A stretch of DNA of 64,000 nt. It comes from an uncultured Eubacteriales bacterium (GTDB lineage Bacteria > Bacillota > Clostridia > Oscillospirales > Oscillospiraceae). Both the position numbers and the translations under genes were made by a program. Under the pieces are notes generated by a model. That model worked only from the letters and a program-made list of their open reading frames with translations. It was not told the origin of the DNA and searched no databases. The stretch lies in NCBI GenBank assembly GCA_949296115.1, contig CASFNR010000002.1:1-64000 (forward strand), written 5' to 3'. How positions within the stretch are numbered: the first letter of the stretch is position 1; each line of letters starts with the position of its first letter. Below are positions 1-64,000 of this stretch, in pieces.

Positions 1-915
1 CTGCTGGTGCAGAACGGCACCCTGAAGCAGGGCGACATCGTCATTGCCGGCACCGCCGTGGGCCGTGTCCGGGTGATGACCAGCGACAAGGGCCGCACCG
101 TCAAGACCGCCGGGCCTTCCGTGCCTGTGGAGATCACCGGCCTGGCCGATGTGCCCGCCCCCGGCGACGAGTTCAATGTGGTCACCGACGAGCGGATGGC
201 CCGGGAACTGGTGGAGCAGCGCCGCCAGGCCCAGAAGGACGCCGCCGCCAAGCTGACCCAGAAGGTCACCCTGGATAATCTGTTCGCCAAGATGCAGGAG
301 GGCGAGATGAAGGAACTGAACCTGATCGTCAAGGCCGACGTCCAGGGTTCCGCCGAAGCCATCAAGGCCTCTCTGGAGAAGCTGAGCAACGAGGAGGTCC
401 GGGTCCGGGTGATTCACGCCGGTGTCGGCGCCATCAACGAGAGCGACATCCTGCTGGCCTCTACCTCCGGCGCCATCATCGTGGGCTTCAACGTCCGCCC
501 CGATGCCGCCGCTCAGGCTTCCGCTCACCGGGCCAATGTGGATATGCGGTTCTACCGGGTGATTTACGATGCCATCGACGAGATCGAGGCCGCCATGAAG
601 GGCATGCTGGCACCCAAGTACGAGGAAGTGGTCATCGGCCACGCCGAGGTCCGCATGACCTACAAGGTCAGCGCCATCGGCACCATCGCCGGCTGCATGG
701 TCAAGGACGGCAAGGTCACCCGGGACGCCCAGGTGCGGATCCTCCGGGACAACATTGTCATCCACGAGGGTGAGATCGGCTCTCTGCAGCGCTTCAAGGA
801 TGCGGTGAAGGAAGTCACTGCGGGCTACGAGTGCGGCATGAGCGTGGTCAAGTACAACGACATCAAGGAAGGCGACATTTTCGAATGCTTCGCCATGCAG
901 GAGGTCAAGCGCTGA
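1..915 (+). CDS. infB: Translation initiation factor IF-2, C-terminal part (5' truncated by window)
   Basis: The reading frame is open from the first base, so the gene begins upstream of the window and only the last 304 residues are visible. IF-2 is the GTPase that brings initiator fMet-tRNA to the 30S subunit and promotes subunit joining. The visible part lacks the G domain and covers the end of beta-barrel domain II, domain III (LNLIVKADVQGSAEAI) and the fMet-tRNA-binding domain IV (TYKVSAIGTIAGCMV, ending EGDIFECF). It is followed by rbfA on the same strand, the usual nusA-infB-rbfA order. Identification is secure. Confidence 0.97.
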   Translation: MLVQNGTLKQGDIVIAGTAVGRVRVMTSDKGRTVKTAGPSVPVEITGLADVPAPGDEFNVVTDERMARELVEQRRQAQKDAAAKLTQKVTLDNLFAKMQEGEMKELNLIVKADVQGSAEAIKASLEKLSNEEVRVRVIHAGVGAINESDILLASTSGAIIVGFNVRPDAAAQASAHRANVDMRFYRVIYDAIDEIEAAMKGMLAPKYEEVVIGHAEVRMTYKVSAIGTIAGCMVKDGKVTRDAQVRILRDNIVIHEGEIGSLQRFKDAVKEVTAGYECGMSVVKYNDIKEGDIFECFAMQEVKR

Positions 916-958
916 GCCGGCCCTGAAACAGGGCGGCCCTCGCCGCATATAACACCAA

Positions 959-988
959 CCCGCCGCACCGCATCCGCGGCGCGGCGGG
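959..988 (+). terminator. GC-rich hairpin between infB and rbfA
   Basis: An 8-bp perfect stem (CCCGCCGC / GCGGCGGG) with a 14-nt loop is followed by TGTTTT. It could be a partial terminator or attenuator that lowers rbfA-nrnA-truB-ribF expression relative to infB. The rbfA Shine-Dalgarno lies only 13 nt further on. The short T-tract makes full termination doubtful. Confidence 0.45.
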
Positions 989-1013
989 TGTTTTGATAGA
1001 AAGGAGGCAAATT

Positions 1014-1382
1014 ATGGCATCCAACCGTATTTTGCTGATTAACGAAGAAATTCAGAAGGAGCTGTCCGCCCTGCTGCGCACGGTGAAAGACCCCCGGGTG
1101 CAGGACGTGATGATCTCCATTACCCGGGTGGAAACCACCCCGGACCTGCGCTATACCAAGGTTTACGTCAGCTTCCTTCCCGAGGACAAGACCGCCGACG
1201 CCATGGCGGGGCTGAAATCCGCCGCCGGCTATCTGCGCCGGGAGCTGGGGCGGAATCTGCGGCTGCGCTACAGCCCGGAAATCGTGTGGAGCGCCGACGA
1301 TTCCATCGTCTACGGCGCCAAAATGCTGAAACTCATCAATTCTCTTGAGGTATCCCACGATGATGACACTGAACAGAACTGA
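1014..1382 (+). CDS. rbfA: Ribosome-binding factor A
   Basis: RbfA (122 aa) binds the 30S subunit near helix 1 of 16S rRNA during late maturation and cold adaptation. The sequence has the family KH-like pattern: N-terminal SNRILLINEEIQKELSALL, the conserved VKDPR segment and VTRVETTPDLRYTKVYVS-like core (here SITRVETTPDLRYTKVYVS). ATG is chosen because AAGGAGG stands 7 nt upstream; an in-frame TTG further up is inside the Shine-Dalgarno region. Its 3' end overlaps the next gene, which suggests translational coupling with nrnA. Confidence 0.95.
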   Translation: MASNRILLINEEIQKELSALLRTVKDPRVQDVMISITRVETTPDLRYTKVYVSFLPEDKTADAMAGLKSAAGYLRRELGRNLRLRYSPEIVWSADDSIVYGAKMLKLINSLEVSHDDDTEQN

Positions 1383-2316
1383 AGTGGCCCGTTTCCTGCT
1401 GGAGGGGGACCACTATGCCATCCTGACCCACCGGCGGCCGGACGGGGATACCCTGGGCTCCGCCGCCGCCCTGTGCCGGGGCCTGCGGTCCCTGGGCAAG
1501 ACCGCCCATATTCTCACCAATCCCGACCTGTCGGAACGATTTGCCTGGCTGCATACAGGGCTGACCAAGGACGCCGTGGAGGAGGGGGACACCATTGTCA
1601 GTGTGGATGTGGCGTCCCCCCAGCTGATTCCCAACTGCTATGCCCATCTGCTGGGAAGCATTGCCCTGCGGATTGACCATCACGCAACGGCGACTTCCTT
1701 TACGGAGCGGGAACTGGTGGATGCTTCCAGCGCCTCCTGCGCCGAGGTGGTGTGGGATATTCTGCTGGAGATGGGGGCTGCTCCGGACCGGGACTTGGCG
1801 GAGGCGGCGTATGTGGGATTGTCCACGGACACCGGATGCTTCCGCTATGCCAACACCACTGCCCATACCTTCCTGGTGGCAGCGGCCTGCGCCAAGGCCA
1901 ACGCCCGGATTTACCAGATGAACCAGGACCTGTTTGAAACCAACACCCTGGGCCGCCTGCGGATGCAGGCCTGGATTGTGGACCATATGCGGCTGCTCCG
2001 GGAAGGCTCCATGGCGGTGTGCGCCATCCCCAAGTCCAAGGAACTGGAGCTGGGTGTCACTGAGGATGATATGGACAACATCTCCTCCTTCCCCCGGACC
2101 GTGGCGGGGGTGCAGATGGCGGCCACCCTCCGGGAGACCAGCGACGGCAACACCAAACTCTCCGTCCGGGCCATTCCCGGACTGGACGCCACCCGGGTGA
2201 CGGTGAAATTCGGGGGCGGCGGACATAAGGGCGCAGCGGGCGCCTTCCTGCGGCTGCCTCTGGAGCAGGCTGCAGAGGCCGTGGCCCAGGCCATGCTGGA
2301 ACTGGAGCCCCAATGA
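1360..2316 (+). CDS. nrnA: DHH/DHHA1 phosphoesterase, NrnA-type oligoribonuclease / pAp phosphatase
   Basis: This 318-residue DHH-family protein matches NrnA, which degrades 2-5-nt RNA ends and dephosphorylates pAp. Visible motifs are HRRPDGD (residues about 24-30), the DHH triad (about 106-108) and the C-terminal DHHA1 signature GGGGHKGAAG. The ATG lies inside the end of rbfA with GAGG 9 nt upstream; a second in-frame ATG follows directly. It overlaps truB by 4 nt (ATGA), so rbfA-nrnA-truB are tightly coupled. This order is common in Clostridia. Whether the enzyme prefers nanoRNA or pAp cannot be read from sequence. Confidence 0.93.
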   Translation: MMTLNRTEVARFLLEGDHYAILTHRRPDGDTLGSAAALCRGLRSLGKTAHILTNPDLSERFAWLHTGLTKDAVEEGDTIVSVDVASPQLIPNCYAHLLGSIALRIDHHATATSFTERELVDASSASCAEVVWDILLEMGAAPDRDLAEAAYVGLSTDTGCFRYANTTAHTFLVAAACAKANARIYQMNQDLFETNTLGRLRMQAWIVDHMRLLREGSMAVCAIPKSKELELGVTEDDMDNISSFPRTVAGVQMAATLRETSDGNTKLSVRAIPGLDATRVTVKFGGGGHKGAAGAFLRLPLEQAAEAVAQAMLELEPQ

Positions 2317-3185
2317 ACGGCATCGTGATTGTAGATAAGCCCCAGGACTGGACCAGCCAGGATGTGACGGCCCGGCTGCGGCGGGTGTTTCAGACCCGGC
2401 GCATCGGCCACGGCGGCACCCTGGACCCCATGGCCACCGGGGTGCTGCCGGTGTTTGTGGGCCGGGCCACCCGGGCGGTGGAGTATTTTGAGCACGCGGA
2501 AAAAACCTATGAAACCGTGCTCCGGCTGGGAATTACCACCGACACCGAGGATACCACCGGAACGCTCCTGAACAGCCGGCCGGTATCCGTTGCCGATGAC
2601 CGGGTGGAGCAGGCACTGGATTCCTTCCGGGGGGAGATTCTTCAGGTGCCCCCCATGTACTCGGCCCTGAAAATCAACGGTCAGAAGCTCTGCGACCTGG
2701 CCCGGAAGGGCCGGGAGGTGGAGCGAAAGCCCCGCCCGGTCACCATTCACGAGCTGAATCTCCTGGGCAGGGAAGGGAATGACCTGAGACTGCGGGTGCG
2801 CTGCTCCAAAGGCACTTATATCCGGACCTTGTGCAAGGACATTGGGGAAGTCCTGGGCTGCGGCGGCTGCATGGCCCGGCTCCGGCGGGTTGCCGCGGGG
2901 AGCTACACCGCTGACCAGGCGGTGCCCCTGGCCCAGCTGCTGGAGTCCCAGGACCCCGGGGCGTATCTGCTGCCGGTGGACAGCCTGTTCCTGCAGTATC
3001 CCGCTGTGACCCTCTCCGCCAATCAGGAAAAGCGGTGCCGCAACGGCAATGCCTTCTCTCTGGAAGCGGCGGAGGGAACCTACCGGGCCTACAGCCGGAG
3101 CGGAGAATTCCTCATGCTGGCGAAGGTGGAGTCCGGGGTGATGACGACAATCAAAAGCTTTTTTGACGTATCCGGTCAGGACTGA
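2313..3185 (+). CDS. truB: tRNA pseudouridine-55 synthase
   Basis: TruB (290 aa) isomerises U55 in the T-loop of nearly all tRNAs. The catalytic motif GGTLDPMATGVLPV contains the nucleophile Asp38. The KTYETVLRLG and PPMYSALKINGQK segments and the C-terminal PUA-like extension are also typical. The start overlaps the nrnA stop codon (ATGA). ribF follows after 28 nt, completing the standard rbfA-nrnA-truB-ribF unit. Length is normal for the family. Confidence 0.96.
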   Translation: MNGIVIVDKPQDWTSQDVTARLRRVFQTRRIGHGGTLDPMATGVLPVFVGRATRAVEYFEHAEKTYETVLRLGITTDTEDTTGTLLNSRPVSVADDRVEQALDSFRGEILQVPPMYSALKINGQKLCDLARKGREVERKPRPVTIHELNLLGREGNDLRLRVRCSKGTYIRTLCKDIGEVLGCGGCMARLRRVAAGSYTADQAVPLAQLLESQDPGAYLLPVDSLFLQYPAVTLSANQEKRCRNGNAFSLEAAEGTYRAYSRSGEFLMLAKVESGVMTTIKSFFDVSGQD

Positions 3186-3213
3186 CACCGGTGGGGAAGG
3201 GAGTGGGAAACCC

Positions 3214-4107
3214 ATGAACGAAACAATCTACGCCCTGGGCTTTTTTGACGGGGTACACATCGGCCATGCGGCTTTACTGTCCGCCTGCCGGGGACTGGCA
3301 GCCCCCCGGGGGTGCCGGGCGGGGGTGGTGACCTTCGGTACCCATCCCGATGGACTGGTGCTGGGACAGCCCCCCCGGTTGATCAACACGGCCCGGGACC
3401 GGGAATGGCTGCTCCGGGAACGATTCCACATGGAGCAGGTGATTACCCTGCCTTTTGACCGGAAGATGCGGGATATGGACTGGCGGGATTTCCTGGAGAT
3501 GCTCCGGGCGGACTATGACGCCGCCGGCTTTGTCTGCGGGGAGGACTTCCGCTTCGGCCGCCGGGGGGCGGGAAACGCGGAGAGCCTGGGGCAGTATTGC
3601 CGGGCGGCGGGCCTTCCCTGGGCGGTGATTCCGGAGCAGACCCGGGACGGCATCCGGATTTCCAGCACCTACATCCGCCGGCAGCTGGAAACCGGGGATA
3701 TGAAAACTGCCGTGGCCTTTTTGGGCCACCCCCACATTCTCCGGGGCCAGGTGGTACACGGCCAGGCCCTGGGCCGCCGCCTGGGGATTCCCACCGCAAA
3801 CCTTCAGCTCCCGCCGGAGCTGGCGGCTCCCAAATTCGGGGTGTACGCCTGCCGGGCCTGGGTGGATGGAAAAGCCTACCCCGCCGTGACCAACATCGGC
3901 ACCCGGCCTACGGTATCCGGCCACGCCGTTACCGTGGAGCCATGGATTTTGGACTACCAGGGGGACCTGTACGGAGTGGAAATCACCCTGGAATTTTACT
4001 ATTTTCTCCGCCCGGAGCAGAAGTTCCCCTCGTTGGAAGCGCTCCAGGAGGAAATTCACCGGAATGCCCGGCAGACCAGGGAATTCTTTGAACAGCTGGA
4101 AATCTGA
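3214..4107 (+). CDS. ribF: Bifunctional riboflavin kinase / FAD synthetase
   Basis: RibF (297 aa) converts riboflavin to FMN and FMN to FAD. The N-terminal nucleotidyltransferase domain shows GFFDGVHIGH (residues 9-18) and the ISSTYIRRQLETG segment. The C-terminal flavokinase domain shows LGIPTANLQ and AVTNIGTRPTV. The ATG was chosen because a purine-rich GGAAGGGAGTGGG precedes it and upstream in-frame codons are not conserved. It is the last gene of the infB-side operon; a new promoter follows. Confidence 0.95.
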   Translation: MNETIYALGFFDGVHIGHAALLSACRGLAAPRGCRAGVVTFGTHPDGLVLGQPPRLINTARDREWLLRERFHMEQVITLPFDRKMRDMDWRDFLEMLRADYDAAGFVCGEDFRFGRRGAGNAESLGQYCRAAGLPWAVIPEQTRDGIRISSTYIRRQLETGDMKTAVAFLGHPHILRGQVVHGQALGRRLGIPTANLQLPPELAAPKFGVYACRAWVDGKAYPAVTNIGTRPTVSGHAVTVEPWILDYQGDLYGVEITLEFYYFLRPEQKFPSLEALQEEIHRNARQTREFFEQLEI

Positions 4108-4137
4108 GGATTCAAACAACGTTCACATTCTACCCCC

Positions 4138-4166
4138 TTGTTTTGACGGGAAAAATGCGGTATAAT
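4138..4166 (+). promoter_or_regulatory. Sigma-A-type promoter for the CapA-like gene
   Basis: TTGTTT (-35) and a perfect TATAAT (-10) are separated by 17 nt, 33 nt before the start codon of the downstream gene. A TTGACG that overlaps it is too close to the -10 to serve as the -35. Confidence 0.65.
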
Positions 4167-4198
4167 AGACTATCACTTGAAAAGCAGGAGGAACGGCC

Positions 4199-5530
4199 AT
4201 GGCCCTTCACGACGAAGAAATGAATAAGCGCCGTGAACGACGGGAGAACCAGCGCAGAAAGCAGCAGGCCCAGGCCAAACGGATGCGCCGCACAGCGGTG
4301 CTGGCGGCACTGGTGCTGATTGCCTGCGGCGTGGGCATCTGGCGGTTGACCCGGAACCAGGCGGGGACGGAAGAAGCCGGCCAGCAGCAGGCCGCAGTCC
4401 AGACGGAGGCACCCACGGAGGAAGCCACGAAAGCCACGTCTCCCCTGCAGCGCAATCCCATTACCACCGTCCACATCCGGGCGGCAGGGGACCTGAACGT
4501 CACTGACAGCGTGATTTCCGCCGGCGTCTCCGTGGGGGGCTATGACTACAGCGGCGTATTCAAGGACGTTTCTGCGGTACTCTCTGAGGCGGACCTGACG
4601 GTGATGAATTTCGAGGGAAATGTGTTCGGCCAGCCCTATGGCAGCGCCACCACCTCTGCGCCTTATGAACTGTTGGAAAGCCTGCGGCGGTGCGGCGTGG
4701 ATCTGCTGCAAATGGCCAATTCCTGCTCCATCAACAACGGACTGAACGGCCTGACTGCCACGCTGCAGAGCATTCGCTCGGCGGGGATGGAGCCGGTGGG
4801 GGCTTTCGCCTCCCAGGCGGAGTTTGATAACGCCAAGGGCTACACCATTACGGAAGCCCAGGGGATCAAGATCGCCTTTGTGGGATTTACCAAGGGCCTG
4901 GGCGGACGGGGAATGCCTGCCGGCAGCGAGGACCTGGTGAACCTGCTTTATGAGGATTACGACAGCACCTACGAAAAGATTGCCACGGACCGGATTGAAA
5001 CCATTCTGCGCAACGTAGAGGCGGAAAAGCCGGATCTGGTGGTGGCGCTGGTGCATTGGGGCAGTGAGTACAACGAATTCAGCGACGATACCAGCCGCTA
5101 TCAGAATTCTCTGATTTCCCTGATGCAGAAGCGGGGTGTGGATGTGATTATCGGCACCCATCCCCACATTGTGCAGCCCATTGTATTTGACCAGGCCAAG
5201 GGAACGCTGGTCGCCTATTCCCTGGGGGATTTCTTTGGGGACGCCTCCCGGGGCGGCACCAACTATTCCATTATTCTGGACATTGAGGTGACCAAGGACA
5301 GCACCTCCGGCGTGACCAAAGTAACCGGCTACAGCTACACCCCCATCTATACGGTGACGGAGAGCGAAGCGCCGGACAAGAAGCGCCGGGTGGTCCGGAT
5401 TGAAGAAGCACTGGATGCCTATGAGGGCAACTATCTGGACAAAGTGACGGTTACCTGCAAGGAGTCTATGGAGAAAGCGCTGCAGCGAATCAAGGAGCGG
5501 ATTAAGCTGCCGGATGACGAAGAATCCTGA
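4199..5530 (+). CDS. CapA-family protein (PGA_cap metallophosphatase-like), membrane-anchored
   Basis: This 443-residue protein has a basic N-terminus, one membrane segment (about residues 33-50, VLAALVLIACGVGIW), a low-complexity Gln/Glu/Thr linker and then a PGA_cap domain. Family landmarks are AAGDLNVTDSV near the domain start, NFEGNVFG, and the histidine-containing VHWGSEYN and IGTHPHIVQP. CapA proteins act in poly-gamma-glutamate capsule synthesis or anchoring, but many clostridial members have unknown substrates. No capBCD genes are nearby, so capsule formation is not supported. Start: ATG with AGGAGGAA upstream. Confidence 0.85.
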   Translation: MALHDEEMNKRRERRENQRRKQQAQAKRMRRTAVLAALVLIACGVGIWRLTRNQAGTEEAGQQQAAVQTEAPTEEATKATSPLQRNPITTVHIRAAGDLNVTDSVISAGVSVGGYDYSGVFKDVSAVLSEADLTVMNFEGNVFGQPYGSATTSAPYELLESLRRCGVDLLQMANSCSINNGLNGLTATLQSIRSAGMEPVGAFASQAEFDNAKGYTITEAQGIKIAFVGFTKGLGGRGMPAGSEDLVNLLYEDYDSTYEKIATDRIETILRNVEAEKPDLVVALVHWGSEYNEFSDDTSRYQNSLISLMQKRGVDVIIGTHPHIVQPIVFDQAKGTLVAYSLGDFFGDASRGGTNYSIILDIEVTKDSTSGVTKVTGYSYTPIYTVTESEAPDKKRRVVRIEEALDAYEGNYLDKVTVTCKESMEKALQRIKERIKLPDDEES

Positions 5531-5539
5531 ATATGTGAA

Positions 5540-5799
5540 AATCCACCGGCTGACGTCAGCCGGTGGATTCAGCATATCGAAAACTTGCCCATTCCTTATC
5601 ACCATTGGGAATTAAGTCGTTTTCAAACCGATGTTCCGCCGGGGCGTGTACCTGGCGGAACATACTTTACAGGCTGCAAGTGTGGAATTTGGCCCCCGAC
5701 GGGGGCCAAATTATGCGCGCGGCAGACTGCAAAATACTTGTTAAAAACCCCCAAGGGGGTTTTTAACAGTCCAAATCCACCGGCGTCAGCCGGTGGATT
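5540..5799. repeat. Array of five hairpins bounded by two near-identical palindromes
   Basis: A perfect 30-bp palindrome (5540-5569) starts the region, and a shorter copy of the same arms (11-bp stem, GTCA loop, 5774-5799) ends it. Between them lie three more hairpins: 10-bp arms at 5631-5640 and 5654-5663, 12-bp arms at 5686-5712, and 13-bp arms at 5740-5767. The last palindrome encodes the final residues and stop codon of the minus-strand ecfA. It sits between convergent genes, so the outer hairpins can act as terminators. The bounded structure also resembles a small non-autonomous repeat element. Confidence 0.6.
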
Positions 5800-6649
5800 C
5801 TTTGTTTTGTTCCACCATCCGCTTGATCTCCCGGCGGGCCTGGGCAATGGTGGACACCCAGATTTCCGTGTCCAGCCCGTCCTTGTCCCGGAGAATCTCC
5901 ATCAGATGGGCAATCCGGGGCAGCCGCAGATGGTTCTCCCGGAGAATTTCCGGATGGGAGAACAATTCCTCCGGGGTTCCGGCGGCTTTCATTCCACCGC
6001 CGCAGAGCAGGTAGGTGTAGTCGCAGTACAGCGGCACAATGTCCATATCATGGGTGGAGACGATGATGCTGATGCCCATCTGGTCCCGGATGTCCGCAAG
6101 CAGGTGCATAATGTCGCTGACCCCCTGAGGGTCCAACCCGGCGGTGGGCTCGTCCAGAATGACGATTCTCGGCTCCATCACCAGTACCCCGGCAATGGCC
6201 ACCCGCTTCTTCTGCCCGTAGGACAGGGCGTGGGTGGGCTTGTCCCGGAGGGCGGCGGTGCCGGTTTTCTCCATGGCCCACTCCACCCGGCGGCGGACCT
6301 CCTCGGGGGGCAGCCCCAGGTTGACAGCACCAAAGGAAATGTCCCGGTACACGTCTGCGGAGAACAGCTGGTTGTCCGGGTCCTGGAACACAATCCCCAC
6401 TTCCCGGCGCAGCCGCTGGATTCCCTGCTTGTTGAAGGTCACCGGCTCCCCGTCCAGGAGCACCTGACCGGAGTGGGGGGTGCGCACCCCGTTGAGATTC
6501 AGAAACAGGGTGGATTTTCCCGCCCCGTTGGAGCCGAGAATTCCGGTGATTTTTCCGGTTTCCGCCCGGAAGCTGATCCCGTCCAGGGCACGGGTTCCGT
6601 CCTCGTAGGTATAGACCAGGTCTCTGGCCTCAATGGCATATTCAGCCAA
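5786..6649 (-). CDS. cbiO: Cobalt ECF/ABC transporter ATPase (CbiO)
   Basis: This 287-residue ABC ATPase has Walker A GSNGAGKST (about 39-47), signature LSYGQKKRVAIAG and Walker B VILDEPTAGLDP. Its place after cbiM, cbiN and cbiQ shows it powers cobalt uptake with them. The start is a TTG with GGAGG 9 nt upstream; it overlaps cbiQ by 8 nt. No ATG is available near the conserved N-terminus. The extreme C-terminus (ESTG) and the stop lie in a palindrome shared with the repeat array downstream. Confidence 0.93.
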   Translation of the reverse strand: MAEYAIEARDLVYTYEDGTRALDGISFRAETGKITGILGSNGAGKSTLFLNLNGVRTPHSGQVLLDGEPVTFNKQGIQRLRREVGIVFQDPDNQLFSADVYRDISFGAVNLGLPPEEVRRRVEWAMEKTGTAALRDKPTHALSYGQKKRVAIAGVLVMEPRIVILDEPTAGLDPQGVSDIMHLLADIRDQMGISIIVSTHDMDIVPLYCDYTYLLCGGGMKAAGTPEELFSHPEILRENHLRLPRIAHLMEILRDKDGLDTEIWVSTIAQARREIKRMVEQNKESTG

Positions 6650-7421
6650 AACAATGCACCTCCAGCCAGCAGCACAGCAGCTGCGCACACCCCACTGCCG
6701 GGGCGAGCATATAACATAGTTTGCCTGATTGATAGTTCCCGGCGAGGGTGTCGAGGCTGCCGGTATAGCCCCGGGATTCCAGGGCGGAATAAATGGCGTC
6801 GGCCTTGTTCCAGGCCCGGAGAAACACCATGGAGCTCAGGCTCCCCAGGGAGGAAATGCCCCGCCGGAAACTGGAGTAGCCCAGCCGGGAATCCTGGGCG
6901 GTGCGGATGTCCGCCGCCGTCTCCCACAGCACGAAAATAAAGCGGTAGATCAGATCCATCAGCTCAATCATCAGCGTCGGCACCTTCAGCCGCCGCAGAC
7001 CCAGAGTCACGTCGGTCATCGGCGTGTTCAGAGCCAGAAAATACATGGCGGAGATCGCCCCCAGGGACTTGCTGACAATCCGGGCGCCCCGGTACAGCCC
7101 GGAGGAGGAAATGCCCCACACCCAGCCTCCCACCGGGATCCCCAGCAGCACCGACGTGCCGGGGGCGTGGCGCTCTATCACGATGGTCAGGCAGCCCAGC
7201 AGCAGAAAGGCCAGGGGAATGCCCAGAAACCGGAAGAATACCCGTCCCGGCACGCCGCCCCAGCGGACGCAGAGCAGCCCCATCAGGAGCAATGTAACCA
7301 GTCCCGGGACAATGCCCGGGCAGCACAGGCAGATTCCCAGCACCAGGGCGGAAAATAAGATTTTGGCGATGGGGTCCATCCGGCGCAGCCGGGAGGCATA
7401 GGCGTATCGATCGGTGCCCAT
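6642..7421 (-). CDS. cbiQ: Cobalt ECF transporter transmembrane component (CbiQ)
   Basis: This 259-residue membrane protein has four to five hydrophobic segments and the EcfT coupling-helix pattern (MVFLRAWNKADAIYSALESRGY), where the two Ala-Arg-like motifs contact the ATPase. It couples CbiO to the substrate-binding CbiM/CbiN. The N-terminus (MDPIAKILFSALVL) is typical of CbiQ. It follows cbiN by 6 nt and overlaps cbiO, so all four genes are one operon under the cobalamin riboswitch. Confidence 0.93.
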   Translation of the reverse strand: MGTDRYAYASRLRRMDPIAKILFSALVLGICLCCPGIVPGLVTLLLMGLLCVRWGGVPGRVFFRFLGIPLAFLLLGCLTIVIERHAPGTSVLLGIPVGGWVWGISSSGLYRGARIVSKSLGAISAMYFLALNTPMTDVTLGLRRLKVPTLMIELMDLIYRFIFVLWETAADIRTAQDSRLGYSSFRRGISSLGSLSSMVFLRAWNKADAIYSALESRGYTGSLDTLAGNYQSGKLCYMLAPAVGCAQLLCCWLEVHCFG

Positions 7422-7427
7422 GGAAGG

Positions 7428-7712
7428 TCAGCTCTCTTTCCTGTTTTTTCCCACCAAATACCCGATGCAGAAGAATACCACACCGGAGCCGATGGCAGCC
7501 TGAAGGGCGAAAAGCAGGGACTCAATCTCTCCGCTGGCAGGCTCCAGCAGGGGAGAAGAGATGGGCTCATAATCCGGGTTCAGCTCATAAATCAGGCTCT
7601 CCGCCTCTCCGTCGGCGCCGCCGAAGGCGGCATCCCGGCACAACACCAGGGGGATTGCCGCCAGGAGGACGACGAGAACAATGAGAATCGTGTTTTTCTG
7701 CCAAAGCTTCAT
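7428..7712 (-). CDS. cbiN: Cobalt transport protein CbiN
   Basis: CbiN (94 aa) is the small auxiliary subunit that helps load Co(II) into CbiM. It has two membrane helices with an extracytoplasmic loop between them. The family hallmarks FGGADGEAE, NPDYEPI and SGEIESLLFALQAAIGSGV are all present. CbiN occurs only in cobalt systems, so it settles the substrate of this transporter as cobalt rather than nickel. Confidence 0.95.
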   Translation of the reverse strand: MKLWQKNTILIVLVVLLAAIPLVLCRDAAFGGADGEAESLIYELNPDYEPISSPLLEPASGEIESLLFALQAAIGSGVVFFCIGYLVGKNRKES

Positions 7713-7725
7713 GATGTCGTCCTCC

Positions 7726-8430
7726 TTATACCACGGCCAGCTCTTCCAGCTCGGTTTTGCTGTACTTTTCCAGGATGTTGAAAATTACCACAGTAAGCAG
7801 ACCCTCGGCAATGGCCAGGGGAATCTGGGTCAGGGCGAATACTGCCAGGAACTTGACCAGCCCGCCGTAGACCACGCCCAATTGCAGGGAGGTTACCACA
7901 TAGGTGGCCAGATCTCCCAGGGCGGCGGCAAAGAACACGGACAGTCCGGTGGAAGCCTTCAGCTTTTTCATTCCCCGGAATACCAGCCAGGACACAATGG
8001 GCCCGGCGATGGCCATGGAGAAGGTGTTTGCCCCCAGGGTGGTGATGCCTCCATGGGCCAGCAGCAGGGCCTGGAACACCAGAACGATCAATCCCAGCAC
8101 CGAGGTGATGGTGGGTCCGAACAGAATTGCCGCCAGTCCCACGCCGGTGGGGTGGCTGCAGGAGCCGGTGACGGAGGGAATCTTCAGCGCCGAGAGAACG
8201 AAGGCAAAAGCCCCGCACATGGCAAGCAGGATTTTCACCTTGGGGGTGGCGCTGACCCGCTTGCCGATGCTGCGGAAGCCGTAGACCACAAAGGGCAGAC
8301 ACACCACGCCCCAGGCGATGCTCCATCCCACAGGCAGCATCCCCTCGCCGATGTGCATGGCGCTGGCCCGCAGGGGAATCAGACAGGCCAGAGCCAGAAG
8401 GAAATAGGTGTTGACCAAAGAGCGTTTCAT
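7726..8430 (-). CDS. cbiM: Cobalt ECF transporter substrate-binding component (CbiM)
   Basis: CbiM (234 aa) captures Co(II). An N-terminal signal-like segment ends ...RASA, directly before MHIGEGMLP. In this family the freed Met-His N-terminus coordinates the metal, so the layout predicts cleavage before that Met. Further landmarks are [14 protein letters not shown] and [21 protein letters not shown]. The ATG is chosen as the start of the signal segment; codons further upstream lie in the riboswitch terminator. It is the first gene of cbiMNQO. Confidence 0.94.
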
Positions 8431-8515
8431 AGAGACATTCCTTTCCGTATTTTGATGGCCCACAGGCTGTGTCCGGGAGGAAATACCGCCGAAACTGCCC
8501 ATGGCATACGGGTAC

Positions 8516-8559
8516 CCGGAAAAAGAAAGCTGCGGCAATCCGATTGGGATTGCCGCAGC
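8516..8559 (-). terminator. Intrinsic terminator of the cobalamin riboswitch
   Basis: A 13-bp perfect stem (arms 8529-8541 and 8547-8559) is followed on the minus strand by TTTCTTTTTCC. It lies between the cobalamin aptamer and cbiM, so ligand binding probably ends transcription here. Confidence 0.85.
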
Positions 8560-8616
8560 CGTATTTCCGCGTACCAAAAAGTCCAGCCCCCAGGGAAAGG
8601 ACTCGAAATGCTATAA

Positions 8617-8795
8617 GCAGGTCTTCTGACTTGCGCCTCACAGGCAGCTGTGCAGCCTTCTCAGGAAGATTCCCAATGACCGACTTTCGTCCCGCACAGC
8701 TCCTCCGCGCATACAGCGGCGGTTACCGTTCCGGATTCTGACCGGATTCCCTATTCTCCGCTGCCTCCAGAACAAGCACAGCGGCACTTCAGCAG
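8617..8795 (-). promoter_or_regulatory. Cobalamin riboswitch
   Basis: Reading the minus strand, the conserved cobalamin aptamer blocks occur in order: AAGTGCC, AATAGGGAATCCGGT, AGAATCCGG, CCGCCGCTGTA, and the 3' closing segment AAGTCAGAAGACCTGC. These match the AdoCbl riboswitch consensus (GGGAAnnnGGT..AATCC..CCGCnnCTGT..). An intrinsic terminator lies between it and cbiM. Expected behaviour is repression of cobalt import when cobalamin is plentiful. Confidence 0.93.
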
Positions 8796-8816
8796 GTGGG
8801 TTATGGAGTTAGGGAA

Positions 8817-8845
8817 ATTATATCACAGTCAATGCCGGAAATCAA
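8817..8845 (-). promoter_or_regulatory. Promoter of the cobalamin riboswitch-cbiMNQO operon
   Basis: On the minus strand TTGATT and a perfect TATAAT are separated by 17 nt, and the -10 is TGn-extended (TGATATAAT). The start site would fall just before the aptamer. Confidence 0.75.
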
Positions 8846-8898
8846 TCGCTTTCAGAGGGATTCTTTCGGGGCGGCGGCTAAAATTTTGGTAAGAAAAC

Positions 8899-8923
8899 GG
8901 CGCCGCAGAATGTCCGCGGCACC
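8899..8923 (-). terminator. Terminator after degV
   Basis: On the minus strand a GC-rich stem with one mismatch is followed by GTTTTCTT, about 20 nt past the degV stop codon. It separates degV from the riboswitch promoter. Confidence 0.6.
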
Positions 8924-8944
8924 GAACCATATGGGAATTTCCGC

Positions 8945-9805
8945 TCAGCGATGATCCCCCAGGAAGAAGAGGGCCACCGTGCCCGGGCCGGAGTGAGAGC
9001 CGATGACGGAGCCAACATAGCTGATGATGACTTCCTTGGCACCGTAGTGCTCCTTCAGCTGCTGGGCCAGATATTCCGCATCCTCCCGGCAGTCGCCGTG
9101 GGAGATGAACATGGTGCTGTTGTCATAGCCGCCGCCCAGTTCGGACACCTTCCGGGCCAGGGCATCCAGGGAGGCCTTCCGCCCCCGGGCCTTGGCCATG
9201 TTGATCAGGTGGCCGTCGTTGTCCACATGAAGCACAGGTTTGATTTGCAGCATGGTGCCCACCAGAGCCGTGGTGGCGCTGACCCGTCCGCCCCGCTTCA
9301 GGTGCATCAGGTCATCCACGGTAAACCAGTGGCACAGGTGGAGCTTATTCTCCTCCACCCAGGCGTGAACTTCCTCCAGGGACAGTCCCGCATCCCGCTT
9401 CTTGCAGGCGTACCAAACCAGCAGCCCCTGGCCCATGGAGGCAGCCAGGGTGTCCGTCACCAGAATTTTCCGCTGGGGGAACTTCTCCCGGAGCTCCTCT
9501 GCGGCAATGACCGCAGACTGGTAGGTGGTGGAAAGGCCGGAAGAAAAGGCCAGCACCAGAATGTCCTCTCCGGCGGACAGGATGGGCGCCATGGCCTGGG
9601 CCCAGCGACCCGGGTTGACGGCGGAGGTTTTGGCGGCCTGTCCGGCCCGTAGGCCGTCGTAGAGGGACTTGAGGGAATCGTCGTTCCGGTCGTCAAAGAC
9701 CTTGCCCCCGAATTCCACGGTCAGGGGTACCATGACGAGGCCCAGCTCGGCGTACATGGCGCTGGGAAAATCGCAGCAGGAATCGGTAAGAATTTTATAA
9801 GACAC
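8945..9805 (-). CDS. DegV family fatty-acid-binding protein
   Basis: This 286-residue protein matches the DegV family, which binds fatty acids and in some Firmicutes acts as FakB with the FakA kinase. Landmarks are ILTDSCCDFP at the N-terminus, the conserved TSAVNPG segment, FSSGLSTTYQSA, and LKRGGRVSATTALVGTMLQIKPVL. The C-terminal half ends with GSVIGSHSGPGTVALFFLG, the family signature. The start is GTG, with GGGAGTG upstream. No fakA is nearby, so the lipid-phosphorylation role is only a family-level suggestion. Confidence 0.92.
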   Translation of the reverse strand: MSYKILTDSCCDFPSAMYAELGLVMVPLTVEFGGKVFDDRNDDSLKSLYDGLRAGQAAKTSAVNPGRWAQAMAPILSAGEDILVLAFSSGLSTTYQSAVIAAEELREKFPQRKILVTDTLAASMGQGLLVWYACKKRDAGLSLEEVHAWVEENKLHLCHWFTVDDLMHLKRGGRVSATTALVGTMLQIKPVLHVDNDGHLINMAKARGRKASLDALARKVSELGGGYDNSTMFISHGDCREDAEYLAQQLKEHYGAKEVIISYVGSVIGSHSGPGTVALFFLGDHR

Positions 9806-9830
9806 AGTGATTCACACTCCCAAAAAGTAA

Positions 9831-9859
9831 TAGACAGAGCAAAGGTTTTGCGCTATACT
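9831..9859 (+). promoter_or_regulatory. Promoter for the cation diffusion facilitator
   Basis: TAGACA and TATACT are 17 nt apart, reading toward the transporter gene with a leader of about 160 nt. The leader holds two adjacent hairpins that share the stem CTACC/GGTAG (9952-9964 and 9973-9989). Confidence 0.55.
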
Positions 9860-9888
9860 GAAACGAAGGCGCTGCCCCGCTCCCCTCT

Positions 9889-9917
9889 ATCATAACGAAA
9901 AAAGGGCCCGGTGTCAC
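9889..9917 (-). promoter_or_regulatory. Promoter for degV
   Basis: On the minus strand GTGACA and TATGAT are 17 nt apart. The predicted degV transcript start lies just right of the opposing promoter, so the two divergent transcripts would overlap by roughly 15 nt at their 5' ends. Confidence 0.55.
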
Positions 9918-10024
9918 ACCATTTCTGGGAGAATTCCCCGGCCGACGCCGCCTACCGGCGGTAGAATCCGGACTCTACCCGGGGTAGAGAGGGAAAAGGA
10001 CGTATCTGGAACAGGAGGTAGGAT

Positions 10025-11200
10025 ATGACTTCGCTTTTGCTTCGTATTTTTTTAAAAGGAAACCGGGACCTGACCGACCCCGGCACCCGGGCGGCTATCG
10101 GCGTGCTGTCAGGCTGGGTGGGTATTTTCTGTAATCTGATGCTGTCCCTGGGCAAGGGGATTGCAGGCGTGCTCACCGGCTCAGTGTCCATTGCCGCCGA
10201 TGCCCTGAATAACCTCTCCGACGCATCCGGCTCCATTGTGACCCTGATCGGATTCCGCCTGGCGGATAAGCCGGCGGACGAGGATCATCCCTTCGGCCAC
10301 GCCCGGGCCGAGTATCTCAGCGGCCTGGCGGTGGCGGCACTGATCCTGATTATTGGCGTGGAGCTGGTGAAAAGCTCCATGGATAAGATTCTGCACCCGA
10401 CCCCGGTGGAGTTTACCCCCGTGGTGGCGGCGGTGCTTCTGGCATCCATCGGCGTCAAGCTGTGGATGTTCCTGTTCAACAACAGCCTGGGAAAGCGGAT
10501 TGACTCCACCGCCCTGCGGGCCACGGCGGAGGACAGCCGCAATGACTGCATTACCACCTCGGCGGTGCTGGCGGCAGCGCTGATTGAACATTTCTGGAAC
10601 CTGCCTGCCGATGGCTACATCGGCCTGGGGGTAGCCCTGTTCATCCTCTACAGCGGGGTGCAGCTGGCCAAGGACACCATTTCTCCCCTGCTGGGGGAGA
10701 GCGCCAACCCGGAACTGCAGCAGAAAATTGTGGATTATATTGCCCGCCAGCCCAAGGTGCTGGGCTACCACGATCTGATGGTCCATGACTACGGCCCGGG
10801 TCAGCGGTTTGCCAGCCTCCATGTGGAGATGGACTACCGGGAGGACCCGCTGGAGTGTCATGAGCTGATTGATGACATGGAGCGGGAATGTCTGCGCAGC
10901 CACAATGTCCATCTGGTGATTCACTACGACCCGGTGGTTGTGGACGACCCGGAGCTGAACCGGCTGAAGGAACAGGTGCGCCTTCTGCTGGGGCAGAAGG
11001 ATCCCCGGCTGAATCTCCATGATTTCCGGATGACCCAGGGCAGGAGACACCTGAACCTGGTATTCGACGTGGCTCTGCCCAGCGACCTGCAGGGGAAAGA
11101 GAAGGAGATCCTTCACTTCCTGGAGGCCGGCATGAATCGGCAGGGAGAGCGGGAGTACCATCTGCATATTACCTTCGACGCCGCTTCCTTCAACAGCTGA
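10025..11200 (+). CDS. Cation diffusion facilitator family transporter
   Basis: This 391-residue protein is a CDF exporter, exchanging divalent metal for protons. About six membrane helices cover the first 210 residues. Metal-site acidic residues appear in ADALNNLSDA (helix 2) and in helix 5 (AEDSRNDCITTSAV). GHARAEYLSG follows helix 2. The rest is the cytoplasmic dimerisation domain, longer than usual. AGGAGGTAGGAT precedes the ATG. Whether the substrate is Mn, Zn, Co or Fe cannot be decided; the DxxxD-type helix-5 site resembles Mn/Fe-type members. Confidence 0.9.
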   Translation: MTSLLLRIFLKGNRDLTDPGTRAAIGVLSGWVGIFCNLMLSLGKGIAGVLTGSVSIAADALNNLSDASGSIVTLIGFRLADKPADEDHPFGHARAEYLSGLAVAALILIIGVELVKSSMDKILHPTPVEFTPVVAAVLLASIGVKLWMFLFNNSLGKRIDSTALRATAEDSRNDCITTSAVLAAALIEHFWNLPADGYIGLGVALFILYSGVQLAKDTISPLLGESANPELQQKIVDYIARQPKVLGYHDLMVHDYGPGQRFASLHVEMDYREDPLECHELIDDMERECLRSHNVHLVIHYDPVVVDDPELNRLKEQVRLLLGQKDPRLNLHDFRMTQGRRHLNLVFDVALPSDLQGKEKEILHFLEAGMNRQGEREYHLHITFDAASFNS

Positions 11201-11605
11201 TCAGCCCGCTTTCCGGTAACGAAGGCTCACCATCAGCAGGCAGGCCCACAGGAACATGCTCATGGCCCAGTGGCCGCTGCAGATCATGGGGCTGGACACC
11301 ACCACCAGCAGGCCGTAGAGAATGGCGCCCAGGGTTTCCGAACCCAGGGCAGACCAGAAGTTCAGCATCAGCAGCCCCAGAGTCAGCCCCAGGGACAGTC
11401 CGGCCAGATTCCGGATCAGCAGCACCGTATGCCGGTCGCCGTGATGAACGGCCCGATAAAGAAGGACCGCCGGGGGGACAAAGCTGACCAGGGCCAGCCC
11501 GGTGAGGACAACGCCTGCCGCTCCCTCCGGCTCCGGCAGGAACCCCAGGGCGGCGCACAGGGCGAACAGCGCCGCCCAGAGAATAAACAAGGTTTTGTTT
11601 GACAT
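11201..11605 (-). CDS. Small four-helix membrane protein, function unknown
   Basis: This 134-residue protein has four predicted membrane helices (about residues 5-22, 32-50, 66-85, 90-125) and no soluble domain. I do not recognise a family. Its stop codon abuts the stop of the convergent transporter gene with no terminator between. It has its own promoter upstream. The basic C-terminus (RYRKAG) suggests both ends are cytoplasmic. The tight convergence implies antisense transcription into the transporter's 3' end. Confidence 0.7.
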   Translation of the reverse strand: MSNKTLFILWAALFALCAALGFLPEPEGAAGVVLTGLALVSFVPPAVLLYRAVHHGDRHTVLLIRNLAGLSLGLTLGLLMLNFWSALGSETLGAILYGLLVVVSSPMICSGHWAMSMFLWACLLMVSLRYRKAG

Positions 11606-11646
11606 AAGATTCTCCTTCGCATGATGGAAAAAAAGAGGACCCTCCT

Positions 11647-11675
11647 ATTTTACCCCATTGGGAGGACCTTGGCAA
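11647..11675 (-). promoter_or_regulatory. Promoter for the small membrane protein
   Basis: On the minus strand TTGCCA and TAAAAT are 17 nt apart, about 42 nt before the start codon. Confidence 0.6.
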
Positions 11676-11712
11676 GGGCTTTTCCTGTCGAATCCCAGGG
11701 GATAAAAAAAGC

Positions 11713-11741
11713 TGGACAGTGGAGGGATTATCTGGTATAAT
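11713..11741 (+). promoter_or_regulatory. Promoter for nrdR
   Basis: TGGACA and TATAAT are separated by 17 nt with a TGn extension (TGGTATAAT), 36 nt before the nrdR start. I did not find a clear pair of NrdR boxes over it. Confidence 0.7.
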
Positions 11742-11777
11742 ACAAGGAATCATCCAGGGAAAGGGAGGGAATTTCCC

Positions 11778-12233
11778 ATGAAATGTCCGTTTTGCGGGGA
11801 TCAGGAGAGCAAGGTTGTGGATTCCCGACACAGTGAGGACGGCCTGAGCATCCGCCGCCGCCGGGAGTGCATGAACTGCCAGCGGCGCTTCACCACCTAC
11901 GAAATTGTGGAAACCCTGCCCATTATTGTGGTGAAGCGGGACGGCTCCCGGCAGAATTTTGACCGCAATAAGATTCTTAATTCCATGATCCGGGCCTTTG
12001 ACAAGCGGAAGGTGGACGTCAACGATCTGGACCGGATTACCACCGAAATCGAGCAGACCATCCAGAACACCCTGGAGCGGGAAATCAGCACCGACAAGCT
12101 GGGAGAGATGGTCATGGAGCGGCTGAAGCCCCTGGATGAGGTGGCCTACATCCGCTTTGCCTCCATCTACCACCGGTTCCAGGATGCGGGCAGCTTTATG
12201 CGGGAGATCAGCAAATTCCTGGAGGAAAAATAA
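11778..12233 (+). CDS. nrdR: Transcriptional repressor NrdR
   Basis: NrdR (151 aa) represses ribonucleotide reductase genes when dATP is high. The N-terminal zinc ribbon uses Cys3, Cys6, Cys31 and Cys34 (CPFCGDQESKVVDSR...CMNCQRRF). The rest is an ATP-cone domain (VVKRDGSRQNFDRNKI, then VAYIRFASIYHRF). Length is exactly that of the family. The stop codon shares one base with the next start (TAATG), so the downstream membrane protein is translationally coupled, although nrdR is usually followed by other genes. Confidence 0.97.
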   Translation: MKCPFCGDQESKVVDSRHSEDGLSIRRRRECMNCQRRFTTYEIVETLPIIVVKRDGSRQNFDRNKILNSMIRAFDKRKVDVNDLDRITTEIEQTIQNTLEREISTDKLGEMVMERLKPLDEVAYIRFASIYHRFQDAGSFMREISKFLEEK

Positions 12234-12832
12234 TGAGCACAATCCCCACTGAAATTCTGGAAACCACCCTGGCGGCCCTGGAGACTACAGCTGCGGCGGC
12301 TTCCGACCCCACCGCTGCCACCGAGGCGGCGCTGGACATTGAATCTATCAAGGAAATCATGGATGCCTTCGATCCGGCGGCGCTGCTGCCGGAGCTCAGC
12401 GATGTGTTCGGCAGCCTTGCCACGGTCTGCCGGGTCGCCGTGATGATCGGTCCGGTGATCCTGCTGGTGCTGGGGCTGGCGTACCTGTTCTTCTCGCCCA
12501 AAGAGGCAAACTATTACTTCGGCTACCGCTGCTATTACGGCATGGGCAGCGTCCAGGCCTGGCGGTTTACCCAGCGCCTGGCAGGGGCCCTGTATGCGGG
12601 CCTGGGCCTGGTCCTGACACTGATTATGCTGGCTGTGTCCGGCGGCTTCGGGGAAATGGAAGTGACGGATATGGTCTGGCGGGCGGCGGACTGCCTGATC
12701 TGGCAGGCGGTGCTGGTGCTGCTGGCTACCGTGACCATCCGTGTCAGCGCTGCCATGCGCTTCAACCGCAAGGGAGAATACCGCAAAAAGAAGCAGGGAG
12801 AGCCTGCACCGAAGAAGAAGCGGGGCAGCTGA
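12233..12832 (+). CDS. SdpI-like membrane protein
   Basis: This 199-residue protein has an acidic, Ala/Thr-rich N-terminus, then three membrane helices, then a Lys-rich tail. Between helices 1 and 2 the segment NYYFGYRCYYGMGSVQAW, followed by RFTQRLAG, resembles the SdpI motif (GYRTxxSxxNxxxWxxAN/QxLxG). SdpI proteins give immunity to the SdpC killing factor in Bacillus, but most homologs have no sdpC partner and none is visible here. Assignment is from the motif alone. Confidence 0.6.
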   Translation: MSTIPTEILETTLAALETTAAAASDPTAATEAALDIESIKEIMDAFDPAALLPELSDVFGSLATVCRVAVMIGPVILLVLGLAYLFFSPKEANYYFGYRCYYGMGSVQAWRFTQRLAGALYAGLGLVLTLIMLAVSGGFGEMEVTDMVWRAADCLIWQAVLVLLATVTIRVSAAMRFNRKGEYRKKKQGEPAPKKKRGS

Positions 12833-12877
12833 GAAAATCCGGGGAGAGGGACAATTGCCCTTTTCTGGAAAATGCGG

Positions 12878-12906
12878 TTGACAAACCGTTCCATTTTGCT
12901 TACAAT
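12878..12906 (+). promoter_or_regulatory. Promoter of the ZTP riboswitch transcript
   Basis: A consensus TTGACA and TACAAT lie 17 nt apart. The predicted start falls immediately before the aptamer P1 stem. Confidence 0.8.
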
Positions 12907-12916
12907 GAAGAAACCA

Positions 12917-12990
12917 TCCTGTATGACTGACGGAATACGCGGGTTTACGCGGGGGAGTGCAGGAGCTGTAATGCCGACCGTCTGGGCGAT
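12917..12990 (+). promoter_or_regulatory. ZTP (pfl) riboswitch aptamer
   Basis: The sequence fits the ZTP/pfl class. P1 forms from CCTGTA (12918-12923) and TGCAGG (12958-12963). The conserved TGACTGACGG follows the P1 5' arm, then a small CGCG hairpin (12938-12951) and GGGGAGTG. The 3' domain reads GCCGACCGTCTGGGC, matching the GCCG..C..CTGGGC signature. The pseudoknot pairs GACGG (12929-12933) with CCGTC (12978-12982), a covarying change from the common GGCG/CGCC pair. The 3' end overlaps an intrinsic terminator, so ligand probably turns transcription on. Confidence 0.85.
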
Positions 12991-13018
12991 CTAGTCAACG
13001 AACTGGATCGCCCTTTTT
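12984..13018 (+). terminator. Intrinsic terminator of the ZTP riboswitch
   Basis: A 12-bp stem starts with GGGCGATC inside the aptamer's 3' signature and closes with GATCGCCC, then TTTTT. Because the left arm is shared with the aptamer, ligand binding and termination are mutually exclusive. Confidence 0.9.
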
Positions 13019-13061
13019 GCACCTTGCGCAGGGCGGCGGCAACCAAAAAGGGGTGTTTCCT

Positions 13062-14393
13062 ATGAAAAAATTGCGTGGTCTTTCCGAGGGAGATTTTCTG
13101 AAATTCCTGTTTGCACTGTTCAGCCTGGCTTTCCTGGCGGCGGCGGTGTGCATGCCGGACCGGGGACAGATGCTGGGGGGACTCTGGCAGGTCATCAGCC
13201 AGCCCAGCAAGCTGTCCACCAACTATTTTGCCGTGGGCGGATACGCCGCTACCTTCCTGAACATCGGCCTGGTGGGCCTGATCAGCCTGGGGCTGTTCCA
13301 GGTGTTCCGGGGAACGCCCAATAATGTGTCCACACTGGCGGTGATCCTGACTTTGGGCTTCTCTGCCTGGGGCATCAACATCCTGAATATGTGGCCCACG
13401 GTGCTGGGGGTGCTGCTGTACTGTCTGGTGAAGCGGGTGAAGCCCGGCACCATGGTCAATGCCATGCTCTTCTCCACCGGCATTGCTCCGCTGCTGACGG
13501 ATCTGATGATCCGCTATCCCTATGCCGAGGCGGTGGGCTTCAACCCTGGGGGCATTGTGATTGCCCTGGTGGTGGGCCTGTTCATCGGCTTCTTCCTGCC
13601 TGCGGGCATGGCCTTCGCCCCCCAGGTGCATAAGGGCTTCGACCTGTATTCCGCTGCGCTGCCCATCGGCATGACGGCCTTCTTCCTCAATGCAGTGCTG
13701 TTCAAGACCCTGGGGATGACTTTGCCGGATGGAGCGGATGCGGCCCAGCTGGCGGTGGCTTCCAAGTTCACAGTGAACCTGTTCTGCGTTGCGCTGTTCG
13801 GCGTATGCGTGGTGCTGGCCCTGGCCATGGGCTGCACCCCCCGGGACTACGGCAAGCTGCTGATGAGCCCCACTTACGTCACCAGCTTCACCGGTACCTA
13901 CGGCAATGCCGTGGCCCTGATGAATGTGGGCGTATTCGGCCTGTTCATCCTGGCCTACTACAATCTGGTGGGTGTAAGCTTCAACGGGGTGACCATGGGC
14001 ATTATTTTCTGCATGCTGGCCACCTGCAACTCCGGCTCCCATCCCGGGAACGTCTGGCCCATTATCGCAGGTTATTTCCTGACCTCCCTGATCTGCGGCT
14101 GGATTTCCGGTCTGGCGGGAGGCAGCTTCTCCCAGCCCATCAGCGCCCAGGCGATCTGCGTGGGTTTGTGCTACGCCAACGGCCTGAGCCCGGTGTCCGG
14201 GAAGTACGGCTGGCCCTTCGGCATCCTGGCGGGGGGAATGCATTATCTGCTGGTCACCTCAGTGCCCACCCTCCATGGCGGCTTCTGCCTGTACAATGGC
14301 GGCTTTACCGCGGCGCTGATCTGCATTCTGCTGGTGCCCCAGCTGGAGTGCTTCGCCAAGACCAAGGAGCAGCGCCTGAAGAGCAAGGTGTAA
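13062..14393 (+). CDS. DUF1576-type polytopic membrane protein under ZTP control
   Basis: This 443-residue protein has roughly 11-12 hydrophobic helices and matches DUF1576 by overall pattern (conserved stretches FNPGGIVIALVVG, FTGTYGNAVALMNVG, CNSGSHPGNVWPI). No transport assay is known to me for this family. The ZTP riboswitch directly upstream ties its expression to ZTP, the signal of folate/one-carbon shortage in purine synthesis. A role in moving a purine, folate or one-carbon compound is therefore a reasonable inference. Start: ATG after AAAAGGGG; the gene is followed by a separate promoter. Confidence 0.75.
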   Translation: MKKLRGLSEGDFLKFLFALFSLAFLAAAVCMPDRGQMLGGLWQVISQPSKLSTNYFAVGGYAATFLNIGLVGLISLGLFQVFRGTPNNVSTLAVILTLGFSAWGINILNMWPTVLGVLLYCLVKRVKPGTMVNAMLFSTGIAPLLTDLMIRYPYAEAVGFNPGGIVIALVVGLFIGFFLPAGMAFAPQVHKGFDLYSAALPIGMTAFFLNAVLFKTLGMTLPDGADAAQLAVASKFTVNLFCVALFGVCVVLALAMGCTPRDYGKLLMSPTYVTSFTGTYGNAVALMNVGVFGLFILAYYNLVGVSFNGVTMGIIFCMLATCNSGSHPGNVWPIIAGYFLTSLICGWISGLAGGSFSQPISAQAICVGLCYANGLSPVSGKYGWPFGILAGGMHYLLVTSVPTLHGGFCLYNGGFTAALICILLVPQLECFAKTKEQRLKSKV

Positions 14394-14404
14394 GCGGTTT
14401 TCGG

Positions 14405-14433
14405 TAGACAAATCCCTGATTCCGTGCTATGAT
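14405..14433 (+). promoter_or_regulatory. Promoter for the TM1266-like / ECF S operon
   Basis: TAGACA and TATGAT are 17 nt apart with a TGn-extended -10 (TGCTATGAT). Transcription would begin near 14440, giving a leader of about 140 nt. Confidence 0.65.
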
Positions 14434-14439
14434 ACCCAG

Positions 14440-14563
14440 GCAATCCTGACATTAAGCGCCCAGGGCGCTGCGTGAAAGGTGCGGCTTAGAATACCTGACG
14501 CTCCGGGATGTTCCCGGGGCGGGCGGATGCTGCCGCACCCCTTCAGGGTGCGGCAGATTTTTT
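14440..14563 (+). promoter_or_regulatory. Unassigned leader with terminator/antiterminator switch
   Basis: An intrinsic terminator has an 11-bp perfect stem (14530-14540 with 14546-14556) followed by ATTTTTTG. The upstream segment GGTGCGGC (14478-14485) is exactly complementary to GCCGCACC in the terminator's left arm (14532-14539), so an antiterminator can form. Two further hairpins are visible: arms 14455-14460/14464-14469 and 14503-14508/14512-14517. The hexamer CCTGAC occurs twice. I could not match it to a known riboswitch class; it may sense a metabolite, a protein or a tRNA-independent signal. Confidence 0.65.
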
Positions 14564-14579
14564 GTTGGGAGGGATAAAA

Positions 14580-14843
14580 ATGCAGACAAGAGTTGCCGTC
14601 ATGAGCATCATCGTGGAGGATGCGGACTCGGTGGAGAAGCTGAATGCCCTGCTCCATGCCTATGGGGAGTGGATCATCGGCCGGATGGGAATCCCCTACC
14701 GCAAGCGGGGCATCAACATCATCGCCATTGCCCTGGACGCCCCCCAGGACACCATTTCAACTCTGGCGGGAAAAGTCGGGGGACTGCCGGGAATCAGCGT
14801 GAAAACCGCCTATTCCACAGTAATCACCCCGGAAAAGGAATAA
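14580..14843 (+). CDS. TM1266-family iron-only hydrogenase system putative regulator
   Basis: This 87-residue ACT-like protein closely fits the TM1266 family: VAVMSIIVEDADSVEKLN, then HAYGEWIIGRMGIPYRKRG and IAIALDAPQDTISTLAGKVG. Family members lie next to [FeFe]-hydrogenase maturation genes (hydEFG) in many anaerobes and are assumed to regulate them. No hydrogenase gene is in the window. The ATG has GGGAGGG 7 nt upstream and lies just past an intrinsic terminator. It is co-transcribed with the next ECF S component, 18 nt downstream. Confidence 0.85.
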   Translation: MQTRVAVMSIIVEDADSVEKLNALLHAYGEWIIGRMGIPYRKRGINIIAIALDAPQDTISTLAGKVGGLPGISVKTAYSTVITPEKE

Positions 14844-14861
14844 GAAAGAGAGGAACCAAAT

Positions 14862-15407
14862 ATGAGTAAGAAAATTCGCTGGATTACGGAGACCGCCCTG
14901 CTGCTGGCCATGCTGATTGTTCTGCAGGCGGCAACCAAGAGCTTCGGCCAGATCGTCACCGGCTCCTGCGTCAATGCGGTGCTGGCCATTGCCGCCCTGG
15001 TGGCGGGACTGGGCAGCGGGGTGGTCATCGCCTTGATTTCCCCGGTGCTGGCCTTCCTGCTGGGCATTGCGCCCCAGGCAGTGACGGTCCCTGCCATCAT
15101 GGTGGGCAACACCGTGTTTGTGGTGCTGTTGCGGCTGATTGCCGGCACCGACAGCAAGGTGCTGGGCAAGCAGATTGCTGCCTGGATTGTGGCAGCCCTG
15201 GCCAAGTTCGCCGTGCTGTACCTTCTGGTGGTGCAGATCATCTGCGGCATCGCCTCTGCGCCGCTGCTGGCCTCCGGCGCTCTGAAGGAGCCCATGCTCA
15301 ATGTGCTACCCGCCATGTTTGCCTGGCCCCAGCTGATCACCGCCCTCATCGGCGGCGCCGTCGCCCTGGCGATTGTGCCGGTGCTGCGCAAGGCCCTGCG
15401 GCGATGA
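14862..15407 (+). CDS. ECF transporter S component, substrate unknown
   Basis: This 181-residue membrane protein has five to six helices and the S-component fold pattern (ETALLLAMLIVLQAATK at the start, NAVLAIAALVAGLGSGVVIALISPVLAFLLG in the middle). Such proteins bind a vitamin or metal and share the EcfAA'T energy module. The sequence does not show the motifs I know for BioY, ThiT, RibU or FolT. Co-transcription with the TM1266-like regulator behind a switchable leader is the only clue. AGAGAGGA precedes the ATG. Confidence 0.8.
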   Translation: MSKKIRWITETALLLAMLIVLQAATKSFGQIVTGSCVNAVLAIAALVAGLGSGVVIALISPVLAFLLGIAPQAVTVPAIMVGNTVFVVLLRLIAGTDSKVLGKQIAAWIVAALAKFAVLYLLVVQIICGIASAPLLASGALKEPMLNVLPAMFAWPQLITALIGGAVALAIVPVLRKALRR

Positions 15408-15424
15408 GAACCCTGAATAGAAGA

Positions 15425-15456
15425 TGCGGACAGCCAAACGGCTGTCCGCACATTTT
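15425..15456. terminator. Bidirectional terminator between convergent genes
   Basis: An 11-bp perfect stem (15425-15435 with 15440-15450) is followed by CATTTTTTAT on the plus strand, past the ECF S stop. On the minus strand it follows the zinc-ribbon gene. Confidence 0.85.
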
Positions 15457-15810
15457 TTATAATCTTCTGCCGCACTTGGGGCAGAAGGCGAATTGGGGTT
15501 CCAGAGGCTCTGCGCAGTAGGGACAGAACCGGCTGCCCTCACCGGCAGGCTGCCGGGGCGGAGCAACGTCCGGTTTGGTCCAGGGTTCCGGCCGGTCCTG
15601 GGGCGGCTTCTTCGGATCTTCCCGGCTGAGTTTCCAGAGAATGGCCAGCCGGTAGCCGGAAAGTCCCACGAAAAGAATCCCGGGAATCAGCATGAACCAG
15701 GCCCCCATGGCATATACCATGGCGCACCAGATCAGAGAAAACACCAGGGCGAACACGCTCATGCCCAGGGTCATGGCCTTCCCGGCCTTTCGTTCGGTGT
15801 CCCGGTCCAT
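15457..15810 (-). CDS. Small membrane protein with C-terminal zinc ribbon
   Basis: This 117-residue protein has two adjacent membrane helices (about residues 15-55), a Pro-rich linker and a zinc ribbon CPYCAEPLEPQFAFCPKCG near the C-terminus. Such zinc-ribbon membrane proteins are common in Firmicutes; their roles are unknown. The ATG was chosen over an upstream GTG because GGAGG stands 7 nt from the ATG but only 1 nt from the GTG. It follows the M42 peptidase stop by 2 nt, so the two genes are co-transcribed. Confidence 0.8.
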   Translation of the reverse strand: MDRDTERKAGKAMTLGMSVFALVFSLIWCAMVYAMGAWFMLIPGILFVGLSGYRLAILWKLSREDPKKPPQDRPEPWTKPDVAPPRQPAGEGSRFCPYCAEPLEPQFAFCPKCGRRL

Positions 15811-15812
15811 GG

Positions 15813-16847
15813 TCACACCTCCAGATAGCCGCAGAGCACCTTCAGGGTGTTGTATACGCCATCCATGTGGCTGCGCTCATAGCCGTGGCTGGCATAGACG
15901 CCGGGGCCGATGAGCCCGTGGCGCAGGTCATAGCCCGCCCGGAGGGTGGCCTCCACGTCGGAGCCGTAATAGGGGTACACATCCACTGCGTAATCTGCTT
16001 CCGTTTTCTTGGCGGCAGCGATGAGCTTGCCCACCACCTCGTAGCTGTAGGGGCCGCCGGAATCCTTGGCGCAGATGCTGACCTGCCGTTCGGTGCAGCC
16101 CAGGCCCTCGCCCACGCAGCCCATATCCACGGAGATGGCCTCGGTAACCCCGGCGGGGACGGAGGCGGAGCCGCCGTGGCCCACTTCCTCGTATACCGTT
16201 ACATGGACGTACACCTTCCGGGCGGGGGTGATGGCGTGATCCGACAGATATTGGGCAAAGCCCAGCAGAATGCCCACGCTGAGCTTGTCATCCAGGAACC
16301 GGCTCTTCAGGTAGCCGGAGGCGGTGCGCCGGGTCCGGGGGTCGAAGCACACATAGTCCCCCACCTCAATGCCCAGCTTCCGGGTTTCCTCGGCGGAGGT
16401 CACGTTCTCGTCCAGCACCACTTCCATGCCGGCGTAGTCCCGTTTGGCGTCACCGTAGCCGCCGTTGACGTGAACCGAGGCGTTGCACAGCTGGAAGGTG
16501 CCGCTGACGGTACGGCCATCCCGGGCGTAGACGGTGACATTCTCCGCCTCGCCGTTTTCCGCCCGCATGCCGCCGACGGGGGTCAGGGTGAGACGGCCGT
16601 CAGCCTTGATCCGGCTGACCATGCCGCCCAGGGTATCGGCGTGGGCCTCCAGAAGAAGGCCTTCCCCCTCGCCCCCCAGGCAGGCCAGTACCCCGCCCTT
16701 TGCAGTGATTTCTGCCGGGAAGCCCAGGGCTTCAAAGGCGTTCTTTACCCAGGCCGCTGCCCGTCCGGCAAAGCCGGAGGGAGAGTCAATGGCCAGCAGG
16801 GCCGCCGCCTGTTCCCAGGCGGATTCTGCGTATTTCTGATCAATCAT
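15813..16847 (-). CDS. M42-family metallo-aminopeptidase
   Basis: This 344-residue protein fits peptidase family M42 (FrvX/PepA-like glutamyl or broad aminopeptidases that form dodecamers). Metal ligands are visible in order: His in EAHADTLGG, Asp in SRFLDDKLSVG, Glu-Glu in YEEVGHGG, Asp in SVDMGCVG, and His in SHGYERSHMDGV. The inserted domain (GTFQLCNASVHVN..., VGDYVCFDPRTR) is also typical. It overlaps the upstream gene by 8 nt. Substrate specificity cannot be read; intracellular peptide turnover is the family-level role. Confidence 0.9.
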   Translation of the reverse strand: MIDQKYAESAWEQAAALLAIDSPSGFAGRAAAWVKNAFEALGFPAEITAKGGVLACLGGEGEGLLLEAHADTLGGMVSRIKADGRLTLTPVGGMRAENGEAENVTVYARDGRTVSGTFQLCNASVHVNGGYGDAKRDYAGMEVVLDENVTSAEETRKLGIEVGDYVCFDPRTRRTASGYLKSRFLDDKLSVGILLGFAQYLSDHAITPARKVYVHVTVYEEVGHGGSASVPAGVTEAISVDMGCVGEGLGCTERQVSICAKDSGGPYSYEVVGKLIAAAKKTEADYAVDVYPYYGSDVEATLRAGYDLRHGLIGPGVYASHGYERSHMDGVYNTLKVLCGYLEV

Positions 16848-17619
16848 ATTGTCCTCCTAAAATCAAAAAGTGCCAGACCCCCGCAACCTCCCGCATGAAG
16901 TGGTTGATTTTTTGCCCGGGCTGGGTGGTTTTTGCAGGGATGCCCACAAAGTCCACGCCGCATTTCCTGGCGAACAGGCTGGAGCGGAACAGGTGGTATT
17001 CACTGGAGATTATCCCCAGCGTTTCCGGACGGACGCCGGTTTTGGCTTCGATCAGGTCCAGGCTGAAATTCAGATTTTCCCAGGTGGAGGTGGCCTGGTC
17101 CTCCATCCAGAGTCGGTTTTCGTCGATGCCCAGTTTCACCAGCTCGTCATACATGGCCTGGGCCTCGGGGATGGGCTCGTCAGCCCCCTGACCGCCGGAG
17201 AGAACAGCGGTCACGTCCGGGTGGGCCGCAAGGTAATCATAGGCGCCGTGGATCCGGTCCCACAGACTGGCGGAGGGGCCGATGTCCCGGATTTTGGCCC
17301 CCAGCACCACCACATAGTCCACCGGCTCTTCCGGATTGCCCAAGCTGTAGCGGATGATGACGGCTTCGGTGGCGCCCACCACCAGCAGGCCGAGGATCAG
17401 GCAGGCGGTGAAGATTCGCCGCAGCAGCTTCACGGGCCTGGGGTGTTTTTCCCGGAGCATCCGGGTGATTTCGTAAAAGGCGATGATGCCGATGAGGCAG
17501 CAGCACACCAGGGCGGAGAAGCTGTAGCCCGGCAGCAGAAACCGCAGCACGAAGGCGGCCAACGCCAGCAGGGCGCACACCAGCCAGGCCAGCGGACGGA
17601 AGGCAGTTTTCTCTTTCAT
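16840..17619 (-). CDS. YdcF/SanA-like DUF218 membrane protein
   Basis: This 259-residue protein has three N-terminal membrane helices and a C-terminal DUF218 domain: VDYVVVLGAKI, LSGGQGADEP, EAQAMYDELVKLGI, STWENLNFS and SSEYHLFRS. ElyC, SanA and YdcF belong to this family and affect envelope integrity or undecaprenyl-phosphate use in E. coli, but the reaction is unknown. It is first in an operon with the M42 peptidase and zinc-ribbon protein and has its own promoter. Confidence 0.87.
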   Translation of the reverse strand: MKEKTAFRPLAWLVCALLALAAFVLRFLLPGYSFSALVCCCLIGIIAFYEITRMLREKHPRPVKLLRRIFTACLILGLLVVGATEAVIIRYSLGNPEEPVDYVVVLGAKIRDIGPSASLWDRIHGAYDYLAAHPDVTAVLSGGQGADEPIPEAQAMYDELVKLGIDENRLWMEDQATSTWENLNFSLDLIEAKTGVRPETLGIISSEYHLFRSSLFARKCGVDFVGIPAKTTQPGQKINHFMREVAGVWHFLILGGQYD

Positions 17620-17649
17620 AGGGTAACCTCGCTAACAGGAATTGTCCCT

Positions 17650-17678
17650 ATTTTACCATAGTCCCCTCAAGAAAACAA
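17650..17678 (-). promoter_or_regulatory. Promoter for the YdcF-M42-zinc-ribbon operon
   Basis: On the minus strand TTGTTT and TAAAAT are 17 nt apart. The -35 sits in the T-tract of the folT terminator, so the two signals overlap. Confidence 0.6.
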
Positions 17679-17700
17679 GCCGTCCCGGCTGGGACGGCTT
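17670..17700 (-). terminator. Terminator after folT-like gene
   Basis: A 10-bp perfect stem (17677-17686 with 17691-17700) is followed on the minus strand by TTGTTTTC. Confidence 0.8.
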
Positions 17701-17733
17701 GCATTGTAAGGGAAACTTAAGAAAGGCGGCGAA

Positions 17734-18780
17734 TCAGGCCACCGGCTCGTAGGTGAATTCCAGAACTTCTCCGGTATCGTTGTTCTCCACGATCTCCACA
17801 TCCGCCAGCTTGGTCAGAGCCTCGTGCTGGGAGGCGGGAGTCTTTTTCAGCTCCCACAGACCGTCCATTTCCTCGGTTTCGGCCACCGCCGGGTCCACAG
17901 CGTAGAAGGAAATCTGGTAGGTGGTGTCCTTCCCCAGGAAGGGCTTGTAAGCGGCGTCGATGATGGCCACGGCGGGACCGTCGGCGGCGTCCGGCTCTTG
18001 GGTCAGGATGATGTCGTACATCTCCTGATTCTTCTCCACCCGCTCTGCGGTGGTATAGCCGGTGGTGATGGAGGTGGTCTGGTAGTGGTAGGACAGGTAC
18101 CCGGCCACACAGCCGCTGCCGAAGATGAACAGGGCAGCCAGCAGGCCCAGCTGCTTTTTGTCAAAGCGCAGGCTCTTGTCGGGGTTGTAGGTCAGCTTCA
18201 TCCGGTAGGTGATGGGCTGGATGAAGGCCAGGAAAATGGTGAGCACCACGGACTCGATGGGGAACATGAACAGGTTCTTGATGATGCCGGGGATGGTGAG
18301 CACATAGCTCTTGCCGCCCATCATCACCTGATAGTACAGCATCATAATGGGGGTCTGGAGCAGGATGTTCACGAACAGGCAGATGCAGAACCGGCTGAGC
18401 ATCACCCGGGTGGGGGTGATTCTGGCCCGGTACAGGAACAGGGCGAAAATCAGAGAGCCTGCAATTTCAGTCAGCACGAAGGGCGGGAAGTAGGTGTCGC
18501 CGGTAATCATAACCCCCAGCACGTCGGAGACAATGGCGGACAGGGAGGCTACCACCGGGCCATAGACCATGGCGCCCAGGGCGTTGGCCAGGAAAGCGGT
18601 GTTGATCTTCAGATTGGGGGCCAGGGGAATGGCCACCAGCTTCAGGGCTACCCGGAGGGCAATCATCAGGGCGGCGAACACCAGCATTTTGGTGTCCTTC
18701 AGCTCCAGGGCTGCATCCCGCCAGTAGGCAGGGGAGAAGGGGGTCTTGTACAGGGTGGTGGACTTTTGCTTGGTTGACAT
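17734..18780 (-). CDS. folT: FolT-type ECF transporter S component with extra C-terminal domain
   Basis: The first ~200 residues of this 348-residue protein match the folate-type S component: TKMLVFAALMIALRVALKLV, then IPLAPNLKINTAF and ANALGAMVYGPVVA, and an ISDVLG-like segment (IVSDVLGVMI). FolT binds folates and works with a shared EcfAA'T. About residues 216-240 form an additional membrane helix, and the last ~110 residues are soluble and acidic, ending TGEVLEFTYEPVA. Ordinary FolT proteins are about 170-200 residues, so this tail is unusual. ATG follows AAGGAGGAAA. A long structured leader precedes it. Confidence 0.8.
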   Translation of the reverse strand: MSTKQKSTTLYKTPFSPAYWRDAALELKDTKMLVFAALMIALRVALKLVAIPLAPNLKINTAFLANALGAMVYGPVVASLSAIVSDVLGVMITGDTYFPPFVLTEIAGSLIFALFLYRARITPTRVMLSRFCICLFVNILLQTPIMMLYYQVMMGGKSYVLTIPGIIKNLFMFPIESVVLTIFLAFIQPITYRMKLTYNPDKSLRFDKKQLGLLAALFIFGSGCVAGYLSYHYQTTSITTGYTTAERVEKNQEMYDIILTQEPDAADGPAVAIIDAAYKPFLGKDTTYQISFYAVDPAVAETEEMDGLWELKKTPASQHEALTKLADVEIVENNDTGEVLEFTYEPVA

Positions 18781-18842
18781 AATGTTTCCTCCTTTTTGTA
18801 GGCGATGTTCTGCAGCAGCACCCCGGAAGGACGGAAACAAAA

Positions 18843-19103
18843 AATCCCCGGCGGCGCAATGCCGCTGGGGAGAAATCATACAAAGTTTCCGGACTACCCT
18901 GGGGGGAATAGGCTGCAACATTCAGGCGGCGCGCCGCCCCTAGCCGAACCAATCGCCCGACCGAGTATCGTTGCTACATAAAGGAGGTCAGTCCATTATG
19001 GCGCAGCGGGTGCGGATACCCTATCGCGGACCATGAATCCTTCGTCTGCCACACAACTCCCCATCTTGACAGCACTTCACGCAGGGTTTCCTACTCTGTT
19101 CGA
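18843..19103 (-). promoter_or_regulatory. Long structured leader RNA before folT, with intrinsic terminator
   Basis: A minus-strand promoter and an intrinsic terminator (stem 18846-18870 with one mismatch, then ATTTTTTG) bound about 250 nt of RNA upstream of folT. A long-range helix joins the two ends: 19090-19096 with 18906-18912 (7 bp) and 19081-19084 with 18913-18916. Inside it a nested hairpin pairs 19053-19057 with 18970-18974 and 19038-19043 with 18980-18985. A 14-bp palindrome GGCGGCGCGCCGCC is at 18924-18937. I do not recognise the THF-riboswitch core or a T-box. A riboswitch or a 6S-like RNA are both possible. Confidence 0.6.
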
Positions 19104-19108
19104 GACCC

Positions 19109-19137
19109 ACTATAGCGCAAGTCAGGGAGAAAGTAAA
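19109..19137 (-). promoter_or_regulatory. Promoter of the folT leader
   Basis: On the minus strand TTTACT and TATAGT are 17 nt apart; transcription would begin near 19102. Confidence 0.6.
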
Positions 19138-19174
19138 GAGAAATTTCCTATTTTTCGGAAAAAATTCCATGTTT

Positions 19175-19957
19175 TCATTTGGGGATGGTAATGGTCAGCA
19201 CAATCTGGCTGTCCGTCTCCCGGCGCTCGGACACAGCGGGAATGCCGGAGAGCTGGATTTTTTGCAGGTTCTGGGTCAGGCTGTTGAGGAACGCCCCCAC
19301 GTTGGCTTTCGGCTGCCGGGGCGCAGACTGGGTGAGCAGGGAGTCGATGTATTTTTCCGCCCGGGCCACGCTCATGCCCTGCCGGAGAATTTCGGCGATG
19401 GCGGAGAGCTTCGCTTCTTCGCTGCCCAGCCGGAGCAGTGCCCGGGCGTGGCGCTCGGTCAGGTCCCCGGCCCGGAGGGCTTCCAGCACCGCATCGCTGT
19501 GCTTGAGCAGGCGCAGTTTGTTGGCCACGGCGCTCTGGCTTTTCCCCAGCACTCGGGCGGCCTGTTCCTGGCTCATGCCCCACTCCCGGAGCAGCCGGGC
19601 AATGCCCTGGGCTTCCTCGATATAGTCCAGGTCCTGGCGCTGGAGGTTCTCCACCAGGGCGGCCATGCCGGACTCCTTGTCGTCCATGCGCATGATGATG
19701 CAGGGAATGTCCGTCACCCCCGCCAATTCCGCCGCCCGAAGCCGCCGCTCCCCGGAAATCAGCTCATAGCCGGCGCCGCATCGGCGGACGGACAGGGGCT
19801 GGAGGATTCCATGCTGCCGGATAGAGTCCGACAGCTCGTCCAGGGCCTCGGGCTTGAAGATTTTCCGGGGCTGAGCCGGATTGGGGCGGATGGAGCAGGC
19901 GGGAAGGAATACCACCCGACCGGTTTCCATATAGGTTTTCAGCTTCTGGCATTGCAT
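19175..19957 (-). CDS. ParB/Spo0J-family protein, probably Noc-like
   Basis: This 260-residue protein has the ParB N-terminal CTPase domain (IRPNPAQPRKIF, then SGERRLRAAELAG and VENLQRQDLDYIEEAQG), a helix-turn-helix (MSQEQAARVLGKSQSAVANKLRLL) and a short C-terminal dimerisation region. ParB loads centromere complexes; Noc prevents division over the nucleoid. No parA is next to it, which favours a Noc-type or orphan role. ATG is preceded by GAGGAGGACGG. The upstream region has one partial match to the Noc-binding sequence at 20076-20089. Confidence 0.85.
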   Translation of the reverse strand: MQCQKLKTYMETGRVVFLPACSIRPNPAQPRKIFKPEALDELSDSIRQHGILQPLSVRRCGAGYELISGERRLRAAELAGVTDIPCIIMRMDDKESGMAALVENLQRQDLDYIEEAQGIARLLREWGMSQEQAARVLGKSQSAVANKLRLLKHSDAVLEALRAGDLTERHARALLRLGSEEAKLSAIAEILRQGMSVARAEKYIDSLLTQSAPRQPKANVGAFLNSLTQNLQKIQLSGIPAVSERRETDSQIVLTITIPK

Positions 19958-20118
19958 TGCCCGTCCTCCTCTGTAAATGGTGAATTCATTGTATCCCCCG
20001 CTCCGGCGGGAAAACCAGCGAAAACAGCCCGGGCGCCGGGGAAAGTTCCCGACAGGTTCTCCGAACCCCCGGGGAATTTCCCGGCAATCTCTGAAACAAA
20101 ACTTAAGAATTGCCCCGA

Positions 20119-20147
20119 TTGACAGAAAGCGGCGGGCGTGCTATACT
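20119..20147 (+). promoter_or_regulatory. Promoter of the GntR/ABC operon
   Basis: A consensus TTGACA and TATACT are 17 nt apart with a TGn extension (TGCTATACT). The operator described next overlaps the -10. Confidence 0.8.
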
Positions 20148-20177
20148 AACTGTACTAGGATAACTAGTACAGTTAGT
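20145..20177 (+). promoter_or_regulatory. YtrA-type operator
   Basis: A perfect 14-bp inverted repeat (20145-20158 and 20164-20177) with a 5-nt spacer contains TGTACTAG and CTAGTACA halves. YtrA-subfamily GntR repressors bind this type of site. Its overlap with the -10 box and start site predicts autorepression of the whole operon. Confidence 0.85.
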
Positions 20178-20205
20178 GCAGTTCATACGGTGAAGGAGGG
20201 ATACC

Positions 20206-20574
20206 ATGATTCATCTGGACTACCGGGATTCCCGTCCCATCTATACCCAAATCATTGACGGCTTCCGGGAGCAGATTGCCACCGGCGTCTTGCAGCCCGG
20301 AGAGAAGCTGCCCAGCGTGCGGGAGCTGGCCGCCGCCCTGACCATCAATCCCAACACCATCCAGCGGTCCTACCGCCAGCTGGAAGCGGAGGGATGGATT
20401 GCCACGGTGCCGGGAAAAGGGTGCTTCGTCTGCGGCGGCGAACAGAATACCCAGCGGGAACGGGAGCGGTGGTACTCCGCATTTGACGAATCCGCCGCGG
20501 CGCTGATGGCCCTGGGGGTCCTGCGCCAGACGCTGATTCAGCGGTTAGAGGAAGGAGGAAGCAGCAATGCTTGA
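20206..20574 (+). CDS. GntR-family repressor, YtrA subfamily
   Basis: This 122-residue protein is a short GntR regulator: winged helix IYTQIIDGFREQIATGVLQPG, LPSVRELAAALTINPNTIQRSY and the ELEAEGWI-like wing, followed by only ~45 residues. That length is typical of the YtrA subfamily, which controls ABC transporter operons responding to cell-wall antibiotics. GGAGGGATACC precedes the ATG. It overlaps the ABC ATPase gene by 8 nt and is preceded by its likely operator. Confidence 0.93.
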   Translation: MIHLDYRDSRPIYTQIIDGFREQIATGVLQPGEKLPSVRELAAALTINPNTIQRSYRQLEAEGWIATVPGKGCFVCGGEQNTQRERERWYSAFDESAAALMALGVLRQTLIQRLEEGGSSNA

Positions 20575-21448
20575 AATGAAACATGTGGTGAAGTCTTTCG
20601 GGACCTTCCGGGCCCTGGATGACCTGAGCCTGACGGTGCCCCAGGGAGCGGTCTACGGCCTGGTTGGTCCCAACGGTGCGGGCAAATCCACGGCGATCCG
20701 GCATCTGACCGGGGTTTACCGGGCGGACAGCGGGGAAGTGACCCTGGAGGGAATGCCGATTTTTGAGAATCCCAGGGCCAAGGGCCGGATTGGCTGTATC
20801 CCCGACGATGTGTTCTACTATCCCGGGGCCACCCTGGAGGAAATGCGGAAATTCTACAAGGGCATCTACCCCAATTTTGACGACGGCCTGTTCAACCGGC
20901 TGAGGGAAATCTTCCAGCTGCCGGACAAGACCCCCATCCGCCGGTATTCCAAGGGGATGCAGAAGCAGGCGGCCTTCCACCTGACTGTCAGCATCCGGCC
21001 GGAGGTGCTGATTCTGGACGAGCCAGTGGACGGCCTGGACCCGGTGATGCGCCGGCAGGTGATGAGCGTGATTCTGGCGGATGTGGCGGAGCACGGCACC
21101 ACGGTGCTGATTTCCTCCCATAACCTGCGGGAGCTGGAGGACGTGTGCGACCATGTGGGCATTATGGACAAGGGGAAGATGCTCCTGGAGCGGAGCCTGG
21201 CGGATATGCAGGGCAACACCCACAAGCTGCAGATCGTGGGGGACACCCCGGAAGGTCTGGAAATTCTCCACGAATCCACCTCCGGACGGCTGAAAACCCT
21301 GATTGTCCGGGGCCAGGCCTGGGAGATCAGCACCAAGGCCGCGGCTGCCAAGCCTGCCTATTATGACCTGCTGCCGCTGTCGTTGGAGGAAATCTTCATC
21401 TATGAATTGGGAGGTGTGCACGATGCAGTTCAAGACATCCTGCTGTAA
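20567..21448 (+). CDS. ABC transporter ATP-binding protein
   Basis: This 293-residue ATPase has Walker A GPNGAGKST, signature YSKGMQKQAAF, Walker B VLILDEPVDGLDP and the switch His in ISSHNLREL. It resembles YtrB/EcsA-like single-domain ATPases. The C-terminal ~80 residues are an accessory domain. The gene overlaps both neighbours (8 nt with the regulator, 26 nt with the permease), so the three are one operon. Function is likely export or cell-envelope stress resistance, by analogy with ytr operons. Confidence 0.92.
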   Translation: MLEMKHVVKSFGTFRALDDLSLTVPQGAVYGLVGPNGAGKSTAIRHLTGVYRADSGEVTLEGMPIFENPRAKGRIGCIPDDVFYYPGATLEEMRKFYKGIYPNFDDGLFNRLREIFQLPDKTPIRRYSKGMQKQAAFHLTVSIRPEVLILDEPVDGLDPVMRRQVMSVILADVAEHGTTVLISSHNLRELEDVCDHVGIMDKGKMLLERSLADMQGNTHKLQIVGDTPEGLEILHESTSGRLKTLIVRGQAWEISTKAAAAKPAYYDLLPLSLEEIFIYELGGVHDAVQDILL

Positions 21449-23225
21449 CAAAACCCTGCTGAAAAAGGACCTGACCCGGTTTGCGCCCCTGTGGGGGGTG
21501 TATACCCTGGGACTGCTGATGCTGCTGTTTCTGACCTGGGATGATAAGTCCATTCCTTTCAACAACATTTACGCTTTTCGGACTTTGCTCCCCAACGTGG
21601 CTCTGTACAACGGGGTGTATGCTCTGGCGGTGGCAGCCATGCTGTTCGGCGACCTGTACAACACCCGAATGTGCTATGGCACCCATGCCCTGCCCATGAC
21701 CCGGGGCTGCTGGTTCGGCACCCATATTCTGTCCGGGCTGCTGTTCAGCCTGATTCCCACCGCTCTCGTGGCGGCAGCATCCATTCCCCTGCTGAACGCC
21801 GTGGAACTGGAACAGGGTTGGCAGCTGGGATTCTATCTGTTTGTGGACATGAACCTGCAATATCTGACTTTCTTCGGTATTGGGGTGTTCGCCGCCATGT
21901 GCGCCGGAAACCGGTTTGGTCAGACGGCCATATACGGAATGCTGATGGTTGGCTCTATACTGCTGTATCTTCCGGCGGACGCTTTGCTTGCGCCGCTGCT
22001 GTTCGGCGTGACGCTGAACTCTGATCCCTATGCCATGCTCAGCCCGCTCAATTTGCTGATCACACGCAATGACTTGATTGTGATTGATGACCGGTCTGAG
22101 GTTCTGGCGGATGGCACCGTATGGTATCACGGCTCCTTTACATTGGGTCAGGGATGGCCTACCCTGTTCCTGCTGGCTGGGCTGGGCCTGGTATTTCTGG
22201 TTCTGGCCTATCTGCTCTACCGCAGACGGAATCTGGAATCCGCCGGAGATTTCCTGGCGGTACCCAGACTGCGCCCGTTGATTGGCGGATGCCTGGCCAT
22301 TTTGGGCGCATCTGCGGCGTTGGCAGTCCTGAAGCTGTTCGGATACAGCTATGGCATGACGGAGCAGCTGGGATTCGCCTTCGTAGGCCTGACTGTGGGC
22401 TGGTTTGCCGGGCAGATGTTCCTGGAGCGGACCACCCGGGTGTTCGGGCCAAAGAAATGGGCGGGACTGCTGGTGATGCTGGCCTTGGCCGCCGGCGCCA
22501 TGGGCCTGACCAAGCTGGACCCCATGGGCATCGACGATTGGGTGCCGGAGGTGTCGGAAATCAGGGGGGCAAGGATAAACGGCAGTTATTATGTGGACAC
22601 ACCGGAGGAACTGGCTCAGGTCATCCAGGTGCAGGAACTTGCCTTGGAAGAACATCTGACAGAAGAAGATGTGGAACCCTATCTGGCAACAGATGATGCA
22701 AGCTTGCCAAAATATGCAAGAATTCAAATTGTCTATACCAAAAACAATGGCATGGGGGCAATCCGGGAGTATTATGTTGCCTCCGACAGCCAGGCGGGCG
22801 ACCTGCTGCGGAGCCTGACGTCCAAACTGCCTTTCGTATTAAGACGTGATGAAATTACCTCTCCCCAGAAGCTGATGGCTTGCGTGGGAAAACCGGAATA
22901 CATTACGGTATCTGGTTATAAATTGCCGGAAGAACTGCTGACGGAGGAAACGGTGCGCAGTTTGTTTGAAGCGATCATCGCCGACTGTGAAGCGGGAACC
23001 CTTTCCCCCATTTCTGCGCTGCATCCCACCAAGGTATACCAGACGGAGGACGGGGACAATGTGTACCTGGATTATATGTGGCTGGAAGCAGCCTTGCCCA
23101 CGGGAAAAGAAGGAAGATACCTTTCTTACAATCTCCGCTTGTTCCCCGACAGTGAGAATGTGCTGGCCTGGGCGGAGAGTGTGGGGATTACCTGGGATGT
23201 AATTGTTCAGGCAGCCTACGGTTAA
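21423..23225 (+). CDS. ABC transporter permease with large extracytoplasmic C-terminal region
   Basis: This 600-residue membrane protein has about ten helices in its first ~380 residues, with the ABC2-type pattern (LFGDLYNTRMCYGTHALPMTRGCWFGTH). The last ~220 residues are soluble (from SEIRGARINGSYYVDTPEELAQ onward). Such an arrangement occurs in permeases paired with YtrA regulators. The ATG has GGGAGGTG just upstream and lies inside the ATPase gene. Later codons use more A/T than the neighbours. The substrate is unknown. Confidence 0.85.
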   Translation: MQFKTSCCNKTLLKKDLTRFAPLWGVYTLGLLMLLFLTWDDKSIPFNNIYAFRTLLPNVALYNGVYALAVAAMLFGDLYNTRMCYGTHALPMTRGCWFGTHILSGLLFSLIPTALVAAASIPLLNAVELEQGWQLGFYLFVDMNLQYLTFFGIGVFAAMCAGNRFGQTAIYGMLMVGSILLYLPADALLAPLLFGVTLNSDPYAMLSPLNLLITRNDLIVIDDRSEVLADGTVWYHGSFTLGQGWPTLFLLAGLGLVFLVLAYLLYRRRNLESAGDFLAVPRLRPLIGGCLAILGASAALAVLKLFGYSYGMTEQLGFAFVGLTVGWFAGQMFLERTTRVFGPKKWAGLLVMLALAAGAMGLTKLDPMGIDDWVPEVSEIRGARINGSYYVDTPEELAQVIQVQELALEEHLTEEDVEPYLATDDASLPKYARIQIVYTKNNGMGAIREYYVASDSQAGDLLRSLTSKLPFVLRRDEITSPQKLMACVGKPEYITVSGYKLPEELLTEETVRSLFEAIIADCEAGTLSPISALHPTKVYQTEDGDNVYLDYMWLEAALPTGKEGRYLSYNLRLFPDSENVLAWAESVGITWDVIVQAAYG

Positions 23226-23260
23226 ATGTCCGCCAAAGAAAAAGTAACAAACAGCAAATT

Positions 23261-23286
23261 GCCCCGCCTGAAACATCAGGCGGGGC
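23261..23286. terminator. Terminator between the ABC permease and the DUF89 gene
   Basis: An 11-bp perfect stem (23261-23271 with 23276-23286) with a 4-nt loop lies between two convergent stop codons. The T-rich tail is weak on the plus strand (TTGTG); on the minus strand AATTTGCTG follows. Confidence 0.7.
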
Positions 23287-23301
23287 TTGTGCGTATTCGG
23301 A

Positions 23302-24174
23302 TTATCCCAGCTCCCGGACCAGCATGGGGGTGAACAGAGGCCTGTGGTATCGGTCCACAAACCGCTGGCACTTCACCAGGAAGGCGTAGTACACGTTGTA
23401 CCCGCAGCCCACCATGGTCTCTGCGTTGGCCATACCCTTGGCCAGAATCACGTCGGATTCGGCGAGGGCCTGCCGGGCTTCTTCCCCCAGCCGGTCCAGC
23501 TGGGTGCCGGGAATGTTGTTGCCGTTGTCGATGACCCGGAAGGGAATCCCCACCGCTTCGGCATCTTCCCGGGTGGCGTCGTTGACGGCGATGTCTCCCC
23601 GGACGCAGAAGGTGATTTCCAGCTGGGGATGGGCCTTGGCGATTTCCTCGGCAAACAGCCGGTCAAAGCCGATTTCTCCGGCGTTGTCCGTCAGATACAG
23701 CAGCTTCTTCCCCTCCGCCAGCTGACGGCGGAAGGTGCGGTAAACCGCCCCATCCAGCTCCATCTTCTGGGCCTCATCCAGCATATCCGACAGCTTTTCA
23801 AAGCTGACCTTTCCCTGAAGGGCGGAGAAATCCAGGTAGTTGCCCAGAATGGCGAATTGCAGTCCCGCCAGCACCGGGTCCTCCGCTTGGGCAATCCGCG
23901 CCCGGATGTCGTCCATCCGCTCCAGCACGAACCGATTGGAGTCTGCCTTTTCCTGCCGGAACCGGTCCAGAGGCAGGCCATAATGCTGATGCAGCAACTG
24001 AGAGACCAAAGGATTGAACCAGGGGGAACTGATATCGGCCGGTGCGGCCAGATACATCCGCATCAGATCCCGGATGAAGGCCATGGTCTGCGCCTCGGTC
24101 CCAAGGGAGCGGGCCAGCTCAATGTTCCGGTTCAGGTGGCACAGCAGGCACTGAGAATCAATGGCTAAACTCAT
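23302..24174 (-). CDS. DUF89 / ARMT1-like metal-dependent phosphatase
   Basis: This 290-residue protein fits the DUF89 damage-control phosphatases, which remove phosphate from sugar phosphates or abnormal phospho-metabolites. Metal and substrate motifs are LYLTDNAGEIGFD, RGDIAVNDATREDAEAVG and VILAKGMANAETM. An N-terminal CLLCH marks the subgroup with a Cys pair. The ATG overlaps the stop of the upstream yhcH-like gene (ATGA), so the two are translationally coupled. The natural substrate is not known. Confidence 0.88.
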   Translation of the reverse strand: MSLAIDSQCLLCHLNRNIELARSLGTEAQTMAFIRDLMRMYLAAPADISSPWFNPLVSQLLHQHYGLPLDRFRQEKADSNRFVLERMDDIRARIAQAEDPVLAGLQFAILGNYLDFSALQGKVSFEKLSDMLDEAQKMELDGAVYRTFRRQLAEGKKLLYLTDNAGEIGFDRLFAEEIAKAHPQLEITFCVRGDIAVNDATREDAEAVGIPFRVIDNGNNIPGTQLDRLGEEARQALAESDVILAKGMANAETMVGCGYNVYYAFLVKCQRFVDRYHRPLFTPMLVRELG

Positions 24175-24611
24175 ACTTTCAGCTTGATGACCAGTTTCTT
24201 GAAGTTGTGGGGCACGTCCAGGTGCACGCCGGGCTTGTGGGCATCCTCGGGGAACACCACATAGCAGTAGCCCTGACCAATGCGCATATAGTCCATGGGA
24301 CCATCGTAGCGGCCGATGTCGCCGGACTCGTTGAATTCGCCGCTGAGGGTCATGGTTTCCAGAGGCGCCCAGCCCACGGTTTCCTCGCCCTCCACAATGT
24401 ACTGCAGGTCCAGGTACTGGCGGTGGGCCTCGCTGAGCTTGCTGTCCCAAGCGCCGGTGGTGCCTTCCTGTGCCATAATCCGGTTGCCGCCGGACAGCTG
24501 GGTGGTGCCGGGCACCCATTCGGTCATGGCGGCGACAGCGTTCAGGGCCTCTTCCAGGCCGGGGATGACGGGGGCGTAGCGGCCCAGATCCTTAAAGGGA
24601 CATACGATCAT
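24171..24611 (-). CDS. YhcH/YjgK/YiaL-family cupin protein
   Basis: This 146-residue protein has the YhcH/YiaL (EbgC) cupin pattern: EAHRQYLDLQYIVEG, GWAPLE, FNESGDIGRYDG, YCYVVFPEDAHKPG. Family members lie in sugar pathways (sialic acid, ascorbate, galactosides) and probably bind a metal and an open-chain sugar; YhcH has been proposed as an epimerase. The coupled DUF89 phosphatase supports a sugar-phosphate or repair role, but the substrate is not evident. GGAAGGA precedes the ATG. Confidence 0.87.
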   Translation of the reverse strand: MIVCPFKDLGRYAPVIPGLEEALNAVAAMTEWVPGTTQLSGGNRIMAQEGTTGAWDSKLSEAHRQYLDLQYIVEGEETVGWAPLETMTLSGEFNESGDIGRYDGPMDYMRIGQGYCYVVFPEDAHKPGVHLDVPHNFKKLVIKLKV

Positions 24612-24656
24612 GATAATCCTTCCTTTCTGAATGAAAAAACGGGAGATTCCGTTTCC

Positions 24657-25280
24657 TTACAGGGTCAGCAAATCGGACAGAGCGTCTATTTTGGCCACGT
24701 ACCCCGCCGGGACGCCGAAGCCGTAGCTGGCCCAGACAAAGGGAATCCCAGCTTCCAGGGTAGCCTCGTAATCCCCCTGGGTATCGCCGATGTAGGCGCA
24801 GGAGGTAATGCCCTGCCGCTCCATCAGGGTGCGGATGGTTTTGCCCTTGCTGGTGCCGGTGTCCCCGAAGCACAGGTGGGCGGTGATATACTGTTCCAGA
24901 CCCAGCTTGCGGATGCACAGCTCCGGATACCCGCACTGGCTGTTGCTGACGATGAACAGCCGGTGGGTTTCCGCCAGCCGGGTGAGAGTTTCCTTCACCC
25001 CGGGATAGCCGATGGCACAGGGATTGTCCTGCAAATATTGGTTTTCCCGGGCCATGCACCGCTCCATCAGGGCATAGCGCTCCGGCAGGGGGATTTCGGC
25101 GAAGAGAATGTCGGCAATTTCCGTCATCACCTTTCCAAACAGGGACTTCAGCCGCTGCGCATCCACAAACAGGTGCTCCAGCCCCTCGTCCTTCAATTGC
25201 AGGTTGTATCCTTCCGCCACCAGGGACCGGGAGTCCCACAGGGTGCCGTCAATGTCAAAAATCAGACTTTCGTAGTTCAT
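24657..25280 (-). CDS. HAD-family hydrolase (phosphoglycolate phosphatase-like)
   Basis: This 207-residue HAD phosphatase has nucleophile Asp9 and acid Asp11 in LIFDIDGTLWDS, motif II IVSNSQ, Lys in GTGTSKGKT-like context (DTGTSKGKTI) and motif IV YIGDTQGDYEA. The helical cap between motifs I and II places it with phosphoglycolate phosphatase/5'-nucleotidase-type HADs. The ATG overlaps the udk stop (ATGA). It belongs to the murI-udk-HAD-yhcH-DUF89 operon. Substrate is unknown; a nucleotide monophosphatase next to uridine kinase is possible. Confidence 0.88.
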   Translation of the reverse strand: MNYESLIFDIDGTLWDSRSLVAEGYNLQLKDEGLEHLFVDAQRLKSLFGKVMTEIADILFAEIPLPERYALMERCMARENQYLQDNPCAIGYPGVKETLTRLAETHRLFIVSNSQCGYPELCIRKLGLEQYITAHLCFGDTGTSKGKTIRTLMERQGITSCAYIGDTQGDYEATLEAGIPFVWASYGFGVPAGYVAKIDALSDLLTL

Positions 25281-25900
25281 GCTTCCTCCAGGTGCCGACG
25301 AATCCGGCCCTCGATCATATCCAGGGCCACCAGGTTTTTGCCCCCTTCGGGAACCACCAGGTCGGCATATTTTTTGCTTGGCTCCACATACCGCTCGTGC
25401 ATGGGCTTGACGGTCTGCAGGTACTGGGTCAGCACACTCTCCAGGGTCCGGCCCCGCTTGTTCACGTCCCGCTTGATCCGACGGCACAGCCGCACATCCG
25501 CATCCGTGTCCACAAAAATCCGGATGTCCATCAGGTCCCGGAGCTCCTTGTTCTCAAAGATCAGGATGCCTTCTACAATGATGACCTTTTTCGGCACAAT
25601 CCGGATGGTCTTGTCCGACCGGTTGTGGAGGGTGAAGTCATACACCGGGCAGTCAATGGGCTCCCCCCGGCGCAGCTGGTCCAGATGCCGGGCCATCAAG
25701 TCCGTCTCCAGGGCGTCGGGCTCGTCGTAGTTCAGCAGGCACCGCTGCTCGTAGGTCAGCTCGTCGTGCCGCTTGTAGTAATTGTCATGGCTGAGAATGG
25801 TTACCACATCGGAAAATTCCGCAATCAGATTATTCATCAGGGTGGTTTTTCCGCTGCCGGTACCCCCGGCGATGCCGATGACCAGAATGCCGTTTTTCAT
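25277..25900 (-). CDS. udk: Uridine kinase
   Basis: This 207-residue kinase phosphorylates uridine and cytidine to UMP and CMP in pyrimidine salvage. The P-loop is GGTGSGKTT (residues 12-20). Other landmarks are SHDNYYK, NYDEPDALE, CPVYDFTLHNR and VEGILIFENKELR, all typical of Udk. The start ATG is just ahead of the P-loop strand, as in the family. It lies 19 nt after murI and overlaps the HAD gene. Confidence 0.94.
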   Translation of the reverse strand: MKNGILVIGIAGGTGSGKTTLMNNLIAEFSDVVTILSHDNYYKRHDELTYEQRCLLNYDEPDALETDLMARHLDQLRRGEPIDCPVYDFTLHNRSDKTIRIVPKKVIIVEGILIFENKELRDLMDIRIFVDTDADVRLCRRIKRDVNKRGRTLESVLTQYLQTVKPMHERYVEPSKKYADLVVPEGGKNLVALDMIEGRIRRHLEEA

Positions 25901-25919
25901 TGTGTTTCTCCCCTCTGTT

Positions 25920-26687
25920 TTACTGCTCCAGCAGATGACGGCAAAGCGCCAGAATTTCCGGGTCCGGACGGCTGTTTTCCAGAAGAACAGTGCCCGGGGC
26001 CGCCGTATCCCGGAGAAGTCCCGCCGCAGCCAGCCGCCGTTTGGTTTCCCGGGCGGTGCCTTCCCCGCCGTCCAGCAGGGCCACCTCCGGCCCCAGCACC
26101 CGGGCAATGGCCGGTGCGGCAAAGGGATAGTGGGTGCAGCCCAGCACCAGGGCGTCCAGCCGCCCCCGGTAGGGTCCCAGAACGGTTTCCAGCAGGGCCT
26201 CCATTTCCGGGGAATCCGCCTTCCCGGACTCCACTAGATCCACCACCCCCGGGGCGGGAATCTTCGCCACGGCGCAGTTTTCGTCAAAGCGGTGCAGCAG
26301 GGTATCAAACTTTTCCTCCCGGAGGGTAACCGCCGTGGCCATGACCCCCACTCGTCCCCCGGGGAAATGGTCGGCGGCCACCTTCAGCGCCGGTTCAATG
26401 CCGATGACCAGAGGATACCGCTGGCGCAGCTGAACCACTGCCGCCGCAGTGGCGGTGTTGCAGGCCACCACCAGGGCCTTGATCCGGTGCTCCTGCACCA
26501 GTTTCTCCACTGCGGCCAGGGTCAGCCGGCGGACGTCCTCGGTGCTCCGGCTGCCATAGGGGGCATTGGCGGAGTCACCGTAGTAGACATAACACTCGTT
26601 GGGCATCAGCCGCCATAAATGCCGCAGCACGCTGATCCCCCCTACACCGGAGTCAAAGACTCCGATGGCGTCGTCCTTGGAATTCAT
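25920..26687 (-). CDS. murI: Glutamate racemase
   Basis: MurI (255 aa) makes D-glutamate for peptidoglycan. Both catalytic cysteines are in place (VVACNTATAAAV and LVLGCTHYPF), along with GVFDSGVGG near the N-terminus and YYGDSANAPYG. Two ATGs are possible. The one used here has GGTGA upstream and begins just before the conserved strand; another 27 nt upstream has AGGGGG but at only 3-nt spacing. It is the first gene of its operon, behind a clear promoter. Confidence 0.93.
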   Translation of the reverse strand: MNSKDDAIGVFDSGVGGISVLRHLWRLMPNECYVYYGDSANAPYGSRSTEDVRRLTLAAVEKLVQEHRIKALVVACNTATAAAVVQLRQRYPLVIGIEPALKVAADHFPGGRVGVMATAVTLREEKFDTLLHRFDENCAVAKIPAPGVVDLVESGKADSPEMEALLETVLGPYRGRLDALVLGCTHYPFAAPAIARVLGPEVALLDGGEGTARETKRRLAAAGLLRDTAAPGTVLLENSRPDPEILALCRHLLEQ

Positions 26688-26740
26688 GAATTCACCCGAT
26701 TCTGCCGGGGGCATGATCCCCCTCTCAATTCTCGCTCCCT

Positions 26741-26769
26741 ATTTTATCAAATTATGACGGTTCTTGCAA
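26741..26769 (-). promoter_or_regulatory. Promoter for the murI-udk-HAD-yhcH-DUF89 operon
   Basis: On the minus strand TTGCAA and TAAAAT are 17 nt apart with a TGn extension (TGATAAAAT). Confidence 0.7.
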
Positions 26770-26814
26770 TCCTTCCGGGGGCTGTTTCCGAAAATTTCCG
26801 GCGCTGGAGCGGCC

Positions 26815-26843
26815 TTGACATTTTTCCCGGCCCTTGCTATGAT
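26815..26843 (+). promoter_or_regulatory. Promoter for fumC
   Basis: A consensus TTGACA and TATGAT are 17 nt apart with a TGn extension (TGCTATGAT), 30 nt before the fumC start. Confidence 0.85.
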
Positions 26844-26872
26844 GGTTCCATCGAAAAACAGGAGGAATCACG

Positions 26873-28249
26873 ATGGAATACCGGATTGAACATGACTCCA
26901 TGGGACAGGTCCAGGTGCCTGCGGACAAATACTGGGGCGCCCAGACCCAGCGCTCTGTGGGGAATTTTCCCATCGGCGTGGGACTGGAGACCATGCCCCG
27001 GGAGATCATTCATGCCTTCGGCGTGCTGAAAAAGGCGGCGGCCCTGGCCAATCATGCCCTGCGGCCGGAGCGGATGACGGAAGAAAAGCGGAACGCCATC
27101 TGCGCCGCCTGCGACGAGGTGATTTCCGGCGTCCTGGGGGCCCATTTTCCCCTGGTGGTCTGGCAGACCGGTTCCGGCACCCAGTCCAACATGAACGCCA
27201 ATGAGGTGATTGCCAACCGGGGCAATGAAATCGCCGGGAAAAAGCTGCTCCACCCCAATGATGACATCAACATGTCCCAATCCTCCAACGATACCTTCCC
27301 CACCGCCATGCACATTGCCGCAGTCTGTGCCGTGGAGGACCGGGTGCTGCCCGCCATTGACGTGCTCACCGCCGCCTTCGCCCGGCTGGAGAAGGAGAAT
27401 GCGGGAGTGGTGAAGTCCGGCCGGACCCACCTTCAGGACGCAACCCCCATTGCCTTCTCCCAGGAGATTTCCGGCTGGCGCACCAGCCTGGAGCGGGACC
27501 GGGAGCTGCTGCAGCTGGCCCTGGAGCCCCTGAAGGAGCTGGCGCTGGGGGGCACCGCCGTGGGCACCGGGCTGAACGCCCCCAAGGGCTTTGACACCGC
27601 CGTGGCGGAGGAGGTTTCCAAGCTGACAGGTAAGGCATTTCGCACGGCCCCCAACAAGTTCCACGCACTGACCTCCAAGGACGAGCTGGTCTTTGCCCAC
27701 GGCGCCCTGAAGGCCCTTGCCTGCGACCTGATGAAGATTGCCAACGATGTCCGCTGGCTGGCTTCCGGACCACGGCTGGGGCTGGGGGAGATCACCATTC
27801 CCGAAAACGAACCCGGTTCCTCCATCATGCCCGGTAAGGTCAATCCCACCCAGTGTGAGGCGGTGACCATGGTGGCGGTGCAGGTGATGGGCAATGATAC
27901 CGCGGTTGGGCTGGCGGCCAGCCAGGGCAACTTCCAGCTCAACGTGTTCATGCCGGTGCTGATTTACAACTTCCTCCAGTCCGCCCGGCTCCTGGCGGAG
28001 TGCATGGCGTCCTTCCACGACCACTGCGTGACGGGCATCCGGGCAAACCGGGAGAAGATGGCGGGGAATCTCCGCAATTCCCTGATGCTGGTGACTGCCC
28101 TGAATCCCTATATCGGCTATGAAAATGCGGCGAAAACCGCAAAAAAGGCATACGCCGAGAATATTTCCCTGAAGGAAGCCTGTGTTGCCCTGGGCTTTCT
28201 CACCGCAGAGCGGTTTGATGAGGTGTTCCATCCGGAGCAGATGATCTGA
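26873..28249 (+). CDS. fumC: Class II fumarate hydratase
   Basis: FumC (458 aa) interconverts fumarate and malate without an iron-sulfur cluster. The superfamily signature [11 protein letters not shown] is present, along with [26 protein letters not shown] and the [10 protein letters not shown] motif. Full length and no frameshift. It is monocistronic, between its own promoter and a strong terminator. Many anaerobic Clostridia use class I fumarases instead, so class II here is mildly notable; aspartase was considered but the motifs and length fit FumC. Confidence 0.95.
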
Positions 28250-28261
28250 ATAAAACAAAAA

Positions 28262-28294
28262 CTCCCCAGCTTTCATTTGGCGAAAGCTGGGGAG
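28262..28294 (+). terminator. Stem-loop after fumC
   Basis: A 13-bp perfect stem (28262-28274 with 28282-28294) lies just past the fumC stop. No T-tract follows, so it may protect the 3' end rather than stop transcription. Confidence 0.65.
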
Positions 28295-28309
28295 CTGACA
28301 GACTGAAAA

Positions 28310-28344
28310 CACATCCGCCGATTTTTCGGCGGATGTGTTTTTCT
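28310..28344. terminator. Bidirectional terminator fumC / rpoD
   Basis: An 11-bp perfect stem (28310-28320 with 28327-28337) is followed by TTTTTCTC on the plus strand and TTTTCAG on the minus strand, between convergent genes. Confidence 0.85.
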
Positions 28345-29489
28345 CAGCAATAGAAGTCCCGGATTTTCTTGGCCCGGCTGGGGTGACGGAGCTTGCGGAT
28401 GGCCTTGTTCTCGATCTGGCGGATCCGCTCCCGGGTGACCCCGAAAATCTGACCAACCTCTTCCAGGGTGTGGGTCCGGCCATCGTACATGCCGAAGCGC
28501 ATCCGGAGCACGTCCGCTTCCCGCTCGGTGAGGGTGTCCAGAATTTCCTTCAGGGCCTCGGCAAGCAAGGCGTTGGAGGTGGCGTCGGCGGGACCGGGTG
28601 TCCGCTCGTCCTCCACGAAAGAACCGATGGAGGTGTCCTCTTCATCGCCCACAGGGGTGTCCAGACTCAAGGTGTCGGCGGCGGTGCGGTTGGCCTCAAT
28701 GATCTTCTCCACCGGCAGATTCAGCTCGGCGGCGATTTCCTCCACGGTGGGCTCCCGGCCCAGCTCCTGCACCAGCTTCCGGTTGCACCGGGTAGCCTTG
28801 TTGATGACCTCTACCATATGCACCGGCACCCGGATGGTCCGGGCCTGGTCGGCGATGGCCCGGGTGATGGCCTGCCGGATCCACCAGGTGGCATATGTAG
28901 AGAATTTGTTTCCCTTTGTCCAATCAAACTTGTCCACCGCCCGGATCAGGCCGGTGTTGCCCTCCTGAATCAGGTCCAGGATGTGCAGGCCCCGCCCGGA
29001 GTATTTCTTGGCGATGGAAACCACCAGCCGGAGGTTGGCCTCGGTGAGCTTGTTCTTGGCGGCCTGGTCACCGGCCGCAATCCGCTTGGCCAGCTCCACC
29101 TCTTCGTCAGCGGAGAGCAGCTTCACCTGACCGATTTCCTTCAGGTACATCCGCACCGGGTCATCCAGACTATATTCCGCGGCCAGGTCCACCGGATCAA
29201 CCAGGTCCTCTTCCTCCAGGCTGGACAGGTCGATGTCCCCATCGTCCAGACCCAAGTCATCGTCCCCCAGATCCAGCTCCAGATCAGCGGTGACAATCTG
29301 GATGTTCATGGAGTCAAACCGGTCGTAAATTTCTTCAATTTTCTCCGGGGTCAGCTGCATTTTTTCCAGCTGAGCATTCAGATCGGCGGCCCGGATCATG
29401 CCGTCTTTCTTTCCCTGGGCGATCAACGCCTGCAGCGCGGCGTAAACATCTTCCAGATTTTCTTTCGGCGTTTTCTTGGCATTGCTCAT
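28344..29489 (-). CDS. rpoD: Primary sigma factor RpoD/SigA
   Basis: This 381-residue sigma-70 factor directs RNA polymerase to housekeeping promoters. Region 1.2 is [14 protein letters not shown]; region 2 has the conserved [20 protein letters not shown] and [14 protein letters not shown]; regions 3 and 4 follow, ending with the region-4.2 helix-turn-helix ([20 protein letters not shown]) and [14 protein letters not shown]. The N-terminal region 1.1 is short and acidic. dnaG, its usual neighbour in Firmicutes, is absent here. Start: ATG with a purine-rich upstream sequence. Confidence 0.97.
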
Positions 29490-29540
29490 AGAAAATCCCC
29501 TCTTTTGTCTATGTACAGCATTTTACACTTGTGCCGTTAA

Positions 29541-29569
29541 ACTATACCCCAATTTTTGCGGATTGGCAA
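29541..29569 (-). promoter_or_regulatory. Promoter for rpoD
   Basis: On the minus strand TTGCCA and TATAGT are 17 nt apart, about 50 nt before the rpoD start. Confidence 0.65.
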
Positions 29570-29665
29570 GGGGATTTTGCAGAATTTTTTCTGGAAATTG
29601 CATGGACAAGGGCAGAATTTTTAGCTGTGCAGACAGTTTCCCCGCTTTTTCTCGAAAACATACGG

Positions 29666-29694
29666 TTTACTTTTGGGGAAAATTTCGCTATAAT
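29666..29694 (+). promoter_or_regulatory. Promoter for lepA-hemW
   Basis: TTTACT and a perfect TATAAT are 17 nt apart, with a leader of about 80 nt before lepA. The surrounding 29490-29780 stretch is AT-rich and otherwise holds only the rpoD promoter. Confidence 0.7.
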
Positions 29695-29781
29695 TGAGAA
29701 AATGTGTGATTCTGCCCTTGCGCCGGAGGGGCGGTTTGGCTTTCCGGCGGATTTTTTACTTTCCCATGAGGTGCACCTGAT

Positions 29782-31590
29782 ATGACTGATTTGCAGCACA
29801 TCCGAAATTTTTCCATTATCGCCCACATTGACCATGGCAAGTCCACCCTGGCCGACCGGCTGCTGGAGGCGTGCCACGCCATCGACCAGCGGACCCGGGC
29901 GGAGCAGCTCCTGGACTCCATGGAGCTGGAGCGGGAGCGGGGGATTACCATCAAGGCAACCGCCGTCACCCTGAACTATACCGCCGACGACGGGGAAAGT
30001 TATGCCCTGAACCTGATTGACACTCCGGGCCATGTGGACTTCAACTATGAGGTGTCCCGGTCCCTGGCCGCCTGCGAGGGGGCAGTGCTGGTGGTGGACG
30101 CATCCCAGGGTGTGGAGGCCCAGACCCTGGCCAATACCTATCTGGCCATTGACGCCGGGCTGGAAGTTCTGCCGGTTATCAATAAAATTGACCTGCCCTC
30201 CGCCCGCCCTGCAGAGGTGAAGGCGGAGATTGAGGACATCATCGGCATTCCCGCCGAAGAATCCCCGGAGATTTCCGCCAAAAACGGCATCAACATCCAT
30301 TCCGTCCTGGAGATGATCGTCCGGGAGGTGCCCGCCCCCCAGGGGGACCGGGAGGGTCCCCTCCAGGCGCTGATTTTCGACAGCCAGTACGATTCCTACC
30401 GGGGTGTTATTGTCTACACCCGGGTGAAGCAGGGTACGGTGAAGCCGGGTATGGACATCCGGATGATGGCCACCGGCGCAGAATACAAGGTAGTGGAAGT
30501 GGGCACCATGAGCCCGGGCGGCCTGTGCCCCCGGGAGGCCCTGGGAGCCGGCGAGGTGGGCTACATCACCGCCTCTATCAAAACCGTGGCGGATACCCAG
30601 GTGGGCGACACCATCACCGGGGTGGAGAACCCCGCCCAGGAGCCCCTGCCCGGCTACCGGGCGGTGCAGCCCATGGTGTTCTCCGGCATCTATCCCGCCG
30701 ACGGGGCCAAGTACCAGGACCTGCGGGACGCCCTGGAAAAGCTGAAGCTCAACGACGCCTCCATGAGCTATGAAATGGAAAGCTCCATCGCCCTGGGCTT
30801 TGGCTTCCGCTGCGGCTTCCTGGGACTGCTCCATATGGAGATTATCCAGGAACGGCTGGAACGGGAGTACAATCTGGATCTGATTACCACCGCCCCCAAC
30901 GTGGTTTACCGGGTGACCAAGACCAACGGCGAGGTGATGATGGTCTACACCCCCCTGGACTACCCCGACCCCATGGAAATCCAGCTGGCGGAGGAACCCT
31001 ACGCCAAGGTGAATCTGATTGCCCCCCAGGACTATGTGGGCAACATTATGGACCTGTGCCAGCAGCGCCGGGGAGAATTCAAGGACATGGTGTACCTGGA
31101 TGCCCGGCGGGTGGAGCTGCACTACGAGATGCCCCTGAACGAAATCATCTACGATTTCTTTGATGCTCTGAAATCCCGGACCCGGGGCTACGGCAGCTTG
31201 GACTACGAGCTCATCGGCTACCGGCCCAGCCGGCTGGTGAAGCTGGACATCCTGCTTAACGGGGACATTGTGGACGCCCTGAGCTTTATCCTTTTTGCGG
31301 ACAACGCCTATCCCCGGGCCCGGAAGATCTGCGAGAAGCTGAAGGAGAACATCCCCCGCGCCCAGTTCGAGATTCCGGTGCAGGCTGCCATCGGCGGCAA
31401 GATCATCGCCCGGGAGACCATCAAGGCCCTGCGCAAGGACGTGCTGGCCAAATGCTACGGCGGCGACATCACCCGGAAGAAGAAGCTGCTGGAAAAGCAG
31501 AAGGAAGGCAAGAAGCGGATGCGTACCTTCGGCACCGTATCCGTGCCCTCCGAGGCCTTCATGGCCGTGCTGAAACTGGACGAAGATTGA
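29782..31590 (+). CDS. lepA: Elongation factor 4 (LepA)
   Basis: LepA (602 aa) is a ribosome-associated translational GTPase that back-translocates or aids subunit assembly. The G1 motif is AHIDHGKST (about residues 14-22), G3 DTPGHVDF and G4 INKIDLP. The C-terminal domain unique to LepA is present ([17 protein letters not shown]... and [21 protein letters not shown]). Length is exactly that of the family. hemW follows after 16 nt, the usual arrangement. Confidence 0.97.
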
Positions 31591-31606
31591 GGGAGGTAAC
31601 CGATTC

Positions 31607-32800
31607 ATGCCCATTCTGACCAAACGACCCAACAAGACCCCTCTGGGGCTGTATATTCATGTTCCCTTCTGCCGGAGCAAATGCCAGTACTGCGACTTTT
31701 ACTCCCTGGCAACCAAGGACGACAAGCTGATTGACGGCTATCTGGATGCGGTGTGCGACCACATCAAGGAGGCCGGAGACCTGGCCCCGGGCTATAAAGT
31801 GGATACCATCTACTTCGGCGGCGGCACCCCCTCTTTCTTCGGTGCGGAGGGCATGGCGGTGATTCTCACCACCATCCGCCGGAATTTCGACGTGGACAAC
31901 AATGCGGAGATCACCTTCGAGGCCAACCCGGACTCTGTCTCCGACCGGCTGCTTCACCGGCTCCGGGCAGAGGGATTCAACCGGGTGAGCCTGGGCATCC
32001 AGTCCGATGACGACGAGATGCTCAAGAAGCTGGGCCGCCCCCACACCTATTCCCAGGCAGTGTCCGCTTACTACAAGATCCGGAAGGCGGGCTTCCGGAA
32101 TGTGTCGGTGGACCTGATGTATGGGCTGCCCGGCCAGGACCTGCAGGACTGGCAGGAAACCCTGGACAATGTGCTGCGGCTGAACCCGGAGCACATCAGC
32201 TGCTATGCCCTGAAAATCGAGGAGGGTACCCCCTTTGCCGGCTACCGGGAGGCGCTGAACCTGCCCGATGACGACACCCAGGCGGACATGTACCTCACCG
32301 CAGTGGAGACTCTCCGGGGCCGGGGCTTCCGGCAGTACGAGATCTCCAATTTCTGCCGGAAGGGCCTGATTTCCAAGCACAATATGAAGTATTGGACCGG
32401 CGGGGAATATCTGGGCTTCGGACCCAGCGCCAGTTCCGACTTTGCAGGCAAACGCTACACCCTGAAACGGGACCTCCAGGCCTACATCACCGGCATCCGG
32501 GAGGGCGGGGACATCATGGAGGACCTGCAGGAGATTCCCATGCGGGAGCGGGCAGGGGAGTATCTCATGCTCCGGCTGCGGACCAATGTGGGCATCGAGG
32601 CCCAGGAGTATGAGAAGATGTTCCTGCTGCCCTTTGCGCCTCTGGAGGAGGTGCTGGAGAAGCGGCGGCGGTTCTTCCACGCCACCCAGACCGATACCGG
32701 ACGGTGGGTGCTGACCCCCAAGGGCTATCTGGTGAGCAACGACATCATCACCGATCTGCTCCTGGCCCAGGACAAGTCCAACCCCATGAACCGAATCTAA
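31607..32800 (+). CDS. hemW: HemW-type radical SAM protein (heme chaperone, CPO-like)
   Basis: This 397-residue radical SAM protein has the cluster motif Cys22-X3-Cys26-X2-Cys29 (FCRSKCQYCDF). It lacks the fourth Cys that marks true HemN (CxxxCxxC followed by Cys), as expected for HemW, a heme-binding chaperone. GGGTPS, the SLGIQS segment and the C-terminal HemN_C-like domain are visible. It is co-transcribed with lepA, as in many Firmicutes. Databases often call it oxygen-independent coproporphyrinogen oxidase. Confidence 0.92.
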   Translation: MPILTKRPNKTPLGLYIHVPFCRSKCQYCDFYSLATKDDKLIDGYLDAVCDHIKEAGDLAPGYKVDTIYFGGGTPSFFGAEGMAVILTTIRRNFDVDNNAEITFEANPDSVSDRLLHRLRAEGFNRVSLGIQSDDDEMLKKLGRPHTYSQAVSAYYKIRKAGFRNVSVDLMYGLPGQDLQDWQETLDNVLRLNPEHISCYALKIEEGTPFAGYREALNLPDDDTQADMYLTAVETLRGRGFRQYEISNFCRKGLISKHNMKYWTGGEYLGFGPSASSDFAGKRYTLKRDLQAYITGIREGGDIMEDLQEIPMRERAGEYLMLRLRTNVGIEAQEYEKMFLLPFAPLEEVLEKRRRFFHATQTDTGRWVLTPKGYLVSNDIITDLLLAQDKSNPMNRI

Positions 32801-32808
32801 CAGAAAAA

Positions 32809-32834
32809 GCCCGGCGGAATTGATTCCGCCGGGC
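32809..32834. terminator. Bidirectional terminator after hemW
   Basis: An 11-12-bp GC-rich perfect stem is followed by AAATTTTG on the plus strand and by TTTTTCTG on the minus strand. It separates hemW from the convergent deacetylase gene. Confidence 0.85.
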
Positions 32835-32859
32835 AAATTTTGTGGGGTTGGTTCCGCTG

Positions 32860-33639
32860 TCAGAGCGATTCAAACAGCTCCGGCAGGGTGCCGAACCGGT
32901 AGCCCTCCTTTTCCCAGCAGGTCAGCAGTTCGTCGAGAATCTGAGCGTTTGTCTGGGAGGTGGAGTGGAGCAGCACCACCGCCCCGCAGTGGGTCCGGGG
33001 CAGCAGCTTGGCGAAGGCCTGCTCCCGGGTGGGCTGGGCGTCGTTGTACCAGTCCACATAGGCCAGACTCCAGAACACGGTTTTGTAGCCCAGTTCCTGG
33101 GCCATGGACAGATTGTCCGGGCTGTAGATGCCCTGGGGCGGGCGGTAGAACTTGGCCAGCTCCTGGCCGGTGGTTTCCCGGTACAGGTCCTCCAGGTCCT
33201 TCAGTTCCTTGGCGAAGGCTTCCTTGTCGGAAATTTTGCTCATGTCATAGTGGTGCATGGTATGGTTGCCCACAATGTGCCCCTCCTGGGCCATCCGCCG
33301 CACCAGATCGGCGTTGCGCTGGATGTAGTTGCCCACCAGAAAAAAGGCGGCCTGAACATGGTGGGCCTTCAGGGTGTCCAGCACCTGCTCCGTGCAGCCG
33401 TTTTCGTATCCGGCGTCGAAGGTCAGGTAGATGACCTTTTCCTGGGTATCCCCCAGGTAGGCGGCGTCGTAGCGTTTCAGCTGGTCCACCCCTGCGTTGC
33501 CGATGGGGGCCGCTCCCTCCTGCCGAAAGCTCAGCCCCCAGGACCCGGTGGGCAGACTGCTCTGGGCGAACACCGTCAGGGCCACCGCTGCCGCAGCCGC
33601 CGCGGCTGCCAATAGGATCAGAATATCCCGTTTGCGCAC
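32860..33639 (-). CDS. PdaA-like polysaccharide deacetylase
   Basis: This 259-residue membrane-anchored protein has an N-terminal helix (RKRDILILLAAAAAAAAV) and a NodB domain. The motif TFDAGYENG (about 73-81) with HTMHH (about 126-130), FYRPPQG and the C-terminal VVLLHS match PdaA-type N-acetylmuramic acid deacetylases, which make the spore-cortex delta-lactam. Start choice is uncertain: the GTG used here has AGGAGG 8 nt upstream, while an ATG 6 nt earlier touches the Shine-Dalgarno. The Shine-Dalgarno is held in a hairpin. Confidence 0.88.
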   Translation of the reverse strand: MRKRDILILLAAAAAAAAVALTVFAQSSLPTGSWGLSFRQEGAAPIGNAGVDQLKRYDAAYLGDTQEKVIYLTFDAGYENGCTEQVLDTLKAHHVQAAFFLVGNYIQRNADLVRRMAQEGHIVGNHTMHHYDMSKISDKEAFAKELKDLEDLYRETTGQELAKFYRPPQGIYSPDNLSMAQELGYKTVFWSLAYVDWYNDAQPTREQAFAKLLPRTHCGAVVLLHSTSQTNAQILDELLTCWEKEGYRFGTLPELFESL

Positions 33640-33642
33640 AAA

Positions 33643-33688
33643 CATCCCCTCCTGCTGGGACAATCCTATGTCCGCAGGAGGGGATGTA
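33643..33688 (-). promoter_or_regulatory. Hairpin that covers the pdaA-like Shine-Dalgarno
   Basis: Two perfectly complementary 12-nt arms (33677-33688 and 33643-33654) form a stem that includes AGGAGGGG and the nearby ATG of the deacetylase. The 5' arm starts 13 nt after the stop codon of the upstream ADP-ribosylglycohydrolase gene. A ribosome ending there would disturb the stem, so translation of the two genes may be linked. Confidence 0.6.
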
Positions 33689-33700
33689 TGCAGATTCTGC

Positions 33701-34801
33701 TTATTGTCCGCCATGGAGGTATTTGTAGTCCCAGTCCAGGTCGAAGAGCTTGTTGCCCATCTCCATGGGGCAGCCGGTGTAGAGGTCGTCCGCCAGTTCC
33801 CGGAGCACCTCCGCCGGTTCCAGACACTCGATGTAGAAGTCCGGCAGGGCTTCTTCTCCCAGCCGGATGCCCAGAATGGCGCCGGTGAGAGCCCCTACCC
33901 CTGCGCTGCGGCCGGAGTGGTTCACCGCCGCAATCATGGCGCCGTCAAAGTCCTCCTCCCAGCCCAGGCAGGCGTAAACCGCACCGGCCAGCACCTGGGC
34001 GGCGTTGTCGCATCCCAGCCGCTCCATCACATCCACCGGCCGGAGATTGGGGGACTCGGCATAGGTGACGGCGTGGCGGATCAGGGTTCCGATTTCATAG
34101 GCCTGGCTGTACTGGTGGCCGAACTGCTCCTTCATGGACTCGGCAGCCTCCAGAATCAGGGGCTTCAGGGGGGCGGCGGGATTTTCCAGCAGCTTGCTGA
34201 TGATGTGGGCCAGCACGCTGCCGGAGAGAAAGGCGGTGGGGTTTCCGTGGGTCAGAGCCACCGCTTCTGCACCCAAACGGTCAATCTCCTCCTGATCCAT
34301 CCGGTCCTCGTGGAAGAACAGTCCTACCCCGATGGCGCTGGTCAGTCCCCCGGGGGAGGAGAAACTGTTGGCGGGCTGCTCCAGGGTGCCCAGATTCTCC
34401 CGGCTCAGGGTGTCCAGCATCCGGGTATCCATGCAGTGCCGGCGGCAAAGCTCCGGGCGGCGCAGCAGCCAGCAGTAGCTCCGGCTGGGACGGCCCCAGG
34501 GACGTTGGGAGGCTGCCCATTCCCGGCTGCTCAGACCGATGTATTTGATGAAGGGGGCCATTTTCCCCAGCATCTGCCCCCGGGTCAGGCCGAAGAGCAG
34601 ACCGTTGCAGGTGAAGGCCGCCAGCTGGGTGTAGGAGGTCACATCCGCATAGCCGTTGACCAGATCATAGCCCAGCAGGCCGTTGGGGCCATAATCCTCC
34701 TGGATTTCCCGCCAGCTGCGGTTGTCCACGGTATAGCCCATGGCGTCGCCCACTGCCAGACCCAGCAGGCAGCCCCGGTAGTTTGTGGGTTGTGCGGCCA
34801 T
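33701..34801 (-). CDS. ADP-ribosylglycohydrolase-family protein
   Basis: This 366-residue protein belongs to the ADP-ribosyl-glycohydrolase family (DraG/ARH fold). Landmarks are GCLLGLAVGDAMGYTVD at the N-terminus, TSYTQLAAFTCNGLLFG (where many enzymes have the DDT/STMT acid motif, here altered), AVALTHGNPTAFLSG and AAVNHSGRSAGVGALTGAILG. The second acidic motif normally reads DxDT; here it is NHSGRSAG, so metal binding may be weaker. The biological substrate is unknown. AGGAGGGG precedes the ATG. Confidence 0.85.
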   Translation of the reverse strand: MAAQPTNYRGCLLGLAVGDAMGYTVDNRSWREIQEDYGPNGLLGYDLVNGYADVTSYTQLAAFTCNGLLFGLTRGQMLGKMAPFIKYIGLSSREWAASQRPWGRPSRSYCWLLRRPELCRRHCMDTRMLDTLSRENLGTLEQPANSFSSPGGLTSAIGVGLFFHEDRMDQEEIDRLGAEAVALTHGNPTAFLSGSVLAHIISKLLENPAAPLKPLILEAAESMKEQFGHQYSQAYEIGTLIRHAVTYAESPNLRPVDVMERLGCDNAAQVLAGAVYACLGWEEDFDGAMIAAVNHSGRSAGVGALTGAILGIRLGEEALPDFYIECLEPAEVLRELADDLYTGCPMEMGNKLFDLDWDYKYLHGGQ

Positions 34802-34840
34802 TGCGGACCCCTCCTTTGCCGTTTCATGTGGATTTTTCTT

Positions 34841-34869
34841 ATTATATCGTTTTCCGGGGGAAAAGGCAA
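34841..34869 (-). promoter_or_regulatory. Promoter for the ADP-ribosylglycohydrolase-pdaA unit
   Basis: On the minus strand TTGCCT and a perfect TATAAT are 17 nt apart, about 40 nt before the start codon. Confidence 0.75.
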
Positions 34870-34897
34870 GGGAAAATCCGGAAGGAACCTCAAAAGT

Positions 34898-36259
34898 TTA
34901 CATAATATTTTCCAGCCGATTCAGGGCTTCTGCTACCTCCTCCTCCCGGATGCCGGCGTAATTCACCACCAGACAGTGCCGGTCCTCCCGGCTGTCATGG
35001 TAGTATTCGCTGAGGGTGTGAACCCGGATGCCCGCAGACGCCAGCAGCGCCCGCATTTCCTGATCGGACCGGTCGGTGTCCACTTTCAGCAGAAAATGGA
35101 GGCCGGCGTCCTGCTCCAGAATGGTAAGCCGCTCGGCGAAGGGGCAGGTTTCCAACAGGGACACCAGGGCGTTTCTCCGGCTGCGGTAGAATTTCCGCAT
35201 CCGGTTGATGTGCTTTTCAAAATAGCCCCGGCTGAGAAACCGGGCCAGGGTGTACTGCTCAAAGCTGGCCACGGTGCAGCTGTAGAACCCCAGTTCCTGC
35301 CGGAACCGGGCCATCAGCGCCGGAGGCAGGACCATATAGCTGATCCGGATGGAGGGAGCCAGGGTTTTGGAGAAGGTGTTCATATAGATCACCCGGCCCT
35401 GCCGGTCCAGAGACTGCATGGCGGGCATGGGGTGGGCATCGAAGCGGAACTCGGAGTCGTAGTCGTCCTCAATAATCCATTTTTTCGCCCCGGCCCAATC
35501 CAGCAGCGCCAGGCGGCGGCCCACCGGGGTGACCAGTCCGGTGGGGAAATGATGAGAGGGGGAGCAGTGGAGCACATCCGCTCCGCCCAGGGGGCCGGGC
35601 AGCACTCCCTGATCGTCCATGGGGGCGCTGACGCACCGGACACCGCCGGCGGCGTAAATTTTCCGGATTTTGCCGTAGCCCGGCTCCTCCACCGCATAGA
35701 CCTTGTCCCGGCCCAGCAGCTGCATCAGCAGATTGTACAGGAAGTCCGTTCCTGCGCCGATGAGAATATTCTCCGGGTCCACCTGCATACCCCGGAAGTC
35801 GGTCAGATGGCGGGCAATGGCACTGCGAAGCTCTGCCACCCCCTGGTTTGGCAGGGGAAGCAGCAGCTTTTCCCCATAGTCCAGAATCACCTCCCGCTGA
35901 AGCCGGGTCCAGACGGAGAAGGGGAACTGCTCCGTACCGCTGCCGGTCAGGTCCAGCAGCCAGCTGGGCTGAGGCTCCGGCGGGGAAACCCGGGCGGGGG
36001 AGGGGACGGCCTGCCGTTCCACGGACTCCACAAAATACCCCACCTTCTCCTGGGAACGGATATAGCCCTCCGACAGCAGCTGGTTGTAGGCGGTTTCCAC
36101 GGTGATTTTGCTCACCTCCAGATGTTGAGCCAGGGCCCGCTTGGAGGGAAGCTTCTGCCCGGGGCTAAGGGTTCCGGCCAGAATGTCTGCCCGCAGGCAG
36201 CGGTACAGGGCCTCGTACAGGGGAACCCCCGGGGATTTCTTCAGCTGATAGGTTACCAT
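34898..36259 (-). CDS. MocR-family regulator (GntR DNA-binding domain fused to aminotransferase)
   Basis: This 453-residue protein joins an N-terminal GntR winged helix (LYEALYRCLRADILAG, LPSKRALAQHLEVSKITVETAY) to a fold-type I aminotransferase domain. The PLP lysine lies in NTFSKTLAPSIRISYMVLP, and the Asp of the cofactor pocket in IIEDDYDSEFRF. MocR proteins such as PdxR and GabR sense vitamin B6 or amino acids. No pdxST or gab genes are adjacent; it is last in a thiN-ATPase-mocR unit, so the target is unknown. Confidence 0.93.
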   Translation of the reverse strand: MVTYQLKKSPGVPLYEALYRCLRADILAGTLSPGQKLPSKRALAQHLEVSKITVETAYNQLLSEGYIRSQEKVGYFVESVERQAVPSPARVSPPEPQPSWLLDLTGSGTEQFPFSVWTRLQREVILDYGEKLLLPLPNQGVAELRSAIARHLTDFRGMQVDPENILIGAGTDFLYNLLMQLLGRDKVYAVEEPGYGKIRKIYAAGGVRCVSAPMDDQGVLPGPLGGADVLHCSPSHHFPTGLVTPVGRRLALLDWAGAKKWIIEDDYDSEFRFDAHPMPAMQSLDRQGRVIYMNTFSKTLAPSIRISYMVLPPALMARFRQELGFYSCTVASFEQYTLARFLSRGYFEKHINRMRKFYRSRRNALVSLLETCPFAERLTILEQDAGLHFLLKVDTDRSDQEMRALLASAGIRVHTLSEYYHDSREDRHCLVVNYAGIREEEVAEALNRLENIM

Positions 36260-36266
36260 AACATCG

Positions 36267-38669
36267 TCATCCTTTTGCCGTTTTCCGGGTCACCCAGGAA
36301 AATACCCGGTTGTAGAGCTGCTCTCCCCAGTCGAACAGCCGCTGCATGGCGAAAAATACCGTGGGAGTCATGAGCAGCAGGGTCATCATCACCAGCTTGT
36401 TGGCCCGGTTCCCGGCGTGAAGCTCAAAAAGCTGCCCCAGCTGGGTAAACACCAGCACCAGCCCCGCCAGCATCAGGCACCAGATGATCTTCCGGAACCG
36501 GTCGAAGGGCTTGCAGACCTGGAACAGCACCATCATGCCAACCACCGCCAGAATGCCGGCGCACACCGTGGCGATGCCCGGAGCCGGCAGGGAGAATACA
36601 TCCATGAAAGCCTGGCACACCAGCACGGCGAACACGTTGGTCAGCCCGCCGGGGAAGGCCCGGCGGAGCACACCCCGGAGGAAATGTCCCGTTACCCGAT
36701 CGTAGTTGGGCTCCATGGCCAGGAAGAAGGAGGGGATGCCGATGGTCAGGGCGGAGATCACCGTCAGGTGCATGGGCTGCAGGGGATAGGGCCAGTCGGT
36801 GAACAGGGAGATCACCGACAGAAACAGGGAGAAGATATTTTTCACCAGGAACAAGGTGGCGGCCCGCTGGATGTTGTTGATGACCCGGCGGCCCTCCGCC
36901 ACAATGCCGGGCATGGCGGCAAAATCCGAATCCAGCAGCACCAGACTGGCCAGCTGGCTGGCGGCCTGGGCGCCGGAGGCCATGGCCACGGAGCAGTCCG
37001 CCTGCTTCATGGCCAGCAGGTCGTTGACGCCGTCGCCGGTCATGGCCACGGTGTGGCCCTGGGCCTGGAGGGCCTGGACCAGCTGCCGCTTCTGTTCCGG
37101 CGTTACCCGGCCGAAAACCACCGACTCTGCCGCTGCCCGGGCATAGTCTCCGAGGGTGTCCAGCGTGGTGCAGTCCACCCACCGCTCCGCCCCGGGAATG
37201 CCCGCCTGCCGGGCCACTTCGCTGGCGGTTTTGGGGTCGTCGCCGGAAATTACCCGGACGGATACCCCCTGCTCCGTGAAATAGGAGAAGGTCTTGGGGG
37301 CGGTGTCCCGGATGGGGTTGGACAGAACCAGCAGCGCCAGGGGGGTGACCCGCTCCGGCTCCAGCTGCCCGGCCCGGAGGGTTCCGGCGTACTGGGCCAG
37401 CAGCAGGACCCGACGGCCCTGACCGGTCCAATCCGCCAGCTGGGATTTCAGCTGCTCCACCCGGCTGCCCAGAATGGCCCCGGGAGCGCCCACCAGGAAG
37501 GCACCGGCAGTTTCAAACACCGCGCCGCTCCATTTGGTCTCCGGGGAGAAGGGAATCCGTTTCGTTTCCTTCCAGTCCGGCGGGGTGGGGAACAGCTCTC
37601 CGATGGCCCGGGCGGTGGCGTTGTCCGGCTCCCGGCCTCCGTACAGGGCGCCGAGAATGGCATCCAGGTATTCCGGCTGATGCCCCGCCAGGGGAATCAG
37701 ATGCTCCATGCGCATCTCCGGCTGGGTGATGGTGCCGGTTTTGTCCAAGCACAGCACATCCACCCGGGCCAGGGTTTCCATGCAGTTCATGTCCTGAACC
37801 AGTACCCGGCTCCGGCTGAGCTTCAGGGCGGAGGCTGCCATGGCGATGGAGGTCAGCAGATACAGCCCCTCGGGGATCATTCCCACCAGGGCCGCCACGG
37901 TGCCTTCCACGCTGCCCTGAAAGCCCAGTCCCAGCACAAAGAATTCCTGGTAGAACAAAATCAGTCCCACCGGTACCAGGGCAATGCCCACCACCAGAAT
38001 CAGTCGGTCCAGGGAGCGCATCATCTCAGAGGTCCGGGCGCCGGGATTGGCCTTTGCCTCCCGGGACAGCCGGACGGCGAAGGCGTCCTCGCCCACCGCT
38101 GTCAGCTGCACCCGGGCCCGGCCCGCCAGCACAATGCTGCCGGAGCGCACGGTGTCCCCTACCCCTCGCTCCACGGCGTCGGGTTCTCCGGAAATCAGGG
38201 ACTCGTCCAGCCAGAGGGTTCCCTGCCGGATGATGCCGTCAGCGCAGAGCTGCTCGCCCTGGCCGAATTCTGCGATTTCGTCCCGGACCAAAAATTCCGG
38301 CCCGATGGTCTGACGGACCCCTTCCCGGATTACCGCCACGGGACGAGCGGCCACCAGGGTGAGCTGGTCCACCGCCCGCTTGGCCCGGATTTCCTGGACC
38401 ACGCCGATGGCTGTGTTGATGACGGCCACCAGCAGGAACCCCATGTTCATCACCGAGGAGCGGCTCACCACCAGCAGCACCGCCAGCACCGCAAAAATCA
38501 GATTGAAAAAGGTAAAGCACCTGGACAGCAGGATTTCCCGTTCGCTTTTCCCCGCAGGCCGGGGCGGGCCGCTGACCCAGCCGGAGGCGATCCGTGCTTC
38601 TGCCTGGGCGTTGGTCAGTCCCTGGTCCGGGTCTGCCTGAACAACGGGGATGTTCTGTCTCTGTTCCAT
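36267..38669 (-). CDS. P-type cation-transporting ATPase (CtpE/Exp7-like)
   Basis: This 800-residue P-type ATPase has the phosphorylation site CLDKTGTITQ, the hinge TGDGVND, the actuator-domain SLISGEPD and PEGL in helix 4 (GMIPEGLYLLTSIAM). The PEGL context with a long C-terminal helix bundle resembles the CtpE/Exp7 group, whose studied members move calcium. No N-terminal heavy-metal domain is present, so copper or zinc is unlikely. It lies 21 nt after thiN and 7 nt before the mocR start. Ion specificity is inferred. Confidence 0.9.
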   Translation of the reverse strand: MEQRQNIPVVQADPDQGLTNAQAEARIASGWVSGPPRPAGKSEREILLSRCFTFFNLIFAVLAVLLVVSRSSVMNMGFLLVAVINTAIGVVQEIRAKRAVDQLTLVAARPVAVIREGVRQTIGPEFLVRDEIAEFGQGEQLCADGIIRQGTLWLDESLISGEPDAVERGVGDTVRSGSIVLAGRARVQLTAVGEDAFAVRLSREAKANPGARTSEMMRSLDRLILVVGIALVPVGLILFYQEFFVLGLGFQGSVEGTVAALVGMIPEGLYLLTSIAMAASALKLSRSRVLVQDMNCMETLARVDVLCLDKTGTITQPEMRMEHLIPLAGHQPEYLDAILGALYGGREPDNATARAIGELFPTPPDWKETKRIPFSPETKWSGAVFETAGAFLVGAPGAILGSRVEQLKSQLADWTGQGRRVLLLAQYAGTLRAGQLEPERVTPLALLVLSNPIRDTAPKTFSYFTEQGVSVRVISGDDPKTASEVARQAGIPGAERWVDCTTLDTLGDYARAAAESVVFGRVTPEQKRQLVQALQAQGHTVAMTGDGVNDLLAMKQADCSVAMASGAQAASQLASLVLLDSDFAAMPGIVAEGRRVINNIQRAATLFLVKNIFSLFLSVISLFTDWPYPLQPMHLTVISALTIGIPSFFLAMEPNYDRVTGHFLRGVLRRAFPGGLTNVFAVLVCQAFMDVFSLPAPGIATVCAGILAVVGMMVLFQVCKPFDRFRKIIWCLMLAGLVLVFTQLGQLFELHAGNRANKLVMMTLLLMTPTVFFAMQRLFDWGEQLYNRVFSWVTRKTAKG

Positions 38670-38690
38670 AATCCAAGCCTCCCGAAATGG

Positions 38691-39323
38691 TCACAGTCTC
38701 TGGGGAAGTCCGTTTTTCCGCTCCCAGAGCACCAGCAGGCTCCCGGACGCCACGGAAATCCGGACGGGGGCGCCGGTAAAGTGATTGCTCACCCCCAAAG
38801 GAAACCCGGCGGTGAGGGTGCCTCCCTGGAGGGGATAGTACAGGCCCTCAATGTCCACGCCCCGGGCGTCTGCACCCAGACAGAACAGGGAAATCAGCCC
38901 TTCCCCGCCGGCGGGGAAGGCGACGGCGCCGTTTTTTACCACCGTAGCCAGAAAGTCCCGGCCGATCAGATAGCCCGCAGCCCCGTGGTCCGCCAGATAT
39001 TGCAGGGTCTGGTAATTGGCCAGGGTGTGATCCAGCCGGGGGCCGTCCAGACTGCCGTAGTACCAGAATTCCCGGAACCCCAGGGCCAGCCCCCGGCGGG
39101 CCGCCAGCATGGCGTCGGTATCATCTTTCTCCACCGGAAAGACCTGAGCCCCCGCCGGAGTATAGCCCAGGGAATCAAAGTCCCCCAGAATTTCCTGGGG
39201 CACAATCCCCAGGGCCTGGGTATGCCGCAGCCCGCCGTCGGCGGCGATGACATAATCCGTCGGAGAAATGGGGGCAATCAGGCGGTCAAATTCCGCCGCA
39301 CAGAATACAATGCAGTTGCCCAA
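38691..39323 (-). CDS. thiN: Thiamine pyrophosphokinase
   Basis: This 210-residue enzyme transfers pyrophosphate from ATP to thiamine. Motifs are VIAADGGLRH, LGDFDSLG, EKDDTDAMLA, SLDGPRLDHTLAN and the C-terminal GVSNHFTG. The TTG start is chosen because AGGAGG lies 8 nt upstream; an in-frame GTG nearer the Shine-Dalgarno has no room. It leads the thiN-ATPase-mocR unit. Without visible thiamine biosynthesis genes, it may serve salvage. Confidence 0.92.
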   Translation of the reverse strand: MGNCIVFCAAEFDRLIAPISPTDYVIAADGGLRHTQALGIVPQEILGDFDSLGYTPAGAQVFPVEKDDTDAMLAARRGLALGFREFWYYGSLDGPRLDHTLANYQTLQYLADHGAAGYLIGRDFLATVVKNGAVAFPAGGEGLISLFCLGADARGVDIEGLYYPLQGGTLTAGFPLGVSNHFTGAPVRISVASGSLLVLWERKNGLPQRL

Positions 39324-39418
39324 AGCCGTCACCTCCTGTTTTTCATCATTTTATCACATCCGCCGGGAAAGAAAAAGTGGGCTGGATGTAAACACTTCCT
39401 GAATTTTTCAAAGAAAAT

Positions 39419-39442
39419 CCGGGAGCGCTGCTGCGCTCCCGG
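39419..39442 (-). terminator. Terminator after lgt
   Basis: A 10-bp GC-rich stem with a 4-nt loop is followed on the minus strand by ATTTTCTTTG. Confidence 0.8.
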
Positions 39443-39447
39443 CAAAC

Positions 39448-40290
39448 TCAGTTGGATTGGGCAACTTGGTTGACATAAAGCTTCGCCGGATCGTGGGGAC
39501 GGAAATGCTGCCACAGCAGCACCGACACCGCAGCGGCGCAGCTCAGGGCGGCCAGCAGCTGGCTTACCCGGACAGGCCCCCAGTACAGGCTGTCCACCCG
39601 TAGCCCCTCAATCATGGCCCGGCCCAGGCCGTACCAGGCAGCATAGCCCAGGGCCACCTGCCCGTCGTAGCGGCGGCGCTTGGAGAACCGGTGCAGGAGA
39701 AGCAGACCAATCAGATTCCACACCGACTCGTACAGGAAGGTGGGGTGGTAGTATTCCCACTGGCCGGTGCGGGTGTTGAACAGCCCCATCCGCAGGAAAC
39801 TGTCCGTGGCGGCGCCGAAGGCTTCCCGGTTGAAGAAGTTGCCCCAGCGGCCGATGCTCTGACCAATGAGAAAGCCCAGCAGCACCACATCCAGCACTGC
39901 CAGCATTTTCACTTTCCGCACCCGGCAGAAAATCGCAATGCCCGCAATGGCCCCTAGCACGCCGCCGTAAATGGCCAGCCCGCCCTCCCAGATGTAGAGA
40001 ATCTTGATGGGGTTGGCGGCATAGGCCTCCCAGGAGAAGATCACATAGTAGAGCCGGGCGCAGACAATGGCGAAAGGCGTTACCCACAGAACGCCGTCGA
40101 GAATGGTGTCCTCCTTCAGCCCAAATTCCTTGCTCCGGCGGTTGGCGTAAAGCGCCGCCAGCAGCAGGCCGACGGCGATGACCAGCCCGTACAGATGGAT
40201 GGTCAGGGGCCCCAGGGAAAACTCCCGGGGCGGGTTGCACTCCAGCCCGAAGGCCGGAAAGGAAATGGAGCTGTAATCAAACGGATTCAT
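39448..40290 (-). CDS. lgt: Prolipoprotein diacylglyceryl transferase
   Basis: Lgt (280 aa) attaches diacylglycerol to the lipobox cysteine of prelipoproteins in the membrane. It has seven helices and the Lgt signature GQSIGRWGNFFNREAFG, with HLYGLVIAVG near the N-terminus and the conserved YHPTFLYES segment. ATG with GGAGGAGACACG upstream; upstream codons are not conserved. It overlaps the end of the M16 peptidase gene, so it is probably in one operon with the pair. Confidence 0.96.
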   Translation of the reverse strand: MNPFDYSSISFPAFGLECNPPREFSLGPLTIHLYGLVIAVGLLLAALYANRRSKEFGLKEDTILDGVLWVTPFAIVCARLYYVIFSWEAYAANPIKILYIWEGGLAIYGGVLGAIAGIAIFCRVRKVKMLAVLDVVLLGFLIGQSIGRWGNFFNREAFGAATDSFLRMGLFNTRTGQWEYYHPTFLYESVWNLIGLLLLHRFSKRRRYDGQVALGYAAWYGLGRAMIEGLRVDSLYWGPVRVSQLLAALSCAAAVSVLLWQHFRPHDPAKLYVNQVAQSN

Positions 40291-41581
40291 GGATCGTGTC
40301 TCCTCCCTCCTCCAGGGGATATACCACAGAAAGGCTGCACCGCTCCGGCTGGATAACCCGGTCCAGGAACAGCCGGATTTCCTCGGCGGTGATGTCCCGG
40401 TATACCTCCGGGAACCGGAAATAATCAAAATCAGAGAAATGATAGGCGCATACCCGGAAGCAGGTGGCGTCAAAGCTGTCCAGACTCCGGATGCGCCGGC
40501 CCAGGGCGCTGCGCTTCATCCGCAGGAAGGTTTCCTCCGGTACCCCTTCCGCCGCCAGTTCCCGGCCCCGGGCCAGAATGGCCTCCCGGACGGCCTGGGG
40601 ATTCTCGGAGTCCCCGGAACACAGCAGCAGGGCGCAGCCGTCGATGGTCTCAAAGCCGCCGCCGAAGGAGGAATCGATCAGTCCGTCCTCGTACAGCTGC
40701 AGGTACAGCGCCGAGGACTCGCCGAACAGGGCCTCCGCCGCCAGATCCGCCACCATTTCCGTGCGGATGGCCGCTGTGCCGGTGCCAAGACTTTCGCACT
40801 TGAAGGCCAGATTGAACATGGGCATGGCCACTTCCATGGACAGGGCGGTCTCCGGGGTCTCTACAGCCATTTCCTCCGGCCAGGAGCGGTTCTTGTTTCC
40901 GGCGGGGCGATGCGCTGTGCCCAGGACCTCTGCGGCAGTCCGGGATACCCCTTCCGGGTCCACATCCCCGATGACGCACAGCAGCATATTCTCCGGAGTA
41001 TAGAAGGCCTGGTGGCACTGGTGAAGCACCTCTGGGGTGATCTCCCGGATGGAGGCGGAGGTTCCCAGAATGGGCACCCGGATGGGATGACTGGAATACA
41101 TGGCCTGCACCAGACTTTCAAAGACCCGGCTGTCCGGGGCGTCCTCGTTCATGCCGATTTCCTGGTCGATGATGCCCCGCTCCTTTTCCACGCTCTCCGC
41201 TGTGAAATAGGGAGTGCTGACGAATTCCAGAAGCAGACGCAGGCATTCGTCAAAATGTTCGGTGCAGGAGAAATAATAGGCGGTCATGTCGTAGCTGGTG
41301 AAGGCGTTGGTGGAGGCGCCCAGGGCGGCAAACTCCCCGCTTACATCCCGTCCGCCGGGCATGTCGAAGAGCTTGTGCTCCAGATAGTGGGCGACCCCGG
41401 CGGGCGCAGTGAAGGAACGGCCCTCCCAGTCAAAGCTGGTGTGGATGGAGCCGTAATCCGTGACGAAATAGGCCAGCTTTTTGGTAAAGCCCTTCCGGGG
41501 AATCACCACCACCGGCAGGCCGTTTTCCAAGGTGCCCCGGAAAATGGTCTCATCCAGCTCCGGATAATAGGTAGAATTCAT
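40277..41581 (-). CDS. M16 zinc peptidase, catalytic partner (YmfH-like)
   Basis: This 434-residue insulinase-family protein contains the inverted zinc motif His65-x-x-Glu-His69 (HYLEH) and the downstream Glu in the helix ESVEKERGIIDQEIGMNED. It matches YmfH-type peptidases that pair with an inactive partner. The gene overlaps both neighbours (4 nt with the partner, 14 nt with lgt). Substrates are unknown; some pairs process secreted peptides. Confidence 0.9.
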   Translation of the reverse strand: MNSTYYPELDETIFRGTLENGLPVVVIPRKGFTKKLAYFVTDYGSIHTSFDWEGRSFTAPAGVAHYLEHKLFDMPGGRDVSGEFAALGASTNAFTSYDMTAYYFSCTEHFDECLRLLLEFVSTPYFTAESVEKERGIIDQEIGMNEDAPDSRVFESLVQAMYSSHPIRVPILGTSASIREITPEVLHQCHQAFYTPENMLLCVIGDVDPEGVSRTAAEVLGTAHRPAGNKNRSWPEEMAVETPETALSMEVAMPMFNLAFKCESLGTGTAAIRTEMVADLAAEALFGESSALYLQLYEDGLIDSSFGGGFETIDGCALLLCSGDSENPQAVREAILARGRELAAEGVPEETFLRMKRSALGRRIRSLDSFDATCFRVCAYHFSDFDYFRFPEVYRDITAEEIRLFLDRVIQPERCSLSVVYPLEEGGDTIHESV

Positions 41582-42840
41582 TGGCTCCCTCCTCTCAGGA
41601 AATAGGTGGCCCGCAGCTCCAGCTGCCGGGCGGCGGACACCACATCCTCCAGGGTGACCCGGGTCACGGCGGCCTGGTAATCCGCTACGGTGAGAGACAA
41701 GCCGCTGAGGGCGGCGGTGGCGTAGTAGCCCTCGATGGCGCTGGGGGAGTCATGGGTGGCCCGGAGACTGCTGAGAATGGCCTCCTTGGCGGCCCGCAGT
41801 TCCTCCGGGGTGATGTCGCCTTCCCGGCAGGCATCCAGCTGCCGGAGAATTTCGGCCCGGGTCTGGGCTTCCTTGTCAAAATCAATGCCTGCGGAGACAG
41901 CCACCGCGCCCTTGACGCTGTAGTAAGAGGAGCCGATGGCGTAGCACAGGGACTGCTTCTCCCGGACGTTCACAAAAAGCTTGCTGGTCATGCCCGCCCC
42001 GAACAGGGCGTTGAGCACCTGCATGGCGGCAAATTGGGGACTCCGGTTGGTAATGGGGGTGACGAATCCCATGCACAGCTTGCCCTGAGAAACGTCCATC
42101 CGCTCCACCTCGTCTCCCGGGGTGCTGCGCAGGGGCGTCTGGGGGGGCAGGGACTGCCAGTCCCGGTCCAGCCGGGAGAGCAGGGGCCGGAGCAGCTGGG
42201 CCACCTGCTCCGCCGGGGCGCTGCCCACATAGAACAGGTCCAGGGTGCTGGTTTTCAGAATGGTCTGTGCGTGCCGATAGAGGGACTGGGGGGTGATAAC
42301 CTCCACCTGCTGAGACTCACCCAGCCGGGGCAGACCGAAGCTGTCCTCCCGGCAGAGAATTTTCAGCAGCCGGCTCATGGCGTAAATCCGCTTGTCGTTG
42401 CGCTCGGAGTCGATGGTGGCGATGAGGTTCTTCTTCTCGCTCTCCACAAAGGCGGGGAGATAACCCCCGTCCTCCACCGGGCACTCCAGCAGCAGTTCCG
42501 CCAGAAACTCCGCCATGGGGGCCAGCACGGCGTCCCCAGGCAGGGCGAACCGGTCGTCCATAAAGCTGCAGTACAGGCCGGTGGTCTGATAGTCGCCTAC
42601 CCGGCGGACCAGAGCGCTGACGCTGGCGCCGTAGAGGGTGTCCAGATGCTCCGTAATGGAGCGCAGATCCGGGTGCTGCCGGGTGCCCCGGAGCAGCACG
42701 GCGGGGAGCAGGGCGTTCAGGGCGGCTTCTTCCCGGCACATGGGCCGCACCAGCTGGAAGCTGAGACAGCCCTGCTTGAACCGCCCGTCCCGGAAGCAGC
42801 GCAGGGTCACCCCGGGCTGAAGGGAAATGGTTTGAATCAT
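41578..42840 (-). CDS. M16-family non-catalytic partner (YmfF-like)
   Basis: This 420-residue protein has the M16 fold pattern (SEKKNLIATIDSERNDKRIYAM, then the C-terminal GAGMTSKLFVNVREKQSLCYAIGSSY) but lacks the HxxEH zinc motif: the corresponding region reads LPAVLLRGTRQHP. It therefore resembles YmfF, the inactive half of two-gene M16 peptidases, which provides the Arg-Tyr substrate-binding pair (here FVNVREKQSLCY). It is first in the operon and its stop overlaps the catalytic partner's start (ATGA). Confidence 0.87.
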   Translation of the reverse strand: MIQTISLQPGVTLRCFRDGRFKQGCLSFQLVRPMCREEAALNALLPAVLLRGTRQHPDLRSITEHLDTLYGASVSALVRRVGDYQTTGLYCSFMDDRFALPGDAVLAPMAEFLAELLLECPVEDGGYLPAFVESEKKNLIATIDSERNDKRIYAMSRLLKILCREDSFGLPRLGESQQVEVITPQSLYRHAQTILKTSTLDLFYVGSAPAEQVAQLLRPLLSRLDRDWQSLPPQTPLRSTPGDEVERMDVSQGKLCMGFVTPITNRSPQFAAMQVLNALFGAGMTSKLFVNVREKQSLCYAIGSSYYSVKGAVAVSAGIDFDKEAQTRAEILRQLDACREGDITPEELRAAKEAILSSLRATHDSPSAIEGYYATAALSGLSLTVADYQAAVTRVTLEDVVSAARQLELRATYFLRGGSQ

Positions 42841-42963
42841 AGGTTGCTCCTAACGGGAAGAGGGGAATGCCCCTGACGATTCCCAAAATAGTCATGTAAA
42901 GGGTATTATATACCATTTTTTCCGAAATAGGAAGTAGGACACAAAAATTTAAGAGATTTTCTG

Positions 42964-42992
42964 TTGTCATTTCCGGCCTTTTGCGCTAGAAT
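42964..42992 (+). promoter_or_regulatory. Promoter for prmA
   Basis: TTGTCA and TAGAAT are 17 nt apart, 36 nt before the prmA start. Confidence 0.6.
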
Positions 42993-43028
42993 AGGGGGCG
43001 AAGTATACTGCACAAGGAGGAATCGGCC

Positions 43029-43979
43029 TTGGCCTGGCTGGAAATTACCCTGAATACCGCCCCGGATCGGATTGAGGCGGTGACCGCTGCCCTCACCGCC
43101 CGCGGTTTTTCCGACCTGGTGATTGAGGACCAGCAGGAATTTGAGACCTTCCTGGAGGAGAATCGGGCTTACTGGGATTATATTGACGAGAACCTTCAGA
43201 AAACCCTGGAAGGACTCTCCCGGATCAAGCTGTACCTGGAGGATACGGACCAGGCGGGCATGGCCCGGCTGGAGGAGACGGCAGCGGGCCTGGGACTGAA
43301 GCCGGAGGTGCAGCCCCTGGCGGAGACCGACTGGGCGGAAAGCTGGAAGGATAATTATCCGCCCCAGGAGATCGGGCAGTCCCTGGTGGTGCTGCCCTAC
43401 TGGCTGGCGGAGGAGCCCTCGGACCGGAAAAAGGTGATTCTGGACCCGGGCCTGACCTTCGGCACCGGCGCCCACCCCTCCACCCGGATGGTGCTGGAGG
43501 CCATGGAGCAGACGGTGAAGCCGGGATTCCGGTGCCTGGACCTGGGCAGCGGCAGCGGCATCCTCTCCATCGCCGCCCTGCGGCTGGGGGCTGCCAGCGC
43601 CGTGGGGGTGGATATTGACCCCAAGGCCGAGGACATCGCCCGGGAGAATGCGGCCTACAACGGCTTTGCCGCCCCGGAATTCACCGCCCTCACCGGCAAC
43701 GTCACCCAGGACCGGAAGCTGATGGCCCGGCTGGCAGCGGCGGAATACGACCTGGTGCTGGTGAACATTGTGGCCGATGTGATCATCGGTCTGGCTCCGG
43801 TGCTGCCCCGGTTCCTGACACCCCGGAGCACCTTGATCTGCTCCGGCATCCTGGATGTCCGGCTGCCGGAGGTGCTTGCCGCCCTGGAAGCTGCGGGACT
43901 GTCTGTTGCTCAGGTGGCGGCGCAGGAGGACTGGCGATGTGTCCGGGCCCTCAAAAAAGCGGATTCTGTAAAGGAGTAA
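43029..43979 (+). CDS. prmA: Ribosomal protein L11 methyltransferase
   Basis: PrmA (316 aa) trimethylates L11. It has an N-terminal L11-binding domain and a SAM-binding domain with DLGSGSGILSIAALRLG, DPGLTFGTGAHPST and LVLVNIVADV (the NI(V)A motif IV). The start is TTG with AGGAGG 8 nt upstream. The next gene follows after 4 nt, so the two are probably co-transcribed. Confidence 0.95.
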   Translation: MAWLEITLNTAPDRIEAVTAALTARGFSDLVIEDQQEFETFLEENRAYWDYIDENLQKTLEGLSRIKLYLEDTDQAGMARLEETAAGLGLKPEVQPLAETDWAESWKDNYPPQEIGQSLVVLPYWLAEEPSDRKKVILDPGLTFGTGAHPSTRMVLEAMEQTVKPGFRCLDLGSGSGILSIAALRLGAASAVGVDIDPKAEDIARENAAYNGFAAPEFTALTGNVTQDRKLMARLAAAEYDLVLVNIVADVIIGLAPVLPRFLTPRSTLICSGILDVRLPEVLAALEAAGLSVAQVAAQEDWRCVRALKKADSVKE

Positions 43980-43983
43980 CCCT

Positions 43984-45027
43984 ATGAACATTCCCTATCG
44001 CACCCAGCGGGTGCTGAACCGGGTGGGCACCGTGCTGCTGGTGCTGATGATTGTGGGCATCGTTGCCTGGGTCTGCTGGGTCATGTGGCTCCAGCGGTAC
44101 ATTGTCTACACCGACGAAGGCGCCACCCTGGACTTTTCCCAGTCAGCCAACGACATTGTAGGCGAGGTTGCGGTGCCGCCGGTGGCGGAGGCCAACGTGT
44201 CCATCTTCTACAACGAAGGCGCCAACGCCATTGACACCACCAACGAGCTCAAGCAGCTCTTTGGCTACTACATCACCAACGACATGGTCAAGAACGATCT
44301 GGACAATGTGCTGCTCCAGGTGGAGCGGCTCTCTGCGGACACGGCGGTGATGATTGAGATGAAGGGCCCCTACGGTTCCTTCTTCTACAATACCGGCCTG
44401 AGCGGGGCCACTGTCTCCCAGAGCACCGACATCGCCGCCTATGAGTCCCTGGTGGCCAAGCTCAAGTCCAAGGGCTTCTACACCATCGCCCAGATCAGCT
44501 CCCTGCAGGACTGGAGTTTTGGACTCAAGAATGTCAGCAGCGGGCTGTTCCTTCCCAGCAAAATCGGCCTGTGGGAGGACGAGGAGCATATGTACTGGCT
44601 GGACCCCACCAAGTCCACCACGACCACCTGGATTTCTCAGGTGGTCATGGAGCTGAAAAACATGGGCTTCAACGAGGTCATGCTGGCGGATTTCCGCTTC
44701 CCCAACTCCAACGGGTATCTGTTTGAAGGGGACAAGACGGAGGCCCTGAAGTCCGCCGCCAGCACCCTGCTGGCCACCTGCGGCTCGTCGGATTTTGTCC
44801 TCTCCTTCCAGACGGATGATCCGACCTTTACGCTGCCCGGGGACCGGTGCCGGCTCTACATCGACGCCGCCGCTGCGGGAAACATCAGTCAGGTGGCGTC
44901 CCAGGTCACCTTCGAGGACCCGGAGGTGCGGCTGGTGTTCCTGGCCGATTCCGGCGACACCCGGTATGATGAATATGGAATTCTCCGCTCCATCGAGGTC
45001 GCCGAGGAAGTGGAGGCCAGAAGATAA
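43984..45027 (+). CDS. Membrane-anchored DUF4015-like putative glycoside hydrolase
   Basis: This 347-residue protein has one N-terminal helix (VLLVLMIVGIVAWVCWVMWL) and an extracytoplasmic domain. The alternating beta/alpha pattern, with GPYGSFFYNTG, LKSKGFYTIAQISSLQD, MYWLDPTKSTTTTW and MGFNEVMLADFRFP, resembles the DUF4015 TIM-barrel (putative glycoside hydrolase) family. The Asp in LADFRFP and the aromatic residues may form a substrate cleft. The substrate is unknown. Co-transcribed with prmA. Confidence 0.7.
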   Translation: MNIPYRTQRVLNRVGTVLLVLMIVGIVAWVCWVMWLQRYIVYTDEGATLDFSQSANDIVGEVAVPPVAEANVSIFYNEGANAIDTTNELKQLFGYYITNDMVKNDLDNVLLQVERLSADTAVMIEMKGPYGSFFYNTGLSGATVSQSTDIAAYESLVAKLKSKGFYTIAQISSLQDWSFGLKNVSSGLFLPSKIGLWEDEEHMYWLDPTKSTTTTWISQVVMELKNMGFNEVMLADFRFPNSNGYLFEGDKTEALKSAASTLLATCGSSDFVLSFQTDDPTFTLPGDRCRLYIDAAAAGNISQVASQVTFEDPEVRLVFLADSGDTRYDEYGILRSIEVAEEVEARR

Positions 45028-45031
45028 GACA

Positions 45032-45062
45032 GCAGCCGCTCACGGACAAAGTGAGCGGCTGC
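45032..45062 (+). terminator. Terminator after the DUF4015-like gene
   Basis: A 12-bp perfect stem with a 7-nt loop is followed by TTTGCG. A T-rich tail is short, but the position just past the stop codon supports the call. Confidence 0.7.
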
Positions 45063-45077
45063 TTTGCGATAGAAAGT

Positions 45078-45103
45078 CGTCCGGCTGCGTCTGCAGCCGG
45101 ACG
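45078..45103 (-). terminator. Terminator after thrS
   Basis: An 11-bp perfect stem is followed on the minus strand by ACTTTCTAT, 11 nt past the thrS stop. Confidence 0.65.
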
Positions 45104-45114
45104 ATTTTGCTTGG

Positions 45115-46905
45115 TTATTTTGCTTTGGTGTCGATTTCGTGGCGGCACTTGGCGATGAAGTCGGCAATGGACATGGCGCCCAGGTCCTCGCCGCCCCGGG
45201 TCCGGACGGAGACGGTGCCGTTTTCCATATCCCGGTCACCCACCACCAGCATATAGGGAATCTTCTGCAGCTGGGCCTCCCGGATCTTGTAGCCCAGCTT
45301 TTCACTGCGATAGTCGCCCTCGCCCTGAATGCCGGCGGCCAGCAGCTGGCTGACCAGGCTCTTGGCGTAGTCATGGGCCCGGTCGGTGACGGGCAGAACC
45401 TTCACCTGGGTGGGCATCATCCACAGGGGCAGAGCACCGGCGTACCGCTCGATCAGGTAGGCCAGCGTCCGCTCATAGCAGCCCAGGGAGGTGCGGTGGA
45501 TGATATAGGGGGTCTTCTTTTGGCCGTCCACGTCGGTGTACTCCATGCCGAACTTCTGGGCCAGGAGCATATCGATCTGAATGGTGACGATGGTATCCTC
45601 CTTGCCGAACACGTTCTTGTACTGAATGTCCAGCTTGGGGCCGTAGAAGGCGGCCTCATCAATGCCGATGGTGTACTCCACACCCAGGTCGCCCAGAATC
45701 TGCTCCATGACCCGCTGGGCCTCTTCCCATTGCTCGGCGGTGCCTTCGTACTTGACACCGGCCCGGGCGGGGTCCCACTGGGAGAAGCGGAAGGTACAGT
45801 TGTCCAGCATGCCCACGGTATCCAGGCAGTATTTCGCCAGATCCAGACAGTTCTTGAACTCCTCTTCCAGCTGCTCGGGGCGCAGGATGATGTGTCCCTC
45901 GGAGATGGTGAACTGCCGCACCCGGATCAGGCCGTGCATTTCGCCGGAATCCTCGTTGCGGAACAGGGTAGAGGTCTCGCCCAGACGCATGGGCAGGTCC
46001 CGGTAGGAGCGGGCCCGGTTCAGGAACACCTGATACTGGAACGGGCAGGTCATGGGCCGCAGGGCGAAGCATTCCTTCTCTTCGTCATAGGGGTCGCCCA
46101 GAATGAACATGCCGTCCAGGTAGTGATCCCAGTGGCCGGAAATCTTGTACAGTTCCCGCTTGGCCATCAGGGGGGTCTTGGTCAGAAGGTAGCCCCGCTT
46201 CTGCTCTTCGTCCTCCACCCAGCGCTGGAGGGTCTGGATGACCCGGGCACCCTTGGGCAGCAGAATGGGCAGGCCCTGGCCGATAACATCCACGGTGGTG
46301 AAGAACTCCAGCTCCCGGCCCAGCTTGTTGTGGTCCCGCTTCAGGGCTTCCTCCTGCTGCTTCAGGTAGGCGTCCAGCTCGTCCTTGCTGGGGAAAGCCA
46401 CGCCGTAAATCCGCTGGAGCATCTTCCGGTTGGAGTCGCCCCGCCAATAGGCACCGCAGCACTGGGTGAGCTTGAAGCCGTTGTGCTTGACCCGGCCGGT
46501 GTGGTCCAGGTGGGGACCGGCGCACAGGTCGGTGAACTCGCCCTGAGTGTAGAAGGAGATGTGGGCGTCCTCGGGCAGGTCCTCAATCAGCTCCACCTTG
46601 TAAGGTTCATTTTTCTCCTGCATGTAGGCGATGGCCTCCGCCCGGGGCTTTTCACTGCGCTCGATGCGCAGCCGCTCCTTGCAGATTTTCTTCATCTCCG
46701 CCTCGATCTTCTCCAGGTGCTCCGGGGTGAAGGAGAAGGGAGCGTCGAAATCGTAGTACCAGCCCTCGTCGATGGCGGGGCCGATGGCCAGCTGCACCTC
46801 CGGCCACAGCCGCTTCACGGCCTGGGCCATGATGTGGGAGCAGGTGTGCCAGTAGGTTTTCCGGTATTCCGGATTTTCAAAGGTGTACAGGTTTTCTTCG
46901 GACAT
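45115..46905 (-). CDS. thrS: Threonyl-tRNA synthetase lacking the N-terminal TGS domain
   Basis: ThrRS (596 aa) charges tRNA-Thr. The editing domain begins at once (HTCSHIMAQAVKRLWP with the HxxxH zinc/editing motif), then the class II catalytic core: motif 2 SGEMHGLIRVRQFTISEGHI, the zinc ligand Cys in RPMTCPFQYQ, motif 3 RTSLGCYERTL, and an anticodon-binding domain. Family members are usually about 635-645 residues with a ~60-residue TGS domain, which is missing here. ATG has AAGGAGGC upstream. Controlled by a T-box. Confidence 0.96.
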   Translation of the reverse strand: MSEENLYTFENPEYRKTYWHTCSHIMAQAVKRLWPEVQLAIGPAIDEGWYYDFDAPFSFTPEHLEKIEAEMKKICKERLRIERSEKPRAEAIAYMQEKNEPYKVELIEDLPEDAHISFYTQGEFTDLCAGPHLDHTGRVKHNGFKLTQCCGAYWRGDSNRKMLQRIYGVAFPSKDELDAYLKQQEEALKRDHNKLGRELEFFTTVDVIGQGLPILLPKGARVIQTLQRWVEDEEQKRGYLLTKTPLMAKRELYKISGHWDHYLDGMFILGDPYDEEKECFALRPMTCPFQYQVFLNRARSYRDLPMRLGETSTLFRNEDSGEMHGLIRVRQFTISEGHIILRPEQLEEEFKNCLDLAKYCLDTVGMLDNCTFRFSQWDPARAGVKYEGTAEQWEEAQRVMEQILGDLGVEYTIGIDEAAFYGPKLDIQYKNVFGKEDTIVTIQIDMLLAQKFGMEYTDVDGQKKTPYIIHRTSLGCYERTLAYLIERYAGALPLWMMPTQVKVLPVTDRAHDYAKSLVSQLLAAGIQGEGDYRSEKLGYKIREAQLQKIPYMLVVGDRDMENGTVSVRTRGGEDLGAMSIADFIAKCRHEIDTKAK

Positions 46906-46949
46906 ACAGATAGCCTCCTTTTGGGTATGTGGCGGGGAGGGTATAAAAA

Positions 46950-47190
46950 ATACCCACCCCTGAACAAGCTCAGGGGTGGGATACAAAGCAGTATTCCACG
47001 GTTCCACCCTGGTTACGGCAGAGACTGCCGTCACTCATTGACGCGGTAACGGGCGCACCCGGCATGGCATTTCCGCCGATACGGCTCGGAAGTGGTAACC
47101 CGCCCGGCAGGAATACAGGACCATCGCAGCAAACAGGCCCCTCTCTGGGAATCTGACCGGGAAGGCGTGTCTTCGTCACAGCCTTTTGAA
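46950..47190 (-). promoter_or_regulatory. T-box riboswitch (tRNA-Thr) before thrS
   Basis: On the minus strand the T-box sequence AGGGTGGAACCGTGG (47010-46996) is close to the consensus AGGGTGGNACCGCGG. It is followed by an intrinsic terminator (46953-46963 with 46970-46980, then TATTTTTT). Upstream lie a stem-I-like region with GAGAGGGG and a candidate ACC threonine specifier in GGTTACCACTTCC. Uncharged tRNA-Thr would favour read-through into thrS. Confidence 0.92.
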
Positions 47191-47197
47191 TAGAAGA

Positions 47198-47225
47198 ATC
47201 ATAACACATTTTTTTGGAAAGTCAA
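47198..47225 (-). promoter_or_regulatory. Promoter of the T-box-thrS transcript
   Basis: On the minus strand TTGACT and TATGAT are 16 nt apart with a TGn extension (TGTTATGAT). Confidence 0.75.
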
Positions 47226-47261
47226 TCCCCCGGGGAAGAATTCCCTGTAAATGCCTGAAAA

Positions 47262-47482
47262 TCCGGCCTCCGTTGGCCGGATCAGGAGACATAATCAAAA
47301 GGTAACTGTAAATTACAGGAGATTACATAATGCGACGACTTATGTTAACAAATGTAATCTTTTGACACAATATATCGCAAAATCAGACAGGCTCCGACCG
47401 ATATATAGTGTTTGAGTTTACATAATTTATACATGAAAATTATGTAAAAAGTTGACGAAACAATTGAAAAACAAAGAAAAGC
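47262..47482. other. AT-rich gene-free segment with inverted repeats
   Basis: Between thrS and the YabE-like gene the base composition changes sharply to AT-rich. A GC stem-loop lies at 47262-47283. Inverted repeats follow: a near-palindrome around 47306-47318 (CTGTAAATTACAG), AGATTACAT/ATGTAATCT arms starting at about 47321, and an 11-bp pair TTTACATAATT/AATTATGTAAA (47417-47427 and 47438-47448). The common element ACATAAT/ATTATGT suggests binding sites for a regulator. No gene is supported. Confidence 0.5.
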
Positions 47483-47510
47483 TTGACTTTTTGAAGTTAT
47501 TTGATATAAT
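47483..47510 (+). promoter_or_regulatory. Promoter for the YabE-like gene
   Basis: TTGACT and a perfect TATAAT are 16 nt apart with a TGn extension (TGATATAAT); the leader is about 90 nt. Confidence 0.75.
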
Positions 47511-47607
47511 AAAGCCATCGAAGCATACGGGGTATACGAAATGTAATAATTTGACACCGTTGTCTCTGCTTCGACACTTTTGTAACTTTTTCGGAGGAGG
47601 GGTCGCC

Positions 47608-48675
47608 ATGTACCAGACAAAATCACGGAGGAACAAACGCACGAGACGATTGATCCGTCTCTATATTATGGTTCTGTCGTTGATTTTCCTGCTTGCCCTG
47701 ACAGGGGTCCTGGCGCAGACGGCTTTCGCCAAAACCTATGTCATCACCGACGGGGACCGGGTGGTTACATATACCACCTTCGCCACAGATCCGGACGAGG
47801 TTCTGGGCCAGGCGGGGGTATCCCTGAGCGAGCATGACACCTATACCACCGAAGCGGTGGCGGGCACCCAGACCATCACGGTCCAGCGTGCCCAGGAAGT
47901 AACCGTCCATTACCATGGGCAGACCACGAGGACTGCCGCATTCGGCGAGACAGTGGGTCAGCTGCTGCAGAAGCTGAATCTGGAGGTGTCCGGAGAGGAC
48001 GTGGTCTCCCATGGTTTGGATACAATGGTTTACGACGGAATGGAGCTGCGGGTTGACCGGATTGTGACCATGCAGGAAACCTACACCACCACCATTCCCT
48101 ACGAGACCACCTATTGCAGCGACGCCTCCATCCCGGCCGGGGTGGAGGAGGTGCTGACCCCCGGACAGGATGGGGAGATGCGCTGCACCGCCGGCGTGAC
48201 TTATGTCAATGGGGAAGAGGCGGAACGGACCGTGCTTTCGGAAACGGTCATCACCCCGCCGGTGGATGCGGTGATCGGGGTGGGAACCGGGACCCAGTCT
48301 GTGACAGCGGACCCTGACGCCATGCCCATTATTGAGGATGGATACATCATTCTTCCCACCGGTGAAGTGCTGACCTACACCCGGAAGGAGACGGTCCGGG
48401 CCACTGCCTATACTCACACCGATGCCGGCTGCGACATGATCACTGCCACCGGAACCACCGTCCGGCAGGGAACCGTGGCGGTGGACCCCCGGAACATTCC
48501 CTACGGCACCCGGATGTTCATCGTTTCCACCGACGGGGAATATGTCTACGGCATTGCCGTGGCCGAGGACTGCGGCGGCGACATCAAGGGGGACCGGATG
48601 GACCTGTATTTCTCCACCTATGAGGAATGCATGCAGTTCGGACGCCGGACCTGCACCCTGTACTTTTTGGGATAA
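47608..48675 (+). CDS. YabE-like cell-wall protein (DUF348, G5 and 3D domains)
   Basis: This 355-residue exported or membrane-anchored protein has a basic N-terminus, one hydrophobic helix ending AFA, two ubiquitin-like DUF348 repeats (ITDGDRVVTYTTFATDPDEV and VHYHGQTTRTAAFGETVGQL), a G5 domain (TTIPYETTY...VLSETVITPP) and a C-terminal 3D domain with AVDPRNIPYGT, AEDCGGDIKGDRMDLYF. 3D domains are lytic-transglycosylase-like and act on peptidoglycan. In Bacillus, yabE lies next to rsmA (ksgA), as here. ATG with GGAGGAGG upstream. Confidence 0.92.
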   Translation: MYQTKSRRNKRTRRLIRLYIMVLSLIFLLALTGVLAQTAFAKTYVITDGDRVVTYTTFATDPDEVLGQAGVSLSEHDTYTTEAVAGTQTITVQRAQEVTVHYHGQTTRTAAFGETVGQLLQKLNLEVSGEDVVSHGLDTMVYDGMELRVDRIVTMQETYTTTIPYETTYCSDASIPAGVEEVLTPGQDGEMRCTAGVTYVNGEEAERTVLSETVITPPVDAVIGVGTGTQSVTADPDAMPIIEDGYIILPTGEVLTYTRKETVRATAYTHTDAGCDMITATGTTVRQGTVAVDPRNIPYGTRMFIVSTDGEYVYGIAVAEDCGGDIKGDRMDLYFSTYEECMQFGRRTCTLYFLG

Positions 48676-48677
48676 TC

Positions 48678-48732
48678 TTGCCAAACCGCCTTTCTTCTGC
48701 TATGATGGCAGCAGAAGAAAGGCGGTTTTGTT
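48678..48732 (+). promoter_or_regulatory. Overlapping terminator and promoter between the YabE-like gene and rsmA
   Basis: An 18-bp perfect stem (48683-48700 with 48711-48728) followed by TTGTTATTT is an intrinsic terminator for the YabE-like transcript. A promoter is superposed: TTGCCA (48678-48683), 17 nt, TATGAT (48701-48706) with TGn extension. The -10 lies exactly in the hairpin loop. RsmA transcripts would start in the stem's right arm. Confidence 0.7.
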
Positions 48733-48736
48733 ATTT

Positions 48737-49606
48737 ATGATTGATGTGTGCGATATTCAGGTGATGAAGCCTTTGCTGGCCCTCCACGGCTTCCACTTTT
48801 CCAAGGCCAAGGGGCAGAATTTCCTGACCGCCTCCTGGGTGCCCCGGTCCATTGCGGAGGATGCGGGGGTGGACGGGACCGCCGGGGTGCTGGAAATCGG
48901 ACCGGGCATCGGCCCCCTGACCCAGCAGCTGTGCCTCCGGGCGGGGAAGGTCTGCGCCGTGGAGGTGGATACCCGGCTCAGGCCCATTCTGGAGCAGACG
49001 GTGGGAGAGTTCTCCAATCTGGAAATCCTCTGGGAGGATGTGCTGAAGCTGAACATTCCCGCCCTGGTGGGGGAGAAATTCGCCGGACTGCGGCCCATGG
49101 CCTGCGCCAACCTTCCCTACTATATTACCACCCCCATCCTCTCGGCACTGCTGGAGGCGGACTGCTTTGACTCCGTCACCGTTATGGTGCAGAAAGAGGT
49201 TGCCCAGCGGATTGCGGCGGCGCCGGGGACGGCGGATTACGGGGCCTTCTCCGTGTTCTGCCAGTATTACGCCCAGCCGGAGCTGCTCTTTGAGGTTCCG
49301 GCCGGGTGCTTTCTGCCCCAGCCTAAGGTGACCTCGGCAGTGGTGCAGCTGCGGGTTCGGCAGGACCGCCCCTGGGACATTCCCAATCCGGATACCTTCT
49401 TCCGGGTGGTCCGGGCCAGCTTCGCCCAGCGGCGGAAAAAGCTGTCCAACGGCCTTGCCTCGGGGTTCCCGGAGCTGGGGAAGGCTGGGGCGGCGGAGGT
49501 GATTGCCGCCGCAGGCATTGACCCCAACGTCCGGGGAGAGACCCTGGGCATTCCGGAATTTGCCGCCCTGGCCCGGGAAATCCACCGCAGGGGGAATGAG
49601 CTGTGA
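48737..49606 (+). CDS. rsmA: 16S rRNA (A1518/A1519) dimethyltransferase
   Basis: RsmA/KsgA (289 aa) dimethylates two adenines in helix 45 of 16S rRNA. Motif I is EIGPGIGPLTQQL and motif IV ANLPYYITTP; the N-terminal GFHFSKAKGQNFL is characteristic. The ATG used has only a weak AAAGG 14 nt upstream, and the predicted 5' leader is about 24 nt; the conserved region also begins near this codon, so it is the best start. Overlaps the next gene by 4 nt (GTGA). Confidence 0.93.
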   Translation: MIDVCDIQVMKPLLALHGFHFSKAKGQNFLTASWVPRSIAEDAGVDGTAGVLEIGPGIGPLTQQLCLRAGKVCAVEVDTRLRPILEQTVGEFSNLEILWEDVLKLNIPALVGEKFAGLRPMACANLPYYITTPILSALLEADCFDSVTVMVQKEVAQRIAAAPGTADYGAFSVFCQYYAQPELLFEVPAGCFLPQPKVTSAVVQLRVRQDRPWDIPNPDTFFRVVRASFAQRRKKLSNGLASGFPELGKAGAAEVIAAAGIDPNVRGETLGIPEFAALAREIHRRGNEL

Positions 49607-50157
49607 AAGGATTCGCCCGGCACAACCAGCTGCTGAGCCTGTGCGGGCTGAACTGCGCCCTGTGCCCCATGGAGCTGGGGGGCTACTGCGGGGGCTGCGG
49701 CAACGGAAACCAGTCCTGCGCCATTGCCCGGTGCGCCATGACCCATGGAAACGTGGAATACTGCTTCCAGTGTCCAAACTATCCCTGCCCGGAGCATTGC
49801 CGGGAGGATGCCGCCGACTCTTTCATCACCCATCAGCGGCGGATGGCTGATCTGGAGCGGGCCCGGGAGCTGGGAATCGAGGCCTATAATCGGGAGCAGC
49901 GGGAAAAACGGGAAATTCTGGATTTTCTATTGGCCGGGTTCAACGACGGACGGAGAAAGACCCTGTTCTGCCAGGCGGTGAACCTGCTGGACCTGCCGGA
50001 ACTGCGGCAGGCCGTGGATTGTCTCCGGGCCGATGCCCAGGGGCTGGATACCCGGGAGGCGGCTGCTACGGCGGCCCGGATTCTGGAGGCGGCGGCCCGG
50101 GAGCGGGGGATCTCCCTGAAGCTGAGAAGAAAAAAGGAACAAAGGAATAAAGGATAG
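49603..50157 (+). CDS. DUF3795-like cysteine-rich protein
   Basis: This 184-residue protein has a Cys-rich N-terminal half: SLCGLNCALCPME, GGYCGGCGNGNQSCAIARCA, YCFQCPNYPCPEHC. The spacing (CGxxCxxCP...CxGCxxG) fits DUF3795, probably a metal- or iron-sulfur-binding protein of unknown role. The rest is a helical segment ending with many Lys and Arg. Start GTG overlaps the rsmA stop. The HAD gene follows after 4 nt, so rsmA, this gene and the next two form one unit. Confidence 0.8.
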   Translation: MKGFARHNQLLSLCGLNCALCPMELGGYCGGCGNGNQSCAIARCAMTHGNVEYCFQCPNYPCPEHCREDAADSFITHQRRMADLERARELGIEAYNREQREKREILDFLLAGFNDGRRKTLFCQAVNLLDLPELRQAVDCLRADAQGLDTREAAATAARILEAAARERGISLKLRRKKEQRNKG

Positions 50158-50161
50158 AGGC

Positions 50162-50869
50162 ATGATTGAATTTCTGTTTTTGGACCTGGACGATACCATT
50201 CTGGACTTTCATAAGGCGGAGGCCGCTGCGGTTGCGAAAACCATCCGGGAATTCGGGGCAGACCCCACCCCGGACATCCTGGCCCGCTACCACGAGATTA
50301 ACCGCTGGCACTGGCAGCAGCTGGAACTGGGGAATCTGACCCGGGAACAGGTGCTGGAGAACCGGTTCGCCGTGCTGTTTGAAGAACTGGGGCTGGCGGT
50401 GAATCCGGCGCACTGCGCCCGGAGCTACGAATATAACCTGTCCCGGGAACACGCATTTCTCCCCGGTGCCCAGGAGGCCCTGGAGGAGCTGGGAAAAACA
50501 TACCGGCTGTTCCTTGCCAGCAACGGCACCGCCACAGTACAGCACAGCCGCCTGACCGACGCCAATCTGTACCGGTTCTTTGAACAGGTGTTCATCTCCC
50601 AGGAGGTGGGCTATAACAAGCCCGCCCGGGAATTCTTTGAAGCCTGCTTTGACCGGATTCCCGGTTTTGACCGGGAGCGGGCGGTGATGGTGGGCGACAG
50701 CCTGACCTCGGATATCCAGGGCGGGATCAATGCCGGAATCCCCACCGTCTGGGTGAACGGGGAAGGAAAACAGGCTGACGGAATTCGGCCGGACTATGAA
50801 ATTCAGACTCTGTCCCAGCTGGGTGACCTGCTGGCACGCCTGGAACGGGAAGAGGTGACGCAAGCGTGA
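50162..50869 (+). CDS. HAD hydrolase, YjjG-type noncanonical pyrimidine nucleotidase
   Basis: This 235-residue HAD phosphatase has FLDLDDTILDFHKAE with nucleophile Asp8 and acid Asp10, motif II ASNGT, motif III Lys in GYNKPAREFF and motif IV MVGDSLTSDIQGGINAG. The LDLDDTILDF opening and cap length match YjjG/YfnB nucleotidases, which remove damaged pyrimidine nucleotides. Overlaps the following membrane-protein gene by 4 nt (GTGA). Confidence 0.88.
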   Translation: MIEFLFLDLDDTILDFHKAEAAAVAKTIREFGADPTPDILARYHEINRWHWQQLELGNLTREQVLENRFAVLFEELGLAVNPAHCARSYEYNLSREHAFLPGAQEALEELGKTYRLFLASNGTATVQHSRLTDANLYRFFEQVFISQEVGYNKPAREFFEACFDRIPGFDRERAVMVGDSLTSDIQGGINAGIPTVWVNGEGKQADGIRPDYEIQTLSQLGDLLARLEREEVTQA

Positions 50870-52593
50870 TTGTGATGGCGGCAAAATTGCTGCTGCTGAT
50901 GCTTTCCAACCTGGGGTATTGGGAGTATTTTCGGAAAAAGTGGGAGATGCCGGCCTGCTTTGCCCCGGCGTATACCCTGGCGGCACAGTTTGCAGCGCTG
51001 TTCCTGCCGGGACTGCTGAACTTTTTGCCGGAGGCGGCCTTCTGCCTGTATGCCGGGGGCTTCGTGCTGCTGTTCCGGGAACTGTACCGGCGGAAGCAGG
51101 CGCTTCTGCGGCCTTATGCGGTCCCCGGCTTCCTGTTCCTGGCGGTGATGACAGCGGCGATCGGGGTAACGGTCAATGACCAGGTGTTCACCTGGTTTGA
51201 CAGCTTTACCCACTGGGCGGTGGTGGTGAAAAATATGCTCGCTGCCGACCGGTTCCCCACGTTTGCGCAGTCGGCAGTGGGGTTCATGGACTATCCGCTG
51301 GGAGGTTCTACGCTGATCTACTACTTCTGCCGGATGACGGGCACCGGGGAAGGTGTACAGATGCTGGCTCAGGGATTCGTCATGGTGTGCCTGATTCTGC
51401 CCCTGTTTGCCCTGGCAGGCAGACGGAGCTGGCTTGAGGCGGTATTTCTCCTGGGAACGGCAAATTTCCTGCTGTGCTACAATGTCCCGGTGACGGAACT
51501 GCTGGTGGATACCCTGCTGCCTCTGGCGGCCATGAGCAGCGGCCTGCTGCTGTGGTCCCAGTGGGAGAAGCTTGGCGCCCGGGGCCAGCGGGAACAGATT
51601 CTCTTCGGATTTCCCCTGCTGTTTTTTGTCCTGAACGTGAAAAATTCCGCACCGTTTTTTGCGGCGGCGCTGCTGGTCCTGCTGTATTGGCGTACCCGGA
51701 AAGAGAAAGGCGGCCTGGCGGCGCTGGGGAAGCTCTGCCTGCTGCTGCTTGCGGGTTACTTCCTGTGGAACCGACACTGCAATTATGTGTTCCGGAATGC
51801 GGCGGGAGGCCAGCATGCGGTTTCGCTGTCCTATTTTCAGATGCGCCTGGGAGAAAAATCCTTGGAAGATATGGCCCGGATCCTGGAAGGGGTGGCGGTA
51901 TATGCCGTGACCCGGAAGGAGCTCTGGTGGCTGGTGGGCTGGCTTGCGGGGCTGGGAGGACTGACCTGCGTCCTGCTGCCTAAGAGAAAAACGCAATGGG
52001 CTGTTCTGGCGGGCTGGAGCGGGGCCGGCTACGTGCTGTACGCGCTGTCTTTGACCGGAATGTATATCTTCTCCATGGGGTTGGACGGCGCCTTGGGACT
52101 GGAGTGCATTGACCGATATATGAAAACAATCGATACGGCCATCTTATACGGGGCGGTCGCCTGGAGCGTATTCCTTCTGGAACAGACGGCTCCAGGGGGC
52201 AGACGGATGGCTGCGGGTGCGCTGCTCCTCACGGCACTTGTGGGGATGTGGGGGAGCCTGGAGGGGTTCCAGACGGTGTTTCAATCCCGCAGCGACTCTT
52301 CCCAGAGACAGTATCTGGAATCCATTCTGGACGAATATGGGGTGGAAAAAGGATATTCCTATCTGATCTGTGCGCAGGACGGGGTATATCATTATGAGGC
52401 CTACGTCTATCGCTACTGCCTGGATACGGATCGGGTTGCCCAGATTCAGGTTGCCCAGGCGTCTCAGATGGAGATTGAGAAGGACTACGATTATATCATC
52501 ATTCTCGATGAGGACAATCCGGTGATTGTGCAGTGGATAGCGGAGCACTATCCGGAACAGGCCGGACGGCAGGTCATTCAGTGTTTTAAGTGA
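50866..52593 (+). CDS. Polytopic membrane protein, GT-C glycosyltransferase-like
   Basis: This 575-residue protein has about 12 helices and a soluble C-terminal ~110 residues. After the fourth helix it has the segment FTWFDSFTHWAVVVKNMLAAD, which resembles the WDEFSHWG-type motif in uncharacterised Firmicute membrane glycosyltransferases (acidic residue followed by HW in the first large outer loop). The C-terminal part (YDYIIILDEDNPVIV) resembles the outer domain of such proteins. Activity is not shown. GTG start overlaps the HAD gene. The second half uses A/T-richer codons. Confidence 0.65.
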   Translation: MIVMAAKLLLLMLSNLGYWEYFRKKWEMPACFAPAYTLAAQFAALFLPGLLNFLPEAAFCLYAGGFVLLFRELYRRKQALLRPYAVPGFLFLAVMTAAIGVTVNDQVFTWFDSFTHWAVVVKNMLAADRFPTFAQSAVGFMDYPLGGSTLIYYFCRMTGTGEGVQMLAQGFVMVCLILPLFALAGRRSWLEAVFLLGTANFLLCYNVPVTELLVDTLLPLAAMSSGLLLWSQWEKLGARGQREQILFGFPLLFFVLNVKNSAPFFAAALLVLLYWRTRKEKGGLAALGKLCLLLLAGYFLWNRHCNYVFRNAAGGQHAVSLSYFQMRLGEKSLEDMARILEGVAVYAVTRKELWWLVGWLAGLGGLTCVLLPKRKTQWAVLAGWSGAGYVLYALSLTGMYIFSMGLDGALGLECIDRYMKTIDTAILYGAVAWSVFLLEQTAPGGRRMAAGALLLTALVGMWGSLEGFQTVFQSRSDSSQRQYLESILDEYGVEKGYSYLICAQDGVYHYEAYVYRYCLDTDRVAQIQVAQASQMEIEKDYDYIIILDEDNPVIVQWIAEHYPEQAGRQVIQCFK

Positions 52594-52609
52594 AAGGGGA
52601 GAAGATACC

Positions 52610-52837
52610 ATGGCGGAATACGAATTGGTGCGCGAAATTAAGAATTTGTGCCGGAACAACCAGATGCGGGACATTTTTTTCGAGGAAGTGGAATGCGATG
52701 ACCCGGAAAGCTACCTGCGCCGGCGGCTTCAGGGCAAGCGGCTGGAGCTGACGGTGGAACCGGGGCCGGAGGGCGCTGTAACCATCCATGCCCTGGTGGA
52801 CGGGATGATGGAGAAGTATGTGTTCACTCCGCTGTGA
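52610..52837 (+). CDS. Small conserved-looking protein, function unknown
   Basis: This 75-residue protein has a mixed helix/strand pattern: an N-terminal helix (LVREIKNLCRNNQMRDIFFEEVE) and strands ELTVEP and AVTIHALVD. It has no membrane segment or signal. ATG with AAAGGGGAGAA upstream, 16 nt after the glycosyltransferase-like gene, so it is probably co-transcribed. I do not recognise a family. Confidence 0.65.
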   Translation: MAEYELVREIKNLCRNNQMRDIFFEEVECDDPESYLRRRLQGKRLELTVEPGPEGAVTIHALVDGMMEKYVFTPL

Positions 52838-52885
52838 AGCGGATGAACAGGAGGAAGTTTTTTTGTAAATCCTGTAAAATTTGGG

Positions 52886-52925
52886 TTGAATTTATCCGCT
52901 GGGTATGATACGATATTGTCGTATC
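52886..52925 (+). promoter_or_regulatory. Candidate metF promoter with overlapping palindrome
   Basis: TTGAAT and TACGAT are 17 nt apart. The -10 is inside a perfect 7-bp inverted repeat GATACGA-5 nt-TCGTATC (52907-52925), which could be an operator. A second small hairpin with GGGCG/CGCCC arms follows in the leader. SAM- or cobalamin-riboswitch motifs were not seen. Confidence 0.5.
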
Positions 52926-53000
52926 GATATGGGCGGAGTGCGCCCATTCGGTGAGGAACCTGTTATCCATGAAAATGGAATTATTTAGGAGGTAAAAAGC

Positions 53001-53930
53001 ATGTCTGTAATGGATATCCTGGATAAGCGCGCTGCGTTCTCGTTTGAGGTTTTCCCCCCCAAGACGGATGTGGGCATGGAAAAGCTCTGCGGTGAGGGCG
53101 GCGTCCTGGAGAAGCTGTACACCCTGAACCCGGACTACATCTCCTGCACCTATGGCGCCGGCGGCACCAACGTGGGCAAGAACCTGGAAGTGCTGGACAA
53201 GATCGTCAAGGACGGTAAGACCATCGGCGTGACCCACTTCACCTGCATTGGCAACACCAAGGAAGGCATCAAGGAGCAGCTGCAGACCTATCTGGATCAT
53301 GGCATCAACCATATGCTGGCCCTGCGGGGCGACCTGCCCTTCGGCTGGACCGGCACCGGCGGCGACCTGCATTACGCAACCGAGCTGGTGAAGTTCGTCC
53401 GTCAGGAGTTCGGCGACAAGTTCACCATTGCGGTGGCCGGCTCTCCCGAGGGCCACATCGCCTGCCGCTCCCTGGAGGCGGATATCGCCTTCCTGAAGCA
53501 GAAGCAGGACAACGGCGCCGACTACATCATGACCCAGCTGTGCTGGGATATGGACCAGTTCCGGTACTGGCTGGACGCCATCCGGGCCGCCGGAATCTGG
53601 ATGCCGGTGGACGTGGGCATCATGCCCATTCTGGACCAGGCCGCAACCATCAACATGGCCCTGTCCCGCAACGGCTGCGTCATGCCCCGGGCTCTGTGCG
53701 AGATCATCTCCAAGAACTGGATCTTCCCCAACCCCTTCGTCAAGGATCCCTTCGATGCCGACGTAGAGGGCAAGAAGGCCTCCTTCAAGGCTGCCGGCAT
53801 CGAGTACACCATCAACCAGATCGACGAGTACCGTGCCTGCGGCATCAATGGCATCCATCTGTACGCCCTGAACAAGTACGAGGATGTTGCCTACATCGCC
53901 AAGGCCGCCGGTCTGCTGGACCTGATCTGA
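53001..53930 (+). CDS. metF: 5,10-methylenetetrahydrofolate reductase
   Basis: MetF (309 aa) reduces methylene-THF to methyl-THF. It is a TIM barrel with the N-terminal SFEVFPPKTDVGMEKL, the FAD-pocket segment NHMLALRGDLPFG, SPEGHIACRSLEADI, TQLCWDMDQF and GVGIMP-like segment (DVGIMPILD). AGGAGGTAAAAAGC precedes the ATG. It leads the corrinoid methyl-transfer cluster and would supply the methyl group used by the AcsE domain encoded downstream. No metV partner is adjacent. Confidence 0.96.
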   Translation: MSVMDILDKRAAFSFEVFPPKTDVGMEKLCGEGGVLEKLYTLNPDYISCTYGAGGTNVGKNLEVLDKIVKDGKTIGVTHFTCIGNTKEGIKEQLQTYLDHGINHMLALRGDLPFGWTGTGGDLHYATELVKFVRQEFGDKFTIAVAGSPEGHIACRSLEADIAFLKQKQDNGADYIMTQLCWDMDQFRYWLDAIRAAGIWMPVDVGIMPILDQAATINMALSRNGCVMPRALCEIISKNWIFPNPFVKDPFDADVEGKKASFKAAGIEYTINQIDEYRACGINGIHLYALNKYEDVAYIAKAAGLLDLI

Positions 53931-53993
53931 TTTTCACACCGGGGGGAGGAAACTTCCCCCGGGCAACACCATTTTCTAAGGAGAACCGAAATT

Positions 53994-54761
53994 ATGGCAC
54001 CTCATACCATTGCCGTTGCCGGTAAGGGGGGTGTGGGCAAAACCACTACCTGCGGCATGCTTATTGATTATCTGTGCAAGAAGAAGAAAGGCCCCGTCCT
54101 GGTGGTGGACGCCGACGCCAACTCCAACCTCAACGAAGTGCTGGGGGTGGAGGTGGAAACCTCTCTGGGCCAGATCCGGGAGGAGATGGCCCAGGCAGAG
54201 CTGAAGGGAACCATTCCCTCCGGCATGACCAAGGCGGACTACGCTGAGATGAAGTTCAGCTCCGCTTTGATTGAGGATGACGACTTTGATATGCTGGTGA
54301 TGGGGCGCACCCAGGGGAAGGGCTGCTACTGTTATGTCAACGGCGTGCTCCAGTCCCAGGTGGCCAAGTACGCCGCCAACTACGCCTATGTGGTTATGGA
54401 CAACGAGGCGGGCCTGGAACACATTGCCCGGGGAACCCTGCCCCATGTGGACACCATGCTTCTGATTTCCGACTGCTCCCGCCGGGGTGTCCAGGCGGTG
54501 GCCCGGATTGCCGAAATGATCGGGCAGATGAACCTGAATCCCGGCCAGATGGGCCTGATTATCAACCGGGCGCCCCAGGGGGATCTGGACCCGGGCATCC
54601 GGGAGGAAATTGACAAGCACGGCCTGAAGCTGTTCGGCGTGCTGCCCCACGACGAGGCGGTGTATCGCTGCGACTGCGACGGAAAACCCTCCGCCTATCT
54701 GTCGGAGGACGATCCCATGAAGGCGGCGCTGAACAAAATCCTGAGGGACATCGGCCTGTAA
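53994..54761 (+). CDS. CooC/AcsF-family nickel-insertion ATPase
   Basis: This 255-residue deviant Walker ATPase (GKGGVGKTTTCGML, DADANSNLNEVLG) has the CxC metal site in GKGCYCYVNG typical of CooC and AcsF. CooC loads nickel into CO dehydrogenase; AcsF matures acetyl-CoA synthase. The name follows family and position. Its presence beside CFeSP genes, with no CODH or full ACS in the window, is unexpected: either nickel targets exist elsewhere or it serves another protein. 63 nt after metF. Confidence 0.88.
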   Translation: MAPHTIAVAGKGGVGKTTTCGMLIDYLCKKKKGPVLVVDADANSNLNEVLGVEVETSLGQIREEMAQAELKGTIPSGMTKADYAEMKFSSALIEDDDFDMLVMGRTQGKGCYCYVNGVLQSQVAKYAANYAYVVMDNEAGLEHIARGTLPHVDTMLLISDCSRRGVQAVARIAEMIGQMNLNPGQMGLIINRAPQGDLDPGIREEIDKHGLKLFGVLPHDEAVYRCDCDGKPSAYLSEDDPMKAALNKILRDIGL

Positions 54762-54892
54762 TGCCCTGTTCAGGGGCGGCTCCCTGCGGAAAACGGCCCC
54801 GCAATTCACGGAAATTCTGCACAAGGCCTGTAAGCCGTGTGCAAAATTATAAAAGTCATTTCAAACTATTTTAACAAGGGGGATACTTTACT

Positions 54893-55834
54893 ATGGCTTT
54901 CACTCCCAAGACGGCTCCCTACAGCGGCAAGATCAATGCCGTGACCCTGGGCACCGGTGACAAGGCGGTTGTCATCGGCGGCCAGAATGTGATGCCGTTC
55001 TACACTTTCGATGCACCCATCGAAAACGCACCCAAGATCGGCGTGGAGATTTCCGACCTGGCTGCCCAGTGGGATGTGCCGGCGCTGAAGGAATTCTATG
55101 CTGGATGCACCACCATGGCCGACTACGCCAAGAAGGCCGAAACCATGCCCGGCGTGGACTTCCTGTGCCTGCACTTTGAGTCTGCTGACCCCAACGGCGC
55201 CAACCGCTCCGTTGCCGATTGCGTGGCCGACGCCAAGGCTGTGGCCGAGGCCGTGTCCATGCCCATCGTGATCCTGGGCTGCAAGAACCTGGAGAAGGAC
55301 GGCGAGCTGTTCTCCAAGATCGCCGAAGCCCTGCAGGGCAAGAACATCCTGGTCATGTCCGCCAAGAACGAGGACTACAAGACCGTGGGCGCCTCCGTCG
55401 TGCTGGCTTACGGCCAGAAGGTGGGCGCAGAAACCGCCGATGACATCAACCTGGCCAAGCAGCTGAACATCATGCTCAAGGGTCTGTCCATCGCCCCGGA
55501 GAGCATCGTGATGAACGTGGGCACCGCTGCGGTGGGCTACGGCTTTGAGTATGTGGCTTCCACTCTGGACCGTGTCCGCATGGCTGCCCTGGCCCAGTCC
55601 GACGCCGACCTGCAGATGCCCATTGTTTCCCCGGTGTCTCCCGACACCTGGAGCGTGAAGGAGTCCACCGCTTCCGAGGAAGATGAACCCGCATGGGGCT
55701 GCCGGGAAGAGCGCGGCATCGAGATGGAAGTCTCCACCGCCGCTGCCAACCTGATCGGCGGCGCTGACGCCGTCATCATGCGTCACCCCGCTGCCATCGC
55801 AACCATCAAGAAGTTCATTACGGAACTTGTCTAA
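54893..55834 (+). CDS. acsD: Corrinoid iron-sulfur protein small subunit (AcsD)
   Basis: AcsD (313 aa) is the TIM-barrel delta subunit of the corrinoid iron-sulfur protein, which carries a methyl group on cobamide. The start region (VTLGTGDKAVVIGGQNVMPF, then TFDAPIENAPKIGVEISD) and the C-terminal AWGCREERGIEMEVSTAA match the family. It precedes the large subunit by 21 nt and both should form the heterodimer. GGGGGATAC stands before the ATG; a stem-loop lies in the preceding 130-nt gap. Confidence 0.94.
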   Translation: MAFTPKTAPYSGKINAVTLGTGDKAVVIGGQNVMPFYTFDAPIENAPKIGVEISDLAAQWDVPALKEFYAGCTTMADYAKKAETMPGVDFLCLHFESADPNGANRSVADCVADAKAVAEAVSMPIVILGCKNLEKDGELFSKIAEALQGKNILVMSAKNEDYKTVGASVVLAYGQKVGAETADDINLAKQLNIMLKGLSIAPESIVMNVGTAAVGYGFEYVASTLDRVRMAALAQSDADLQMPIVSPVSPDTWSVKESTASEEDEPAWGCREERGIEMEVSTAAANLIGGADAVIMRHPAAIATIKKFITELV

Positions 55835-55855
55835 TCGGAAGGAGGATACATAACC

Positions 55856-58132
55856 ATGGCTTTGAAAGGTCTTGACATTTTTAAGCTGTCTCCGAAGAAG
55901 AACTGTAAGGAGTGCGGCAGCCCCACCTGTATGGCGTTCTGTATGAAGGTGGCCCAGGGCGCGGTGTCCATCGACAAGTGCCCCTACTTCTCCGATGAGG
56001 CGAAGGCAACCCTGAACGAGCAGACTGCACCTCCCATGAAGACCATTACCGTCGGCGACCACAAGCTGGGCGGTGAGACCGTTCTGTATCGTCACGAAAA
56101 GACCCTGGTGAACAAGAACCTGTTTGCCGTTGCCCTGAGCACCGCCATGACCGATGCCGAAGTGGACGCCAAGCTGGCAGAAGTGGCCAAGGTGGACTAC
56201 GAGCGGATCGGTGAGCGGATGTATGTGGAATTCCTGTTCCTGCGCAATGCCGGCACCGACGCCGCCGCCTACACCAAGCTGGTGCAGAAGGCTGCCGCCA
56301 CCGGCCTGTGCCTGGTTCTGGAGTGCTGGGACGTGGAGTGCGCCAAGGCTGCTCTGGCTGTCGCCGGCAAGAACGTGATCCTGGACGGCGCCACCCCCGC
56401 CAACTGGGAGGCCATGAACGAGGCGGCCACCGCCGCCGGCGTGACCCTGGGCGTGTGGGCAGAGAACCTGTCCGACCTGTACGACACCGTGAAGAATCTG
56501 GAAGCCAAGGGCAATAAGAACCTGGTTCTGGACGTCACCGGCAAGACCGCCAAGGAGACCCTGGCCAACGCCGTGCTGGTCCGCCGCACCGCTCTGAAGG
56601 ACGGCGACCGCTCCTTCGGCTATCCCTCCATCGTGAACCTGGCTGCCATTGCCCAGGGCGATGACCGTCTGCAGACCGCTTACGCCACTGCGTTTGTGGA
56701 GAAGTACGGCTCCATCATCGTCATGGAGAACATGACCTATGCCCAGGCTCTGCCGCTGTATGGCCTGCGCCAGAACATCTTCACCGATCCCCAGAAGCCC
56801 ATGAAGGTAGAGTCCAAGATCTACCCCCTGAACGGCGCCGACGAGAACAGCCCCTGCGCCCTGACTGTGGACTTCGCTCTGACCTACTTCCTGGTTTCCG
56901 GCGAGCTGGAGCGCTCCAACGAGCCTGTGAACCTGATTATCACCGACGCTTCCGGTATGTCCGTCCTGACCGCCTGGGCCGCCGGCAAGTTCTCCTCCTC
57001 CACCGTGAAAAAGACCTTCCAGGATCTGGACATTGAGAACAAGATCAAGAACCGCACCCTGATCATCCCCGGCAAGGTGGCCGTGATGAAGGGTGAGATT
57101 CAGGAGAAGCTCCCCGGCTGGAACGTGGTTGTTGCTCCTGCTGAGGCTGTGCAGCTGCCTAAGTACATGAAGGACAAGGAGTACGAGGCTGCCGCCAAGG
57201 CTGCCGCTGCTGAGGCTGCCGCCAAGGCCGCCGCTGCCCCCGTGGAGGAAGTGAAGGAGCTGTCCTTCGACGAACTGCTGGCCACCAAGGTGCCCGCCAT
57301 CGAAGTGGTGGACATGGGCGTCAAGTACAAGGGCCACAACCCCGAGAGCAAGACCTTCGTTACCATCGGCGAACGGATCCATTGCATCTCCCCCGCCATC
57401 CGCAAGGCAATGGACGAGCGGGATCCCGCTCCCATCCTGAAGCGTGCTGCCGAGCAGATCGCTGCCGGCGCCACCTACCTGGATGTGAACATCGGACCTG
57501 CTGAGAAGGACGGCCCCGAGCGCATGATGTGGGCGGTCAAGCTGCTGCAGGAGAACTTCAACAATGTTCCTCTGGCTCTGGATACCGCCAATAAGAAGGC
57601 CATCGAGGCCGGTATCAAGGTCTACAACCGGACCAACGGCAAGCCCATCGTGAACTCCGCCGACGCCGGCTCCCGTATCTCCAACATCGACCTGGCTGCT
57701 GCCAACGACGCCATCTGTATCGCCCTGTGCTCTGCCGACGGCATTGCCAAGGACAACGACGAGCGGATGAAGCACTGCCACGACATGCTGGAGCGTGGCC
57801 TGAGCCTGGGCATGACCTCCGACGACCTGTGGTTCGACCCCCTGTTCCTGGTTGTCAAGGGTATGCAGGACAAGCAGATGGACGTGCTGAACGCCATCAA
57901 GATGTTCGCCGACGAGGGCCTGAAGTCCACCGGCGGCCTGTCCAACAACTCCAACGGCGCACCCAAGAACGTCCGTCCCATCATGGATTCCGCTCTGGTG
58001 GCCATGGCCATGATGCAGGGTCTGACCTCCGCCATTGTCAACCCCTGTGACCTGCGCCTGATGGAGACCATCAAGTCCTGCGACATCTTCAAGAACCACG
58101 TTCTGTACTCCGATTCCTACCTGGATCTGTAA
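55856..58132 (+). CDS. Fusion of CFeSP large subunit (AcsC) and methyl-THF methyltransferase (AcsE)
   Basis: One 758-residue protein carries two normally separate enzymes. Residues ~1-440 are AcsC: the 4Fe-4S motif Cys17-X2-Cys20-X4-Cys25-X16-Cys42, a TIM barrel, and a corrinoid-binding end (IITDASGMSVLTAWAAGKFS, LIIPGKVAVMKGE). Residues ~443-463 are an Ala-rich linker with Lys and Glu. Residues ~500-758 are AcsE: TIGERIH, DVNIGPA, the pterin-binding VNSADAGS, and GLSNNS with the conserved Asn. Both parts look complete. The fusion should pass the methyl group from methyl-THF to the attached cobamide. GGAAGGAGGAT precedes the ATG. Confidence 0.93.
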   Translation: MALKGLDIFKLSPKKNCKECGSPTCMAFCMKVAQGAVSIDKCPYFSDEAKATLNEQTAPPMKTITVGDHKLGGETVLYRHEKTLVNKNLFAVALSTAMTDAEVDAKLAEVAKVDYERIGERMYVEFLFLRNAGTDAAAYTKLVQKAAATGLCLVLECWDVECAKAALAVAGKNVILDGATPANWEAMNEAATAAGVTLGVWAENLSDLYDTVKNLEAKGNKNLVLDVTGKTAKETLANAVLVRRTALKDGDRSFGYPSIVNLAAIAQGDDRLQTAYATAFVEKYGSIIVMENMTYAQALPLYGLRQNIFTDPQKPMKVESKIYPLNGADENSPCALTVDFALTYFLVSGELERSNEPVNLIITDASGMSVLTAWAAGKFSSSTVKKTFQDLDIENKIKNRTLIIPGKVAVMKGEIQEKLPGWNVVVAPAEAVQLPKYMKDKEYEAAAKAAAAEAAAKAAAAPVEEVKELSFDELLATKVPAIEVVDMGVKYKGHNPESKTFVTIGERIHCISPAIRKAMDERDPAPILKRAAEQIAAGATYLDVNIGPAEKDGPERMMWAVKLLQENFNNVPLALDTANKKAIEAGIKVYNRTNGKPIVNSADAGSRISNIDLAAANDAICIALCSADGIAKDNDERMKHCHDMLERGLSLGMTSDDLWFDPLFLVVKGMQDKQMDVLNAIKMFADEGLKSTGGLSNNSNGAPKNVRPIMDSALVAMAMMQGLTSAIVNPCDLRLMETIKSCDIFKNHVLYSDSYLDL

Positions 58133-58161
58133 GACAGAATCAATCAATCCCTGGCGTTTGC

Positions 58162-58187
58162 GGCTGGGAGGGAACTCCCTCCCAGCC
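58162..58187 (+). terminator. Stem-loop after the AcsC-AcsE gene
   Basis: A near-perfect 11-12-bp GC-rich stem lies 30 nt past the stop codon. There is no strong T-tract, so it may trim or stabilise the upstream mRNA and let some transcription continue. Confidence 0.55.
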
Positions 58188-58220
58188 CATTTGCGTGTCA
58201 ACCACGGAGAGGACGGCTGC

Positions 58221-58658
58221 ATGGAAATTTGGCAGTATCTGCTGGCAGCGGCAGCGGGAGCTGGCGTCCTGGCGCTGGCTGTCCGTTCCGCCGTCATCAA
58301 GCGCAGGCTCCGGCTGGAACGGGATTTTACCCGTACTCTGGAGACGGTGCTGCAGCCCCGGGAGACGGTGAAGGTGGTCTGCCCCAACCGGCATGACCAC
58401 TGGATTCTCACATCCCGCCGGCTGCTGCTGGAGACGAAGGATGGATTCCTGGCCATCCCATTTTCAAAAATCAAGAGCCTGCAAGGACAGGACAGCGGGG
58501 GAAAGACCACTGCATCCCCCGGAAAGATGGCCCGCCTGGTGGTAAAAACAGACCAGAGCCACATTCTGGAAAACCGGGCGCCGGAATTTGCTTCGCTGGT
58601 CAGACAGCTGAAGCAGTATCGAAACAAATCCAGACGGAAGGGAAAAAATAAGCCCTGA
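58221..58658 (+). CDS. Small membrane-anchored PH-like protein
   Basis: This 145-residue protein has one N-terminal helix (IWQYLLAAAAGAGVLALAV), then a charged, beta-rich domain: VVCPNRHDHWILTSRRLLLETKDG, then LAIPFSKIKSLQGQDSG. The pattern (WxLTxxRLLLET.. I..SKIKSL) resembles bacterial PH-like domains. A Lys/Arg-rich tail follows. It is not part of any known CODH/ACS system. Lies between acsC-acsE and the ACS-like gene on the same strand, so it may anchor the complex. ATG after GGAGAGGA. Confidence 0.6.
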   Translation: MEIWQYLLAAAAGAGVLALAVRSAVIKRRLRLERDFTRTLETVLQPRETVKVVCPNRHDHWILTSRRLLLETKDGFLAIPFSKIKSLQGQDSGGKTTASPGKMARLVVKTDQSHILENRAPEFASLVRQLKQYRNKSRRKGKNKP

Positions 58659-58732
58659 AGCCAACGAATTTCCCTGGAAAACCCGCCGGAAACGGCTTAG
58701 TATACAGATAAATCAATTTGGGAGGAATCGAT

Positions 58733-59671
58733 TTGAGCGTATTGATAGACCTGATTTACGGTGGCAGCACAGTCCTGGTAGGATTAACCGAAGCAGGCCT
58801 GCGGGATGCCATCGCCAAGTACGGCCCGCAAAAAGAAATTGCCTTCCCGGACACTGAATATTATTTCCCATTTCTCTATGCTGCCACAGGGGCCAAGGTT
58901 CAGACGCTGGAGGATCTGAACAACTGCGTGGCCGCAATGAAGAAGATGATCTCCAACCAGGAGGACCTGTACCTGGCGCTGAATGCGGGGCTGGCGGCCA
59001 TAATGGGAGCGGAAATCATTGAGGGACTGAAATATGCCGGCAATTCTCACCCTTATGAAACGGACACCGGCCTTGGCTTTCTTCCGGATTCCGCAGTGCG
59101 CACCCTGGGAAAAGCGCTGCTCTCCGGGGAAATTCCCGGTGCGGCTGCCCTGCTGGGAAAAGCGGAAAATACCGAGGACCTTTTGAACATTGTGTCAGAT
59201 TATCGGAAGAACGGCGTCCTAGTTTTTCTGGAGGGGGACATAATTGAACAATGTGCCCAGGGCGGCGTTGAAATGGGGCTGGAACAAGGGATTATCCCCC
59301 TGGGACACGACATAACCTCGGTGGTGCATGCCCTGACGCTGACAGTGCGCGGCGCCTTGATCGGAGGCGAAGTAAAGCCGGGGGATCTGCCCGCCCTGCG
59401 GGAATTTACCCGGAATCGGGTGCCTGCCGTGGTGAATACCTTTGGAGCGATTGACGCCGTGGTGGTTTCCGCCGGCGCCGGGGCCATCGCCCTGGGATTC
59501 CCGGTAATTGTGGACATCGATCTGGAGGAGAGCCAGATGACCGGCGTTCTGGAATCGGTCTGCGACCATTCCCAGACTGTCAAAAAATCCCTGGAACTTG
59601 GGACAATCAAAATAAACGAACCGGAAAAGACGGAAACTTCCATTCCGGAAGATAACACAAAACCGGACTGA
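58733..59671 (+). CDS. Stand-alone ACS N-terminal-domain-like protein (no A-cluster domains)
   Basis: This 312-residue protein resembles only the first domain (A1, ~310 residues) of bacterial acetyl-CoA synthase, from LIYGGSTVLVGLTEAGLRDA to DHSQTVKKSLELGTIKI. Shared stretches include AKYGPQKEIAFPDTEYYFPF, GAEIIEGLKYA, EIPGAAALLGKAENTEDLL and VVHALTLTVRGALIGGEVKPG. In ACS this domain contacts CO dehydrogenase and lines the CO channel. The A-cluster Cys ligands and the methyl- and CoA-binding domains are absent; a polar tail and a stop follow. TTG start, GGAGG 7 nt upstream. Confidence 0.82.
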   Translation: MSVLIDLIYGGSTVLVGLTEAGLRDAIAKYGPQKEIAFPDTEYYFPFLYAATGAKVQTLEDLNNCVAAMKKMISNQEDLYLALNAGLAAIMGAEIIEGLKYAGNSHPYETDTGLGFLPDSAVRTLGKALLSGEIPGAAALLGKAENTEDLLNIVSDYRKNGVLVFLEGDIIEQCAQGGVEMGLEQGIIPLGHDITSVVHALTLTVRGALIGGEVKPGDLPALREFTRNRVPAVVNTFGAIDAVVVSAGAGAIALGFPVIVDIDLEESQMTGVLESVCDHSQTVKKSLELGTIKINEPEKTETSIPEDNTKPD

Positions 59672-59756
59672 CGGGGTTCCCGCATGCCGGAACCAGCTTA
59701 CCGCCGGACCAAAGTGGTCCGAGAGATATAATTCATCCCGAAAGGAACGGCCCAAT

Positions 59757-61679
59757 ATGAAAGTAACCTTCCAGATCGAGGGGGCATCCCCTGTTATCAT
59801 TGAATGCAATGCCGGAGACAATCTGCTGGAACTGGCCCGCCGGGCCAATGTGGCCATTGACGCCCCCTGCTCCGGCAATGGTTCCTGCGGCAAATGCCGG
59901 ATTCGGCTGGTGGAGGGGGAAGTGGAATCCCTGCAAAGCCGCCATCTGAGTGATGAGGAATACGCTGCCGGCTGGCGGCTGAGCTGCAACTGCAAGGTGG
60001 TGGGAGATTGCACGGTGTTCGTCCCGGATATTGCCAGCGCCTACCAGTCCAGGATGAAAACTGCCGACCTGAGCAGCCCTCAGGAGGTCGCCATCTTCCA
60101 GGAGTGCCAGAACCAGCTCCATGCCAGCGGCATCCGGTTTGAAAATCCCTTCCGGGCGGTGGTGCTGCACCTGTCTGCGCCCAGTCTGGAGGACACCATG
60201 CCGGACAATGAACGGCTGTCCTGGGGCATCCGGGAGGCATTGGGGGTGGAAAAGGTGGAGATCCCCTTCGGGGTGATGGTTCACCTGTCCCATATCCTCC
60301 GGCAGGAAGGCTTCGCAGTCTGTGTCAAGGGCCAGCTTCTGGGGGATGCCTTCCGCTGCATGGAGATCACCGGGGTGGCGGATACGGCGCTGGTGGGTGC
60401 TGCCATTGACATCGGCACCACCACGGTGACCATGGTGCTGACGGATCTGACCACCGGGAAAATCCTGGCCAAGGGTTCTTCCGGCAACGGGCAGATTCGC
60501 TACGGAGCGGATGTCATCAACCGGATTATCCAGCAGGGACGTCCGGGGGGCAGAAAGAAACTCCAGGATGCCATTATCAAGGAGACTTTGACGCCCATCC
60601 TGGTCAACCTATGCAAGTCTGCCGGGGTCTCCGCCCGGAGCATCCTGCGGCTCTGTGTGGGCGCCAACACCACCATGAACCACCTGTTTGTGGGAGTGGA
60701 TGCCGAGCCGGTGCGGATGGAGCCATATGTACCCAGCTTCTTCTCCTGGGAAGGGCTGCTGGCCGGGGACCTGAAGCTGCCGGCCAACCCTCTTGCCCCG
60801 GTCATCATTGCGCCCAACATCGGCTCCTATGTAGGGGGAGACATCACCGCCGGAACCCTGGCCTCCGGCATCTGGGACAAGGATGAAATGAGCCTGTTCA
60901 TTGACCTGGGAACCAACGGAGAGATTGTGTTCGGCAACCGGGATTTCCTGATGAGCTGCGCCTGCTCCGCAGGTCCCGCCTTTGAGGGCGGCGATATTTC
61001 CTGCGGCATGCGGGCTACCGATGGGGCAGTGGAAGCCTGTACCATCGACAAGGAGACCATGGAGCCTGCCCTGGGTATTGTAGGAGACCCGGATCAGCGG
61101 CCGGTGGGCATCTGCGGCAGCGGCATCATTGACCTGATTTCGGAGCTGTTCCGCACCGGCATCATCAATGCCAAGGGCCTGTTCGTCCGGGAGGGAGAAC
61201 GGGTGAAGCGGGACGACCACGGCATGGGGCGTTATGTACTGGCCTGGGCGGAAGAGAGTGAAACCGGTCGGGAGATCTCCATCAACGAGGTGGACATCGA
61301 CAACTTCATCCGGGCCAAAGGCGCCATTTTCTCTGCCATTGATACCCTGCTGAAGTCTGTGGACATGACGGTGGACACGATTGACCGGGTCTATGTAGCC
61401 GGCGGCATCGGCAGCGGCATCAATATGAAGAATGCAGTGAACATCGGAATGTTCCCGGATGTGGACCTGGAAAAATTCCATTACATCGGAAACTCCTCCC
61501 TCAGCGGCGCCTACGCCATGGTCATGAGCGATGCCGCTGCGGAGAAAACCGCCGAGGTCGCCTCCAACATGACCTATCTGGAGCTGAGTACCTACCCCGG
61601 ATACATGGATTCCTTTGTGGCGGCCTGTTTCCTGCCCCACACCGACGCCCGGCTGTTCCCCAACAGCTGCCGGGGCTGA
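59757..61679 (+). CDS. Corrinoid protein reductive activator (RACo-like, 2Fe-2S + ASKHA)
   Basis: This 640-residue protein has an N-terminal 2Fe-2S domain (Cys38, Cys44, Cys47, Cys77 in the CX5CX2C pattern) and an ASKHA-type ATPase domain (ALVGAAIDIGTTTVTMVL, then FIDLGTNGEIVFG, VYVAGGIGSGINMKNA). It matches RACo, which uses ATP to reduce inactive Co(II)-CFeSP to Co(I). Some call such proteins AcsV. It closes the CFeSP cluster and would keep the AcsC-AcsE fusion active. ATG with GAAAGGAACGG upstream. Confidence 0.92.
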   Translation: MKVTFQIEGASPVIIECNAGDNLLELARRANVAIDAPCSGNGSCGKCRIRLVEGEVESLQSRHLSDEEYAAGWRLSCNCKVVGDCTVFVPDIASAYQSRMKTADLSSPQEVAIFQECQNQLHASGIRFENPFRAVVLHLSAPSLEDTMPDNERLSWGIREALGVEKVEIPFGVMVHLSHILRQEGFAVCVKGQLLGDAFRCMEITGVADTALVGAAIDIGTTTVTMVLTDLTTGKILAKGSSGNGQIRYGADVINRIIQQGRPGGRKKLQDAIIKETLTPILVNLCKSAGVSARSILRLCVGANTTMNHLFVGVDAEPVRMEPYVPSFFSWEGLLAGDLKLPANPLAPVIIAPNIGSYVGGDITAGTLASGIWDKDEMSLFIDLGTNGEIVFGNRDFLMSCACSAGPAFEGGDISCGMRATDGAVEACTIDKETMEPALGIVGDPDQRPVGICGSGIIDLISELFRTGIINAKGLFVREGERVKRDDHGMGRYVLAWAEESETGREISINEVDIDNFIRAKGAIFSAIDTLLKSVDMTVDTIDRVYVAGGIGSGINMKNAVNIGMFPDVDLEKFHYIGNSSLSGAYAMVMSDAAAEKTAEVASNMTYLELSTYPGYMDSFVAACFLPHTDARLFPNSCRG

Positions 61680-61688
61680 ATAAATAGT

Positions 61689-61717
61689 CAGGCGGGAAGC
61701 GGCACGCTTCCCGCCTG
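61689..61717 (+). terminator. Stem-loop after the RACo-like gene
   Basis: A 12-bp perfect stem (61689-61700 with 61706-61717) lies 9 nt past the stop codon; the T-rich tail is absent, but a second terminator follows. Confidence 0.65.
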
Positions 61718-61737
61718 AAGCAGATCCGAAATAAAAA

Positions 61738-61771
61738 AACAGGAGGGAAGCATTTTCGCTTCCCTCCTGTT
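61738..61771. terminator. Bidirectional terminator between the RACo-like gene and rqcP
   Basis: A 14-bp perfect stem (61738-61751 with 61758-61771) is followed by TTTAAATTT on the plus strand and TTTTTATTT on the minus strand. Confidence 0.85.
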
Positions 61772-62011
61772 TTAAATTTCCCGGTACATCCCGGAGGCGT
61801 CGTCCTTGCGGACGTTGTCCGCCACCTCCAGCACTTCCACCGCAATGGTGCGGTTTCCCATGGAAATCTCCAGTTTGTCTCCCACTTTTACATCGTAGCT
61901 GGCCTTTACCACCCGGCCATTGGCCATGATGCGCCCGTTGTCGCAGGCCTCATTGGCCACGGTGCGGCGCTTGATCAGACGGGAGACCTTCAGAAATTTG
62001 TCCAGGCGCAT
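61772..62011 (-). CDS. rqcP: S4-domain protein RqcP (YabO-like)
   Basis: This 79-residue protein is a single S4 RNA-binding domain: MRLDKFLKVSRLIKRRTVANEAC, GRIMANGRVVKASYDVKVGD. RqcP works with RqcH to add alanine tails to stalled nascent chains on free 50S subunits. In Bacillus the gene (yabO) lies downstream of yabM/yabN. Here it overlaps hup by 1 nt (TAATG), so both are co-transcribed. Confidence 0.92.
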   Translation of the reverse strand: MRLDKFLKVSRLIKRRTVANEACDNGRIMANGRVVKASYDVKVGDKLEISMGNRTIAVEVLEVADNVRKDDASGMYREI

Positions 62012-62286
62012 TATCTGCCCACGGTATCCTTCAGGGCTTTGCTGGGACTGAAGGCCGGAATCCGGGTGGCGGGGATTTCGATGGCCTCTTTGGTGTGGGG
62101 GTTGCGGCCCACCCGTGCCTTCCGGTCCTTGGTCTCGAAGGTGCCGAACCCGCTGAGCTGGACCTTTTCGCCCCGGACCAGGGCGGCGGTGATGGCGTCA
62201 ATGGCGGCGCCCAGAACCCGCTCGGCGTCCTTCTTGGACATACCGGCGTTTTCGGAAATGACGGCAATCAATTCGGTTTTGTTCAT
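62011..62286 (-). CDS. hup: HU-type DNA-binding protein
   Basis: HU (91 aa) is a histone-like dimer that bends DNA. MNKTELIAVISENAGMSKKDAERVLGA starts the helical part; the beta-arm contains GFGTFETKDRKARVGRNPHT and the conserved proline-bearing tip region (IEIPATRIPAFSPSKALKD). Length and sequence are typical. Located between a flippase and rqcP, as in several Clostridia. Confidence 0.96.
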   Translation of the reverse strand: MNKTELIAVISENAGMSKKDAERVLGAAIDAITAALVRGEKVQLSGFGTFETKDRKARVGRNPHTKEAIEIPATRIPAFSPSKALKDTVGR

Positions 62287-62324
62287 GTTGCTTGATCCTC
62301 TTTTCTTGTGACGAAATCGAACCT

Positions 62325-62353
62325 AGATTAACATAATATTCAGAAAAAAGCAA
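62325..62353 (-). promoter_or_regulatory. Candidate promoter for hup-rqcP
   Basis: On the minus strand TTGCTT and TAATCT are 17 nt apart in an AT-rich gap, so hup may be transcribed separately from the flippase gene. Confidence 0.45.
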
Positions 62354-62372
62354 GTTATTTTGGGATATTTTC

Positions 62373-63968
62373 TCACAATCTCAGGAGCTTGGCAATTTTT
62401 TCGCCTTTGGGCAGGAGCAGGCAGTCCTCCCGGGTGACCACTTTGAACACAACGGCGGCCAGGGCATATACCACCACGCCCACGGCAATGGGGATGACGC
62501 AAAGAATCAGATTGCTGCTGATGTGCAGCGCCTTCAGGCCCCACAGACTGAGCGCCACGCAAATCCCCATGACGGAAGAGGCCAGGAAGGGGCGGACAAG
62601 GTTCTTTATCACGGCGGGGGAGTCCTCCAGCAGATGGCGCATGGAGAACAGATTCAGGGCAGAAATGGCCATGTAGCCCAGCAGGATTCCGATGGGGGTG
62701 CCCACAATACCGATGTGAGGATTCTTGGTCAGGATATATACCGCAGCCAGATTCAGAAGGCCGCCCAGAAGCATGTTGTTCACGGACTGCCGGGCGTAAC
62801 CGTGGGCCTGCATGATGGCGGTGGTCAGCAGCACCACGGCGTCGAAGGCAATGGCAACGGCCAGCACCGCCATGAGCTTTGTGGCCAGCACCAGATTGTC
62901 GCCCCGGTAGAATCCCAGCAGGGCGGTAACCGGCTCCGCCAGAATGGCCAGGCCAAAGGCGCAGGGCATGGAGATCAGCCCGGTGATCCGGACGGAGGAT
63001 TCTTCAATTTCCTTGGCTTCATGTTCCCGGCACAATGTCAGCTGGGCGGTAATGGCAGGGATAATGCTGACGGTGATGGGCGTTATGAAGGCACAGGGCA
63101 TGTTGAAAATCGTCAGGGTCATGCTGTAAATGCCCCGCATGGTGTCCGCGGCGGCCTGGCTGTGCCCGGCTTCCAGCAGCTGACCCATGTAAATTTTGGT
63201 TTCCAGCATGGTCATCAGCTGCAATCCTGCCGAGCCCAGGGTGATGGGGATGGCAATGATCAGCAGCCCTTTGGCGGTATCTGCATAACTGCGGGGTGCT
63301 TCCTCTGTTTGGGGGAGCAGGGCAAAACTTTTCCGGCAGCACACAAACAAATAAATTGCAGAGACAAGACAGCTGACAGTGACGCCCAGAATGGCGCCGC
63401 CGGCGGCCAGGGGAATGCTGTTGGTGAATTCCAGCAGGATCAGAGCTGCTACCATGCCCACAATCAGCTTCACAATGGCCTCGATTACCTGGGAAACGGA
63501 GGTGGGAATCATGTTGCTCTGGCCCTGGAAGAAGCCCCGGTAGGTGCTCATCACGCAGATCAGCAGGGCACTGGGGCCGAGGAAGCCAATGGCTGCCCAG
63601 GCATCGGGCTGGTTCTGGAACTGAGCCAGCTGACGGCAGAATACCGTCATCAGAAAGGCGCCGGCGATGCCCAGCCCCAGGAAGATGCCCCGGGCGGTGC
63701 GGTAGATCCGGCGAACCTGGTTGTAGTGGCGCAGGGAACTGGCCTGGGAGATCATCCGGCTCATGGCCACCGGCAGACCGGCGGTGGAGATCATCAGCAG
63801 CACGTTGTAGATGTCGTAGGCGGTGTTGAAGTAGCCGAAGCCCTGTTCGCCAATGATGGCGTTCAGGGGAATTTTATAAAAGGCGCCCAAAACCTTGACA
63901 ATGGCGGTGGCCATGGCCAGCAGGGCGGTGCCCTGGAGGAAATTCTGCTTCTTCTGGGAATCGGACAT
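62373..63968 (-). CDS. MATE/MurJ-like polysaccharide flippase (SpoVB/YabM group)
   Basis: This 531-residue membrane protein has 13-14 helices in the MVF/PST flippase pattern (LQGTALLAMATAIVKVLGAFYKIPLNAIIGEQGFGYFNTAYDIY-type start, with GAFYKIPL). SpoVB and YabM are the closest named families; they export lipid-linked oligosaccharides for cell wall or spore cortex. ATG with AAGGAGGCTGTGT upstream, 30 nt from the right edge of the window. It precedes hup-rqcP on the same strand. Confidence 0.88.
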   Translation of the reverse strand: MSDSQKKQNFLQGTALLAMATAIVKVLGAFYKIPLNAIIGEQGFGYFNTAYDIYNVLLMISTAGLPVAMSRMISQASSLRHYNQVRRIYRTARGIFLGLGIAGAFLMTVFCRQLAQFQNQPDAWAAIGFLGPSALLICVMSTYRGFFQGQSNMIPTSVSQVIEAIVKLIVGMVAALILLEFTNSIPLAAGGAILGVTVSCLVSAIYLFVCCRKSFALLPQTEEAPRSYADTAKGLLIIAIPITLGSAGLQLMTMLETKIYMGQLLEAGHSQAAADTMRGIYSMTLTIFNMPCAFITPITVSIIPAITAQLTLCREHEAKEIEESSVRITGLISMPCAFGLAILAEPVTALLGFYRGDNLVLATKLMAVLAVAIAFDAVVLLTTAIMQAHGYARQSVNNMLLGGLLNLAAVYILTKNPHIGIVGTPIGILLGYMAISALNLFSMRHLLEDSPAVIKNLVRPFLASSVMGICVALSLWGLKALHISSNLILCVIPIAVGVVVYALAAVVFKVVTREDCLLLPKGEKIAKLLRL

Positions 63969-64000
63969 ACACAGCCTCCTTACTTGGCGTCGTCAAACAA

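Follow-up and report, generated by a model that had tools for sequence, protein, structure and literature searches.

The gene at positions 58733..59671 (+ strand) of the window, by which I mean the whole stretch of 64,000 nucleotides that was analysed, encodes a stand-alone domain A1 of acetyl-CoA synthase (ACS), 312 amino acids in length. It is a reduced form of one of two ACS paralogues (here called type A and type B), a point absent from the preliminary description of this DNA. The gene is real and not an artefact, it is a variant of a known family, and it arose by loss from a spare ACS. The reading I favor, at a probability of about 40%, is that a type A acsB gene was cut back to the A1/A2 boundary, with loss of A2 and A3, and that the remainder has been kept as a non-catalytic A1, which would bind CODH as a cap or regulator. 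I found no description of a stand-alone A1 in the literature searched (subscription papers lay outside that search).

The gene and its neighbors

The open reading frame begins with TTG and runs for 312 codons plus a stop; a second in-frame TTG, at 58718, is also a candidate start. Residues 11-296 match positions 3-292 of the 705 in the NCBIfam model CODH_ACS_al_bet (E 1.2e-72), with a score of 245 bits that falls below the whole-protein cut-off of 800, as it necessarily does for a partial protein. The Pfam model CODH_A_N also matches (E 6e-26), and among solved structures the best matches, 6yua (E 5e-66) and 6ytt (E 5e-65), are both ACS of C. autoethanogenum. An AlphaFold2 model (mean pLDDT 85) superposes on ACS domain A1 with a TM score of 0.90, though it provides no independent evidence, since the underlying alignment included the A1 domains of full-length relatives. 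Similarity to ACS ends at the A1/A2 boundary and is followed by a polar tail of 16 residues (297-312; 59621..59668, + strand), where pLDDT drops below 50. The preliminary description had proposed just this, A1 followed by a polar tail, with a profile search as the check, and there can be hardly any doubt that the protein is domain A1 of bacterial ACS.

Domains A2 and A3 are absent from the protein by profile and by tblastn over the window, and so are the cysteines of the A-cluster, whose motif is taken to be CxxC...C...C and CGC. When the post-A1 parts of type A and type B ACS were compared by tblastn with the whole window, no remnant of A2 or A3 appeared; the sole match with E below 0.02, at 59552-59647, is the end of A1 itself. 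The earlier statement that neither the downstream sequence nor other frames hold such a remnant therefore stands, and a fresh truncation with remnants was rejected.

The gene order, all on the + strand, is metF - cooC-like - acsD - acsC/acsE fusion - small ORF - A1 - acsV. The first of these (methylenetetrahydrofolate reductase, 53001..53930) was recognized through Pfam and NCBIfam, as was the P-loop ATPase gene that follows (53994..54761), by models that do not name cooC; that label is presumed from the neighborhood. Next come acsD, encoding the small subunit of CFeSP (54893..55834; NCBIfam), and the fusion of acsC and acsE, encoding the large subunit of CFeSP and the methyltransferase within one ORF of 758 amino acids (55856..58132; NCBIfam). 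The small ORF (58158..58658, from ORF reading) has its likely start at the ATG at 58221 and an N-terminal hydrophobic stretch, and found no match in Pfam or NCBIfam. Beyond the A1 gene lies acsV (59757..61679; Pfam and NCBIfam), encoding the reductive activator of CFeSP (RACo family).

Some features of this region deserve separate mention. The small ORF adjoins acsC/acsE in many relatives, including some without acsB. A perfect 12-bp inverted repeat, noticed by eye at 58162-58187, about 30 bases past the stop of acsC/acsE, could act as a terminator or attenuator and so set A1 apart from the CFeSP genes. Every relative within the genus for which the complete gene was read has acsC and acsE fused, and in L053, from another family, the acsC match is an ORF of 450 amino acids without acsE. 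A survey reports acsE undetected in 78% of Oscillospirales genomes (PMC11338639), and the fusion may explain those missed genes.

Two types of acsB, one CODH and a variable slot

The genus is an Oscillospiraceae gut genus, at least 118 of whose 136 searched genomes hold A1, and most species read carry a full type A and a full type B acsB. Those sequence relatives that have names are mostly gut genomes of Oscillospiraceae, Clostridia or Bacillota, some of them Candidatus Faecousia or Avoscillospira. Type A occupies a slot in the series acsD, acsC/acsE fusion, acsB, acsV, and in nearly all matches listed the identity of its A1 with the window protein is 61-66% (57% in G008). Type B, 36-44% identical to the window A1, is placed after CODH and a second cooC-like gene. 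The A-cluster motifs are kept in all 20 type A and all 17 type B sequences examined, and the idea that type A is a non-catalytic paralogue throughout the genus was rejected on the former count.

A search for CODH in 18 genomes of the genus found exactly one full-length CODH in 16; in 13 of those 16 genomes, type B acsB is no more than a few kb away from it (of the other three, G142 has its CODH on another contig, and type B of G066 and G157 was not among the matches listed). The two types of ACS would thus have to share one CODH. The window genome, a draft of 85 contigs and 90% completeness, yielded a 50-residue N-terminal piece of CODH at the edge of contig C29 and one weak match below the family cut-off; G143, one of three other genomes with an A1-only gene, gave no match in the CODH search. 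Looking for A2-A3 in these genomes, I found a single place in each of three (the window genome, G064 and G002), type B every time; G143, which is 85% complete, gave none. The window genome's own type B acsB, on contig C27 (L032 1-1544), begins at about residue 182, inside A1, at the contig end. It is 93% identical to that of G064 over the alignment and lacks, relative to it, 49 bp at position 456, between A1 and A2, which shifts the frame. In G064 and G002 the series CODH-cooC-acsB is intact, and type B there is a full-length protein that includes an A1 of its own. The frameshift in C27 and the CODH cut off at the end of C29 probably reflect an assembly break in a highly conserved locus. In G132, two type A clusters (L087, L088), each with A1 and A2-A3, accompany type B, through either contamination or duplication.

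Among the matches listed, an A1-only gene lies between acsC/acsE and acsV in four species: that of the window, G143, G064 and G002. Its place beside the CFeSP genes, for which the preliminary description had suggested looking in other genomes, is the same in all four. In nine genomes (G140, G062, G009, G087, G135, G035, G142, G122 and G137) acsB is absent between acsC/acsE and acsV on one contig; six (G124, G152, G071, G010, G099 and G107), in which acsV was not found on the stretch covered, were left unscored for the slot. The empty slot of G140 holds an unrelated DUF6056 ORF (L099 5177-6568), for which its near relative G062 has no room.

The count of A1-only genes in the genus is at least four, and strongly diverged ones could escape the search. 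The short A1 frames of G125, of G032 and of the second G095 copy break off at contig ends, and G121 has a complete A2-A3 across a frame change. The genus survey left out type A frames of 550 (G150) and 525 (G146) amino acids, a 144-aa contig-end piece (G025), a 460-aa frame (G032) and type B frames of 261-573 amino acids (G141, G130, G145, G099, G063, G071, G005 and G032). No further A1-only gene was found among 391 genomes sampled from the class (22 with A1) or 394 from the order (14 with A1), samples that overlap in some genomes and from which a 537-aa frame (G186), a 669-aa frame (G566) and a 49-residue match (G416) were left out. In a sample of 398 genomes from the phylum (114 with A1), ten short frames match A1 at its N-terminal end. 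Nine of them run to the end of a contig (two each in G1071, G1165, G1229 and G1142, one in G1103; the call for the second frames of G1229 and G1142 and for G1103 is from coordinates alone), and the tenth, in G1195, is considered below.

A tree of the neighboring proteins has 44 rows (from 55 rows with any neighbor protein, 8 that were too short being dropped earlier and 3 at the tree) and includes seven of the nine genomes with an empty slot. The window genome, G143 and G064 form a clade with SH-aLRT support of 100, and their sister, again with 100 for the pair of trios, is G062/G140/G142, in which the slot has no acsB. G002 lies apart, and forcing the four together costs 76 log-likelihood units, with p-AU of 0.107. 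The tree of A1 itself unites all four A1-only genes with a support of 92; the branches involved are long and attract each other. The four genes may have a single origin, which at that p-AU is not rejected.

The ribosome-binding site of the A1 gene, GGGAGG at 58720..58725 (+ strand, from sequence reading), is part of the inheritance. Each of the four A1-only genes has the string GGGAGGAA ahead of its start; the identical string is found in 5 of 15 full-length type A genes, all 15 of which carry GGAGG upstream, and conservation of the site was accordingly dropped as a sign of function. The start codon is TTG in the trio and ATG in all 15 full-length genes examined, which suggests weaker expression in the trio.

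Residues kept and lost in A1

In the ACS of M. thermoacetica, Ile146, Val149 and Phe229 of A1 line a CO alcove over the A-cluster, and Arg142 touches a cluster ligand (PMC11474084). Changing the counterpart of Phe229 to Ala in C. autoethanogenum by itself abolishes autotrophic growth, according to PMC11321310. The equivalents of Arg142, Ile/Val146, Val149 and Phe229 are R, V, V and F in all 38 type A A1 domains that run into A2. In the window protein they are R, K, L and G, one of four being kept. Codon 123 (59099..59101, + strand), equivalent to Arg142, gives Arg in the window and G002, Ser in G143 and Ala in G064. Codon 127 (59111..59113, + strand), equivalent to Ile146, gives Lys in the window and R, Q and M in G143, G064 and G002, and position 149 reads L, I, L and V in the same order, starting with the window. 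The equivalent of Phe229, codon 211 (59363..59365, + strand), is Phe in 38/38 type A and 17/17 type B sequences and is lost in all four A1-only proteins (Gly in the window; S, L and C in the others).

Retention across the domain was assessed over 90 positions conserved in type A, type B and C. autoethanogenum, each position in each of the four A1-only proteins making one cell. The N-terminal bundle keeps 62 of 72 cells, and the gating helix together with helix alpha-B keeps 51 of 104; the gating helix region (codons 119-136; 59087..59140, + strand), whose limits come from the AlphaFold2 model, keeps 28 of 56. These cells are not independent of one another, since the sequences are related. In a second comparison, for which the alcove positions had been viewed before testing, six alcove or tunnel positions average 0.83 of 4 kept, as against 2.75 elsewhere (random sets as low, 0.16%; circular shifts, 6/275), the gating helix 1.61 against 2.80 (0.04%; 9/292), and helix alpha-B 1.69 against 2.78 (0.26%; 18/293). 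Ala222 and Ala225 are taken here as tunnel positions. The pattern, as far as sequence can tell, is that of a protein that can hardly deliver CO to an A-cluster.

Maintenance, decay and possible partners

The A1-only gene has changed rapidly in a conserved setting. Identity of the window A1 is 72% with its counterpart in G143 and 55% with the one in G064 (range within the trio, 55-72%), as compared to 100% (over 252 residues) and 98% for acsC/acsE and 92% and 89% for acsV. The small ORF also diverges (81% and 63%; dN/dS 0.25-0.27), which indicates that the region, and not A1 alone, evolves fast. Between G002 and the window, A1 is 54% identical, and metF, cooC, acsD, acsC/acsE and acsV are 81-96% identical.

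Pairwise dN/dS, from simple counting and on the assumption that truncation is older than the split of the trio, is 0.23 for window-G143 (bootstrap 95% interval 0.15-0.31), 0.24 for window-G064 and 0.36 for G143-G064, at synonymous distances of 0.87-1.5, those above 1 being near saturation. Three pairs of full-length type A A1 domains give 0.06-0.12. The difference lies also in dN, which is 0.20-0.36 among A1-only genes and 0.03-0.07 between full-length A1 domains. There are no stop codons in any of the four A1-only frames. In a neutral simulation without indels, none of 1000 copies was free of stops at the matching distance, and 42 of 1000 were at one third of that distance. The two marks by which a pseudogene might be known, a disabled frame and dN/dS near 1, are thus not found in the A1-only gene. 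These comparisons point to a gene maintained under relaxed or changed constraint and perhaps weakly expressed. With intact frames in four species and dN/dS well below 1, they bear out the preliminary description's view that this stand-alone form has evolved as such and is no fresh truncation. I consider it probable that the protein has retained a function of some kind.

A slow decay would account for much of this and is quite possible, if short of even odds. With type B present the cell could do without type A, whose catalytic part would have been deleted, leaving an A1 remnant to drift under weak constraint until lost. The nine genomes without acsB in the slot, with the closest relatives of the A1-only trio among them, are what might be expected of such a process, as are the divergence of A1 next to a nearly invariant acsC/acsE, the loss of residues that face the A-cluster, the TTG start of the trio, and two internal deletions, in conserved stretches of A1, in G002. 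Decay does not sit well, however, with the low dN/dS and intact frames at such synonymous distances, nor with similarity that stops at one and the same domain boundary in four species.

If the gene does have a function, the position between acsC/acsE and acsV in 4/4 cases might suggest that the protein binds AcsD and positions or shields CFeSP while AcsV activates it or AcsE methylates it. In an AlphaFold3 model of ACS-CFeSP published in PMC12289521, the N-terminal domain of ACS touches the beta subunit of CFeSP, and L053, in another family of the order, has ACS and an AcsD-like part in one ORF. The slot is inherited from the full-length gene, however, and position therefore says little; I regard this role as improbable. 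The ORF in L053 (8296-11835) is 1179 amino acids in length, and frames of 1161-1197 amino acids in three other genomes of the order may match it.

The preliminary description also raised one half of a split ACS, with A1 supplied in trans to an A2-A3 protein, as might be imagined from archaea, where A1 and A2-A3 are separable (PMC11474084). This has little to recommend it and was rejected as the main reading. The A2-A3 places in the A1-only genomes are all type B, with an A1 of its own in G064 and G002, no A2-A3 protein without its own A1 was found in the window genome (a small doubt attaches to its completeness and to the frameshift in C27), and a protein that has lost the residues capping the A-cluster, Phe229 in every case and Ile/Val146 to K, R, Q or M, and so can hardly deliver CO, is unlikely to serve as such a half. 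An artefact of assembly or binning, conceivable in so fragmented a draft, can be dismissed, given four species with the same arrangement on contigs continuous from acsC/acsE to acsV.

The favored reading, a CODH-binding cap or regulator, takes its partner from what is known of the domain. A1 is the CODH-docking domain of ACS in acetogens (PMC11474084). In as-isolated CODH-ACS of C. hydrogenoformans the dominant state has only A1 on CODH, with the tunnel closed, and A1 stays there, the tunnel shut, while A2-A3 is mobile (PMC12289521). In a cell that has a single CODH and also type B, the simplest role for a retained A1-only protein would be to take up ACS sites on CODH; granted a function, I lean toward CODH as the partner. 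After type A acsB had lost A2 and A3 at the domain boundary, the A1 remnant would have been maintained as a non-catalytic protein. This might bind CODH at the site for ACS, on which full-length type B would dock as well, occupy it without completing a path for CO, and by its occupancy tune how much CODH works with ACS. The low dN/dS, the stop-free frames, the N-terminal bundle, the part best kept, and the structure 6yua, described below, support this; it is weakened by the location of the gene with the CFeSP genes and not with CODH, by the sister trio without acsB in the slot, and by the deletions in G002, the TTG starts and the raised dN, which also fits relaxed constraint.

A hint that a stand-alone A1 may serve as a partner of CODH comes from f224, another family of Bacillota, in which a stand-alone A1 bundle of 130 amino acids lies directly upstream of a CODH gene in three of five genomes (L200 11002-11391, L210 4466-4855 and L211 1089-1472). 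These bundles are 69-71% identical to that of G1195, and CODH meets the contig end in two of those genomes. The cluster around the G1195 bundle also contains a full ACS, further along, and two CODH genes that are 99% identical. That non-catalytic A1 proteins derived from ACS evolved at least twice, in this genus and in f224, as dedicated CODH regulators is a tentative suggestion, and rather doubtful.

The origin of A1, which both docks on CODH and conducts CO, is discussed as open in PMC11474084. In a natural A1-only protein whose CO path is broken and whose fold is predicted to be intact, docking would be uncoupled from gas conduction, and such a protein could serve at once as a reagent for the effect of A1 alone on CODH. 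If the favored reading is true, an ACS stripped to its docking domain serves to occupy or gate the CO enzyme. There is a practical side as well: a survey of ruminant microbiomes relies on acsB to mark acetogens (PMC12449052), and counts of acsB by domain match can take a non-catalytic protein for ACS.

As compared to bacterial AcsB, then, the window protein is homologous over A1, with the same predicted fold; A2, A3, the A-cluster and most of the alcove residues are missing from it. The structure 6yua, by its entry title CODH coupled to the ACS N-terminal domain, has A1 alone on CODH, though the ACS of C. autoethanogenum is full length (6ytt), whereas here the gene encodes A1 only. Archaeal CdhC, as the preliminary description rightly stated, lacks A1; it shows that A1 and A2-A3 are separable and presents the converse case, A2-A3 without A1 (PMC11474084). 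The bundle of f224 (L200) is likewise a stand-alone piece of A1 that is kept across species, but it comprises only the N-terminal bundle and lies by CODH, not between CFeSP genes.
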